A stretch of DNA of 64,000 bases from Loxodes magnus. Lineage: Eukaryota; Ciliophora; Karyorelictea; Loxodida; Loxodidae. The position numbers and the translations under genes were made by a program. Each line of letters starts with the position of its first letter. The stretch's first letter is position 1. A model generated the notes under the pieces. It did no database searches and had not been told where the DNA came from. It saw nothing but the letters and a program-made list of their open reading frames with translations. The DNA is taken from positions 558,001 through 622,000 of the forward strand of contig CAMPDV010000134.1 of NCBI GenBank assembly GCA_946699065.1, given 5' to 3'. Below, in pieces: positions 1-64,000 of this stretch.

Positions 1-2296
1 GATAAGATTGCTAAGATAGATCTATAAGAGTTAGTAATGCAAGTAGACTGGTTATTTATGAAGAAAGTGACTAAGAAGAGCAATAGTATCTGATAAACTT
101 ACTATCTTCAGGAAGTAAGTTTAGGCAAGTAAACTTATAAGCTTCGCTTAGAGTATCAGATGGTTTAGTTATTATAATTGATTGCACTAAAGGCCTTAGC
201 TGCATGACTGAAGAGGCTGTTAAGTTTGCTGTTTAAGAGTAAATAAAGCCAGTTTTCTTGTTTAATAACTTGGATGTTCTCTTAACTAGCTAAAGCATGG
301 AAGCCGAAGATATTTACTAAGTTCTGTTTAAGCTAGTAGAAAGCATTAATAGTTTCATCCTACTATTCTAATCAGAATAGAATGCTTTAGATTTCTAAAT
401 AGTTCCATAATAAGGAAATGTATAGTTTGGTTCAGTTACTCAAAACTGATGCTTTAGTCTAGAGAAATTTGCCTAAATTTATCTTCTTAAATTACCCAAC
501 AAAAGCTTCTAGCTAAATTATGAGGAAACTTCTACTTCAGTAAAACTCAAAAAAAGTGAAGCAAGTAACAAAGTGAAGATGGAAAAGTTCTAAATAGAGG
601 ATTTGTAGAATTTATAATAATCCCACTATAGAAGTTGCTAAAGGAAATAGCTAATGCAAACATATAAAAAGTACTAAAAATGACAGAACAGTTAGGTATT
701 TAACTAGTGTAGGAATAATAGTAGCTACAAAGTAATAAGCTACTAAGCTTAGTAATGCAACAATGATTGAATCTACCTCAATCTATACTAAAGATGATTG
801 TTACACATCTGCCATCTCCTAAAGTAGCTTAGGAATATAGAACATCTTACTTATATGAGGGAGATTAAAATGATGAAGTCGCTTTCGCAATGAAAACTTG
901 TGATCCTAAAGGACCTCTAATGATATTTGTATCTACTATGCTCTGAAGTAAAAATTCATCCCAACTTATAGCACTAGGAAGAGTATTTTCAGGAACAGCT
1001 GCTTAGTCTTAAAAAATATGCATAAAGGGTTCTGGGAAAATTATCAAAAAAGAGTTAAGTTCTATCTAAATATTTAATAAATGTATAGGTGAGAATGTGT
1101 AATAGATCTAGTGTGGAAACATAGTATATTTGCAGCATTTAGATAAAGACATGCTGAAATAAGCAACAATCACTAGTTAGATAGATGGGAAAAAGATTAG
1201 AGACATCAACTTTTATATTAATCCTCTACTAAAGTTGTATTTGTAGCCTAAAATGAGTTAAGACTTGCCTCTAGTTATATCAAGTCTTAAGTAACTAAAC
1301 TAAATCCATCCTCTTATTCAAGTATCTTTCGATGAAAATACTACTACCAATTTCATGGCAGCATGTAGTGAATCTCATCTTAATAGAAGCTTTAGTTATT
1401 TAGCTGAAGAATTATGTCAATGTGAAATTAAATAGTACGAGCCTTTCGCTATTTATAGGGAAACTGTTACTGAAAGGTCTAGCATTGTATGTTTAACTAA
1501 AAGTCCAAATAAGCACAATAGATTGTTTTGCAGAGCTGAGCCTTTATAAGAAGAAGTAGCTTGAGCAATCGAAAGATGTGAAATAGGCGATTCATAAGAC
1601 TAAAAAGTGAATGCAAGGAAACTAATGGACAATTTTGGTTGAGAGAGATCGTAAGCTTCAAGAATCTGGAGTTATGGTTTAGAGTCATGATAACCTAATA
1701 TGTTATGCGATTAAACTTAAGCAGTATAGTATCTTAATGAAATAAAAGATTCAATGATCTATGGCTTTTAGTGAGTTTGCAGAGAAGGAGTATTATGCTC
1801 TGAAAATTGAAGAAATATTAAAATTAACATAGAAGATGTGAGTATGTACTCAGATGCTATTCATAGAGGAGGTGGCTAGATAATTCAAACAGCTCGTAGA
1901 AATTTTTACGCATGCTAGCTTAGTGCTTAAGCAAGACTTATGAAATCTATAATGAGGTATGAAATATGAACTAAGCTTTAATTGGAAGATATAGCTATTT
2001 AATAAATCAGCGAACATAATGGAACAGTAATTGACTAGCAGAATTTTATAGAAACTTAGACTATAAAGTTGCAAGTCGAAATCTCAATAAGCGATTCCTT
2101 AAATTTCGAAGAGAATTTGAAATTTCAGTTAAAAGATTAAGTACTAGTTTAGAGCTAATTTTGTCACTGGGAAGTAATTGGAGAAGACCCTTTAGATGGT
2201 AAGAGCAAGACATATAATATAGTACAAACTATAAGAGCATTAAAAGGAATGAAGTTAGAAGTTCCAAGTATAGATAACTATATTGATAGACTTTGA
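1..2296 (+). CDS. eEF2-like elongation factor paralog, 5'-truncated by window, one frameshift
   Basis: About 764 codons aligning by eye with eukaryotic elongation factor 2 from the switch region to the C-terminus. Landmarks include [68 protein letters not shown] and [11 protein letters not shown], and the ending IDNYIDRL just before TGA at 2294-2296. TAA/TAG read as Gln; several TGA fall on Trp positions. The frame changes once near position 483: upstream codons start at positions divisible by 3, downstream ones are shifted, and no GT...AG intron explains it. The GTPase core is decayed: the PGHVDF element reads SGSKFRQ and NKxD reads NNLD. The His that carries diphthamide in eEF2 is kept (FCHW), but the GGQAFPQ before it is not. 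It is therefore a divergent paralog or young pseudogene rather than the working translocase. Confidence 0.85.
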
Positions 2297-2329
2297 AGTG
2301 TAATGGTGATATTGATATTAATTAATAGT

Positions 2330-4110
2330 TATAAATATTAGAATGACTAAGGTATAGCAACTTGAATATCTAGTAAATAGAATCATTATGCTATAATAAG
2401 AGAGTATATAATATAGTTTTAAAAGCTTTTTAATTATCTAATTAGAAAGAATTTAATTTAAAGAACTTAGAAATTAAAAGAGTTCTATATAATTAAACTA
2501 AATGCTTTGATTTCTTTAAAAGTATAGATACCTAATTTAGTTATTGTAAGCTAGATGCTTGAACTCTTAGTACTATGAAATAGCAAATTAGCATTTAGAT
2601 TATTATATAGCTAAAATAGAAGCAATAAAAGAATAGAATCTTAAATAAATATCTAGCTAAGCAATCATTATTTGGCAGCAACTATAACTTAAAGCGATGA
2701 AGTAGCAAGAAAGTTTAATTATAATAACTAATAAAGATGGTAAATAATTGAAAAGTAAAATTCATAATTAAGAACTAGTTTGCTAATAGATTGTTTAAAG
2801 CACATTTAATAAAGGCAATTATTTGAGATGAGAGATATTCAGGTTTCTTAAGATTTCTTATTTTAGGTTTAAATAGAGTTTTTAAAATATTTAAGGTATA
2901 AATCATATTAAGTATTGTTATAGCTTGAAAAGAGAAGATATATAAGACTTTTACTTATCTGCATATTTAGAACTTTAGAGTGATGTAGTTTATTAATTGC
3001 ATTTTTGATTGGTTTATCTTGATACTTTATCTTACTAAAAGCTTATGATACTGATTAGTTTGTTGAATCTTTGAGTAAAGATGGTAATGATTATAATTTA
3101 AAATGAGTGAATGATATTGGAGGCTTTATGATAATTTTATGAATACATAAATATTTTCTAATGATAGATATTATAATTTAAAAGGACTAGCTCCTTTGAT
3201 AGTGATAACTATGGTATTTTCTAAAAGAGATGATTATAAAAGTGACCTCAATAACTAAAATAGAATATTTATTGAAAAAAGGAAAGTATATTCTTATGAA
3301 AATAGTAAATGAAAATTATTATTTACTCAGTATAAAAATAATCTTATATTACAACAACTAGTTATAAAGATAAAATTTCTCTAGTTTATCATTTCATGTA
3401 TAAATATGTGAGGATGGAGTTAAAAATATTAAAGTTTAAAACTTATTTTAAGCAATATTTTAATTATTAGTTCTATGTCATAATCATCTAAAATTAAAAA
3501 GACAAAAAGTTATATACAGCTACTTATAGTATGAATACTTGTTTATAAATAAAGAATTAGAAAATCTATTTTTCTAGGATTTCTACCATATCAATTACGT
3601 GATTATTATCCTTCAGCAAGCTTCTTTTAGTTATTCTACAGAATATTTAATCCAAAAGGCTATTATTAGTTGTGCTTACTTCGAAATAATATCCATAATC
3701 ATATGAGTTATATACATAATATTGCTTAATCTACCTTAAATATAAAATTAATACATTTTATAAGGATAATAAGCGTTCACTATTTCTAGAATATTGATTA
3801 CTCTCATAAAAGATTTACAAATGTAAGAAGCTTATTATTTGGATGCTTCTTAATAATAAGTTTATAGCCAAATAATAGTTTGAGGAAATAAGCATACTCA
3901 AATATTTGTAGTTTAAGATATTACCTTGTTAGCATTATATCAACATATGGAAATAATTAGTATATCATTTCACTAGCTTTATTTTATTCAGTTACTTAAT
4001 AAACATAAAGATATTTCAAATAATAAGCTCTAGATTGATAACCCTAATTATACTAATAAATATGCTTAATTAACATTTTATTAATAACTTAGATAGGACC
4101 AAACTTATTA
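2330..4110 (+). pseudogene. Probable decayed coding stretch, function unknown
   Basis: Less AT-extreme than the spacers and rich in Gln codons. One frame from ATG 2343 reads plausibly to about 2870, including QLLQARCLNSQYYEIANQHL and SQAIIIWQQLQLKAMKQQ. A second frame around 3000-3100 gives a hydrophobic stretch, LLIAFLIGLSWYFILL, followed by KAYDTDQFVESLSKDGN. A third near 3590-4010 reads YQLRDYYPSASFF and beyond. No single frame spans the region and no family was recognised. It may be one broken gene or several fragments. It lies directly behind the eEF2-like gene on the same strand. Confidence 0.3.
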
Positions 4111-4232
4111 GGTCTCCAATAAGCAAGTTATAGACAACATTTAAATAAATCATATGAATCTAAATACAAATACAATAATATAATAGAATATGAATCAGGT
4201 TTTAACTTATATTGTCTTGAATAAACATTTTA

Positions 4233-5306
4233 ATGTTTTCATTTAATAAAAAAAGAATTGAATCTTCAAAATTGTTCTCAGCTTCTTTTTGAGCAAAACT
4301 TAGAAAAAATCCCTATAGAAATAATAGTCGAATAAAGACAATAAGAATCTTCTTTTTTCATTAATAAATTTTAACAAGAACCCAATATCTTCAATAAACA
4401 CCTCCAAAGTAAATAAAAAGAAAATATTCTAATAATTATTTGGAAAATAACTTCCATCCAAAATTTTCAAAAAGGAAATTAGTATTCAGCAACAGGCACT
4501 TATAGTTTTTTGCCTATAGAGGAGGTTATGGTACTTAAATAGGGAAATCAAAAATTAGAGGCTTATTAGAATGTGGATAAGAAATTTTAGAGATGAGAAT
4601 GATCAATTAGGATAGTTAACTCCAAGTAATATTATCATTTAGATCTATCAGAGGTAAGAAACTGTAAAATTAGAAATATAGTCTAAAAACAGTAGATGGA
4701 TCTCAAAAAACTGAAGACCATTATAGTGAATAAAAATTTATACCATAAAAGATGGAAATTGAGTAAACAGTGGTTATTACTAAATAATAAAGCACAAAAG
4801 AAAGGAAGAGATATTATTATCGCTAGAATTAGTGATTTTATACAAGAGATGTTAAAAATTTAAGAAATTCAAGAAAAAATATTGACGAAAAGAATAAGAG
4901 CAGTTCAAAGGACTTTATTGTGATTAATAAGGAGATATTTACAGAAGGAAATGAAACGAAGCACCTATTAGAATTATTCCAAGAATAAGAAAAAACGAAG
5001 AAATTGAGCAAATTCTAGAGAAGAGATAAACTCAAGATGTAGGAGGAATGCAAATAAAACATCTTGTTCTAGGCTGTGACCTAGCTGGAACTGCTAAGCA
5101 TCATAATTGAAATTTATAAATATTTTTCCATCAAAACTTCAAATATAAATATATCAAAAAATATATAAGATTTTTTAAGTGCTTAAAAACAAAAATTATA
5201 TCACTCCATTCTGTATATGCAGATTTAATTAATAGTAAAACTTTTTAAAAATTTGAAGTATATTACATCTATTTAATTTAAAATATCTAATTTTAAATTT
5301 AGTTGA
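4233..5306 (+). CDS. Hypothetical protein, about 357 aa
   Basis: One frame is open from ATG 4233 to TGA 5304-5306, with about two internal TGA read as Trp. It is basic and Gln/Lys-rich: the start is MFSFNKKRIESSKLFSASFW, the middle has FFAYRGGYGTQIGKSKIRGL, and the later part is charged (EIFTEGNETKHLLELFQEQE). The sequence from about 4260 to 5100 is clearly less AT-rich than the flanks, which supports coding. The last 60 or so codons lie in AT-rich DNA, so the true end may be earlier. No domain recognised. Confidence 0.45.
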
Positions 5307-5973
5307 TCAGATCAACAATTACTATTTATGCATCACACATTTAATTTATACTTTTAGATTCAAAGCTACTTTATTTACATGTCAAAAACATTTTTAACTT
5401 GCAATGATTTAAGAGTTTTAATATTTAATAGCAACAAAGTATTTTATTAATTAAATTAGATATAGCAATTATATAATTATAATATTTATTTATATTCACA
5501 TCCTTTTTTTGATTCGCTATTCAATTAAAGTTTTCTGCTCTTAATAATACTTTATCATTCCATTTTGCTAAATTATTGAAGAGAAAACTTGATTTTTTGT
5601 TAAAAAGCAGAAATCTCTAGCTAGAATTTACTAGAACTAATAAAATATTTTAGCTTATCTATATTTAAAAATAGAAGATAGTCTAAAATAAGCTTTATTG
5701 CTTTGCTAGTTGGAAAGCAAATAAAATTAACTAAAAAGCAGTGTTAATATCAAATCTTAGTTCTTTAATTTAAATAGTAATATACCTACTATTTTTCCAA
5801 CAAGACACTCAGAGCACCAGCTGAAATTACAAATTTTATAAACTCTTTAATTTTCTTGGTTATCTTAATAAGCGAAAAGTATGAAAATTTAGAGAATTAT
5901 TAAAGATATTGTAAAATTTTAATTTTATATTCAAAAGTTATAATAAAAAAATAATTAAATGAGAAAATGAGGT
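5307..5973. other. AT-rich spacer
   Basis: Very AT-rich with short homopolymers. No ORF, repeat or structured element seen. Confidence 0.6.
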
Positions 5974-6888
5974 TCAATAAGTAAAGAAGAACTTTCCAAA
6001 AGCCTTTTATCAAATCGTAAATACATAATTCATAATTCTCTCGTTGTATTGCATAACTAAAAACATTATTCCCATTTCGTAAAGGCTAAAAATTCGGATA
6101 GTTTGCTGTTTCAGTTGGAAATTTTCCTCCATGAATAAATAGATTTTTGAAATCATAGGTAAATGTTTATTTTAAGTACTAATATTCATCAAAAATAATG
6201 ATGGAATCTAGATCTTTTAAAATGAACTTTATATCACATGACTTTAGGTTTTAAGTATATTTTCAAGAATTTACCATTCGTCTCTCATACAAATAAATTA
6301 ATAAATATCTTTACTCATTTTCCCATTATATCCTCCAATACTAAAAACACTTTCTTTAGCATATGTGAATCCATTTCCTATCGTTCCCTTAGGACAATCT
6401 GGGATAATTTTAGAGTTTTTTTATTTTAAATTAAATAATTCGAAATTATTATTCTGTGCATTTTTACTACTATATGCTCTCAAAACATAAAGCAATTATC
6501 TTTTCTAATCTAAGGTTAGTCTATTTGGTTATTTACTGTCATAAGCTAATGAATATTCATTTTAAAATTTTTCTTGTAGGAAGAAGTATAGTTTATTCTA
6601 GGACAAAATGAAATTTTTGTCACTAAGTTAAAAATATAATAAGAAAGGTCACTGAATGTCTTATCACTCATTTCTTTGCTTTATAGCTTTGAAGTTTTAG
6701 TATCAAAATTAGTAATTCTTATTTGTATTTATTAACTATTATGAACTTACTAATTTCTGTATAATTCAAATCTGGCAATATTTCATACTTGAATAAAGAA
6801 GCGGAATTTTCCCTAAAATTTTTTAATTTTATCTAAAAATTTTCCGTAAGAATAATGCTTTAGAAAACTATTTACTTTTGTTTTCCAT
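5974..6888 (-). pseudogene. Kelch-like family member, frameshifted
   Basis: Homologous over its whole length to the intact genes at 15,770-16,690, 28,382-29,302 and 31,957-32,880. It starts at ATG 6888 and shows GNGFTYAKESVFSIGGYNGK, the kelch-type GG turn typical of the family, and ends at the family's terminal TGA (5974-5976). At least two frame changes are needed: one directly after GKIPLL, the other near LILENIL. With one or two bases altered it would resemble its siblings, so it is a young pseudogene or an assembly with indel errors. Confidence 0.7.
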
Positions 6889-7535
6889 TTTATTTTAACT
6901 ATAAAAAAGAAAGCAATATTTCACCAGAACAATAAATATAATATTTGAATTAAAAACCATAAATTATTTTATTAGTTTATTATAAACTACTTCAACATAA
7001 CTTAAGCAAAATTAAATTTGCATAGATTTAATTATTTATTTAAAAGTAGTTTATTGATAAAATTGGTGAATGTTAAAAATATTAATTTTAATACAAAAAT
7101 AGTTATTCAAATAAACCTTTGAAATAAGCTATATAGTTATCATTTATTTTTTGTAGCTTTACTAACTGTAAAACATAAAACTGTAGCTATTTATTTATTC
7201 ACCTTTTTTGACTACAATAAACTTTACTCTTTTATAGACTGATTTTTTTATAGATATAGTGTAATCAATATATTATTCTGAAATTAAATGTTTAAATGAT
7301 TTAAACAGTAAAAAGATAGATAAAAATATAAATAAATTTAATAAATAAAAGCAAGCAATATATTTTAACTTTAAAAATCAATTGCTTGAAATTAAGAAAA
7401 TAGTAAATTAATTTTTTGCTTTAACAATGTCACTAATTTTTAGTGCAAATATAAGAAAGAACTTATTATCTAAATGTTGCTGGTTTAAATATTATAATCA
7501 TGCTTATCGTTTAAAAAATATAAGAATAAAAGAGA
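6889..7535. other. AT-rich spacer
   Basis: AT-rich, no supported gene. Contains the upstream region of the kelch-like pseudogene on the minus strand. Confidence 0.55.
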
Positions 7536-7539
7536 GAGG

Positions 7540-7860
7540 ATGTAAGTTAGTATAAAGAGAAGTTATATTGTAATGAATTAGGAGAAATTTATAATTTTCA
7601 AATATTTTAAAATTGATAAGAAATTGTAATTAACTAGAGATTAACCAAGATTGGATTTTAATTTTAATGACAATAAAATTTTTATTAAATCTTTGTAAAG
7701 CTCTAGATTTGGAGATAAAGTGATTGAAAATCCTTCAAAAGCACACAAACTAATATAATTTTATTATATAAACTTAAAAAAGGAACTATAAAAAGACGAT
7801 AAACATAAGTCCGATGATTAAAACAAGAAAGTGAGAAAGGCAATGATGAAGAAGGAATGA
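7540..7860 (+). CDS. Small basic protein, 106 aa, probably carried by a hairpin-tailed retroposon
   Basis: Open from ATG 7540 to TGA 7858-7860 with no internal TGA. The composition looks real rather than random: KIDKKLQLTRDQPRLDFNFN, SRFGDKVIENPSKAHKLIQF, then a Lys/Asp-rich tail ending AMMKKE. No family recognised. About 80 bp downstream lies the stem-loop that terminates SINE families A, C and D (7938-7972). The ORF may therefore be the body of another element using that 3' end. Confidence 0.5.
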
Positions 7861-7937
7861 AGAATAGGATAAAATAAGTTAGAAATTTTTTACGCCAAAA
7901 TGTATATTTAGCTGATTAAGATGTTCTGACAATTCAA

Positions 7938-7972
7938 AAAGAACTGCGCGCCATTGAGGTACTACGCGTTCT
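7938..7972 (+). repeat. Shared 3' terminal stem-loop
   Basis: A copy of the stem-loop found at the 3' end of families A, C and D. The outer stem is GAAC/GTTC where other copies have GAGC/GCTC, which is a compensatory pair. The loop is ATTGA. AT-rich sequence follows. Confidence 0.7.
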
Positions 7973-7975
7973 AAA

Positions 7976-8645
7976 AACTAATTTTTGAAAAATAAATAAA
8001 AAATTAAATTTTAATGAATTTTTCAATTTAAAAATTATATTAAATATCGATATTTTACTAATTAAAGATATCTTACTTATAAATTATTGTTTAGAATATT
8101 AATTATACTATTTTAAATGGATTTTAAATTTATTTATTTACACTTATTTAATTTTATAATTTATTGTTCTATAATACAATATGACCAACTTTTAGGTATC
8201 TATTTAAATAAGACAAAAAAACTAGTTTTTAAATGTTTAAGTTATATCAAATATAGATTTCATAAACCTCTTTTTTAAATGTTTTCATATAAATAAATAT
8301 TTAGTATTAATAAACTACTTAAAACTAAATGATTTTAAATAATAGTGAATTAGATAAATAAAAATTGTATATTTGTATTAAATTTAATTTCTTTTTAAAT
8401 ATTAAATTAAATGCTTAAAAGAAAATAGCTTTAATTTATACCTTCAGATATTATTTAATATTTGCTATTTTTGATACATTAACTCGTTAAAAAATTTAAA
8501 AGGCATTGAAAATACAGATGTGTGTATGATAGCTCTTTGTTTTATCATAATTCTGACTATATCTCTTTAAATTTCACCTTAAGAGAGATGAAAACTTTAA
8601 CCTTAAAAAACTATAAAATAATAGACTTAAATAAATAAATTTTAT
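7976..8645. other. AT-rich spacer
   Basis: Nothing recognisable. The right end holds the TTTA-rich tail (complement) of the adjacent family A element. Confidence 0.55.
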
Positions 8646-8947
8646 TATAGAGCGCGTAGCACTCTCATTGGTGCGCAGCTCTTTAAAAAAAATGTTTCAT
8701 ACTGACAAGAATGTTTGTTACTGATAAAATTATCATATACTAGTATAATTATTCAGTACTATAAAAATGTTCAATACTGATATAATTTAAGAATACTCGT
8801 AATCTTTTCTACTTGTTGGAGGTCCAAGGACATGGCAGGATTGTGTCTCGTTGCATCACCAAAGCAGAGGACAACATGTGTCAATTATGAGTACTTAAAT
8901 TCCCCACCTCTGATAAAGACGACCTTGTTGTTCACCTTCAAACAACT
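8646..8947 (-). mobile_element. SINE-like element family A, copy 1
   Basis: About 300 bp, close to 18,467-18,790; the window's last 59 bp start a third copy. Read on the minus strand it begins AGTTGTTTGAAGGTGAACAA and ends in the stem-loop GAGCTGCGCACC...GCGCTC, then TATAAT and a TTTA-rich tail. The outer, less conserved third contains repeats of 'ATACTGA'. No ORF. No clear TSD. Best read as a non-coding retroposon. Confidence 0.75.
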
Positions 8948-9914
8948 ATGGCGGTTTTAAAATATAATAATAAAAACCTTTAGATATGTTAATTTATCCT
9001 AAAGAAGTGCTTATTAATATTGATTATCATTATTAATATATTAAACTAGAAATAAGGTTTCTAAATTAAATAAAAAAGTAAAATAGAAAATGAATTTAAA
9101 TTAAAAATATATTAAAGTTGATTAATTTTCTATATAAAAAGACTTATTACTAAGTATTTAATAAATCTTTTATACTTCTTTTACTTTTATTTACAAAAAA
9201 CGGAATTATTCAAAACTAATAATTAAAAATATAGAAGAAAGCTAATATACTTAAGTTAGAAACTATGTAATTTAAATGTTCTAGTTCTTAGCATTATTTT
9301 TAACTTAAATTTTAAACGAAAATAGACAAACATAATCTATTAGAGAAAAGTAAATTTTGTTATCTCCTTATTTGAAACTATAAAGTAGTCAAAATAAATT
9401 TAAATTATGTAAGAGCTAATTTTTTATAATGGCTTTTAATACTTTTAATAAAATCAATTAGAAATTTTAATTTTTTGCAAACTTAAATAAAAAGAGTTTA
9501 AGAATAAAATGATAATTTAAATACATTAAGAGTAGAAAATTAGAAGGATATAATAATTTATAAATATAATATTCTAAAATAAAATTAAAAAATTGAAATA
9601 ATAAAGATTATTAAAAATATGTAAACTTTTTATTATAGAAAAATTTTTAATTAACTAAAAGAAAACTAAATAAACATTAAAATGATAAGATTACTCTATG
9701 AAACTTTTTTCAATTCACTTTTATTCGAAATTAAATATATAAAATGGACCTTCATTAATATAGAAATAAAAATAAATTTAAAAAAATTTAAATTAATAGT
9801 TAAATTATTTTTTGTAATTTAATATCTATTATAAATAATTTTTTTTTATTAATAAGAACCTGTTTTTATTGTTTTCATATATTTATAAAACATAACACTA
9901 CATAATTTATAAAT
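8948..9914. other. AT-rich spacer
   Basis: Extremely AT-rich; no gene, repeat or hairpin supported. Confidence 0.55.
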
Positions 9915-10678
9915 TTAACGTCGCCTTTATTTGGTTTGCCATATATTATTTTATAAAAAGTCTCGAGAATTATCGTAAAAATTATTGAAATTATTCGTTT
10001 CTTCTCCAGGTTAGTATTCTTGAATAAAATATTCTAGGCAGTTAATTTATCCTTTTCAATTCTGTTGGCATTTTATTCCAATCTCAATCCTTTCCGAACA
10101 TTGTTTTTTCTTTTTTTTGATAATATAATATTTTTTAGAGTAGCTAGTCTCCACCATCATTTTTTCCTATATATTTCACCTTCAGATGTACAATAAATCT
10201 TAGCATGATTTTTCTGCATTTCTTGCTTCGCTTTTTAATATTTTTTAGTATCTCCAACAATTTTTTCCGCCTTATTCTTTTACAGAATCATGATATAGTT
10301 GTTCTTCTTTTTATTACTTAATTAATTGTCAATTTATTAATATTTAAATCTAATCGTTTAATCTCCATTAGATCGTGCATAACTTTAGTCATAACTTATT
10401 TTTGGTTTATATAATTTAGATTTTGAATTTCTCATATTTTTTCTTCTGCTCTTTTAATTTCTTAATTTTATAGATGTGTAGATGTTTTTAGCTCAATTCT
10501 GTATTAAAGATTTATTAGCACCTTTGAGTTAGTTACTTTTATATTTTTGATGCTTATTTGCTAAACTATTTGTCACACTTCCTCTCATAATTTTTTTTCA
10601 GCCTATAAAGAATTAATCTAAATCAAGATATTGCTAATTAGGAAATCGATTTTAGGTGAATTGTTTCTTAGGTGTCAT
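9915..10678 (-). pseudogene. GK..KGD family ORF, decayed
   Basis: From ATG 10,678 the minus strand reads MTPKKQFTQNRF and on. At the other end it reads YGKPNKGDVKFINYVVL, matching the C-terminal motif of the ORFs at 30,069 (GKPNKGDSELINCVVV) and 36,129 (GKLYKGDNTIKNYVIL). Different parts read best in different frames; one frame has ISWFCKRIRRKKL, echoed by IFWFCKRIEHKKL in the 36,129 gene. It starts like the minus-strand ORF at 46,273 (MVPKKQ). Function unknown; probably an element-borne or multicopy gene in decay. Confidence 0.5.
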
Positions 10679-11585
10679 TCTATTATATAATATATGTATA
10701 ATAATTTAGATGAAGAAAATATAGAAGGCAAAAAGGAAAAGAGAACAGTTCTAGAAATTGTTCTGAATTTATTATTATCTTTATGAAAATAAAATCTAAA
10801 TATATTATCTTTTATTAAATAAAAAATTTATTTACCATAACTTCTTTACTTTGCAAATACATTAACTCACTTTATTATGCTGTATTTGAAATAAATAAAA
10901 AGAAGTTAAAAAAATGTAGTAATGCTAAAAATAGTTTTAAAAATTAATGGAGATATAATAAGTGATTAAAACTCTTAGATTTATTTGCAATTAAAAATTT
11001 AACTTAATTTAAATAAAAATTTATAATTACATCTATTTTATTAAAATCAATATTATAAAAATTTGCTACTATTTTACGTTAGTATTATGATTTTGAGGCT
11101 TTTAATTAAAAGATTTTAATTAATTTAAAATTTAAATATTTATTTTCAAAAGATATCTATATTTATCTTTTTAAAATTCTATAAAAAGGAATTGAGAAAA
11201 TCATCTTAAAAATGAAAAAAATGATTTTAATTATTATGCTTTTTAATAAGCTATTTAATTTTTAAGGAATAGTTAAATATTATTTTTTAGGTAAGCAAGT
11301 AATTATTAATTTTAGAAATATAATTAATAAAAGTTTATTTTATAAATAATTATCTTTTTATTTATAGCTATGATAATTTAAAATTTTCAATATTAGCATT
11401 ATACATTCTGCAATATATTTAAATAAGTTTAATTTGCTTTCAATTTAAGCAATTTCAAAAAAAGTTTTGATAATTAATTTTTAATATAAAAGTAATGCAT
11501 TTTATAAAAAACGATACAATATACTCTTTTTTAATAAAAGCTTTCAAATTTTCTTATATTTATTAATTTATTTATTATAAACTTA
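10679..11585. other. AT-rich spacer
   Basis: No feature supported. Confidence 0.55.
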
Positions 11586-11875
11586 AAATCTCTTTCAAGG
11601 GACTGGTAAATCCTTTCCAACTAAACGATCAAAGTTACTCTCTTTATGAGGTATTGCGGATATCCTGTTTCTTAATTAAATATGCAGGGAGTTTTATAAC
11701 TAGAGCCGACAGGCTTCTAGCGACTCACTAGAGTGGATAACCAGAAAGATTTTGCTTATTTGCTGAGATTGCCCCCAACCAGGATACTTCTCAATAATGT
11801 GTAGAAGCTTGATTTCATCAATAAAGCTACAGGGTTTATAAGAGAATCAGCTTAAGTTTCCACCATTTTTAATAA
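11586..11875 (-). mobile_element. SINE-like element family B, diverged subfamily
   Basis: Shares with the 312-bp B elements, in order, GGACTGG..TCCTTTCCAA, GGATATCCTG, CAGGGAG, AGGCTTC and GAGTGGATAA, but is more diverged. It pairs best with 54,290-54,545. The minus strand is taken as sense, from the tail position in the well-bounded copies. No exact TSD found. Confidence 0.6.
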
Positions 11876-11987
11876 TATTTAATTATATTTATATATTAAA
11901 AAAATAAACTTCTAAACTATATAATGGTAAATAAAGATCTTAAAGAAATAAGTTATATATTTAAAAATATAAGAAAACCATTAAAGT

Positions 11988-12896
11988 TCAATAGATAAAT
12001 AAGGATCTCCATTTTTTTATCTTCAAATCATACTCATATAGCTCATACATTTCTTTAAAAATATAGCTGTGAATTTTTCTATTTGATAACGTAGGCTAAA
12101 AATTTGGATATTCACCACTAAAATCAGGAAAACTATGTCCATGATTTATAATCTACTTGAAATCAAAAAGAGCTGTAAAATTTAACTACTAACACACATA
12201 AAAAGTAAGAATTGATTTAAGTTCATTTATATATAAACTCTAAATCACATGTAATTTAGGTTAAATAATGCCTTTCAATGTTATTCATTCATTTTTTAAC
12301 ATATAAATTAATGAATATCTTCACCCATTTATCCAATTCAACCTCCTATATTATATACACTTTCTTTTGCATAAGTAACACCATTTTCTTTCAAAGCATC
12401 AGGACATTTTTAAATATATTTTGATTTATAATTTTGCAAACTAAAAACCTCACAATCTTATTTTTGTATTGAGAATCAATTCTAGAATTAATCACATTTA
12501 ATAATTTATTCTTTGAATAAGGGCTAACTTATTTCTTCTGTAAGCATACAATAAATTATATTTTTAGTACTATTTCTAATTCTAAAAAAATCTAAGTTGA
12601 TTTTTAGATAGAACAACATTATTATCACTGAGTTGAAATATAAATTACTCCAAACTACTGAGCTTATTGTTCCTTTCTTCTTTTTAGGTATTTTATTTGG
12701 ATTTGAAATTTTAAACAAGTTACTCAGAATTATAAGTATCTATTACAACATATTTACTTAGCTCCACATAAATTAAATTAGGAAGGATTTCATACTTGAA
12801 AATAAGAAGAGGAATTCTCCCTAAGGTATTGTTCTTGACTCTTGAAATTTTTCTAAAGTAAATAACTTTAGTGAAATACTTTTCTTTCGAATCCAT
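11988..12896 (-). pseudogene. Kelch-like family member, frameshifted
   Basis: Starts ATG 12,896 (MDSKEKYFTKVIYFRKISRV), keeps LGRIPLLIFKYEILPNLI, then GVTYAKESVYNIGG and HGHSFPDFSGEYPNFQPTL. It ends at the family TGA (11,988-11,990). At least two frameshifts: one before DCEVFSLQNY, another at the KNEW motif, inside an A run where one extra A restores the frame. Probably non-functional unless the indels are sequencing errors. Confidence 0.75.
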
Positions 12897-13716
12897 TTTT
12901 ATATACCAATAAATAAAAATAATATATTATATCATATTTTTAATATTTTATATGTATTTTTGTTCCAAAAATTAAACAAATTATTTCCTAAATAATTAAG
13001 ATTTATTCATAATTATAAAATATTTAATTATAAAGGGTTAAATAAAAGAGTCTGTCTAGTTTTAAAAAGATGAAATAAAATTTTCAATGAAACTGGATTT
13101 AATTACAATTTTCTTGTTTTTTTAAGAATAACAATTTGATATTATAACGATAATTATATTTTTCTTTATTACAATTATTTTTACAATGAAAAATGAAAAA
13201 TAATATTAAATCGAATCAGTCAATGTTTAATTCTAAAGGAAGATACCATATTAAAGAAGTTAGTTACGTCTAGAAGTTAAAAGTAATGCTTTAATTTAAA
13301 TTTAGATTTAATATTAAAAATTAGAAATTACTTAAAATAAATTTTATTAGTATGAAAGAAATATTTTAAAACATTTAAGAAATAAAAGAACTTATAAACT
13401 TTATTTGGCTTGAAAATTTCAAATTTTTGGAAGTTAAAATTTAAGTTTATTTAATTAATCTTTATTTAAAATTTATCTGACAAATTAATAAAAAAAGAAA
13501 ATAGTTAATTAAAAGCTTTGCTTAATTAAAACTAATGATACAAATTTAGATATCGGTTAAGGGATTAATATTAATTATATCTATATTTTTATAGCTTTAA
13601 ATGATTAAAAATTATACCTGATTGAAAAAATTTTCTTTTTGTTAGATCACAAAGATAAGAAATTATATATCTCTCAAATTTCCAATAATGAAATTTTGAA
13701 CGAAGGTTATAAAAAT
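12897..13716. other. AT-rich spacer
   Basis: No supported feature. Confidence 0.55.
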
Positions 13717-14096
13717 ATGGATGTCAGCCTCAGTCAGGAGAACTAGTAGGCAATCTGGTGCAATGTATACTGGATTGCAAGTAATCACGTACTAGATGTA
13801 CGGGAAAGGGTGGTAAGCTCGGAAGAGACAAGTCTAACTTTCCAGATGGTTCTCGCTAGTGGTATGAACGTTTGATTGACGGGTCTTCTAATGATTTAAT
13901 TACTAATTCTTATTTGGATCTTATTCAAGAAGACTGAAGCATTTCGCTCAAGATTTGAGAATAATCTTTAATAAGCAGATTCCCCATTTGGATAAACTGA
14001 CGAGACTTATTGGATAGTTAGAATGGCAACAAGAAGTATAAGAATATTAATATTAAAGAGCTGCGCGTCAACGAGGTACTACATACTCTCTAATCA
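13717..14096 (+). mobile_element. SINE-like element family C, copy 1
   Basis: Related to 30,647-31,053 and 51,746-52,137. It starts ATGGATGTCAGCC, contains GTAGGCAATCTGG, GATTGCAAGTAATCACG and GTTTGATTGACGGG, and ends in the shared stem-loop (14,058-14,090) followed by TAATCAT and a T-rich tail. The first 110 bp resemble the 5' end of the GK..KGD ORF at 30,069. This is the most diverged of the three full copies. Confidence 0.75.
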
Positions 14097-14394
14097 TATT
14101 TATTATTTGCTTTATTATTTTATTTAAAATAATAAAAAATGTTTCTCTTTTTTATAGTTAATATTTTATAAATAAAATCAAATAAATTATTTAATATTTT
14201 AAATTTTTGACATCTTTTGCTAAATTATTTTATAGGGTAATTTATTTAAAATTTATCATTGAAATTTTGATTTAATTTAGTTAAACATTAAATAAATACT
14301 TAATCATTAATATAGTTCGCCTTTTTACTTAAAATTAATTTTTGGCTTTAAATTATCAACTCTTCTCATAACTTCTCCCTGCTTTACATTTATT

Positions 14395-15223
14395 CTTACA
14401 TTTTGTTTCTTTCTTTAAATTTTTCCAATTTATGAGGGGGTAAGATTCAGTAAGTCTTTCTTTTAATTCCTAGAAGTTAATAATTTGTCAGATGCTACTT
14501 CTTAAACTTTTTTTTCTTTAAATTTCCGTCACAAGTATCACGTATTGTTGCAAATTTAATTTTTTTTCTTTGTTTATAAAATTTTCTTTTCTTGTCTTTC
14601 TATTTCCATGGAGTTCTTTTTAAAATCTTTTGCAACTTTTATTGAAGACTCGAATTTAATTAAACTCAATTTTTCTCATCTTACTCTCTCTTTATTCAAG
14701 CATCATTTTCTAATCCTTCATTCATTATAGACTCCGGTTTTTTATCTTCGATCTACCATATGGACTTCTTCATAATCTTAATAATTTATTAAATTTGCAC
14801 TTATTTCGAATATTTCTTCCTGCTATGACTTTAAATACTCTTCAAGTTTTTTAGTTTTTTTAATGCATAAATTAGCTGTTTCATCTATTAAGAATCCATT
14901 TGTCTAATCCAATCATGTCTAAATAAAAGGTATCAGGATCCATAATGAATTATTGTACTTTGCCTTCTTCAATTATTTTTTATTTCTTTATTACTACTTT
15001 TAGTGATTCCATAAAGCATGCTTTTTTACAATTTTAAATGGAGTTGTTGAGATTTATGTCAATTTTTTCTGTTTTGAATTCTTTCTTTGATCATATTTAC
15101 TTGCTAATTATTGATCTGAAGAAGTTTGACTTATTGATGTTAAGACGTGATTAGAGAAATTGCTTTTGATTTTTTCTCCTGTTCTGAAGAGGTGGTATAA
15201 AAATTTTTCATGAAGCAAGTCAT
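14395..15223 (-). mobile_element. Gag-like element, diverged copy
   Basis: On the minus strand it starts MTCFMKNFYTTSSEQEKKSK. It aligns along its length with 61,319-62,350 and 42,968-44,017, including EVHMVDRR and the region before the zinc knuckle. The knuckle is decayed (reads KLNLQQYVILVTEI in one frame). Frame changes and missing cysteines indicate a dead copy. Confidence 0.65.
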
Positions 15224-15769
15224 TTTATTTTATAAATTAGGATAACATAAATTTAATTTTTATTAATGATGTTAAAGATTAAATTTAAATAATTTATGCT
15301 TTTATAATTATAAATTATATAAAACTACTGTATCCTTGCTTGCAAATTAAAAATTCATTTTTTATTTTTAGATAAAATCAATGAAATTAATAAAACTTAG
15401 TATGTGTAATTTATAGTTCCAAAGACTTTTTTCTGTTATCAAATCTGAAAATTTAATTTTTTAATTAAAGCAAAAAATTAAGATTGTAACCAAATTTAAT
15501 TTAAAATTCCTTAAAAATAAATATTTACATTTTATCAATATAAATACTTAATTTTTAAATGTTCTTTTCATTCCTTTGCTATTAAAATAAAAATATGCTA
15601 AGTTTAGATTTATTTTTTTAATAAATAAAAATATAATTTGAATGGAGATAGTTTTCATTTGGATTATATTTTTTAGGAATCTTTTTAAGTGAGAAATAAA
15701 TTACTTTTGTATTTATAAAATTAGAAGAATAAAGATATTATAGTGTAAATAGATAAAATTAGTAAAAGT

Positions 15770-16690
15770 TCACTCAAGAGTAAATAGAAAGTTCCATGTT
15801 CTATTGTCCAAATCATATTCATAGAGTTTGTATCTATCTAAGTCAACTGTGTAGCTATATATCTTATTTTTATTTTATATTGGCTAAAAATTAGGAAAAT
15901 GCCCTGTTCAATCTGGAAAATGTGGGCCATGAGGCATAATTTTCTTAAAGTCATATAAGCAGGTTCCTTGCAAGCATTAAAATTCGTCAAAAATAAGAAT
16001 GCTATCAAGCTATTTTATAAATAAGCTTTGAATAGCAAGAGTTTCAGGCTAAAGAATATCTTCTATTTTTAACCATTCATCCCTCATACATATATATTAA
16101 TAAATATCGTTGCTTTTTATTCCAGTATATCCTCCAATACTATAAACTTGTTCTTTCGCATAAGTAACCCCATTTCCACGAGCTCCTTTTGGGCAATTCT
16201 TTAAAACTATAGATTTCATTTGTTTCATATCAAAAGCTTCACAATACGAAATTCTTGGCTCTTTATGAAATCAAGTACTAATAATATATAGTATTTTGTT
16301 TTTTTAATCAAGTGTTAGTTTGTTCGATTCATCATAAGAATGAAGTAAATTAATCTTATTCTAAAGTTTTAAATCTTTAAAGAAAAATAAGGATTTTTAG
16401 GATTAAATAAAATTACTGTCGCTGAGCTAAAAAATAAAATAAGTCAAATCACTAAAATTTTTATCTTCCAATGGATGAAATTTCAATTATTTAGTTTTCA
16501 TATTAAAGATTTATTACTCAGATCTAATATAGTTATTCACAATAAAATTCTAGATTTCCTGTTAGCATAAGTTGGGCAATATTTCATATTTAAAGATAAG
16601 CAAAGGAATCTTTCCTAATTCTTTATTTAAATTTTTTTAAATTTTACGCAAATATAAGCATTTGGTAAATTATTCTTTTTTGTCCAACAT
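15770..16690 (-). CDS. Kelch-like protein, 306 aa
   Basis: An intact ORF from ATG 16,690 to TGA 15,770-15,772. The N-terminal block LGKIPLLIFKYEILPNLC (about residues 29-47) is shared by all family members and by the SPRY gene at 38,073. Kelch-type sequence follows at about residues 180-260: GVTYAKEQVYSIGGYTG, then YICMRDEWLKIEDILQPE, the GG turn plus the conserved W of a propeller blade. The C-terminal part has GPHFPDWTGHFPNFQPI, where W is coded by TGA, and ends WNFLFTLE before TGA. Likely a protein-binding adaptor with an incomplete propeller; substrate unknown. Confidence 0.75.
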
Positions 16691-16925
16691 AATAAAAGCT
16701 TAAAATAATAAATTAAGATAATCTACTATTATCGTGAAATTATATAAATATAAAAATCTTAGATAAAAGTATAAAAGCATAATTTTATGTATGAGCAACT
16801 TTATTACGAATTATCAAATATTCTTTAATCAAAAAATAACATGCATCATAAACATTTGAGCCTATAATAAAATAATTTTCATTTTTTTAAGTTTATATAA
16901 AAATTGATTTTATATTTTTCATTTT

Positions 16926-17190
16926 TGAGAGACTGGAAATTTATTTCCAGCTTAACGAAACAAGGCACTCTCTTAATGCACATGGTGTAGATATCCTGTT
17001 TATTAATACAATAAGCGTCAGCCAAAGAGTTCCACAACTATGGCCATACAGGCTTCATACCATTAGCTAGAGTGGAAAAGCAAAAAAGTGTTGATTGTTC
17101 GAGTTAATACTAGATTAGTGGATTTCAGCTGAAGTTATGATCTTAAATATTAAAAGCTTGTTATCAAGCTATTTTTTCAGTCTCTAATAT
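16926..17190 (-). mobile_element. SINE-like element family B, diverged
   Basis: Recognised by GACTGGAAA, TAGATATCCTG, ACAGGCTTC and AGAGTGG in family B order. Strongly decayed towards its right end; boundaries approximate. Confidence 0.45.
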
Positions 17191-17474
17191 CTTATACCGT
17201 GTTTATTTGGCATTAAATAGAAGGAGGTAGATATTCGCCCAAGCTGTTAATACTTAAAAACTAATTATATAATAAAAAAATAAATGCAATGAAAGTAAAT
17301 ACGAATAAAATGAAACAAATAAGTGAAAGAGAAATAAACTCTATTAAATAATCTAAAAATGCTTAGAACATTTATTTCTTAAAATATTCATAAAAAATGA
17401 TACAAAATATTAAAATTACTTCCCTTTTAATTATAATTATAAAATCAACTATATTAATATATTAAATTTTAAAT

Positions 17475-17782
17475 AGGAAGGAGTAATTCTCCAGCTGAAA
17501 CTTTCATAAGCTCAAGTACAGGAAGTACTTCAGGAGCGAAGAACTGAACAATTATCTTGGCAGGAGCCGAGCAGGAAAGAATTTGAGATATTGAGTAACG
17601 GTTGATGAAAGATGCCATACGATTAGACCTCATGGAGCTTCACTCCGAGCGCTAGATAGAAAAAAAAATTTCTGAGGAAGTGAAACACTGAAGGAAACTT
17701 CCAATGAGAAATTTTTATTTTTATTTAATAAAATTAATTAAAGAGCTGCGTACCATCAAAAGTGCTAGGCACTCTATAATCC
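17475..17782 (+). mobile_element. SINE-like element family D, copy 1
   Basis: Begins GGAAGGAGTAATTCTCC (near-palindromic), has AGGAAGTACTTCAGG and GGAGCCGAGCAGG, then a body ending AATTAAAGAGCTGCG and the shared stem-loop in a diverged form. CTATAATCC and a T-rich tail follow. Copies: 22,062-22,366, 42,284-42,598 and 57,387-57,692. No ORF. Confidence 0.75.
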
Positions 17783-18466
17783 ATCTTTTTTATTTATATA
17801 ATTTTTTTTCTTTTAATATAAAAATTTCTCGGATGCATGACTTTTACAATATTTTTTAATAATAATAAAAAATTAAAACATTTTTATATTTAATCTTAAT
17901 TATTAAAATTTATTATATTTGTTTTAAAATAAATTATAAATATCTTTAATATTTTTAAACTAAATTATCTATTTTTCATTTTAAAGTAGCATATATAACT
18001 ATTCTTATTAAGTATATTTTATGCTAAATTGAAAAAGAAAATGTTCAATATAAAACTTATTATAACTTCTTCAATTCAAATTTTTTTAATTTTAATTGGT
18101 ATATTTTTTTAAAAGTTTTTCAAATATTTCTTTGTATAAAATTTTAGGAATTTAGAGAAATAAAATTTAAACATTTTTATTTTTTATGCTTTTTAAACTT
18201 AGAATATAATTTTTTTTAAGTTAATAATTTTACTCGAACAAAAATTGAAAAGTCATTTTTCTACCTAAAAAATATTATAAAATTTAATAAAATCACTATG
18301 TAAACTTAATTTAAAACTTAACTTAAATTTTTATTAATAGAAATTGAAATAGAAATATATTTTAATATTGAAAATTATATCTATTTCTAAAAATATATTT
18401 AAAATCAATAAAAGTAACTTAAAATATTAATTTTAACTCAAAAATAAGTTTATAAATAAATTTGAT
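17783..18466. other. AT-rich spacer
   Basis: No supported feature apart from T-rich tails of the flanking elements. Confidence 0.5.
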
Positions 18467-18790
18467 TATAGAGCGCGTAGCACTCTCATTGGTGCGCAGC
18501 TCTTTAAAAAAAATGTTTCATACTGACAAGAATGTTTGTTACTGATAAAATTATAAGATACTAATAAACCTTGTTCAATACTTGTATAATTATTCAGTAC
18601 TGATAAAAATGTTCAATACTGATGTAATTTAAGAATATTCGTAATCTTTAATACTTGTTGGAGGTCAAAGGACATAACAGGATTGTGTCTCTTTGCATCA
18701 CCAAAGCAGAAGACAACATGTGTCAATTATGAGTACTTAACTTCCCCAACTTCTGATGAAGATGACCTTGTTGTTCACCTTCGAACAACT
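18467..18790 (-). mobile_element. SINE-like element family A, copy 2
   Basis: Close to copy 1 at 8,646-8,947 over the hairpin and the 5' half (minus strand, GTTGTTCGAAGGTGAACAAC). It differs by a small insertion in the ATACTGA-repeat section. Ends in the stem-loop, then TATAATCAAATTTATTTATA. Confidence 0.75.
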
Positions 18791-19074
18791 ATATAATAAT
18801 TTTTTTTAATTGAAAGTTTCTTAGCCAAGAAAATTAAGGCTAAAATATTATTTTTTAAATCAAAATTTTTATATTTGAAACAGATAGCATATTCTATATA
18901 TTAAAAGTTTATCTAAATTTTAAAAGTAAAAACTTTAGTTGTATTTTGTTTTTTTTATTTGAAATAAAAATTAATTAATAGATTAATGACTATTTATTAG
19001 CCTATAAATATAAATCTTTTGAATAATAAACATATAAATATTTAATTTTAGATGTTTAAATTTAAAAAATTCTT

Positions 19075-19822
19075 GAACCTTAGATTGCAAGAGGTATTTT
19101 CTTCAATAAAGATTTTAGTGAATGCTTTTTTACTTCTTTTTAAATCTCAGCATAGTCTCATCATTTTTTAAGAACTCTTTTTTCTACTAATTCTTTTATT
19201 TCTTCATTTTAAATGTCCCAATATTTTACGAAAATAATTCCCTTATATAAGATTAATTTATTCTCCACATATATAATAGGGATTATCAAATTTAAAATGA
19301 TGAACTTTAATATCCTTCTTTAAATTATAGGATTTGATTCTAAGTTTATATAGTGATAATTTCTCATCTAAGTAATTTTTCAACTTTGTATAAGAAATTT
19401 GAGGAAATTAATAAAAATTAATGAAATTATTAAGTATATATACTAACTGATTTCGTTTATCTAAATTTTAAGTAGCTTCTTTTTTTAGAAACTATGCTTT
19501 ATTTTATTTTTTATATATGAGTTAAGGTTATTAGGATTCTGTTTCTCTATTAACTCTGTAAAGCGCTATTAAAAAATTAGTTATTTATTAAACTTTATCT
19601 TAGTATTAAAATTCCTTTTTTCATTTACTGATGGAAAGATAAACTATTTTTAAATGAGAAAAAGCAAAAATTTCTTATTTCATTTTGCAATAAAATTTGA
19701 TGAGTCTGAGATTCTTAATTTGTTTGAAAGGCAAGCAATTTAAATCTATTCACTATGACAGCTAAAAGTTGAAATGCCTGCTTAAGATATTTAAATATTA
19801 ACCTTATAATTACTTTTTACAT
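19075..19822 (-). pseudogene. Hypothetical protein gene, frameshifted
   Basis: Minus strand from ATG 19,822: MQKVIIRLIFKYLKQAFQLL, then further coding-like pieces in two other frames (KLKNYLDEKLSLYKLRIK, and NEEIKELVEKRVLKKWWDYA near the end). At least two frame changes are required. A section KKDIKVHHFKFDNP followed by a charged helix resembles KGDHNFFIFNQHQLD in the minus-strand ORF at 49,680, so the two may be relatives. No known domain. 3' end not defined. Confidence 0.4.
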
Positions 19823-20019
19823 TTTAAATCTTTTTTATTTTAATTGATTAATCTAAAATTATTTTAAGCCTTCATCTTTTATTTTTTTTGTTTTTATACT
19901 AAAATATTATATAGAAATATAAAAATTTAACATTTGATACCCTAAAATTAAATAATTGTAATTAAATAAGTTATAGTTATATAATTTAAGCTTTTATTTA
20001 AGAAATTTCTATATATATA

Positions 20020-21357
20020 ATGCATAAGATAAGTAGACTGTTTTCTCCTTCTTAGAATTAGATTTTTAAACTTTATAAAGATGCTTTCAATAAAGAACCT
20101 TTTCCTAGTTATCCAGCAATAGGAGATAAGAAAATTATCCATCCAGTTAGCGTTTTTTCTGAATTTGGGAAAGTGAAAGCTTTAGTATTAGGTTATACAG
20201 GAGATGATTAAACTCAAATATAAAATAATAAATAGCTTAAAAATAGTGCGTATTCAAAATAAAAAATTGAAGATTTAAGATAAGTATAAAATGAAGTAGC
20301 TTAAAAATTAATTGATCATGGCATTCATATAGTAAGAGCAAGAGAACTTGATTACTCAGAAATAGAAAACACCGCTTTAGCGAGTACTTAGAAACTTTAT
20401 AATTTCAATTCCAGAGATAATTTCTTTTATTATCATGATTCAATTTATGAGTGTTTTCCTACTCTTGTTAGCGGGTAATCAGAAAGTAAAGATTAAGATT
20501 GGATATTTTGCAAATAAAGAGATATGGGAGCAAAATGGTATAAAAGTTAAAAGACAGATGATAATAATTATCATCCTTCTTTGAATGCTTCGAATATACT
20601 CAAAGTTGGCTTAGATTTTTTTTACTTAATTACATGCTCATGAAGTGAATAAGGATATGCTTAATTAAAAAAATTTATGGATGAAAGATATGGAGAAAGA
20701 GTAAGAGTTCATCCAGTTAGAAATATATATTGTAAACAAAGCATTAATACAATTCTTACCGTTTTAGGATTTAACAAAGTTGTTAATAAATATGTTGTAC
20801 TTGTAAATCCAAAGTATATAACTCCAATTAACATTCCAGCTATGTTTAGAAGCTCATTATGAAGAGTGTTAGAATATCCTTTATTAGAAAAATCTAGTTA
20901 ATTTTAAGATTCTGACTAAATAAATAACTAACATTAAAACGAATTACTTATGCTTGATTCCCATCATTCCTTGATTGAAGAAAATTAAACTTCTCTTATA
21001 AAATTACTCAAATTTTATGGAATTGACTCGGTTACGTTTTCAAATAAAACTGGAAGAACTTATGAAGACTCAATAATTAGTATGATAAATGTCTATAATA
21101 GAGAAGAAGATTAAAATTTTATTAAGATTTTCAATACTCCCTCATTATTTTTAGCTAAAAAGAAACTTGAAGGATATTTTTATTTATCTCTACTAGAATA
21201 TTTAGAATCAGATCCGATAGATACCTGAACAGAAGAATGCAATATTAGAGGGATATTTCCTACATATTTAAAAGATCATCTTACTTAAGAGTAAAAAGAT
21301 TAAATGTAAGTAAGAGAGCAAAAATATTAGTATACATACTTTACTAAAAACTGGTGA
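20020..21357 (+). CDS. Glycine amidinotransferase-like protein lacking the active-site cysteine
   Basis: Open from ATG 20,020 (MHKISRLFSPSQNQIFKLY) to TGA 21,355-21,357, 445 codons, near the usual amidinotransferase length. Collinear family features: HPVSVFSEFGKVKALVLGYT (first strand), LIDHGIHIVRARELDY, NFNSRDNFFYYHDSIYECFP (the RD.FF segment), GAKWY, and ILKVGLDFFYLITCSWSEQG. Further on come RVRVHPVRNIYCKQSINTIL and NELLMLDSHHSLIEENQT..LIKLLKFYGIDSV. In active enzymes the last block leads to GGGFHCWT.D with the nucleophilic Cys; here it reads RTYEDSIISMINV. The HIDAT His block is also altered. Likely a pseudoenzyme or decaying gene. Two internal TGA read as Trp. The end is ambiguous because TGG precedes the proposed TGA. 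Confidence 0.75.
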
Positions 21358-21436
21358 GAATAAGAAAAAACTTAAAAATATCAATTTCATTTAAATTAAA
21401 ATTTAAAGCAGCTTTATTAATTTTTTTTAATTATTT

Positions 21437-21884
21437 TCAAATAAATAATTAATTATAATATTTTCAAGTAAGAAATACGAAAAATAATTTTAGTTTTATG
21501 TCTATAAATTTATCATCTTTTTCCTTTTTCTGGGATTGTTCGTTCTTGAAATAAGTATATTAAAATTTCTTGATTTTTCGTCAAATATTACAGTTCTAGA
21601 GTTAGGCTAATATCCGAATAAGAATTGTTCTTTTTTCGCTTGCATCTATCACTATTTAGTAATAACACACTCTAAAATTACTTGCTTGTATATAATTATC
21701 ATCAATCGTATAATATAATTTCATAGAATACTAACCTATTTTCTTTTCTCTACTATAGTATCAGCTTATCTTAAGTCTATTTCGTTCTTTAGTGTAAGTT
21801 GGACCTTAAAGTTCAATTTCCATAGGATCATTAAGAATATTAAAAATGTAGGGTATTTACTCACTTTTTTTGACGTTTAGCCAT
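21437..21884 (-). CDS. Possible BAH-domain protein, two homopolymer frameshifts
   Basis: Minus strand from ATG 21,884: MAKRQK, then PYIFNILNDPMEIELQG, RNRLKISWYYSREKK, KLYYTIDDNYIQASNFRV, and FGYQPNSRTVIFDEKSRN. The order 'PYI.ril.. / lkisWYYsrEk / yyT.dd.Yi.a..f' resembles a bromo-adjacent homology fold, a chromatin-reading module; this is a weak visual match. Two frame changes are needed, and each is cured by removing one A from an A run (7 A's and 6 A's). Sequencing indels are a good explanation. Convergent with the amidinotransferase-like gene, about 80 bp apart. Confidence 0.4.
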
Positions 21885-22061
21885 AATAGTGATAAAATAA
21901 GAGATTTAATTATTAAATCATTAAATTTTCTAAAATGTGCTAAATTTTCAGTTGTATTTTTTATTCTCAGATTGAATTCAGCAAAATTTCTTAAAAATTG
22001 ATGCTTGTGCTTTGTCTGAGCAATATTGATTTCCTATTCTATTATATAATAAATAAATAAG

Positions 22062-22366
22062 ATTGAAGTGCGAGTAGAACTTCAATGGTGCACAATTCTT
22101 TATAAAGTTTCTAAATTTTAAAATTTCTTTGCTGAAGTTTTCCACAGTGCTAGCATTCCATTGTGAATCTTGTCTTCTATAGGGTCGTGCTCGTAATACT
22201 CCCTAAGAGACCTTAATATCTGGCATCTTTCATCTATACGTTACTTGATGCCTCATCAGTCTTGTCTTCTCTTGACTTCTACCAAGATTCTTGCTAGGTT
22301 CTCGCCCATGGAGTAATTCTGGCACCAGAATTTACGTAAATCTTAGTTGGAGGATTACTCCTTTCT
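22062..22366 (-). mobile_element. SINE-like element family D, copy 2
   Basis: Minus-strand copy. Its stem-loop end is at 22,066-22,100 (sense reads GAATTGTGCACC..., diverged) and the 5' end AGGAGTAATCCTCC is at the right. Interior shared with the other D copies: GCGAGAACCTAGCAAGAATC and CATCTTTC/GATGCC motifs. Confidence 0.75.
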
Positions 22367-22780
22367 ATTAAAATAGACATATTAATAAAATAACTAAGCA
22401 ATTAAATTAAATACTAAGAATAATTAAAAAAGTCTAGCAAAATTAAAATTTAACATTTTAGCTTTAAATTAATTAAAGTTTTATTTAAGCGAACAAGAAA
22501 TAGAAATTTTAATATTTAAATTTATTTCAAACGTTTCGAACTATCGGAATATTTATAAAATATAAACAATTATTTTAATCTGCATTAATGTAAAAAAAAC
22601 CTAAACTATCATTCTCTTTTTAATAGCTAAAATTTTCTAAAACAAACGCTGATTATCTAAAATTTCTTATTAATATTAAAAGACATTAAACACTGAAGCA
22701 ATTACTCAGATATAATATCTTTTAAGCTTTTTATATCCAAAACTTAAGTTGAAACTCACTATTTAAGTAAAAACTTGAGA
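22367..22780. other. AT-rich spacer
   Basis: No supported feature. Confidence 0.5.
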
Positions 22781-22781
22781 T

Positions 22782-23054
22782 ATGAATACCTATGAAAATA
22801 AATATATAAGTCGTGTAACTGTAGAATTTTGAAAAAGCTTCATAGGCTAATCTGAGGAAGTAAAGTGTTATTGAAAAAGTGAATTTTCATGCAAGTAGAA
22901 TATTTTAAATTTAAAAATGATTTAATTTTTGTCCATTTGAAGAAAATATAGACAGAAAGAGATAAAAAACGTAAGATAAAAGAATAAGTAGTTCGGAGGA
23001 TTCTTATCTTATAAAAATAAAAGAAATAAATTATTTTAGGCGAAACCACTTTAA
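22782..23054 (+). CDS. Short hypothetical ORF
   Basis: From ATG 22,782 reads MNTYENKYISRVTVEFWKSF, EEVKCYWKSEFSC and a basic end KKNVRQKNKQFGGFL. Three internal TGA read as Trp. The composition is unlike the AT-rich flanks, which is the only support. Probably a gene fragment; no clear terminator. Confidence 0.3.
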
Positions 23055-24603
23055 TTAATTATTTCCATCGTTATTATTATATTATATTTTTATAAATATA
23101 CATTTTATAAAATTGAAATAATTAAAATAATTAAACTAAAAATTACATAAAATAAAAATTTATACGTTTTCATTTTATTTACATTTTTTTAAGTTTATTC
23201 ATTTTTTAGTATTATTAAAAATTTAAAACTTATACAAGATAAATATTATTCTTTATTTTTTAAATATAAGCAAATTATTTTATAAGTAAATTTAAAATAC
23301 TATATTATTTTAATTTAAAAATTAAATTTCTACATTTAAATTCAAAATATCCTATACAAAAAATTAAATTTTATAAGTTGAAATTAAAAATAAATAGTTT
23401 AGTTCTAGATTTAAAACTTTTTGTTAAATAAAATTTAAATCTGCATTTTTAAATTAAATCGCAAATAATTTTTTTTAATCTGATTTTTGCACAAAATTTT
23501 ACGTTACATAAAAAAGTTAATAGTAAAATAGATTAAATAAATTTTCAATTTTTTTACCATGTTTAGAATATTTCATTTAAAAAATATTCTTTTTTAATAA
23601 TGCTTTAATTAATTGTTAACTATAAAAGATCTGATAGCTAAAATTTTTAATTTGGTTTGCCTTAAATATTTAAATTACTAAAATTTTTTTAACGCCATCA
23701 AATCATTATTTAAAATTGAAATTTAATTAAATAAAATATTTAATAAAATAGCATTTATCAGTATTGACTATTTAATCTTAAAATAATCTAAATTCGTTAT
23801 TTTAAATATATAGAAGTAAATGCTAATTTTTTTTAATAAATAAACATTTATATTGTTTAAACATTTTTATCTTTCTATTAAATTTTTATTTAATAGATTA
23901 AAAATATTTATATATTAAAATTATAATCGCAAATTATATAAAAATTCAAGTGTATTTACGATAAAACTATTCTATTTACCATTTTTAAATTTCGATTAAG
24001 ATATATGAAAATGAATCTAAATTATAATCTATAATTAAAGTAAAAGCAGAAGTTACTTTTGAACGCTGATAATTTTTATTAAAAATTTAGATTTATTGCT
24101 CTATATATTTACCTTTTACTAGGTTGGTTATTTTTATTTAATAGAATAAAATAAAATTTAAAATAGAACTAAAGTCATAAGAAATAAAATAAATAATAAT
24201 AAAATTTATCAACTTTTAATTAATATTAGTTTAAATAATTTTTAAATATTAACAGTAAAAAGAGATGTTAAATTAAAATTGCTTAAATTATAAAATTATC
24301 TTACTAAATTTTTATAAAAATATAGTAATATTAACTAAATTTTAATTTTCAAACTATTTGAATATATTAAATTTTAAGAATAAATTAAGTTTGGAATGAT
24401 CTTGTTTTTATATTTTTATTGCTTATCGCTAAATTTTAAATTAAAGTTTGATTTAATTTAATTTTAGTTATTTAAAGTTAGGATTAAATAATTTAATAGA
24501 GTACCTAAAATGTTTATTCGAATAAATCTAATATTTTTACTATTTATAAATTATAGATAAAAAATAAAATGAATAAGTTAAATTTAGTGAATTAAGTTTA
24601 GAA
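23055..24603. other. Long AT-rich spacer
   Basis: About 1.5 kb of extreme AT content with no coding-like frame, repeat or structure noticed. Confidence 0.6.
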
Positions 24604-24617
24604 TTTAATTATAAAAA

Positions 24618-25602
24618 TTAATAAAAACATTGTGGATGACTTCAAAAAAAGGCTTCTATATTACTCACTAAGAGTAGGAAAGAAAGCTTGAAATTTCAAT
24701 TCTTCCTATCATGTTATACTTTAATAAAAAATCTGTTTAATAAACATAATACTAACTCCCAATGGAATAAAAAGCATCAAAAATTTCCACACCAAATTGA
24801 AACACTAACATCAGAGGAGAAACCAAGGAAATAGGCCAAGAATATAATGCATCAAGAAGTTCGGATTTCACCATTGACTAATAGATAAGCTATGAAAAGC
24901 TAATCAAAGTAATGCCAAATCTCCAGTAAGAGGTGAAAGACTAAAGAAGGACAACAGAAATTAGAAGGGATTTTATACAAGCAAGAAGAGATCGATTCAG
25001 CACTGGTCTAAGGAAAGGGATTAAAATACTTTCTGGAATTTTTAGCAGAGATAGAGAAACTAAATTTAAAGCTAAGAAATGAAATAGAGAGATATAGACA
25101 TTAAAATAATACAGCTTGGAGTAAGACAGAATAAATGAAAATAGCAAAATAATTAACGAGATTAAAAAATGTGAAAGATAACAAAGAAGCGACTCTTTGA
25201 TAATTGAATAAGAAATGATCAGAAAGTCTAAAAGAATCTAGTAATAAATAAAGATTAAAAAAATGCTGTTACTGTGGAAGCTTATGGAATTTATATCGGA
25301 ATGCTTGAAATTCTAACAGAAATAATGGAACTATTGGGTCTTAAACTAAAAGAAGAAGAAAGATAAGAAACCATAATGAATAGAATGTATCAAAGTTAAA
25401 AAAGTTCTATATACAAATCAAGATGGAAGCAATAAGATTAAGACTTCAAGTAAAAGAAAGGAAAAACTGGAAAACCCGAGTTTCCAATCTCGCTAAAATT
25501 GAGCATTCCAAATTTTTTTATTTAGCAGCAGGGAGCATGAATTTTTGTCTTTCCGCCAGAGTTGAAAGTTCCCTAAACGGAAAATTAAATTAAATTTTAT
25601 AT
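24618..25602 (+). mobile_element. Gag-only retroelement, subfamily 2, copy b
   Basis: Flanked by a 14-bp direct repeat TTTAATTATAAAAA (24,604-24,617 and 25,603-25,616), so a target-site duplication. An ORF starts at about 24,640 (MTSKKGFYITH, matching the subfamily start). It has Lys/Arg-rich and coiled-coil-like sections, then a degraded zinc knuckle KKCCYCGSLWNLYR (His and last Cys lost). The 3' non-coding part, with CCAATCTCGCTAAAATTG and AGCAGCAGGGAGCATGAAT, is shared with 39,275-40,258. It ends in AAATT repeats. No reverse transcriptase. Confidence 0.7.
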
Positions 25603-25653
25603 TTTAATTATAAAAAATTATAAAAAATTTTATTATTATTATTAATATATAAA

Positions 25654-26509
25654 ATGGCTTCTATTAAATAACAGAACTTTGAACAAAACATTTAAACAGG
25701 AAAATTCTCTAAAAAATAAAAAAGCGAAATAATTACAATGAGTGAAAGTGAGAAATATGATTGATATGACGAACATTAACCACTTGGAAATCCAGAATTA
25801 AAAAAACTTCCGACACAAACTCAAATAGAAATATTATCTAAGTCATTAAAATAGTTTATGTTTAAAAATAGATACCTCACTACTAAAGTAGAAAAATTAG
25901 AAAAACTAATAACGTCTTTACTTGAGAAAAAATATTAATAATCATAAGAAATAGAAAACAAACTGGGACAAAGAATTCTTTAAATTTAATAATAAATTCA
26001 GGTAACGCCATTTTCGATTTAACAGAATTAATCAGATCCTATGGAAATAGAAAATGAAGCCTCAAATTAAAATAAACAGTAAACATTTATTTAAAATAAG
26101 TAGTAAATTTAAATTAAATAAGTGTTACAGGAATAATAGTTTAAAAGAAGAATAAAATGCTACGTGTGCAATAAATAACACCAATGAAAATACTGCTACT
26201 AACTAAGCGAAATTTAAAGAATAAATAAGATATTTTTAGAAAACTATTTAGGATATATCCAACATAAAGCGGAAAAATTTATAGAAAAAAATTCTTTAAT
26301 TCAAATCTTAATCCTTGGATAAATAATTAGGACTACATACAAGATGAAAAATATTCAGAATATTAAAGGATGGTGCGTTAATGAAGTGCTACACCGCCTA
26401 ACTAAGCATAGTAGAAATTCAAGACAAACTAATGGAGACAAGCTGATAGAATAGATCAGATGGCTGACTACTAAGGCTTTAACAAAGCTTTTTAACTTTT
26501 TTTTTTTAA
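25654..26509 (+). mobile_element. Gag-only element E, copy 1
   Basis: ORF from ATG 25,654 (MASIKQQNFEQNIQTGKFSK). A predicted coiled coil is at about residues 60-110 (KVEKLEKLITSLLEKKY), then a CCHC zinc knuckle KCYVCNKQHHQWKYCYQ (CX2CX4HX4C, W from TGA). It stays open to the element end with no clear TGA stop. At 26,370-26,405 lies GGTGCGTTAATGAAGTGCTACACC, a variant of the SINE stem-loop. The same sequence occurs inverted at 46,786-47,628 with virtually no difference noticed, so duplication was recent. The element ends in a T run. The knuckle suggests an RNA-binding retroelement Gag; no RT present. Confidence 0.75.
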
Positions 26510-26524
26510 ACTCAATTTTAAGAT

Positions 26525-27320
26525 TTTTTGAGCTTGCTGGGGTTCCAACCAGTTTCACTCTGTTATTTTTTTACATGGATGTATGCAATGACCTTTTTTA
26601 ATAAGTGGAGTATTTCTGCTAAGTTTGTTAGTCTTGCAATTAATTTTTATCTATATATTCCTGTTTTTGTTATTCATAATTTTTTAAGTCGACCCATGTT
26701 TTTTATTGTTCTTTTTCATTTAATTATTTCCATTGTTGGCAGTTTCTTAGTAGATGATAATTTTATTGCCAGTATTTGCGTTGCTTTTTTTATTATTGTT
26801 AATTTGTACTTATGTTAAGAATATTTTCTATTTTTTCTAGTCTTTTAATTATGTTATTTTCTTTATTTTCAGATTCTTTTATAGGTTAAATTCTTTTTCA
26901 TACGATAGTGGCTATTTTTCGACTTCTATCTTTTAAGAATATTTAAAGTTTTATTAGAATTATTTCCAGAGTTGCTCTTCCGTTACTAAGTTATTTTCGA
27001 TAAGTTAATTTTTTAATATTGTAAGTTCATTGTTTTATTCTTCTATAAAATTTATTAACTCCCTTATTCATAGATCTTAATCGTAAATTGTTTCTTCATA
27101 TTTTAGTATTTACGCTTGCATTGCCTCAACCTTGACTTGTTGATCTTCCTGAACTGTAATTTATGTTTATTAAGTTTAATAGTATCTGCCATAATTTTGC
27201 CTTGGGAAGATGAGTTTGACTCTGATTGTTTCCTTTCCTATTTGTGTGACTCCTGTGCTGCCTTTTTTTAGCTTTTTTTATTTAATTTTTAGAAAGGCGG
27301 ATGTTTTGCTCCATCCTTTT
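26525..27320 (-). mobile_element. Gag-like element with coiled coil, no obvious knuckle
   Basis: Minus strand reads SKTSAFLKIKQKKLKKGST near the start, IRVKLIFPRQNYGRYY, then a long coiled coil (VQEDQQVKVEAMQAQIL, IRELINFIEEQNNELTILKN). The 3' part has scattered Cys/His (INCKTNKL, KGHCIHPCKK) but no clean CCHC. It lies tail-to-tail with element E. The plus-strand 96-codon frame here is only the complement. Confidence 0.5.
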
Positions 27321-27911
27321 TTATTAAAAACTTTATTTTATAAATATTATTTTATCTAAATTGCAAAATTTATGAACTTTAAGTTTATAAAATCTTTTTC
27401 TAGAAAGGCTTATCTAAATTAAAATATATAAAAATGAATAAAGGCATGCATAAAGAGAATTTATATTACTGTAAAACTAATATAAAAAAATAAAATTTTC
27501 TTATCTATAATTTCCTTTCTTTTTTCATTAAATTTATCCTAATTTCTAATGAAACCTTTATAGTACTTTTGATATTTAAAATTTAATTTGAAAAAATAAA
27601 TTTTACAGTTCATTAAAAATTAAAATTGATTGTATTTTCTTATAATTTATTTAAATTGTTTAAATAAATGATAATTAAATATTTTTATGGCTACAATTTT
27701 AAAAATAATGGTTTTTTAACATAGATATAAAATAAGTAAAATTTTAAATAATTATAAGTTTAAAATTTAGAAAACTTTTGTTTTTTCCTAATAAGTATTT
27801 TTGTAAAATAATTTCAAATTTCACTTTATTTACGATTTAATCAATTTATTTAGAAAATATTCATAGAAAGTTGGATTTTTTAAGTGTAAAAATATTTTTT
27901 TATCTAATTGA
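27321..27911. other. AT-rich spacer
   Basis: No supported feature. Confidence 0.5.
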
Positions 27912-27927
27912 TTAATTTTATATTTTT

Positions 27928-28240
27928 AATTAATTAATTTTAATTAAAATAGTTTTGGGGACTGGAATTTCTTTTCCAAATAGATGAACAACTCTCTTTT
28001 TTAAGGAATAGCGAGGATATCATGTTGTGTTCCAGACACAGATGCCAGGGAGCTCCATCGTTATGAGCAACCAAACTTCAAGCCCCTATTATGAGTGGAT
28101 AATCTCGAAGATAGTGTTCCCCTCAGAAAATACTCTGACCAGGAACTTTCTCAACGACAGGAAATGAACTTGTTCCTAGACATAAAACTATAAAGTTTAG
28201 CCTAAAAGGTCAATCTCATTTCCCATCATCTTTTTAATTG
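27928..28240 (-). mobile_element. SINE family B, copy with perfect TSD
   Basis: A 313-bp element bounded by the 16-bp direct repeat TTAATTTTATATTTTT (27,912-27,927 and 28,241-28,256). Plus strand shows GGACTGGAAT, GATATCATGTTG, CCAGGGAGCTCCATCG, CTTCAAGCCCC and CTCTGACCAGG. On the sense (minus) strand it starts AATTAAAAAGATG and ends in an AATTAATT tail. Non-coding. The insertion lies just past the 3' end of the kelch-like gene at 28,382. Confidence 0.85.
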
Positions 28241-28381
28241 TTAATTTTATATTTTTTTAATGAACAATTTGTAAATAAGAGATTATTAAAAAAATATAAT
28301 TTTATTAAAAATAGAATAGCTTTTAATATTTTTAGTCATTTATTATTTAATCTTTTTAAAAAGTTAAAAATTGAGGGATCT

Positions 28382-29302
28382 TCAAAGAGTAAACAAAGTT
28401 TTCCACAATTTTCCTTTCATATCGTAACCACAAAGTTTGTATATATCACCAGATATTGAGTAACTATAAATAGTATTCTTTGATAATAAAGGTTAAAAAT
28501 TAGGATATTTCCCTGATGTTTCTGGAAAATTTGGTCCATGATCTATTATTTATTTAAAATCATATAGTGCTGTTCCTTAAAAATATTAGTACTCATCAAA
28601 AATTATTATGGATTCTTTCTTATTTATGAATAAACTTTGAATTACATGAGATTCTGGTTAAAGTATATGTTCAATTTTAAGCCATTCATTTCTCATACAA
28701 TTATACTAAAATATATCTTTACTCATTTATCCTGTAAATCCACCAATACTATATACTTAATCTTTTGCATATGTAAAACCATTTCCCGCTGCTCCCGAAG
28801 GACATTTTTAAATAGATTAAGACTTTTTTTAATTCATATCAAAAACTTCAAAAATGCCTTCTTTTGGTCTTAAACTACTTCATGCACTTAAAATATATAA
28901 CTTTTTATTCGCTTTATCTAAAGTTAATTTATTTCTTTCCTCATAGTTATTTTCTAGTTTATACTCATGTTAAAGTTAATATTTGTAAAAAAAGTAAAGT
29001 GAATTATTGGATTAAACAAATTTACTATCAGTCAGTTAAAATATATAATAATTCATTTCGCCAAATTACTTGTCAAGCATTTCCTGTGACAAAATTTAAT
29101 TTTTTTAGGTTTAGTAAACTTATCATTCAATTTTTGCAAAGTTATTTACAATAAATCTTCTAAATTCTGTGTAGCATAAATTTGGCAAAATTTCGTACTT
29201 TAATAGTAAGAGTGGAATCCTACCTAGCAGAGAATTTTCTCTTTTTCTTAATATTTTGCGAATAAACAAGCATTAAGCAAAATATTTCTCCTTTTCTTCC
29301 AT
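28382..29302 (-). CDS. Kelch-like protein, 306 aa
   Basis: Intact from ATG 29,302 (MEEKEKYFAQCLFIRKILRK) to TGA 28,382-28,384. Shares the N-terminal block LGRIPLLLLKYEILPNLC, then GNGFTYAKDQVYSIGGFTGQ, NCMRNEWLKIEHILQPESHV and HGPNFPETSGKYPNFQPLL, ending LWKTLFTL. The terminal TGA sits at the same alignment position as in its paralogs, which is good evidence that TGA is the real stop. Internal TGA at two sites read as Trp. The only CDS here whose last codon is close (about 125 bp) to a SINE insertion. Confidence 0.75.
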
Positions 29303-30060
29303 TTTAAATTATTAAGAACGAAAAAAATTCTTAATCCTTTATGAAAATATATTGGATGAGAAATTTTATTTATAATCAATATTTTTGCTAAATTAACCTT
29401 ATTCTTATTTGATTTTTTTTGGATATATTTTGATTTATTTTGAAAATTTAGAAAAATTTAGATTTTTAGCATTAAACTAATATTTTAAAATCTTTATTAC
29501 TTAAAATTATTTAATTACATTTCCTTTATAAATATTTTATTACTATGAGTCTTTAATTTTTAAAAAATTAAGTTCATAAAAACTTTAATATTTATTTAAA
29601 AAAATAAATTTAAGCTTTTTGAAACTTTATAAAACATTAAGAGATAAATGATAACTAATTTAAGTTAGTTTTAAATTAAAAAAATTTGCTATTAATCACT
29701 TCTTTATTTTAACTTAAATATAAAATTTATTTTTATTGATTATTAATGATTTTTTTAATTATTTAAGAAAAATATTGAAATTACAAAAAATGAATAATAT
29801 GGTATTTTATTATTTTTTTATTATGTCTTGAATTTTGTTTCTATATATCCCTTTGATAAATTAAAATAATTTTAAAAAGTAAAAGCTATAAATAAATATA
29901 CAATAAATCTATATGTTTAAATTAATTATTCTATATTTCATATCTCAATTTTTTTATTATTTAATAATATTCAAAGATAAAAAGAAATGAAGACTTTAAC
30001 ATTTTTTATTTAAAATAAATGTATAGAATTTAGTATCTAGAGTTTATTAAATAGTTATAA
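29303..30060. other. AT-rich spacer
   Basis: Intergenic between divergent genes; no motif beyond AT-rich sequence. Confidence 0.5.
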
Positions 30061-30068
30061 TATAAAAA

Positions 30069-30593
30069 ATGAATATTAAGTCTTTAGACAATGCTAGTAG
30101 ATATTCTGATACAGCATATGCTGTATTACGATTAGTCTCGAAATAGATACAACCACAGATAAAATTGGATGAATTTATTGGGAGATAAATTTAACTTATT
30201 TGAGAGTTCTCTCAAGCGGTTCAAAAACTGTTCGATGATTCGGAATTGTACTTGGGAGATGAAGCCCAAATCTCAGATTTTTTGTGCCTTTACATGTTCC
30301 AATCGCTGCGAGAGATGGACAAACATCAAGAGAAAAGGCTGAGATATTTTAAAAATATTTTTAGAAGAACAATATTCAAATATTTTGTTTATTATAAAAA
30401 TAGGAAATTCCTCTATTTACTTCTCACACAACCTTCAGGAAATTTAAAGATTTAAAAATAAAGAAGGTAATCAAATTCTACTTTTAAAAACAGAAAAAGA
30501 AACAATTATTTTTATCGTGGTTTTTCCTTTCATATATCAAGAATAATGATAAATTTTAAACAAATTTAATAGTGGAAAGCCAAATAAAGGTGA
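30069..30593 (+). CDS. GK..KGD family protein, about 174 aa, C-terminal frame uncertain
   Basis: From ATG 30,069: MNIKSLDNASRYSDTAYAVL, RLVSKQIQPQIKLDEFIGR, LYLGDEAQISDFLCLYMFQS, LREMDKHQEKRLRYFKN. This frame reaches TGA 30,591-30,593. The conserved family C-terminus (GNQILLLKTEKETIIFIVV, then GKPNKGDSELINCVVV) lies in another frame, entered near 30,450, so an indel is likely. The first 110 bp are similar to the 5' end of SINE family C, whose copy begins 54 bp downstream. Function unknown. Confidence 0.5.
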
Positions 30594-30646
30594 CTCTGAA
30601 TTAATAAATTGTGTTGTGGTATGATATGATATTTTATTAATATAAA

Positions 30647-31053
30647 ATGGATGTCGACCGCGTCAGATAAATTAGTAGGTAATCTGGTTCAGTGTATACT
30701 GCATTGCGAGTAATCTCGCACTAGATACCACCACGGGGAAGGGGGGATAAGCTCCGTTGAGAATACCTAACTTACCCCGAGGGTTCTCTCTAGCAGTATG
30801 AAAGTTTGATTGACGGGCCTTTTAATTACCGACTTAATAACTATTTCTTATTTGGACCTTATTCAAGAAGATTAAAGCATTTGACTCAAGATTTAAGAAT
30901 ATATTTTAATAAGAAGATTACCATTTGGAGAAGCTGACATGACTCATTGGACGTCTAGAATTTTAACAAGAAACATGAGAACATTTTACTTAATATTAAA
31001 TATTAATACTGAAAGAGCTGCGCGCCAATGAGGTGCTACACGCTCTATAGTCA
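30647..31053 (+). mobile_element. SINE-like element family C, copy 2
   Basis: The best-preserved C copy: ATGGATGTCGACCGCGTCAG, hairpin TGCGAGTAATCTCGCA, GGGGAAGGGGGGATAAGC, GTTTGATTGACGGGCC, and the shared stem-loop (31,015-31,044) in its canonical form. CTATAGTCA and a TTTAT-rich tail follow. G/C-rich compared with everything around it, hence easy to delimit. Confidence 0.8.
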
Positions 31054-31950
31054 TTTTTATTCATTTATTTTATTTATTTTTTAATAAAATAAAATTAGAT
31101 TAAGATGAAAAATATTAGATATTATTTAACTTTTTCAGTAATTTAATTGATTTTTTAATTTTTTATTTTCAATAAAAAAAGTAAGTAAAGAATAAAAAAA
31201 ATTATAGTCTCTTTATGACTTACGAAGATTTAATTATGTAAAAATTACAATATAAAAATAAATTTATTTTTTCTTTTTTATCTAAAATATTTAAAAAAAA
31301 TAATATAGTAGTTCTTTAATTTGAAATAAATGCCTTATGAGATTTTTCTATAAAATTAGATATTTATTAAATAAAATAATTAAATATATAAAATAAACTG
31401 AAATTAGTATACCTAATTTAATATTCAATAAAAAAATTAAATATTATTGTAAAATTCAAAATAAAATATAGCTTCAGATAAAATTGATAAATGATTCAAA
31501 TTTTTTAAATAACAATTATGCATTTAACGTTTTTAATTGTAAATTTATGAAAAAAATTAAAAGAAAAATTAAAAATTAAAGATTTTTATTATTAATTTTA
31601 TTTTTAAACTAAACATTAATTAATATATTAGAACTAAAGAACTAAAACAAATTAAAACAAATTTAACTAAATGATTCATTAAATATTTTAAAAATGCTTT
31701 TAAATTTTAAAATTTAAATAAATTTATGGATGCTTATTTATTTTTAATATATATTATAAATTATTTCACTTGAAAAGAACTAAATTTATTAAAATTTGAA
31801 GAGAGTTTCAAAAAACTGAAAGCATAAAAATGTTTTTTATATAGTTATTTTTATAATAATTTATATATATTTGATTATATTGAATTGATTATATTTTGAA
31901 TGTTGAGAAATTTAAATGGATTTTTAAATGAAAATTTTATTTTTGTCTAT
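31054..31950. other. AT-rich spacer
   Basis: No supported feature. Confidence 0.5.
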
Positions 31951-31956
31951 TATAAA

Positions 31957-32880
31957 ATGGAAAGTGAAAAAGAAAAACATTTCACTTAAACTTTATTCTT
32001 ACGAAAAATATTGAGATAAAAAGGAAAAATTTTGGGAAAAATTCCACTGCTTATATTAAAATATGAAATATTACCTAATCTTTGCAACAGCGAAATTAAA
32101 AAATACACTATAATTAACTCGACTAAGTATGAATGATAAATTTTCGATACATAAGATAAGAAAATATAATCTAAATAAATAAAATAAAACAGATTTAGTA
32201 ATAGCAATTTCTATATATATTAATTTAGCGATAAAGATTTTGTTTTATCGAAAAATTATCTTTATTTCTTTTCCGAATAAATGCTTCAAAATGAATATAA
32301 ACTAATTTATGATTATGAAGAAAGGAATAAAATTACAGTAGATAAGAAAAATAGTTTAATCTTTATTTTAAGAGATTTTGCTTACTCATAAGAAAAACCT
32401 CCTTTTTTCGAAGTCTTTAATATAAAATAAAAAAAATCAAAATCTTTAATGTAATGCTAGATTGGAGCAATGGGAAATGGATTGGCATTTGCAAAAGAAA
32501 ATGTATATAGCATAGGAGGGTACTCAGGATTTATGAGCAAAGATATTTATTAATACATATGTTTGACAAATTAATGACTAAAAATAGAGGACATCCTTCA
32601 GCCAAAATCGCACGTTATTTAGAGTTTGTTAATTACAAACTTTGAATCAATTTTGATTTTCGATGAATTTTAATACTTTAAAGGTACAGCATTTTATGAT
32701 TTCAAGAAGATTCTAAATCATGGTCCTGATTTTCCTGATATTACAGATGGATATCCAAATTTCTAGCCTATTTTATTCAAGAATAGAGTTTTTAGTTATA
32801 CAGTTGTAGGCAATGGAGCATATAAACTATTTGCTTACGACTTAAATCTAAAAAGTTGGTCATTTCTACTTTCAAACTGA
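31957..32880 (+). CDS. Kelch-like protein, 307 aa
   Basis: Intact from ATG 31,957 to TGA 32,878-32,880. Start MESEKEKHFTQTLFLRKILR, shared block LGKIPLLILKYEILPNLC, central GNGLAFAKENVYSIGGYSGF, ICLTNQWLKIEDILQPKSHV (W here is TGA), HGPDFPDITDGYPNFQPILF, and the end SWSFLLSN. Twelve or more TAA/TAG codons fall where paralogs have Gln or a polar residue. ATG is immediately preceded by TATAAA. The only plus-strand member of the family. Confidence 0.8.
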
Positions 32881-33816
32881 AAACTTTTAAATTTAAAGTG
32901 AATATGAAAAAATTTTAAATTATTTTTATTTATTAAAAATAATAATTTTTTTAATAATTACATCTAAATATAAAAAATAGCTTTTAATTATTTTTTTAAT
33001 TTTTAGATTTATATAATTCAAAAAGATTTAAAATTGGTTTTTTATATTTTTATATATAATTAATTTAAAAAAAATGCGAAAATTTATTACAATTTTTTTT
33101 TAATTTTTGTCTCTTCTCATTATAAACACATAAATAAACAAAATCGAAAAAAGTATTAAATGATTTTTGAACACTATCTATCCTTATTTTACTAGAGCTT
33201 AGAATTTAATTTTTATTTCGATATCATTTTTAAAAGTACGATATATAATTGAGTTGTAATACAATTTTTAATAAATTAAAATTTGTTTTAAAAATTTAAT
33301 AAAACGATTAATTTTATGGTTTAGTCTATTATTAAAATTAAAAAAAATATGAACAAAAAAATTAAAAGTAAAAGCTTAACTGAACATATAATAAATAAAA
33401 ATTAGACTTTTTAGTTTTAACTATTTTTTCAAAAATTAAATTAGATTTTTTATTCTTATAATTTGAAAATATTATAACTAATTATTATTTTATTCTTTAT
33501 TTTCTATAATAGTTTATTATTAAACAATTTTTTTAATTATTTTTAACAAAAAAAGACAATGAAAAAAATGTATTTTCTCTCTTTTCTTAAAACAACTTTT
33601 TTTTAGATTTTTTTAAATAATTTTTATCATAAGATTTTGAGATAACTTAATAAATTGCAATTTAAAAATTCAATTTTATGAAATTTTTCTTTATATTTTT
33701 TCTTTTATTTTTACTAGCAATATTTTATTTGGAATTTATTTTTATGGAGTTATAAATAATTTTTTATAACATTTTAGATTTATTTATTTTTATAAAATTT
33801 ATAAATAATTTTATTT
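32881..33816. other. AT-rich spacer
   Basis: No supported feature. Confidence 0.5.
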
Positions 33817-33830
33817 AAAATAATTAGATA

Positions 33831-34142
33831 TAATTAAAAAGATGGTGGGAGCTGAGATTGACCTTCTGAATCATACTTTCTGGTTTTATGGCTAGGAACA
33901 AATTCCTTTCCTGTCGCTGAGAAAGTCCCTGGTCAAAGTCAACCTTTGCAAGGAAACGCCTTCCTTTTGATTATCCACTCCTGGTAGGGGCTTGTAGTCT
34001 GGCTGCCCATAGCGATTGAGCTCCCTGGCAGCTGCTTTTCGAAAGCAACAGGATATCCCCGTTATCCCATGAAGGGAGTATTGGGGTCGTTAAACTACAA
34101 GAAGTTGCAGTCCAAAACTCTTTAAGTTGAAATTAATTAATT
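33831..34142 (+). mobile_element. SINE family B, 312 bp with 14-bp TSD
   Basis: Bounded by AAAATAATTAGATA (33,817-33,830 and 34,143-34,156). Starts TAATTAAAAAGATGGTGGGA, contains GCTAGGAACAAATTCC, CTGAGAAAGTCCCTGGTC, TTATCCACTCC, GCTCCCTGGCAGC and AACAGGATATCC, and ends AATTAATTAATT. Non-coding. Tail plus TSD mean reverse-transcribed insertion. Confidence 0.9.
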
Positions 34143-34156
34143 AAAATAATTAGATA

Positions 34157-35653
34157 ATAAAAGCATGCTTAATTTAATTTTCTGTTTTAATTTTTAATAT
34201 AGTTAAAATTAGATAAAATTAGATAAAAAATCATTAATTTAGTTAGAAAAATACATTAGCTTCTATTATTTTTAATATTTAAATTTAAATGATTATCTTC
34301 TTATTTTAGATATTTTTTAATTTTGTTTATTATCTATTTTTTAAGTATTTTTCGAAAGCCATTTATAAAAGACTTTTTCTATTCAAAATTAAAAACTAAG
34401 AATATTATATTAAGAAAAATATAAAAATAATTTTATCAAGCACTTAAAATATTTTAATCACTATGAAAAAAATTAAAACTACGATATTTATTTTGCATCA
34501 TGTTGCAATTGTAACATTAAAGTTTAAATATAATTTTAAAATAAATATCTATAGAAAATATAATACAGGAATTTTAATGGGAATTTTCTTGCAAAAAATC
34601 ATACAAAAACTTAATTTAATATTATATAGTAAATTAAAGGAAATTAAATTTAATATATTATTAATAAAATATTTATAATTCCTTTTTTTATTTAGAATAT
34701 AGATTTCTAGTTTTTAAAGCTTCATTAAAACTGATTGAAATAAAAATAATCAAATATAAAATATAAGAATAAACCTAAATGGAAATTTAATTTAGTTTTC
34801 TTAATAATTATATTTTAAAATAAATTTAAAATATAATTACTTAAAGAAGTTCACAAAAAATTAGACTAAAAATGAAAAAAAATGTTTAAATAATATAAAA
34901 GATACTTAATACAATATTAAATTATTTGAATAAAGATTAAATTAGGTTTATTAACATAAAAAATCTTTAATAAATTTTAAAAGGAAAAAGAAAATCAAAT
35001 ATATATTTATTAATTATACAAAATTTAATAATTATCTCAATTTAAATCATTATAATATTTTAGATGATTTTAAATATAGAATAATATTTAAAAAAGTTTC
35101 ACTTTAAATTTAGAATTTTTAATTTTGTTTCTTAAATAAAATAATTTGGAATTATATAATTATATAAAGTTTTTCCTTTAAATTTACAATAATATAGTAA
35201 AAATAATGATTTTAAATTAAATGCTTTGATTTTCTATTCTATCTTAGAAATTCTCTCAAATATTAAAAAAATTAATAAAAATTAATTTTCAAATTTTTAA
35301 AGATAAATAAATTAGCATCCAAAAATATAAATAATCATAAAGATTACTAAATTTTAATTAATTAAACTAAAGAACTTAATAATAGTTATATAGATAGATA
35401 AGATTAAATATTAAAACATGAGTTTTCAAAATTATTTAATTTCTTAATATAAGCAAATTAAAAATAAAAATAATTAGTTTCTAATTTTTAATAATTAATT
35501 TAGAACAAAAAATTTTAGTCTACTTTTTTCTTTTTCATTTTTATTTTGTTACTAGTTATTTTACGTTTCTTTTATTTATTAAAGTATGATTCTAGTTTTC
35601 AATAATAAAAGGAATTTTGGTTAAGTATATAAAACTATACGAAAGTCTCTGAT
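34157..35653. other. Long AT-rich spacer
   Basis: About 1.5 kb without a supported gene. The 71-codon standard-code ORF near 34,463 has low-complexity AT composition and is not believed. Confidence 0.55.
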
Positions 35654-35668
35654 TTAATGAAATTTATA

Positions 35669-35980
35669 TAATTAAAAAGATGATGGGAGCTGAGATTGAC
35701 ATTTTGGGCTAAACTTTCTGGTTTTATGGCTAGGAACAAGTTTCTATTCTATCGTTGAGAAAGCCAATGGCCAGAGTCATTTTTTGAAGGGAACACTATC
35801 TTCAAGATTATCCACTTATGATAGGGGCTTGAAGTTTGGTTGCTCATAGAGATGGAGTTCTCTGGCAACTGTGTCTGGAACACAACATGATATCCCCGTT
35901 ATTCCTTAAAATGAGAGCGTCGTTCATTTTTTGGAAAGGAGTTTCCAATACCCAAAATTCTTATATTTAAAATTAATTAA
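35669..35980 (+). mobile_element. SINE family B, 312 bp with 15-bp TSD
   Basis: Bounded by TTAATGAAATTTATA (35,654-35,668 and 35,981-35,995). Same length to the base as the copy at 33,831 but more diverged; closest to 27,928-28,240 and 55,984-56,294. Tail AATTAATTAA. Confidence 0.9.
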
Positions 35981-36128
35981 TTAATGAAATTTATAATTTT
36001 TTTACAAAATATTAATTAATTGATATTAAACGTAAAAACTAATTTATTAAAATGAAAGATAATTTTTAGATAAGTGTTTTGATAAACGTTTCATTGTTTG
36101 ATAAAGAAATAACTCAAAATATTATTTT

Positions 36129-37271
36129 ATGATCTAATAAGAAAACATTGTAATATAAATAAAATAACACCTAAAATTACCAGGAATTTCCACCAAAAAT
36201 CTAAAATTTCTTAGAGGATATGGACAAGAATATTTTCCATTTTAGATGGAGAACTAAAAATTAATAAATTTTAGTAATCATTATTAGTGAACTTAAGAAT
36301 TAAAAAACCTTCAGAAATTTCTAATTCTGAAAATTCAATATTACGAAAGGATTTGGCTCTAAATCCATCATAGAGGCAAATTTGAGTGAGAACTTTATAG
36401 GAAAAATAGATTGTAAAGAGAAATTTAGAATGCTAGAAACTGTAAGTAAGAAAAATCCTGAATACTAAACAACCCAAAAGAAATATAATTGCAACTCATA
36501 ATAAAATATATTCCTTATCGAAAAATAAAGATATTCTGATTTTGCAAACGAATAGAACATAAAAAATTAGTTATTTCAATTTAGACTAAAAAGAGAATAA
36601 TATAAAATCAATGGGAACATTTATTCAGAATTTATTGCATCTAAAAAGGCTTTACAGGAAAAAAATACTCCAAATAAATACAGAAGCTTCTTATATCTAA
36701 TAAGCATTTAATGAAATAAATTAAAAATTTTGGAATTTAATTTATAGGAATAAATAAAAAAGATAATTTAAACCTCATCTAGACTTATAGTGAAGATTCA
36801 AATAAATTAAAGTGACTACTATTTTTAAAAAATAAACTATTATGTGGTAAACTATATAAAGGTGACAACACAATAAAAAATTATGTTATTCTATAAAATA
36901 ATTTAATCCTTTTTTTTAACTCATACTCTGTTTAAAAAAATAAAAAAAGACATTTAAAAAAGTTATAAAATAATTTGATGTTTAGATTTAAAATTTAATA
37001 AAACATTAATATAAAATTAATTAAGCATTCAATTTAATCTAGTTACTAAAATGGACTCTATAAAATTTAAAGAAAATATTTTCAGAGAAACTAATTAGAG
37101 TTTAGAAATTTAAGCTTACAAAGTGACATTAATTAAATTTCTAAACTTATAAAGAATATAGATATAAATGTTTTTAATTAAAAAATATATAAAATTAAGT
37201 TTTAAATATTAAAGAAAAAGTTTGAACTGTTCATACTAGAAATAGAAAATAAAAGTAATAGCATTTTTTGA
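36129..37271 (+). CDS. GK..KGD family protein, best-preserved copy
   Basis: Open from ATG 36,129 to TGA 37,269-37,271, but credible coding ends near 36,900. Reads MIQQENIVIQIKQHLKLPGI, FLRGYGQEYFPFQMENQKL, IIKYIPYRKIKIFWFCKRIE, LLISNKHLMKQIKNFGIQF, LIQTYSEDSNKLKWLLFLKN, then the family motif GKLYKGDNTIKNYVIL. Several TGA read as Trp. Relatives at 9,915, 30,069 and 60,352 share the last motif. I do not recognise the family. Recurrence beside retroelements suggests either a mobile gene or a large multigene family. Confidence 0.5.
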
Positions 37272-37373
37272 AATAAAAATTTATAAATGAAAGTAGTAGC
37301 AAAATGAAAAATAAAATAATATTTAAAAAATCAAATTAATATTTTTAGATTTAAAAATATTATATAATAAAAT

Positions 37374-37516
37374 ATGATCTTGAAGTGGAAAGTCTAAGGA
37401 TTAGGTGAAAAAGATCAATCCTCAAACATAGCTTCTTGCGAGGAATTTTTGAATTTCTTTAAATGAATTCTGGAAGTTCAAAATCCTGAGTTCTTAAGCA
37501 AACTAAATTTTTAATC
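37374..37516 (+). ncRNA. Small structured repeat H, copy 1 (candidate ncRNA)
   Basis: About 140 bp repeated at 41,313-41,455 with runs such as AAGATCAATCCTC and TTAAGCAAACTAAA conserved. Local stems can form: GGATT/AATCC and CCTC...GAGG with a loop. It ends at TTTTT, as Pol III transcripts do. The two copies have no shared reading frame. It may be a small RNA gene or a short SINE; class not identified. Confidence 0.4.
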
Positions 37517-38072
37517 GTAATCTTAATTATTAAAGTATATCATAAAATAAAGAAAGAAAGAATAATTAATAAGTTTATTTATTAGATTTAAATATTAATC
37601 AATGATGAAGAAATTTAATAATAAATTTAAATCTATGGATCTAATTAAATTTTATTTATTCCATTTGAGATATTACTAATAAAATCTAATTATGATGATT
37701 TCACTTTTAAAATGAGGAATTATAATAAAATATTTAAAAAAAATTAAAATATTCTTTGATAAAATGTAAAATAAAGATCGGCTATATAATTTTTTCATTT
37801 CTAATTCTACAATTTTTGAAATAATAATGAAACGCAAAATCTATCTTTTTAATATGCTAAAGTGATGAAAAATTCAAAATTAATAATTGAAGTTTACTTT
37901 ATCGCATTATTTGAGAATAAAATAACTAAATATTCACCTTTTATAAATAAATTTTAAGTATACTTTAATTTATTTTTTTCTTTAAATTTTTAATCATTTC
38001 GATAAAATTTTTTTTAGCAAATATATTTTGAGGTTTTAATAGAAAAAATTATGCTTTTAAAATAATTTTGAT
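37517..38072. other. AT-rich spacer
   Basis: No supported feature. Confidence 0.5.
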
Positions 38073-38921
38073 TCATTCATTTATCTTATTTAGACAAAAT
38101 TATAAAATTTTAAATAAATTTAGTAAAATGATGATCAAGAGCAATCTTATGTTTACCAAGATTGATAAAGGAATTATGTAATTTAATTAAAATTTTAGTT
38201 TAATTAATTTAATTAAATTGTGAAATAGTTAAATTTATTGCGGTTTTTATTTGTATATTATTTTTGTACTTAATAATTTACAATAACTACCTTTTCCTGA
38301 AAAATTAATACCAGCATAAATTTCACCTGTTTTAAATTCGGGCTCATTTTAAAAAGCTATTCCTTAATCTTCTCCATTCAATTTAAAGCTCAAATTTCCA
38401 TTTATTGTATCCACTATCATTGAAATTAAATTTAATCCAGTTGTTTTTTTACCATATTTTAATCCACCATTTCCTGAATTATGTCTTAATTCTCCTTCAC
38501 CTGAAAATCAAGTCCATCCATTTTAATCATTTGAAAAGCATACTGAAAAACATTAATATGAACTTTTGCACAATCCAAGCTTAATATCAAATTATTTGCT
38601 TTACTCTATTTCAAATTCAAAGCTGTAGATTACTCCAGACAAAATTTTAGGTTCTAATAAACCAGGTTAAAACGGTCCTGATGAGTTATTTATTATTTTA
38701 TTCTTATCTATACTCAAATCAGACGACTTCATTTATTCACTCCAAGTAAAAACGCATGGTTTGTTAGCTAAACTTGGAAAAATTTCATACTTACTTAAAA
38801 GAAGCGGAATTTTTCCATATAAATAACCCAATTAATTTCCAACCCTTTATCTAAGAATTTTTCGCAAAAATAGAATTTTGGAAAGTTAAACACTTTTTAA
38901 ATGATTTTAATTTATTTCCAT
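38073..38921 (-). CDS. SPRY-domain protein with the kelch-family N-terminus
   Basis: Minus strand from ATG 38,921. Residues about 12-60 contain ILFLRKILRQ...YGKIPLLLSKYEIFPSLA, the same block that opens the kelch-like genes. A SPRY (SplA/Ryanodine receptor) domain follows: SGVIYSFEFEIE, FDIKLGLCKSS, FSNDQNGWTWFSGEGELRHN (second W is TGA), TTGLNLISMIVDTINGNLSF, KLNGEDQGIAFQNEPEF and YAGINFSGKGSYCKLL. The domain ends near 38,250. No in-frame TGA occurs before 38,073-38,075, so the protein either has an AT-rich tail or has lost its stop. Likely a binding adaptor. Confidence 0.75.
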
Positions 38922-39274
38922 TTTTTAATTAATTTTGAAACAAAGCATCTATTTTAAATTTAAATTATTACATTAAATCTTAATTTATATTAGCAAAAGC
39001 TAAATTTTATATAAGTAAATTAAATTTATATCTTGAAAAATTAATAACATTAAAATGTGAAGCTTAAAGGATAATTTAATCTTTCACTTTTAAAAATAAA
39101 ACTGCATTTTAATTATTCATTCTGTCTTAAATAATTCAAAATATTTAGAATTATTTTAAAATCTAGCAATAAGAGTTTATTTAGAAAAATTGGAAATTCT
39201 TAAATTAATATATTTCTCTAATTTTGCGATTGTTATCATAAATCTTTTTTCTATTAAATAAGAGATATTAAATT

Positions 39275-40258
39275 TAAAATAATGTAAAAAATGGTTGAAG
39301 GTTTCAAGTCCGCCTTCTATATCACCTCTTCCTAAGCCAAAAAGGAAGGGAGGAAGCAAGAAACCAGGTCTTAATAATCTTAACAATCTTCTCTATCACA
39401 ACCTTAACCAACACTGAATTAACAACTTGGAATCTAACAAAACGAACGAAAGCCAACCTTGAAGAATATACACAGGGAAACTCCAACCTCAAGCGAGAAA
39501 CCGAGGAAACAGATTAAGTCTGTTCTCCACCAGGAGGTATCAGAGTTCAACTCTTCTGGCCAGATGAGCATGAAGTAGCTCATCAAAGTGATACTGAACC
39601 TCCAGGAAGAGGTAAAGAGATTGAAGAAGGACAATGATATGCTGATGGCAAAGCTAGACCAAGCAGAAGAAATTGAGTCAAGACTTATGTCCTATGAAAG
39701 AGATCTTAACGCCTTTTGGAATATCTCCCAAAGTCAGACTAACGAATCCTAAAATTAGTTTTAGAAACAGACTGAACTGGATAACAGACTCGGAAAAGTA
39801 GAAGAGAAATTGTAAACTTTTAAGAAAGAGTAAAGCGAAACTAGAGCTATACAAATAGAAATCGAAGCCTAGAAAGAGCAAACAAATCAAGGAAAATAAT
39901 TCAAAATAAAAAAGAAATTTTTCTTCTGTGGAAGTGTATGACATTTTTATCGGAAGTGTAAGAAATTCTAATAGAAATAAAGAAACTATTGGATAAAAGA
40001 ACAACAAAAGAAGAAAAAAGAAGAAGCAAAAATGAAAAGAATGTATTGCAACCCGGATAGTTCAATATACAAGATTAAGATGGAACCAAGGCAAGTTAAA
40101 GGAGGGAAAACCTGGAAAAATCCAAGTTCCCAATCTCGCTAAAATTGGGCGACCCGAACTTTTATATTTAACAGCAGGGAGCATGAATTGCTGTATTCCT
40201 GACGGAGTTGGAAATCCCTAAAACGGAAAACTTAAAATTGATATTATTATTATTATTT
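39275..40258 (+). mobile_element. Gag-only retroelement, subfamily 2, copy c
   Basis: Bounded by a 17-bp TSD ATAAGAGATATTAAATT (39,258-39,274 and 40,259-40,275). ORF from ATG 39,291: MVEGFKSAFYITSSQAKKEG, then coiled-coil regions in more than one frame and a decayed knuckle FFCGSVWHFYRKCK (first Cys lost). The 3' non-coding part contains CCCAATCTCGCTAAAATTGGG (a hairpin) and AGCAGGGAGCATGAAT, ending in an ATT repeat tail. No RT. Confidence 0.8.
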
Positions 40259-40275
40259 ATAAGAGATATTAAATT

Positions 40276-41155
40276 AAGTTTAAAATTTTTATCTTGTTAT
40301 ATAAAAAATTAGTTGATTATTTCTATTTAACTTTTTTAAGTTTATATTTAATTAAAAAATATTTTAAATATCTTAATGATTATTTAAGTAACTTTTACTT
40401 TTATTATTTATAATAATTAAAGCTTATAAAAAACATAGATTTCTCAAATAAAAAGCTTTAGATTTTATATTTTATCAGATCTGTATATTTTTATATGTTT
40501 TATTTAACAAATCTTCAAGATATCGAAATTTTAAATAAGATTTTTGCAAAAACATTATTAATTCATTTTAGAAGAAAAAATCAGAATTAAAATTTAACAA
40601 AATTGAAAATTAAAATTAATACTTTTCTAAAAATTTAAAACTTTTATATGTAAGTTTTAAGTGAAAATTTAAAAGCATTCCTTAAAATTTGAATAAGATT
40701 AATTTTTTTTTAATTTTTAAAACTATTTCATTTCAAATAAAATTTATTCGATATATCTAAAAATAAATTATTTTAATTTCTTTAAATATTTAACGTTTTT
40801 TATAATAGGTTTTTACATTTATCAACCTAAAATTATTAAAAATTGACTTAGCTTATAAGTTAAAATTTATTAATTTTAATTTTATTGAAAATTAGTTTCC
40901 ATATATTTTAAGAAATCATTTTTTTTTATTGATGACTTTTTTGGTTTTAAGTCTTAAAAAAAATACAAAAATATCTCATTAAGTTTAAAAAATTTTAAAT
41001 TATAATAAAAATAAAAATAGTTTTTTATAGCTTAAACTGAAAATATTAAAACTATTAGTAAAATAAACTAAACGTTTTAATATTTTCTTCTGCTATATGC
41101 AATTTTTCTATTTAATAAATTAAATAAAAACATTATTTTAAATAAGAAGATAATT
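40276..41155. other. AT-rich spacer
   Basis: No supported feature. Confidence 0.5.
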
Positions 41156-41159
41156 AAAT

Positions 41160-41276
41160 ATGGCACCTAAGAGGAGATATAAAAGAGGATTAAATCCAAA
41201 TTATTATTTTGGCTAATTATACTCTTTGGATTGTTTTGGGAGGAGAAATGTCTATTTAATTAACAAGGGAAGATGA
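41160..41276 (+). CDS. 38-aa basic ORF
   Basis: ATG 41,160 to TGA 41,274: MAPKRRYKRGLNPNYYFGQL and on, with mixed, non-AT-biased codons. If the TGA is Trp the frame runs another 20 or so codons into repeat H. Could be a start fragment of a longer lost gene. Confidence 0.25.
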
Positions 41277-41312
41277 GAATTCGATAAAAATAAACCTTTA
41301 TTAATTTTTAAA

Positions 41313-41455
41313 GAGTTGATGACTTGGAATTACTTAAAGATTAGGCAGAGAAGATCAATCCTCTAACATAAATTCTCGTGAGGATTTTATGTTTTGTACT
41401 TAATGACTTCTAGAAATCAAAAATTCTGAGCAATTAAGCAAACTAAACTTTTTAT
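41313..41455 (+). ncRNA. Small structured repeat H, copy 2 (candidate ncRNA)
   Basis: Second copy of the repeat at 37,374-37,516. Shared blocks: AAGATCAATCCTC, a CCTC/GAGG stem, CTGAG, and TTAAGCAAACTAAACTTTTT at the 3' end. Changes between copies fall mostly in loops and spacers. Confidence 0.4.
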
Positions 41456-42283
41456 TTTTAATCTAATATCTGATATTTTTAATAAGATTTTTGAACATAA
41501 AATTGCAGAAGTTTATTTTAATTTAACAATTGAAAATAATATTTTGTAGCACTTAATTTTCAGATTCTTGATTATATTTAAAATTATTTTTAAATATCCA
41601 GTTAAAGAAAAATTACATAAAGAAAAAGAACTTTCAATTAGTAAAATGTTTCTCATTTTAATTTTCTTGGATTTCTATAAAAAAAAACCATAAAATAGCA
41701 AATTAAAAAAAAATTGTTTCTTATGTTTGTAAAATAAATTATTAATTAAATTTCAAATAGTTAGTAGTTATTTATTAAACTTCAACTAAATTAAAATGAA
41801 ACATTAATTTTTTGATTATAGACTATGAATAAACACTTAAAAGTTTAAGATATAATTGTTTATAAAAATTTTTATTTTAAAATTATTAGTTATTTATCAA
41901 AAATAAGACAATCAGTAAAAAATTTAGAAATTTAAATTAATTAAAACTTGATGAAAGTTATCTAAAGCTGCATGTAGTTTTATTCACTATAATCTATTGA
42001 TACCAAGATTTTATTTAATAAATATCAACAGTATGTTTAAAAGAAAAATGGAATTTTTAATCTGTATATTTCAAAGTATTTATAAATTTTGCATATTATT
42101 GAACAAAATAAATAAAAAAAACTCTTATTTAATATATAATACTAATAGTTCTAAATTAAAAATGCTTATAAGCTATTATATTATAAGTCTTTATAAAATT
42201 TTATATTTTGTAAAATTAAATATATAAGCTACAAATATCATAATCTATTAATTTTCAATAAGTATTATTATATATAAATAAAT
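41456..42283. other. AT-rich spacer
   Basis: Contains only low-complexity frames; the 76-codon frame near 41,997 is AT-driven and not accepted. Confidence 0.5.
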
Positions 42284-42598
42284 AGGGAGGAGTAATCATC
42301 CAATTGAAATTCATTTAAACTCTGGTGCCAGGATATATCCAATAAGTGAAAAAAAACAAGAATCTTTGTAGAAGACAAGAGAAGGGAAGACAAGGCTGAA
42401 GAGGAATCGAGTAATATTAGTGAAGAAAGATGACAGATACTAAGGTTTCTTAGATTGGCATTTCTATCATGGCTCTAGAAGACAAGTCTCACAAGAAAAT
42501 GTTAGCACTGTGGAAAAATTCAGCAAATAATTTTTTTTACTTAAAAAATATTTATTAAAGAACTGAGCACCATTGAGGTGCTATGCTTCTACAATCTC
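42284..42598 (+). mobile_element. SINE-like element family D, copy 3
   Basis: Begins GGGAGGAGTAATCATCC, contains CTCTGGTGCCAGG and GAAGACAAGTCTCACAAG, and ends in the stem-loop at 42,560-42,592 with inner stem GCACC/GGTGC intact and outer pair GAA/TTC. ACAATC and a TTTA-containing tail follow. Confidence 0.8.
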
Positions 42599-42967
42599 AT
42601 TTATTTATAAATTTTTTATAGAGACATTTTTCAAGTACTTAATAAATAATAAAATTCTCAAAATTTGTATCGCTTTAAATATTTCAATACTTATTTCCTA
42701 AAATATTAGAGAAATTAAATTAAATTAAATTAATTAAAATAAAATTTTTTAATTAATTTTTCAAAAGTAAAAGAATGTAAAATGGTTATTTTAAAAATTT
42801 ATATTTTTTAATAATATGAATTACTTTACATTTATCTATATAATTAAAATAAATTAATAAATTAATTTTTTTCTGATAGATTAAATTAAATTAAATATTT
42901 GATTATGTTAAATATAAATATATTTACAAACATTAAATTATTTTAATTTATATCTGTTTTTATTAAT

Positions 42968-44017
42968 CATTAATCATTAATCATTAAAATAACTGCTTGC
43001 CTTCCGGCTTAATTGAGTTTTAAATGTATCAAATCTCAGTTCCTACATGTTCTGTCCTTGCTTAGCTCTTTTTTCCTTGACTTCTCTCTTTTGAATAATC
43101 TGAGTTGAAATTTTTTTCCAGATTTTCCCATTTTCCTATGTGAAGAATTCCGTCACTCACTACTTCAGTTGCTTTTAGTTAACATTTCTCCAGATATTCT
43201 TTTATTTTGTTCTATTGGGGACATTTCCGCCATAAATTTCAAGTGATGTGGCAAATGTAGCATCTTTTTCTTGCTCTCGGAAATGTCTTTTCTTGTTTCT
43301 CTATTTCCATTGGAGCTGCTTATTAAGGCTTCTACAGATTTTCTTCTATTAATTTGGTCTTGAATCTAATTTCACTCAGTTTTTCTCGTCTTGCTCTTGC
43401 ATTATTCAAATATCATTCTCTTAACTTGCAATTTTATCACAAACTCCAACTTTAAGCTCTTCGGTCTACCATATGGACTTCATCATCATCTTCATGAATT
43501 ATCAAATTCTGACTTAGTACAAACATCTCTTCCTTCTGGGAGTTTAAATCCTCTTCGAATTTTTTTATGTTTCTAATAAGTTGATAAATCAGGTGCTTCA
43601 TCTACTATGAATCCATTTATTTTATTTCTGTATTGTCTAAATAAAAGGTAATAGGATCTATATTGAATTATCGTACTTTTCCTTCTTTATTAATTTTTAT
43701 TTTTTCGTTATTATTTTTATCGATTCAGTTGAGTGGTCTCTTTTTTCAGTTTTCAATGGAGGTCTGAGTTTAATTTTTCTGTCCTGAATTTTATCTCAGT
43801 TCTTACTTGTCCTTTGATGGGAAAAATCCGCTTTATTTTAATTTGTAGTAGTTAGTATTTTTATAAGTTATTCTAATCTATTGAATAATTCTGGTTATTT
43901 TATTAAGAACAGCGTTAAGTTTAAGAAGACGCGGTGAGATTATGTGGTTCTGGTTTTCTCTCCTATATTAATGAGGTAGTAAAAAAACCCTTCTTGAAGT
44001 TAGCCATTTTATATTGT
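42968..44017 (-). mobile_element. Gag-only retroelement, subfamily 1, copy with 17-bp TSD
   Basis: Bounded by TATCTGTTTTTATTAAT (42,951-42,967 and 44,018-44,034). Minus-strand ORF starts at ATG 44,007 (MANFKKGFFTTSLI...) and is nearly identical to 61,319-62,350. It has the same EVHMVDRR block, a coiled coil (KKFEEGFKLPEGRD-type sequence, frame-dependent) and a knuckle region. The 3' end is a tandem ATTAATC repeat, three units here against two in the other copy. No RT. Confidence 0.8.
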
Positions 44018-44275
44018 TATCTGTTTTTATTAATATTTTTTATTACTTAATTGTTATTCTTTTTATTACTTATTTAATGTGATATAATATTTTTTTTAAA
44101 ATGTCAAATTATTTTTATGACACCCAAAAAATTTTGATTTATTTACTTCTATAATTTATTATTAATAATTAAGAACAATTATCTAAAATTTAATAATTGA
44201 TATGTTAAGATTTGCATGACTATTAGTTTCTAAATTATGAATTTATTAATTATATTAATATAAATAAATTATATT

Positions 44276-44594
44276 TATTATAATAATTAAAAAGATGGTG
44301 GGAGCTGAGATTGACCTTCTGAATCATACTTTCTGGATTTATGGCTAGGAACAAATTCCTTTCCTGTCGCTGAGAAAGTCCCTGGTCAAATTCAACCTTT
44401 GCAAGGAAGCGCCTTCCTTTTGATTATCCACTCCTGGTAGGGGCTTGAAGCCTGTCTGCCCATAGCGATGGGGCTCCCTGGCAGCTGCTTTTCGAAAGCA
44501 ACAGGATATCCCCGTTATCCCATGAAGGGAGTATTGGTGTCGTTAAACTGCAAGAAGTTGTAGTCCAAAACTCTTTAAGTTTAAAATTAATTAA
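44276..44594 (+). mobile_element. SINE family B with 15-bp TSD
   Basis: Bounded by TAAATAAATTATATT (44,261-44,275 and 44,595-44,609). Almost identical to the copy at 33,831 (GCTAGGAACAAATTCC, AACAGGATATCCCCG), so both derive from a recently active source. Tail AATTAATT. Confidence 0.9.
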
Positions 44595-44789
44595 TAAATA
44601 AATTATATTATATTAAGTTAAAAGGAGTTAATAGTTCCAAAAGTTAGTTTCACTAATCTTAAAAAAGTTTTCTCTTGAACTAAAGAACGCCTTAGGACCT
44701 CATTAGTCCCCCTATTGCAATTTAAAAATTATTTTTGAAATTGCTAAATTTTATATTATAAAATGTTTTCCTATATATTATGTCTGAAT

Positions 44790-45730
44790 TAAAAAAAATA
44801 TGGTAGAAGGTTTCAAAAAGTGCTTCTATACCACCTCTTTCTAAGCTAAAAAGGAAGAGAGGAAGCAGGAAACCTAAATTTCTAAACACCATACGTCATC
44901 TTCCAAAACCAAACCTTCTTCTTAAACCATATAGGAGCAACTCTAAACAACACCCCCCAGACAACCCTAGAAACACTAACATGCAACAATATCGACTGAG
45001 GACCTTCCCAAGAAGCAAAAGATTAGTAACTTTCAGGCCTAGATTAGGGCATTCAACCCCTACATGGACCTCGGAGATCTCAATAAAGAACAAATCTTAG
45101 GAATGACGAAGGAGGAAATGGCTAAGTTTATCTTAGCATTAATAGGAAAAAATAAAGATCTGGAAAAACTGATTGAAGAACTAGCTTAAGAACAGCAAGA
45201 GCATTTAGAAGATGAGGAAACCCATGCTCCTAGAAACTTAAACCAGGCTGCAATGAATATCAGAATTGACGAATTCGATAGGCAGCTGGAACAATTATAC
45301 GAATCGAATGAAAATATTCATATCAAATTGGAAAAATTAGAGACAAGTATAAAATAATAGGCTATGAAATCTATCCCAATGGAGATCGAATAAGAGAATA
45401 ATAAGCCAATTGAACAAACTAAAGAGAAATATTTTAGGAAAAAATGTTACATCTGCAGGAAAACAGACCACCTATGGAGACGATGCTGGAAGAGAAAGGA
45501 GATTTAATAGAAAATATGGAATGACCTAGCCTAATTTTACCCAACCAGGAATGGAGAAATTTATAAGAAGAAAGCAAGCTATATGAAGAGACAACCATTC
45601 CGAAAACTTGACAGTGAAGGGAGGAGAAGACCACCTAGAGATCAAGTTCCTATTGGTTGGATAGGGAAGTAGGAAGCTTTTAAGTAGACAATCCTTCTTT
45701 AACACTTTAATTTAATTTAATTTAATTTAA
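44790..45730 (+). mobile_element. Gag-only retroelement, subfamily 2, intact copy with 16-bp TSD
   Basis: Bounded by TATATTATGTCTGAAT (44,774-44,789 and 45,731-45,746). 941 bp comprising a short leader, one ORF and a tail of five TTTAA units. No second ORF and no reverse transcriptase, so it must depend on proteins from elsewhere. Confidence 0.9.
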
Positions 45731-45744
45731 TATATTATGTCTGA
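44800..45744 (+). CDS. Intact Gag-like CCHC protein, 314 aa
   Basis: From ATG 44,800 (MVEGFKKCFYTTSFQAKKEE) a single frame with no internal TGA. Pro/Gln/Ser-rich N-terminus, helical middle (MDLGDLNKEQILGMTKEEMA, FILALIGKNKDLEKLIEELA), a second coiled coil (EFDRQLEQLYESNENIHIKL), then zinc knuckle KKCYICRKTDHLWRRCWKRK, a clean CX2CX4HX4C. A basic tail follows. The knuckle and coiled coils imply an oligomerising nucleic-acid-binding protein such as retroelement ORF1/Gag. The frame runs through the TTTAA tail, and the first TGA (45,742-45,744) lies inside the target-site duplication. Confidence 0.8.
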
Positions 45745-45772
45745 ATAATTAGGTCATATTTAAAATAATTTT

Positions 45773-46273
45773 TCATTATTTTTCTTTTATTTTTTCATAA
45801 TTGCATATTCTCTTATATTTTTTTATTTTTTTCAATGTCCATAGGCATGATTTCCTGATTAATTATTTAGATAATTTCTTATTATTATACTTATTTTTCT
45901 TAAGTTTTTTTATTTGATATTGGAACTAAGAATACTTAAATAAAAATATTTGAGGGATTTAATTAAATTATTTGTAAATCTTATTCAGTTAATATATCAT
46001 TTAAGATTATATGCTAATAATTGCATCTTCTTTAGATGGAAATTAATAATTTAGTCCTCCACCTATTTTTTCTAATATCTTTTTAGCATTTCAACCTTTA
46101 ATCTTTGTTGTTTTAATTCATATTGTAGATTTGATATTCTTTAATGATGTGATTTTGCAAAAGAACCTTGAGATTACTATTTTTTACTTATTAAGGCGAT
46201 TATTCAATTAAATTAGATAATTAGGTTTTTTTAGGTATTTATTGAGAGAGGTCTGTTATTTCTTAGGCACCAT
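45773..46273 (-). CDS. Hypothetical basic protein, 166 aa
   Basis: Intact from ATG 46,273 to TGA 45,773-45,775, preceded by TAA. Reads MVPKKQQTSLNKYLKKPNYL, IQLNNRLNKQKIVISRFFCK, ITSLKNIKSTIWIKTTKIKG (W is TGA), WNAKKILEKIGGGLNYQFPS. Starts like the minus-strand ORF at 10,678 (M-x-PKKQ). Very Lys-rich, no recognised domain. It runs convergently to the Gag element next to it. Confidence 0.5.
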
Positions 46274-46299
46274 TTTATTTGTCCAATAAATAATAAAAA

Positions 46300-46785
46300 A
46301 ATAGATAAATTTATTAGCCTTTCAAAGAACTAACTTAAAATTGAAGAAGAAAAACAGTGAAAGAAATAGAAAACAACAAAAATATAAAAAGATCCAAATT
46401 CTTCAGAAGAAGGTAAAGGTAAAGTTATGATCAGACCAGTAATGAAAACTCAAGAATGAAATCTATCAGAATCTTTAAAATCAATTAGATTAAATAAAAG
46501 GTAGAACTAAAAAAATGAAAAAGAACTTTTAGATAAGGGAAAAGATCAGAGAACTAATGAGAAATATTGAAAACTTAATGATGAGCAATAAATTCTATGT
46601 TCCCAGGAAATCTAAATAACTTAGTGACAGAATAGCAATTTTATTAGCAATTATAATCAATATTTAGACAAGAATAAAGCAAAATTATAGAAATTACTAA
46701 GTTAAAGTATCTGTGTGCAAGAAAGGAAGTAAGATGAAAGAACTTTATAAATTCGCAAAAGAAAATAGAATAAAAAAAAGTTAAA
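46300..46785 (+). pseudogene. Charged coding fragment, 5' part of a gene split by element E
   Basis: An open frame without ATG: FISLSKNQLKIEEEKQWKKQ, VMIRPVMKTQEWNLSESLK, NEKELLDKGKDQRTNEKYW, then a Cys-containing Gln/Lys-rich end. Composition like the Gag-like ORFs (coiled, charged). It stops at the 3' end of inverted element E; similar charged coding sequence resumes on the far side at 47,640, suggesting one gene interrupted by insertion. Confidence 0.4.
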
Positions 46786-47628
46786 AAGCTTTGTTAAAGC
46801 CTTAGTAGTCAGCCATCTGACCTATTCTATCAGCTTGTCTCCATTAGTTTGTCTTGAATTTCTACTAGGCTTAGTTAGGCGGTGTAACACTTCATTAGCG
46901 CACCATCCTTTAATATTCTGAATAGTTTTAGTCTTGCATGTAGCGTTCCTAATTATTTATCCAAGGATTAAGATTTGAATTAAAGAATTTTTTTCTATAC
47001 ATTTTTCCGCTTTATGTTGGATATATCCTAAATAGTTTTCTAAAAATATCTTATTTATTCTTTCTTTAAATTTCGCTTAGTTAGTAGCAGTATTTTCATT
47101 GGTGTTATTTATTGCACACGTAGCATTTTATTCTTCTTTTAAACTATTATTCCTGTAACACTTATTTAATTTAAATTTACTACTTATTTTAAATAAACGT
47201 TTACTGTTTATTTTAATTTGAGGTTTCATTTTCTATTTCCATAGGATCTGATTAATTCTGTTAAATCGAAAATGGCGTAACCTGAATTTATTATTAAATT
47301 TAAAGAATTCTTTGTTCCAGTTTGTTTTCTATTTCTTATGATTATTAATATTGTTTCTCAAGTAAAGACGTTATTAGTTTTTCTAATTTTTCTACTTTAG
47401 TAGTGAGGTATCTATTTTTAAACATAAACTCTTTTAATGACTTAGATAATATTTTTATTTGAGTTTGTGTCGGAAGTTTTTTAATTCTGGATTTCCAAGT
47501 GGTTAATGTTCGTCATATCAATCATATTTCTCACTTTCACTCATTGTAATTATTTCGTTTTTTTATTTTTTAGAGAATTTTCCTGTTTAAATATTTTGTT
47601 CAAAGTTCTGTTATTTCATAGAAGCCAT
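46786..47628 (-). mobile_element. Gag-only element E, copy 2
   Basis: Inverted, practically identical to 25,654-26,509, including the CCHC knuckle and the GGTGCGTTAATGAAGTGC hairpin. Start ATG at about 47,627. Both copies are flanked by A/T runs, so only a weak 9-bp ATAAAAAAA repeat could be called as TSD. Confidence 0.75.
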
Positions 47629-47639
47629 TTTATATATAT

Positions 47640-48290
47640 GATAAAAAAATTTAAAAATAGTTCAAGAAAAAATAAATAAAAAACTGCTAAAATTGCAAGG
47701 AAAATGACCGTATAATAAAAAATGTTGAGTTCGAAAAAAATCTAGAAAAGAGAAGGGCAAACAATATAAAGGATGATAAATAATCTTTGAGTAACTGAAA
47801 CTGGAATATAAAATTAGAAATAAATGCTGGAACTGTAGATAATAATTAATAATTACCTTCCACATAAAGAAAGGTATTGTTAATTTATTACATAAGAAAA
47901 ATGTTATAGGCACCTGGTTGAAAGTCCAGGGAAAAAACTTTAGTGCTTTAGTTTATGAAATTATGCTACTACTTTAAAAGTAAATAACTCCTTTGGAAGA
48001 ATTGTGACGACTTTAGAAAACTCAAGGAGAAATCTTGGAAGAGATAACTATAATAATAAATACGAAAAAACAAAAATTAGATCTGGTGCAACGAAAAAGT
48101 GTTAGTTTATAAATTAAGAAGCCTTCTGAATAAAAAGAACCAAAATAAATAATTTGAATTAATACCAAAAGAAGAAAGAGAATTTTGAATCCAAGATTCA
48201 CGAGTACTAGGATTCGTAAAAAACTAGATTTAAACTCAAAAACCTTTATTAAGTGGTGATCGGCTATACACCACAGACACTTTAAAATAA
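47640..48290 (+). pseudogene. Charged coding fragment beyond element E
   Basis: Best frame reads KENDRIIKNVEFEKNLEKRR, APGWKSREKTLVLQF, FELIPKEEREFWIQDSRVLG and LLSGDRLYTTDTL. In another frame NKCWNCRQQ gives a CX2C pair that could be half a zinc knuckle. May be the downstream half of the gene starting at 46,300. Ends at an AT-rich spacer. Confidence 0.35.
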
Positions 48291-48948
48291 TATTAGCATT
48301 TTATTTTATTATTATAAAATTTAAAAAATATTAATCAATTTTTTATTAAAAACATTTAACTATTATCTACTTTTTGTAGCCTTAGTAAAAGCTAGTATGT
48401 ATTTCATTTTTTACCAAGCAAAAGGAAGTTAAAGTAAATATTATTTATATTATAAAATTAAGTAATCTATTATTTAAGATAACCTATTTTTTATTTTCAT
48501 AACTTTTATTTTCTTTTTAGTACAATTTTAGTAAAAAAAGCAAACATTTAAATAATAAATTTATGAAAAATTTATCCTGTTAAGTATATTTATTGCCTAA
48601 AATAAATTAAATATATATGTAAAAATTTAAATTTAGACTATTGGCATTATAATGATTTTAAATAATTATTTATTTATATTATTAAATTTTATATTTTAGC
48701 AATTTCTCAAAATATAAGTAAAGTAAATATTATTATTTATTCTAAGTTGTATCAAAAATTTAAATTATGGACTGATAAATCTTTTGTAAAATATCAACGA
48801 AAGTTTAAAGTTATTTATAAATATTTATTTTTCTCTCTGAAAGTAGATAATCTAAAATTAGCCTATATGCAGTTTCTGATATGAATGAATAATTTATAAT
48901 TAATGTGAGACTAATTTTAATTATTTATATAATCTTATAATGTTAAAT
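48291..48948. other. AT-rich spacer
   Basis: No supported feature. Confidence 0.5.
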
Positions 48949-49680
48949 TCATAAATTTTATAACTTTTTTAGAATTTTAAGTTTAATTTTATTTTTCTAA
49001 TTCTTTATATAGATAAAACTTTTTCTATTTCCCGGTTAATAGAATACCTAATCCAATTTTTATAAAGTTAAACAACAATCTTATATCAAAATAAATTTAA
49101 AAATAGCTTATCTTCTATTTAAGTTGATTTTAACAATTAAACAAAAAACAAAAAAAAGTATAAAATTAGATACAAATTATTGAGAAAATTATGTTTATGC
49201 GTTATTTAGTTAAACTATATTAAATTTTAAACTAAAAGAGCTCTTTAATGTCTTTAATTGCAATATTTAGTTATTTTACTTAAAGATTTAAATAAATACT
49301 TTTTAAATTGTTTTAAATATCTTCTTTATCTCATCATTTTTCAATTACTTTTGTTCTCTTCTCGTTTTTAGATCTTCTTTTTCATTTTCCCACTTCTAGC
49401 AATTTAAATCTTCTTTACATTAGTTTCTTGTGAAATATCTTTATTTGCTATCTATTTATTTCAATTATAGCCCTTAAAATTATTTTATATCCTTTATATC
49501 ATAAATCATCTTAAAATTCATATCTAACTAATGCTAGTTAAATATAAAGAAATTATGGTCTCCTTTAAGAAGGAAAATATTAAATAAAATTAGCCTTTAA
49601 AGTAATTTATTCTTAAATATGCTCTATTAATAAATAACTATTTGATGCTTTAATTGTATCAGAATATTATAAAATTACAT
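48949..49680 (-). CDS. Hypothetical protein, up to 243 aa
   Basis: From ATG 49,680: MQFYNILIQLKHQIVIYQQS, LILFNIFLLKGDHNFFIFNQ, MNFKMIYDIKDIKQFQGLQL, NCQKWENEKEDLKTRREQKQ. No in-frame TGA until 48,949-48,951; the convincing part is the first 130 codons. Weakly similar in layout to the broken gene at 19,822. No domain recognised. Confidence 0.4.
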
Positions 49681-50070
49681 TTTTAGTTAAGTTTATAAAT
49701 AGTTTCAATAAGGATAAATCACACAAAAGGTATCATATTCAAGTTAAAAAATGAAGAAATTATATTAATTAAAGTTATTTTTAAATTGCTTTTGATGGAT
49801 TGAAAGTACATTAAACTAGTATAAAAACAAAAAAAATTAATTTATAAACATTTGAATAATTAATTCTTTTCAGCAAGCTATCATAATTAGGTTCTTAAAT
49901 AAATATCCTTTCATATTTTTTACTTCATATTATTTTTTGTTTCCACATATAAAATTTATCTTTTTACTTAATTTTTTCTATTCAAATCACTATTTAAAAA
50001 CAAATTTTAACAAAATTAAAATTTTTGATAAATATATAAAATTAATGAGTTAGGCCAGTAGAAATTATAA

Positions 50071-50994
50071 ATGGAATAGCCAATAATTTAGGATTCTATT
50101 ATAATTTTTTATAATCTAACAATAAATACTAAGTTTATAGTCAAAATAAAGCTAAAATAAAACGATATTACAGTTAGTATGATTAAAGAGTAAGAATATT
50201 AAAATTTTAAAAGTAAAAGATCTCGATCAAGAACCACTAAAAATAGTCGAACTACAAATAAAAGTTAAGAAAATGAAAAAAAACCGATAAAAACGGAAGA
50301 ATCTGTATATAAGAACATGAAATAAGGGAGAGAATCTTATATAGAAAATTAATCAATTCAAGCTTAAAATCTATTTACCTCTTCCATGCATAAGATGCCT
50401 ACTAAATTTGCACTAAACATTTCCAGCTTACTATAAGTCCATGAATCACTACTAAAATTATTATAAAACATTAAATCAGTAGAATATTTGATTAAACTAG
50501 GTTATGGCATTGAACAACTAGTAGTGGCTTGAATTAAATTAAAAGGTAACTTTGGGAAAATTTTCAAATATTTATCGCAAGTGAAGCCTTTTTAATACTA
50601 AAACTCTAAAGAACAAATTCTAATTTATCTAGATTAAAATACAAATGATAATAGTTAAAAGAAAAGAATTATTAGCTTACTAAATGATAGTATTTTAAAA
50701 TATATACAAGAAAATAAAATTGACCTGTAAAGCACATAATATGAGTTAAATAAATAAGAAACATAAATCTCGGAACATATATTTGACAATAATCATCTAC
50801 CTTAAAAGCAAAATCCATCTTAGTTAAATGATAAAAACGTTACAAAAGAATCAAAAACTTCGCAAATTCTAAAGGTAATCTTATTAATATAGATTGAAAT
50901 AGAGAATTAGTTTGAGTAAGAAAATGAAATAGATAATCATAATTTAGCATTTACTGATGAAGAAGAAAATGAAAAAGAATTTTTAGAATTATGA
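50071..50994 (+). CDS. UBA-domain-like protein, 307 aa
   Basis: From ATG 50,071 (MEQPIIQDSIIIFYNLTINT) a single frame. An RS-type basic stretch KSKRSRSRTTKNSRTTNKSQ at about residues 60-80. At about residues 155-190 a segment VEYLIKLGYGIEQLVVAWIK then LKGNFGKIFKYLSQ fits a ubiquitin-associated domain: 'L...GY....V..AL....GN...A..YL', with W coded by TGA. An acidic tail ends DEEENEKEFLEL before TGA 50,992-50,994. If that TGA is Trp the frame continues to 51,114 (347 aa). A UBA fold suggests a ubiquitin-pathway adaptor; no clear ubiquitin-like domain seen. TATAAA directly precedes the ATG. Confidence 0.55.
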
Positions 50995-51114
50995 AGAAAA
51001 ATTTAATTTAGAATATATATAATTACAAATATTTTTTGGGTTTTAGCTTTAATGAAAATGAAATAAAAGAAAGATAAGCTAATTTTTTAAGGTAAAAAAG
51101 AATTTAAATAATGA

Positions 51115-51740
51115 TATCTCTTTTTTCTCTTTCTTAATATATTTCTCGGCTAAAAATACTCTCAAAAAGTTAAACATGATAAGCTAATAATTTTAAAATC
51201 AAAATTTCATTATAAGTAAAATAATTAAATCAATTAGAGCTAATCAAGAAAAAAATAGGAGTTTACTTAATTTTTTTTAACAATTATTGAAGTTTTTTTC
51301 GATATTCTGAAGGAAAATATCTTAAAATTAAATTATGATTAAAAATTTCAATAAAATTTAGGTATATTTTAAATATATTCAGCAAAGTTTATTTTTTATA
51401 ATAGATAAAATTAAATTTTAGCAATTTAATATAAAATAAATGATAATAATATGTTTAAATTATAATTTTTAAAGTATTAGTATTTGCTTAGCTATAAAAT
51501 TAATAACAATTGCCTTAAAAACCAATCTTTAAAATATTACAACTATAAAGTATAAGAAACTGTAACTTTATTTACCATTAATTGATTTTCTTCTTTCACA
51601 AAAAACTTTATTATAATTAAAAAAATGGGATAGTAAATATTTTGAAATATGGATAAAGCTCAGAAAATAACTAGAATTTTTATAATTTAAAAAAGAATAA
51701 AATTTGGATTAAGATTAAGCATTAATAAATAAATAAATAA
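51115..51740. other. AT-rich spacer
   Basis: Ends in the TTTA repeat tail (complement) of the next SINE. Confidence 0.5.
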
Positions 51741-51745
51741 AAATG

Positions 51746-52137
51746 ATTATAGAGCGCGTAGCACCTCATTGGCGCGCAGCTCTTTTAATATTAATATTTA
51801 ATATTAAAAAAATGTTCTCATGTTTCTTGCTAAATCTCTAGAGGTCCAATGAGTCATTTCAACTTCTCCAAATGGAGAATCTTCTTATTAAAAATTATTC
51901 TTAAATCTTGAGTCAAATGCTTCAGTCTTCTTGAATAAGGTCCAAATAAGAAATAGTTATTAAGTCGGTAATTTGAAGTCCCGTCAATCAAACTTTCAGA
52001 ACCCTCGGGGTAAGTTAGGTATTCTCAACGGAGCTTATCCCCCCTCCCCATGGTGGAATCTAGTGCAAGATTACTCGCAATGCAGTATACACTGCACCAG
52101 ATTACCTACTAATTTATCTGACGTGGCCGAGATCCAT
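51746..52137 (-). mobile_element. SINE-like element family C, copy 3
   Basis: Minus strand copy very close to 30,647-31,053. Sense reads ATGGATCTCGGCCACGTCAG at its 5' end and the canonical stem-loop GAGCTGCGCGCCAATGAGG at its 3' end. TATAATCATTTTTATTTATTTA follows, the clearest TTTA tail in the window. Confidence 0.85.
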
Positions 52138-52298
52138 TTTATATTATATTAATAAAATATTGAAATGGAAGATATAAATGATGGTAATAAAAATGTATAA
52201 TAAATAAAATATTAAAAGTTAGCATATAATATAGAATAATTATCATATAATAAAATATTAAATATCTTATTTTCATATTTATTAATAATCTATTTTAA

Positions 52299-53665
52299 AT
52301 GGACTAAGATAGAAGTCACAAAGACTAAAGTGGCCAAAATCGTAAAATATAACAAAAGGAAAACTTTCACTATTCGGACCATTCAATTTGTATTAATTGA
52401 AAGATATTCAGAAGGTAAGATATTGAACAATAGTTGAAGGTTATTATTCATAATAAGAGAGTAATATTCTATTTGTTAGACAGTAAGAGTAAAAACAATA
52501 GAGAGTAAATTTTGTTACTTGATTATAGTTAAATCAACTTAAGAGGATTCTTAATCTAAATTAGAGAGGAAAAGTATTAATTTTACACAGAAAGTATTAA
52601 TTAAATACCTTTAGAAAGTAAAATTTAAGATTCCACTAGAGTGTAATGCAATTTTGATTACAAAATATAGAATAAAATTTAAGATGCTTTCAGAAGGTAA
52701 TAAAACATTTTATAGAAGGTAAAAAGTAAAAATTTATAATAAATTTAAGTTTTATGTTAATAGAAAGTAACTTTGATAACTTTAGATAGTATTAATTTAT
52801 CTAAGGAGGTAAGTAGAAATAAATTACAGAGAGTAAAAATTTTAAATAATAAGGAAATGAAGATTTAATGAAATAAGATATGAGTTAGATAGGAGTAGTG
52901 AATCTATCTACAATGATCATAGATAAAATAAAAATTGTTTAAGACTGTAAATTTTAAATAATTCAGTCCGTAAGATTATAATTTACAAAGGGAGTAATCT
53001 TTAATTATATAGTTGGTAATATATTAAAGCAAGCGAGTATGAATTCTAATATTTCAGATTGTTAGCTTTTAATACAGCTTGTAATGATTATAATTTAAGT
53101 TGGTAAGATACTAAAATAAGTGAGTAAGTAATAAAGATATAGAATGTATTAAATTTAAAAAAGGTTGTAAAAATTATAATTAAGATGGTAAATAATTTAA
53201 TATGTAGCTAGTAATATTTAATAACTATAGAGCGTAATTAATATTCCATAAGATTGTAAGAACATCATAAAGACCGTAAGAAATAACTTTAAATCAGGTA
53301 GTAAGGATTAATTTTAAAGATGGTAATAGATATAATTTTAAAGTTGGTAAGTATTAAATGCTAGTTGGTAAGAAATAAATAATAGTTGGTATATAAATAA
53401 AAATATCAGTTTGTAAATACTCTTAACTAAAAGATGGTAATACTTTAATAATCAGCATGTAAATTTTAAGATGCAGGATGTAATAATTAAAATTTTAAAA
53501 GAATGTAAGCAAAATAATTTTAGGAGGTTTTTTTATAATTTATTAGGTAAAAATTATAATATAAGTCGGTAAAATATAAAATTATAAAGATTGTAGAAAA
53601 TTTTTATTTACTTCAGTTGGTAAATATTTAATTTAAAAGAAGAATGTAAATCATGCTAAATATAG
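52299..53665 (+). CDS. Gene with serial 3-nt microexons and 14-24-nt introns
   Basis: ATG 52,299; proposed first introns 52,342-52,358 (17 nt) and 52,390-52,403 (14 nt). All introns begin GTA (one begins GTTAGC) and end AG. After the second intron every exon length is a multiple of three and every intron splits a codon after position 1. Longer exons read well: KLSLFGPFNLYSEVE, KSTQEDSQSKLERK, CNAILITKYRIKFKMLSE, EGKKQKFIINLSFMLIE, NEDLMKQDMSQIGVVNLSTM. Single-triplet exons occur at 52,480, 52,502, 52,591, 52,615, 52,786, 52,806 and 52,830, and then 25 in a row from TCC 52,967 to AAT 53,502. Concatenated, that run reads FRIANSFVKCYAKHYRNVVV and onward. Two more triplets, at 53,590 and 53,617, lead to DFEE. 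The 3' end is uncertain: an optional intron at 53,646-53,665, and no TGA nearby. Function unknown; Lys-rich N-terminus, several hydrophobic stretches. Alternative: a degenerate ~21-nt minisatellite, which would not explain the phase. Confidence 0.6.
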
Positions 53666-54285
53666 AAACCTTTAACTCTAATTATAACTTTATTTCATTT
53701 AAAATTTATTTATTTTAATTTATAACTAATCAAATATTTATATATATTTTTAAATAAAAATTTTAATTAGAAACAGTTTCACGTTTACAGGAGAAAATCA
53801 AGGATAAGTTTTCTTAAAAATTATAAAATAAATAAAAAAATATTTTATTAAGATAATCAATTTCAGTCGATTAGATGAGATTTAAAAAATAAAATTATTA
53901 TATTGGTCTTAAATATTTAATTTTTACAACTTTAATTTTAATCTTAGTAAATAGGAAAAAATTCATTTTTATTAATGTTCTTTTTGATTATTTAAGTGCT
54001 AGCACGAGGGCCTAGCGTTTCAGGCAATTTACAATTTTTATTGAAATTTTCACATGGAAATTAAAATCTTGCTAATTTTTCATTTTATGGTTATTAAAAT
54101 TATAAAAACTTTTTTCTTTATCTTATTTAAAAAATTTGTACTTTATGCATAACTTTCTTCACAATCTTTTTCTAATATTAATTTTATAAAACATTGATTA
54201 TTTAAACTGGATTATTGCAGATTTATAATAACTTAAATATAATTTATTCCATTAATTGATTTATTAATAAACTTAAAAGGATTCT
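53666..54285. other. AT-rich region after the microexon gene
   Basis: May hold the last exon of the preceding gene: one frame gives LETVSRLQEKIKDKFS near 53,770. A lone GC-richer patch, GCTAGCACGAGGGCC, lies at 54,000. Otherwise nothing supported. Confidence 0.35.
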
Positions 54286-54289
54286 CTTT

Positions 54290-54545
54290 CAAGGAACTGG
54301 AAACTCCTATCCAACTGAACAATACAGGATCTTTCTTTATGTATATAACGCGGATTTCTTGCCTCTTAATTCAATAAACTTCGACCAGGGAGTAACATAA
54401 GCTATGAGCCGACAGACTCTAGCCGCTAGCAAGAGTGAATAACTAGAAAGATTTTTTTCACTGCTGAGATTGACATTAAATAGGAATCTTTTATTTAACA
54501 GGATAGGAACTTGACCTCATCCATAAAAATAGAAAATTAGATTAG
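54290..54545 (-). mobile_element. SINE-like element family B, diverged subfamily
   Basis: Pairs with 11,586-11,875: AAACTTAAAA..TCTCTTTCAAGG, GGAAACTCCTATCCAACTG, GCCGACAGACTCTAGC, AGAGTGAATAACTAGAAAG. Boundaries approximate and no exact TSD. Confidence 0.55.
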
Positions 54546-54639
54546 AGAATTAAATAAAGCTTTAAATACATCATAATTATAATACTTAATTTAAATATGT
54601 TTCTTTATTTTTCCAATAACATGTAGAATTGCTCATGGA

Positions 54640-57290
54640 ATAACTTCTGAGCTTTATTCTACTTTAGGGAGTAAAAGACCTTAATTTATTTAAAGTTATA
54701 AGGAATGATAATCTAATATTTTGAACAAATTTAATATGGATCATTTCTTATACTTTTAATATTTTTTACCAAAGACTTTATAGTATTCGTTTTTATGAAA
54801 ACTATATCCAAAATAAACTATTTTCTTAGATCTTTTAACATCCTAATTGTTTAAACTAACGCTAACATTAATGCCTACTTGTTTTTAATTCTTAGTTCTT
54901 AAACATATAACTCACACTTACTTACCCTATTGTTAAATTTTACTCATCCAAATACTTTTCATGTTGCTTTAATCATAAATTAATATACTTTTTATTAGAA
55001 ATCAATAGCAAAAATCGATAAAAAATAATCTGCCCAAGTTTTACTAGCAAATAAACGTAAATAGATTTTAATCAAAATTGTTTTAAATAATTTTTCACTT
55101 ACTCGTTAACAAGATTATGAACGATAATAACAAGAACTGGACCATGCAAACTTCCTTATAAGTTTTATGAAAATGTGTCATCTAAAATAAATCTAATATC
55201 TAGTTATGATGCAATGATTCAAAGCAATTTATTAGGGCAAGATGTAGTTTTATCCTACGTAAGTGATTAAGCAGTAGGCTTCTCATGCATATATTCTTCA
55301 TCTGAAAAGTTATAAATAGATGATTTGATTTTCCAACCTTTATGTAAATCAAAAATTGGTTATAAAATTCAAAAAGATACATCATTTTTGTCTACTCTTT
55401 AAAAATCTTTATTATGAAGGTATATAATTTTGCGTTAATAAAAATAAACATAGAACCTTTAAATTAGTTTTTTTATCATATTTTTTTTATTACATTTATG
55501 AGTGAAATTGGACTTTAATTCTTTCAATCATTCTTAGATTCTTTTTTGTAAATCGTGAGAATTTTTAATAATTTAAGTTAACCTGGGATGGCTTACTTTC
55601 TCAATATATTAAAATTAACCTTTATAGCAGATGAAATTCCGTATTAGCATATTTAATAAGCTCTGCTTTTATGCCATTTGCTCCAGATAATTTATTATTG
55701 GTTAGTCTCTTTATAATTTCTTAACTTCTTTATAACTAATAATATCAAATTCTTACAAATAAGAAACTTAGTATTTTTCACAAAGTTCTAATTCTAAAAA
55801 TATTATCAATCCTTTAATTGCTGTTCTTTTGTTTTTTTTAATATTTTTTAAAAAAATACTTTCCTAATCATTAACAAATTAAGTAAATCCTTCTAGATCC
55901 AAATACATAGTTTCTTTCCTATGATTTAGAATTCTATTGATTTTTAAATAGTTTTGCAGGCACTAATTAATTACTTCTTTGTTAATTAATTTCAACCGAA
56001 AAATTTTTTGGACCGGAAACTCCTTTCCGATTGCACAACTCGACGCTCTCTTTTTATGGAATAATGGAGATATCCTGTTGTGCTCCAGGAACAGCTGTTA
56101 GGGAGCTCCATTGCTATAAGCAGCCAGGCTTCAAGCCCCTACCAAGAGCAGATAATCTCAAAGACAGTGTTCCCTTCAGAAAATGACTCTGACCAGGGAC
56201 TTTCTCAGCGATAGGAAAGGAACTTGTCCCTAGCCATAAAACCAGAAAGTGTTGTCACGAAGGTCATTCTCAGCTCCCATCATCTTTTCAATTATAATTA
56301 CTTCTTTGTTTTTTATCTATTTTTACTTATATTATCAGTAATTACATTAATTCCCATCAAAATTGTTTTCTTTTTCTTATACTAGTTATATTAATTGCAA
56401 ATTTTCTCTTCCCTACTATATATGTAATACTTGAAGCTTTTATACTTATATCTCAGTAATAAACTATTTTTTATCCTTCAAGAAAGCTTGCTATAGCTAT
56501 CATTTATACTTTACATATCCTAAAAGATGTTTAGCATTATTATAGAGAGTATGAAATAACTCTTCAATATCAATAATTTTCAGATAAAAATTAAGTTATG
56601 CTGTACTCTAAAGCCTATAATTAAATTATGCTTATTTTCAATTTCTCTTATTATTTGTGTTAGTATAATCTAATTTATAAAAGAGATTAGACATAATCTT
56701 TCTTAATAATAAAATCTTATGTATTTCTATTTTAATTTTATTATTAACCATATAATTCATATAATTCACTTAATTTTCTAACTAGCTTAGTTTTATTTTT
56801 ACACTTGAAAAATAACTGAGGCATATCTTCTTACTTTTGCTTCAAAAAGCTCAGATACTCTTGTATAAGCATCAAGTTTATATTCAATTTCACGCTCACA
56901 ATATTTGGTCAATTAAGTATTTTAAAATTCATAAGTATCTTACATTTTTATTGTGTTATCTTAGGTTTTATTACTTTTAGGAATTCCCAACTTATAAACA
57001 GTATCTTAGTTAAAGTTACGCAATTAATGTTATAAAACTTGTTCAGTTTAAACTAGCTAGTTAAAGATTGTATTAATTACAGATTAAGTGCTAGTATTTA
57101 TCATTTCTATTTTTGATTATCTTAATTTTAAATTTACTAACTAATTTTTCTTTAATTTCTAAATTAAAAGTTGGATTTAATTCTTTTAAATATTAATATT
57201 TTTAAATTTTGATATTATACATAAAATGTCTAGCATTCATTTTAAATTATTGGCCTTTCATTTTCCTTCTCATTTTTTATGTATTTTTAT
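54640..57290 (-). mobile_element. Decayed LINE with reverse-transcriptase remains
   Basis: Minus strand at about 55,400-55,720 reads LTNNKLSGANGIKAELIKYA and, in a second frame, ILTIYKKESKNDWKNQSPIS then LINVIKKIW. These are the 'L..nKspG.DGi.aEllKya' and 'iyKKgskkd..NyRPISLlnv.yKi' blocks of non-LTR retrotransposon RTs. Towards 54,800 another frame has VKRSKKIVYFGYSFHKN, like the post-catalytic '..v.YLG..i' region. The catalytic YADD box was not found. Upstream (56,330-57,260) coding-like sequence such as CEREIEYKLDAYTRVSELFE may be the N-terminal part. A family B SINE interrupts it. Three or more frames are needed: an old dead copy. Confidence 0.65.
55984..56294 (-). mobile_element. SINE family B inserted in the LINE relic, 16-bp TSD
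   Basis: Bounded by TAATTACTTCTTTGTT (55,968-55,983 and 56,295-56,310). Plus strand shows GGACCGGAAACTCCTTTCC, GATATCCTGTTG, CAGGCTTCAAGCCCC and GGGACTTTCTCAGCG. 311 bp. It lies between the RT part and the upstream part of the LINE relic, so it inserted after the LINE. Confidence 0.9.
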
Positions 57291-57386
57291 GTTTGTTGGT
57301 GAAATGAGTTATAATTTATATTTATTTTCTTTTGAAAGAGTTAAATTCTTTAAATAATGTAAAATTAATATTAAAAAAACTGATAT

Positions 57387-57692
57387 TATAGAGACTGTAG
57401 CACTACAATTGTACGCGACTCTTTATTAAATTTTTTTTAATTTAAAAAAGTTTTACATTACAAGCTTCCTCAGTGTTATCATCCCTTAAAATTATTGTTT
57501 TCTATAGTTCCAGTGTTGGAATACTGCCCTAAGAAGCCTTAGTATCTGGCATCGTCCAATAAAATGTTACTTGATTCCACAGTCGTGTCTCTTTTGGCTC
57601 CTACCAGGATGCTTGCTCAGTTCTTCACACAGGGTACTTCCTGGAACCAGAGTTTAAATAAATGACATTGGAAGGATTGTTCCTTTCTATTT
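57387..57692 (-). mobile_element. SINE-like element family D, copy 4
   Basis: Stem-loop end at 57,391-57,420 (sense AGAGTCGCGTACAATTGTAG, diverged with loss of part of the inner stem) and AGGAACAATCCTTCC at the 5' end on the right. Interior matches D copy 2, including the CATCT/GATGCC motifs and CCAGGAAGTACCC. Confidence 0.75.
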
Positions 57693-59265
57693 AAATATAT
57701 TATATTAATAATATCTTAAACTTGAATCATATTAATTTAACTCTATTAGACTTTGGGCAAGGTTTAGCTTTTATTTGTAATAAATTTCCTTTAATTTCTT
57801 AATTAATTCTTAATAATTAATTTTCCTCTTACTTTTAACTACTACTAATGTAATGTAATTCAAATTTAATTATTTATAGCATTACATGAGATTCAGAAAA
57901 TTTCAATCTTAAAAGTTAGCTTTAAAAAATTTATCCTTATATTACACTTTTATTGTGTGTATTGCAACATCTAAGCACTTAATTTAGGTTTAAATTTGCT
58001 TATCTAGATTTATTGATCCTATTTAATCTTATTCTTAAAAATTGGTTTAAGTTTTAGCAGTTTTTCTTAGTTATTATTTTTTTACAATAAATAAATTTAT
58101 TAATTATACTCTAAAAAACTCTAAAGTATTACTTTTTTTAATTATAACTATAATAATAAACTCTAATCAGATTTCTCCTTACTTTTCTTATCTTTTTTAG
58201 CTTAATTCTAGAACACTCTTTTTAAACCTTACTATTATTTAGTAAAAAGTTAGATTGTTATCATTATTATTGTTCTCTAGTGATTGCTTTTTTAATTAAA
58301 CTTCACTATTACTTTTTATTCATTAATATGCTTAAAGTATTTATTTACCAATCCTAATGATTATTTTAAAAATTACCCTTAGTATTTTTAATATCTTCTA
58401 AGCAATTTTTTCTTTAGAAGATTCTATATTTAATAGTAAATATTTTAAACATATATTAAAATCTAATATGACACTAAAGAATACATTTATTTATTTATCT
58501 CTTAGTACTCTTTTATTCTTTTTAATTTCTACAATAAATTAACACATTTTATAGCTATATTTAGCTATTTTTAAAGGAATACGAAGGTGCTTGTTTATAG
58601 ATTACTAGTTACAGTTTCTTCTTAAATTTTGATTGATTCTTTATAGTTAAGCATAGTCAGATTCTATTAATTTAACTTAGTCAAGTACATACTTATGCTA
58701 ATAATTCAAGATACAAGCTTTTTTATTTTAAATAAAGAAGAGTCATAAGAATAAATAATTACGATGCTATTTCTTCAAAAAATGTTTACACTCTTAATTT
58801 ATATTAAAAGCTATAAAAATAGTCAGTTTATAATAGTTTTAACTTATAATTATTAAACTATAAAATGATTATCAATTAACTTAAATTAAAATAGCTCCTT
58901 TATTTATAAATAATTTAAATATATTTAAGGTATTTTAACAAATAAAATAGTTAAGATCTATATAAATTATTAAATTAATCTTTTTATTAATATTTTACTT
59001 TTTTAAATATTTGTAAAATAAATATAGAATGCTTAGTAGAAAGTACCATAGTAGTATAGTGAAAATAGTTTAAAGTTATTTATATAATTACAAATATTTA
59101 ACTGTTTTAGGATTTTTTGCTTTGGTCTTGTGGATTTAAAGTAATATTTTAATATAATTACCTTTTACTACTATATGATAATTAAAGTAATAAACTAATT
59201 AAATATTTTAAATATATTCAAAATTTCTTAAAATACCTATGGTCTTTAATTTTATTACGAAATAT
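57693..59265. other. AT-rich region with possible decayed minus-strand coding
   Basis: Minus-strand frames around 58,050-58,420 read EDIKNTKGNFQNNHQDWQIN and VQKECSRIKLKKIRKVRRN, which could be more LINE or another decayed gene. No motif identifies it. The rest is low complexity. Confidence 0.3.
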
Positions 59266-59270
59266 TAAAA

Positions 59271-60060
59271 ATGGCTCTTCAGAAACAATATAGCTCTCTT
59301 AACGAATATCTTACAAAGTATAAATAAAAATACATTCAGACCAAATAGGAAATTAAATAATAAGAATAATACTAATAATAAGTTTCGTTGTACAATAAGT
59401 GTAACAAAGAACATAAGTCTATAGTAAGTGTTAGAATAATAAAATTAAAATTAAAAAATTTGAATATATACTAGGGAATATATTTGATAAATAAACCTTT
59501 TTCCAGATATAGATAAGGTTATAATTAAGATTTAATCTCAAATGAGGCAAAAATTGGACGAGATAGATTAATAGTTCAATCAGATTCCTCCAATATTTTA
59601 ATTTTAGTTTTCAAAATATTTTATTAAATAGAAGAAATGTAGGAAAAGCAGATTCTATCGAAATAAATAATTTGAAGACCTATGAATAATAAGTATCTGT
59701 GTCTATGAATAGAAAAAAATTAAAATAAGATATAAGGAGGAAATTATTTGTCGTAAATGTTCAAAGTAGCATCATTTAAAAGAAAATGATAGAATATTGA
59801 CATTTATAACAAATTATTAAGTCATTTTGAATAATTTATTTAAGATGTGGCCACAAAAACAGGATTAATATATAAGAAGTTCTAAAATTTGAGATCTGAC
59901 TAGCTTAAGAACAGTTAATTTAAGTACCTGGATTATATTTAATAAATAAATACTAATAAACAAGGATAACAAACTAAAAAAGTTATAAGCAATCCTTTAG
60001 TTTAAGAAAATAACTGTTAAATATTAATGATTTCAAGGCTCTCTCCTAAGACTATAAACC
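59271..60060 (+). CDS. Hypothetical ORF with Cys/His pairs, possibly GK..KGD-related
   Basis: From ATG 59,271: MALQKQYSSLNEYLTKYKQK, then YNKCNKEHKS, and DLISNEAKIGRDRLIVQSDS. Around 59,745 a shifted frame gives EEIICRKCSKQHHLKEND, a CX2C...HH pattern suggesting a zinc-binding finger. Internal TGA codons (at least three) and the frame alternatives leave the end open. It is followed by a partial SINE C and another GK..KGD-type ORF. Confidence 0.4.
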
Positions 60061-60110
60061 TAATTTACTTCTTATCTTTTTTCCTTTTTATATATTAATT
60101 TTTTAAATGA

Positions 60111-60275
60111 ATGTTGGACTCGAATCTGTCTAATAGGTATCCCGGTGCAGTTAGATTGCATTAAAAGTACTATTGTAATAGATACCTCCACGGATAAGTA
60201 AGGGCGTTCCCTTGTGTGATAAACCTTCCTTTTTAAGGGTTCTCTCTATCAGTAGGAGAAATCTGACTAAGAATT
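60111..60275 (+). mobile_element. Family C 5' region without the stem-loop
   Basis: Matches the first 160 bp of family C: GTCTAATAGGTATCCCGGTG, TGCATTAAAAGTACTATTG, AGATACCTCCACGG, GGGTTCTCTCTATCAGTA, but no 3' stem-loop follows. Either truncated, or the host-gene-like 5' end from which family C arose. Confidence 0.55.
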
Positions 60276-60351
60276 AATAAAATTAAAATCTCAGAGTTAT
60301 CCTCCTTTTACATGTCGCAAATCTGGTCCTGAATTGGAAAAACCTAAAAAC

Positions 60352-60687
60352 ATGGCTGAGATAAGAAATAATTCTTAATTAGAAGAATTTAACTCAACTG
60401 TGGATTTTACAAAAGTATTTGATTTTACTTTAACTTATGCTTTGGATGGAATGACAAGAATTAGAGAAAAAGGTAATCAATTTTGATTTAGAAAACGGAG
60501 AAAAGTAAACAATATGATCAGGTAAAGTAGAATATTAATAAATTTTTAGTAAGACTAAAATTAGGATTCTTTATTAATCGTGGTGAACTTAAAAAAGGTG
60601 GATCCACGTTAATTTATTTATATATAATTTTAAATTAAATAGGCTGGATCTTATTTCTTGAGAAGACCAAGAAGAAATTCCCAGTGA
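60352..60687 (+). CDS. GK..KGD family ORF, 111 aa in one frame
   Basis: From ATG 60,352: MAEIRNNSQLEEFNSTVDFT, VFDFTLTYALDGMTRIREKG, to TGA 60,685-60,687. In the alternative frame the end reads SILIQKTEKSKQ and GELKKGGSTLIYLYIILNQ, parallel to the C-terminus of the ORF at 30,069. An indel between the two frames is likely. Confidence 0.4.
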
Positions 60688-60989
60688 TGAATCTGACTGA
60701 GGGCTAAAGATTCTAAATGTTGGACCGGATATATCACTTAACTTCACTTATGTTATAAAATGAAAATGTGTTTACTTGAAGGCGTCCTGATCTTTAATGA
60801 CAAAGATAAGCAATCTTGCCAGCAATTTTATGAAACCTCAATCGGAATAATTTGGTATAGAGAAGCATTAATATCTTACATTTTTAACAGTGCTACACAC
60901 ACTTTAATAAAAAATTTTCTTTATTCACATAATTTTTGCAGATATATTTATATTCATAAAATGTTTATCAATTTTAAAAATATCTAACT

Positions 60990-61315
60990 CTCTAATTTTG
61001 ATAAAAAGATAATTAATTAAAAATTGAAATAACAATTTTTATAAAATGTAAAAATAGTGTAATTTATTTATAATATTAAGTTTTTAATTAAAATAAAATA
61101 AATATATATTGTATTATAATTTAGAATAATCTAATCAAAAATTGATTCTATTACTTTTGTTTTAATATTTAAACTTTTCAATAGCAACTTTATTAAAAAA
61201 TGTCTATAAATATTCAAACTTAAATATTATAAAAAATATACATAAAATGTTCGTTTATTCTATTTAAGTTTCACTTATTAATTTTTAATTTTAAATAAAA
61301 TAATTATATAATATA
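60990..61315. other. AT-rich spacer
   Basis: No supported feature. Confidence 0.5.
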
Positions 61316-61318
61316 AAT

Positions 61319-62350
61319 GGCTGGCTTCAAGAAGAGTTTTTTTACCACCTCCTCAGAATAGGAGAGAAAACCAGAAGCACATAATCTCACCACGTCTTCT
61401 TAAATTTAACGCTGATCTTAATAAAAATAACCAGAATTATCTAATAGATTAGAATAACTTATAAAAATACTAACTACTACAAATTAAAATAAAGCGGATT
61501 TTTCCCATCAAAGGACAAGTAAGGACTGAGATAAAATTCAGGACAAAAAATTAAACTCAGCTCTCAACACCTCCATTGAAAACTGAAAAAAGAGATCAAT
61601 CAACTGAATCGATAAAAATAATAACGAAAAAATAAAAAATAAATAAAGAAGGTAAAGTACGATAAGTCAATATAGATTCTATTATCTTTGATTTAGACAA
61701 TACAGAAATAGAATAAATGGATTCATAGTAGATGAAGCACCTGATTTATCAACTTATTAGAAACATAAAAAAATTCGAAGAGGAATTAAACTCCAAGAAG
61801 GAAGAGATGTTTGTATTAAGTCAGAATTTGATAAATCAAGAAGATGATGATGAAGTCCATATGGTAGACCGAAGAGCTTAAAGTCGGAGTTTATGATCAA
61901 ATTGCAAGTTAAGAGAATGATATTTGAATAATGCAAGAGCAAGACGAGAAAAACTGAGTGAAATTAGATTCAAGACCAAATTAATAGAAGAAAACTGTAG
62001 AAGCCTTAATAAGGAGCTCCAATGGAAATAGAGAAACAAGAAAAGACATTTCTGAGAGCAAGAAAAAGATGCTACATTTGCAACAGCACTTGACATTTAC
62101 GGCGGAAATGTCCCCAATAGAACAAAATAAAAGAATATCTGGAGAAATGTTAACTAAAAGCAACTGAAGTAGTGAGTGACGGAATTCTTCACATAGGAAA
62201 ATGGGAAAATCTGGAAAAAAGTTTCAACTCAGATTATTCAAAAGAGAGAAGTCAAGGAAAAAAGAGCTAAGCAAGGACAGAACATGTAGGAACTGAGATT
62301 TTATACATTTAAAACTCAATTAATCCGGAAGGCAAACAGTTATTTTAATG
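61319..62350 (+). mobile_element. Gag-only retroelement, subfamily 1, plus-strand copy
   Basis: ORF starts MAGFKKSFFTTSSEQERKPE (ATG 61,319). The middle reads best shifted by one base (MDSQQMKHLIYQLIRNIKKF, EEELNSKKEEMFVLSQNLIN, a coiled coil). It then returns to the first frame for MEIEKQEKTFLRARKR and the knuckle CYICNSTWHLRRKCPQ (CX2CX4HX4C, W from TGA). It ends GKQLFQ at a TGA that lies in the tail TTAATGATTAATGATTAA. Nearly identical to 42,968-44,017. No RT. The 61- to 72-codon minus-strand frames here are shadows. Confidence 0.8.
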
Positions 62351-62509
62351 ATTAATGATTAAACAAAACACTTGCAGATTATAGTGATTTTGTAAATTAA
62401 TATTTTAATTTATTTTAATATATTTATGATTAAATTCTAGCTTTATTTTTATATTTTTTCTATATATTTAAAATAAAAAATTTGTAAATTTAAATGTTTC
62501 ACATATTTC

Positions 62510-63220
62510 TCAAGTTGAATTCTCAACAGTATTCATTTCCTAAGCTAGATTTTTCTTTACTTCAATTATTTGAGGTTGAATTTCTTCATGATCAGCTCTG
62601 CTTGTATGTAATTGATTGGTCGTATTTATTTTGCTTTTTTAATATTTTGCAATTATTTTTTTAATTCATTGCCTTCTTTTTCATATTTGGTTAAGAAATC
62701 CTTCGTCCATTTCCGCTAAAATATTTAAAGAAGCTAAATTAAAAATGCAATCGCTAAAATTTTCAGCTCAGTATTGTATTACAATAAGACTGATCTAAAC
62801 TAGGATTTTTTAAAATAGTTCTAAATTAAGAAGTCTTTATACTGCTATCACTTTTTTATTTTTATTATTCTTCTTTTAAAAAGGCTAAAACTTATACCAT
62901 CAATTATTTAGTTCTTAATTAGTTGATATGGAAAACCCTTAGCTAGCCAAAAAGAAAAAGGTAAACAAAATACAAAACCAATTTTAATCGTAAAAGCTTA
63001 TTTCTATATCGTTTTCTTAATTTTATAATTAGCTAGACTGTTTAGAAAATATAAGGAATAAGCATATTACTTCCTAAAGTAAAAGGTAAACCAACTTGAA
63101 GTAAAAAACAAAACGGGTATTTTTTCTAGCAAATTACCATCCTTCTATAATTTCTAGCTATTCAGTCAAATCGTTAAATTCTTAATTGAACTTTTACTCT
63201 TCCTAAGAATTGTTATTCAT
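62510..63220 (-). CDS. Hypothetical, possibly membrane protein, 236 aa
   Basis: Single frame from ATG 63,220 (MNNNSQEEQKFNQEFNDLTE) to TGA 62,510-62,512. Two hydrophobic segments at about residues 34-55 (FVFYFKLVYLLLQEVICLFL) and 75-92 (WFCILFTFFFLASQG), then a charged C-terminus ending PQIIEVKKNLAQEMNTVENS. Four internal TGA read as Trp. Good acidic start, AAAATG context. Family not recognised. Confidence 0.5.
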
Positions 63221-63229
63221 TTTTATTAC

Positions 63230-63940
63230 CTTTTACTGTTGTAACTAAAATTTATTTCCTTATAAAATTTTATAATGAAAAAATAAATAAATATCCTAAA
63301 TTAAAATACCATTCTAATAAGTAAAAGTAAATTAAAGTAGTAAAATATAATAACTTTATTATTATTTTATCTAAACTATGTTAAATCACTTAGAAATATT
63401 AAATTTATTAATTAATGAAATCAATTAAATCTTCTTTTTGGGAGGTATGTTTTGTTATTTTAAATTTATTATTTTTAATATTTTTAATTTTGTTAAAATT
63501 ACAATAATACTTAATCTTAAATATTAAAGATTAACATATTAAAAAACATAAAAAGCATACTTAATTATAGTAACCTTTTATTTGCATTTATTTAACTAAA
63601 AAGTACTTGCTTACTTTTAAGATAGCAGAAAGATTTTAGTAATTTAACATTCTAAATTTATTAAAATATAAAAAATGATTTCTTTATTAAATCTATATTA
63701 TTTTAAATTTGTTAATTATATAAATTTATAACTTAATATAATTTCTCTAATATTTAAGTAATAAATAAAAATTTAGAGAGTAGTTAAATATATAAATTTA
63801 TTAATATTTTATATATTAGATTTATTTTAATATTTTTATTAATGCTAGTTTTAAATTAATTATGGTCTTTTTATTTTCTATTTTAATTTCACTTTTTTAA
63901 CCACTTAAGTTGCTTGGTAGAAGAAATATTTATTAAAAAA
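63230..63940. other. AT-rich spacer
   Basis: No supported feature. Confidence 0.5.
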
Positions 63941-63941
63941 T

Positions 63942-64000
63942 AGTTGTTCGAAGGTGAGCAACAAGGTCATCTTCATCAGAGGTTGGGGAAGTTAAGTACC
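63942..64000 (+). mobile_element. SINE-like element family A, copy 3, cut by window end
   Basis: Starts AGTTGTTCGAAGGTGAGCAA, identical in order to the 5' end of copies at 8,646 and 18,467. The rest lies outside the window. Confidence 0.8.

Follow-up and report, generated by a model that had tools for sequence, protein, structure and literature searches.

Candidate arrays of one-codon exons between tiny GT..AG introns in the karyorelict ciliate Loxodes magnus

The window analyzed here is a 64,000-nt stretch of the Loxodes magnus genome (contig C134, positions 558001-622000), and the assembly from which it derives, 705.73 Mb in 7843 contigs, was searched as a whole. One interval on its plus strand (Table 1) is most likely, judging from its sequence, the 3' part of a karyorelict ciliate protein gene with a tail encoded at one codon per exon. 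Scans of the window against Rfam and for tRNA genes gave no hits. A dispersed repeat of ~300 nt is found at 33830-34129 and 44283-44582 (96% identical), with inverted relatives near 56041-56347, and two inverted copies of 428 nt, 98% complementary and 20.8 kb apart, occupy 25801-26228 and 47055-47482.

Table 1. Features of the putative gene and its array, in window coordinates
Feature	Position	Strand	Basis
Putative first exon or exons, open under code 27 from an ATG; intron positions approximate	52299..52414	+	models place 2 and 4 exons
27-nt exon, putative	52434..52460	+	both automatic models
45-nt exon, putative	52529..52573	+	both automatic models
57-nt exon, putative; KYRIKFKMLSE... in the models	52640..52696	+	both automatic models
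93-nt exon, putative	52854..52946	+	both automatic models
Core array, 26 GT..AG units and 25 candidate three-nt exons, uninterrupted	52947..53523	+	walk, shuffles, chain search
Putative exon following the core array, of 45 nt (earlier note) or shorter, with internal introns	53524..53568	+	both models: 53524-53546
Last units of the array, candidate 3-nt exons 53590-53592 and 53617-53619; possible TGA end near 53,640	53569..53640	+	models

The core array is a strict alternation of two elements. A donor-to-donor walk along it counts 26 GT..AG units, 17-22 nt long, with exactly 3 nt between each of them and the next GT; 25 triplets, from TCC to AAT, precede a GAG at 53,524, which is itself followed by GT. 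The surrounding interval (52,290-53,670) contains 43 AG-NNN-GTA sites, whereas 1000 dinucleotide shuffles of the interval gave a mean of 3.3 AGNNNGTA sites and a maximum of 11. The longest chain of 3-nt exons in the interval has 27 units, against a mean of 2.0 and a maximum of 4 in the same shuffles. Sites of the same type with other spacers are few in the window array, with one each at 2 and 4 nt and six each at 0, 1 and 7 nt, and chains built on spacers other than 3 nt reach at most 3 units in the interval (spacers of 0-7 nt) and, over the whole window and both its strands, no more than 4 (0-9 nt). No comparable cluster exists outside the array on either strand of the window, where the remaining AGNNNGTA sites number 58 on the plus and 42 on the minus strand. 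An earlier note on this DNA had described the strict alternation with its 25 triplets and had denied that it is a simple satellite; the walk and the shuffles confirm the former, and the unit lengths, which set no fixed period, agree with the latter.

Two automatic gene models, both with introns of 15-24 nt and differing in how freely introns were allowed, contain 30 or 34 exons of 3 nt, with 42 or 45 introns. The earlier estimate of about 34 such exons is thus matched by one model and exceeds the other, and that of some 43 introns compares with 42 or 45. Among the longer exons named earlier, those of 27, 45 (at 52,529), 57 and 93 nt recur in both models, but the one of 51 nt and the final one of 45 nt come out split. 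Phases 0, 1 and 2 are mixed in both models because GTT donors and short introns may be accepted or not, so that the sequence allows, without requiring, the claimed phase 1 throughout.

The genetic code bears on any reading of such a gene. An actin search of the genome returned 43 matches of near-equal score (450-460 bits) spanning the whole profile, which contain TAA and TAG and no TGA; in one translation, TAA and TAG fall at usual glutamine positions. The actin matches show no intron break, and many are clustered on few contigs (C266, C711, C437, C707, C524, C1162 and others). Within the window, an ORF at 20,020-21,129 (+) stays open over 370 codons only with TAA/TAG read as glutamine and two TGA as tryptophan. 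Its product may be of amidinotransferase type; no Pfam match above the cut-off was obtained for it, and the part searched had no database homologue at E<=1e-3. The codon use of the actin matches and of this ORF agrees with the karyorelict code, NCBI code 27, which is also used for the published somatic (MAC) assembly of Loxodes magnus (PMC11441545). Stop-codon avoidance was dropped as a test of frame, since TGA is either tryptophan or stop under this likely code.

The earlier note had proposed a genome search for further arrays, and the search found them. The pattern GTAA-N9..21-AG-NNN-GTAA-N9..21-AG-NNN-GTAA has 39,464 matches in the whole genome against 984 for the reversed pattern used as control; these counts are overlapping matches dominated by repeated copies, and they do not count loci. 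The 4-nt version of the pattern has 2,775 matches against 691 in the control, many of the places listed being plain repeats, and the 6-nt version shows no excess (493 against 820). In nine arrays, AG-N3-GTA counts range from 34 to 103, with 0-3 sites at 2-nt and 4-nt spacings, 5-15 at 0 nt and 1-11 at 1 nt. The special place of 3 nt, and the lack of enrichment at 6 nt even though six letters would preserve the frame too, suggest to us that arrays expand through copies of a founder unit and not through exons evolving freely; a mechanism needing exactly 3 nt would fit as well.

A near-identical copy of the window array is present on contig C2050 (matching at 1397 of the 1400 positions compared), and related arrays with 68-77% identity lie on at least 33 further contigs, as found by a DNA search in which 40 of 103 candidates were scored. 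The related arrays examined are part of a gene whose first exon has 178 codons. The RING domain (PF00097) scores above cut-off in all eight family copies scanned; the ubiquitin profile (PF00240, cut-off 25.4) does so only in L013 (25.9), the other seven scoring 17.1-24.4 bits. Searching the genome with the first exon gave at least 151 matches, with E<=4.0e-73 among the matches listed (150 of 2686 first-look candidates scored), and a protein database search with it gave no homologue at E<=1e-3. The RING family is large, though some contigs seem to duplicate one another. Its genes are repeated along single contigs, tens of kb or more apart (seven places on C156, and also C505, C1364, C1317 and C1057); together with identical coordinates in some contig pairs, this suggests both amplification and duplicated contigs.

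All arrays examined in detail lie downstream, on the same strand, of a RING exon or, in one case, of a ubiquitin domain. The latter, L062 (C10:1,008,500-1,011,900), is a different gene in which PF00240 reaches 43.8 bits, and its array has 82 sites, diverse introns and units of 14-26 nt without a fixed period. The largest arrays, L009 and L057, contain 101 and 103 AG-NNN-GTA sites. Family arrays begin with spacings of ~18-23 nt and often turn into a 27-bp repeat composed of a 24-nt intron and 3 nt. The gene start was found in 11 of 13 loci checked; the first exons of three (L010, L016 and L059) are shifted in frame, and the family therefore includes copies that are not intact genes. Long arrays are kept in L010 and L016 despite the shift, which may mark recent pseudogenes, assembly errors or arrays that are independent of frame. 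L059 is decayed and has a dispersed repeat inserted in it; 25 sites are left in 2.1 kb and many signals are lost, with GTA changed to GCA and similar by eye. Also by eye, the repeat interrupting L059 is the ~300-nt repeat of the window. An acceptor AAG in L066 is ACG in its close relative L071, where the lost site merges two units. A weaker array, L058 (C5:19200-22200, minus), has a 32-nt spacing in 10 of 23 intervals.

The window gene and the RING/ubiquitin-like (Ubl) family are clearly related in array DNA only. Spliced alignment of the window gene with the RING/Ubl protein of L003 was no better than with 20 shuffled queries. With the Ubl part alone, the score observed over the full interval was reached by 39-101 of 200 shuffles, depending on the setting; in a narrow interval it was reached by 9-14 of 200, a weak signal whose path uses two introns. 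Family membership by protein was dropped, spliced alignments being at the level of shuffles. The sequence KYRIKFKMLSE... of the 57-nt exon resembles, by eye and not significantly, the start of the family's ubiquitin-like domain.

The array heads of the related family offer a view of how introns and triplets change. Fifteen units were aligned at 28 of 29 loci, all but L015, which gave no anchor, and yielded 24 distinct copies; L075 is partial. Across these copies, 5 of 60 GT/AG columns are variable, compared with 109 of 197 in intron interiors and 22 of 45 at triplet sites, although an unbroken chain of 15 units served to find the heads of L011, L012, L016 and L057, a criterion biased towards conserved sites. 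GT/AG columns are thus variable about six times less often than interiors or triplets (Fisher P = 1e-11 and 3e-6, respectively, for columns and copies that are not independent). Gap cells number 0 of 1077 in triplets and 38 of 5065 in introns, and all 14 letters inserted relative to L005 are intronic. Column counts and gap cells together indicate that the splice dinucleotides are constrained and that length is fixed in the triplets and free in the introns. As the triplets vary about like the intron interiors, the encoded residues are not strongly conserved, and purifying selection on them would be weak or absent.

The units also resemble the spliceosomal introns of this species. They are bordered by GT and AG, and the chained introns average 19.5 nt in the window (n=37) and 19.7 nt in L062 (n=77), within the expected ~16-25 nt; the chain search ran from 14 to 28 nt, and agreement with RNA-seq introns is to that extent built in. 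RNA-seq introns of Loxodes magnus have a mean of 19.3 and a mode of 17 bp, 93% being at most 25 bp, in calls limited to 40 nt (PMC11441545). Lengths divisible by three tend to be depleted among them (PMC11441545), a depletion that is absent from the arrays (17 of 37 introns in the window, 30 of 77 in L062), where 24-nt introns dominate the 27-bp zones. The triplets in turn have the form of micro-exons, internal exons of a few nt between splice sites (AG-NNN-GT). The earlier reading of the units as spliceosomal introns and of the triplets as exons is therefore supported, at the level of DNA, by GT/AG constancy, fixed triplet length, intron lengths like those in RNA-seq and the genome-wide recurrence of the 3-nt spacing. 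We regard real mini-introns with one-codon exons, in arrays enlarged by duplication of units, as the probable explanation.

Three other explanations were weighed against this evidence. An array might be removed as one long intron, or skipped, its internal AG-NNN-GT motifs acting as recursive or regulatory sites and its triplets being untranslated. The weak constraint on the triplets would suit such removal, as would the difficulty of defining an exon of 3 nt, and recursive splicing is established in other systems. One-step removal does not, however, require internal GT and AG to be kept in nearly all 24 copies or indels to avoid the triplets. In addition, introns above 25 nt are a small minority in Loxodes magnus, at least among published calls limited to 40 nt (PMC11441545). 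Removal as a single intron is accordingly improbable.

A satellite or minisatellite that is never spliced, in which variable AT spacers separate copies of a motif AGNNNGTAAG with a structural or protein-binding role, is less probable still. It draws support from the 27-bp zones, which are minisatellite-like in that 24 nt are conserved and 3 nt are free, from the arrays that persist behind the frame-shifted first exons of L010 and L016, and from the share of low-complexity tandem repeats in the published assembly, 231 of 706 Mbp (PMC11441545). A constant period was, however, found only in the 27-bp zones of paralogues and neither in the window nor in L062; the arrays examined follow RING or ubiquitin frames on the same strand, and their unit lengths match RNA-seq introns.

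Internal eliminated sequences (IESs), cut from DNA in development, deserve mention because the host is a ciliate and the units are short and AT-rich, yet we give this option almost no weight. The published account reports Loxodes magnus as lacking canonical IESs, and the assembly searched here matches in size the published somatic (MAC) one, 706 Mbp (PMC11441545). The units begin with GT and end with AG, and the triplets between them are neither TA nor, by eye, repeats of one another, so that neither TA nor pointer borders are seen.

Under the splicing interpretation, the phase in which introns divide the codons can be addressed in the related family. In phase 1, the array heads read RVLKKYWKYFETRDE and variants with the exchanges Y/F, D/E, K/R, T/S and TGG/TGA (both tryptophan in code 27). 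For 31 distinct changes, the mean BLOSUM62 score is +1.65 in phase 1 (null mean 0.74), +0.26 in phase 0 (0.74) and +1.23 in phase 2 (0.62), with P of 0.012 for phase 1 and 0.054 for phase 2, uncorrected for the three phases tested. These figures were obtained without L075 and with the unit-4 readings of L016 and L064, which are alignment slips, set by hand. A smaller set gave P of 0.007 and 0.043 for phases 1 and 2. Of the 31 changes, 6 are synonymous in phase 0, 8 in phase 1 (P 0.11) and 9 in phase 2 (P 0.085). Synonymy gives phase 1 no advantage; what favours that phase is the similarity of the residues exchanged. Phase 1 is modestly favoured for the related family, phase 0 is disfavoured, and phase 2 may still apply.

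The 27-bp zones show the most pronounced contrast between introns and codons. Counting only units with introns of exactly 24 nt that begin with GTA, of which L062 had one and so yields no estimate, 70 units of L009 contain four distinct introns (mean interior diversity 0.022) and six triplets, with diversities of 0.18, 0.55 and 0.53 at the three triplet sites. L014, L010, L005 and L007 have interior diversities of 0.013-0.018 and triplet-site values of 0.50-0.64, and L012, L013, L015, L061, L011 and L057 have 0.09-0.34 and 0.39-0.73. Simple unequal exchange should homogenize introns and triplets alike. The contrast may therefore reflect diversifying selection on codons, separate homogenization of introns or the copying of introns into existing sequence, and a non-contact spacer within a bound motif would look similar.

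The last of the three processes defines a rival account of origin, compatible with splicing itself, in which a mini-intron was copied, in the manner of introners, into successive codons of an older continuous tail. Young zones with near-identical introns and differing codons, as in L009, are what such copying would leave; the near-identical introns are seen within arrays. Against it, codon strings of L009 recur in blocks, the phase-1 text repeating YEQYD..., from which it follows that block duplication happened; we know of no precedent for insertions placed at exactly every third nucleotide. The two first-exon searches, of the protein database and of the genome, turned up no relative carrying this tail without introns. 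We consider introner-like copying rather unlikely. A little less doubtful, and proposed tentatively, is a splicing-dependent system of codon diversification, in which a self-contained cassette of one 24-nt intron and one codon would be amplified in tandem within a large gene family, with the intron held identical and the codon allowed or driven to differ, so that a hypervariable tail would arise through a 3-nt ratchet. Small RNAs of Loxodes magnus peak at 24 and 25 nt (PMC11441545); the 24-nt introns of the 27-bp zones have the size of this peak, possibly by coincidence.

For the preferred reading, mini-introns with one-codon exons, the architecture, the 3-nt specificity, the conservation of GT/AG and the confinement of indels to introns are visible in the DNA, and we infer transcription, splicing, translation and the order of removal. 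Each GT..AG unit of 17-22 nt would be a spliceosomal intron of ordinary size, and the 3 nt between AG and GT one exon. Introns would be defined back to back, in the manner of a ratchet: as two spliceosomes cannot occupy introns 3 nt apart, introns would have to be removed successively, each ligation lengthening the growing exon by 3 nt and freeing the next donor, a ratchet resembling recursive splicing. Arrays would grow by tandem duplication of units of intron and codon, or of blocks of them. Because each unit brings its own splice sites, a duplication would cost one residue and never shift the frame, and for this reason a minisatellite could expand within a coding region. If phase 1 is right, the tail encoded in L009 would be rich in Y, D, E and Q. 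As to the RING/Ubl proteins in general, one may guess that they are ubiquitin ligases whose flexible tails bind substrates or partners.

If the arrays are spliced, neither exon length for recognition nor room for the spliceosome between introns would be needed, contrary to current views. The 25 to ~100 back-to-back introns of 20 nt would then be a natural substrate for studies of sequential splicing, and a minisatellite would be growing inside a coding gene by one residue per unit. Arrays of this kind would tend to escape usual annotation, since an exon of 3 nt gives a read almost nothing to anchor to and screens for tandem repeats discard the regular arrays; the published tandem-repeat annotation, described as using TRF at >=1 kb (PMC11441545), would tend to miss them. 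As public RNA-seq of Loxodes magnus exists, the question of splicing is directly testable.

A literature search found no published account of arrays of 3-nt, one-codon exons among titles and abstract openings, and the systems closest to them each share one feature. Tiny introns are known from heterotrich ciliates. In Loxodes magnus, tiny GT..AG introns are described in ordinary genes, and the material described there includes neither one-codon exons nor arrays (PMC11441545). The array introns resemble these introns in their GT..AG borders and their size of ~15-25 nt, with a nearly equal mean length, and would differ in separating one-codon exons arranged in arrays. A single 3-bp exon, alternatively spliced, is present in Drosophila homothorax (PMC7392893). 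It has exactly the same length, but is single there, whereas 25 candidates lie in a row here and ~100 AG-NNN-GTA sites occur in L009 and L057. Schistosome micro-exon genes and aphid bicycle genes have many short symmetric exons and variable proteins; their exons are mostly longer and their introns long, whereas here the exon would be one codon and the intron ~20 nt. Tandem genomic duplication and introner-like elements are ways to multiply introns, and we know of no report in which either has given an intron at every codon. Recursive splicing and zero-length exons share with the arrays a stepwise removal and a donor beside an acceptor; here, each step would leave one codon behind.
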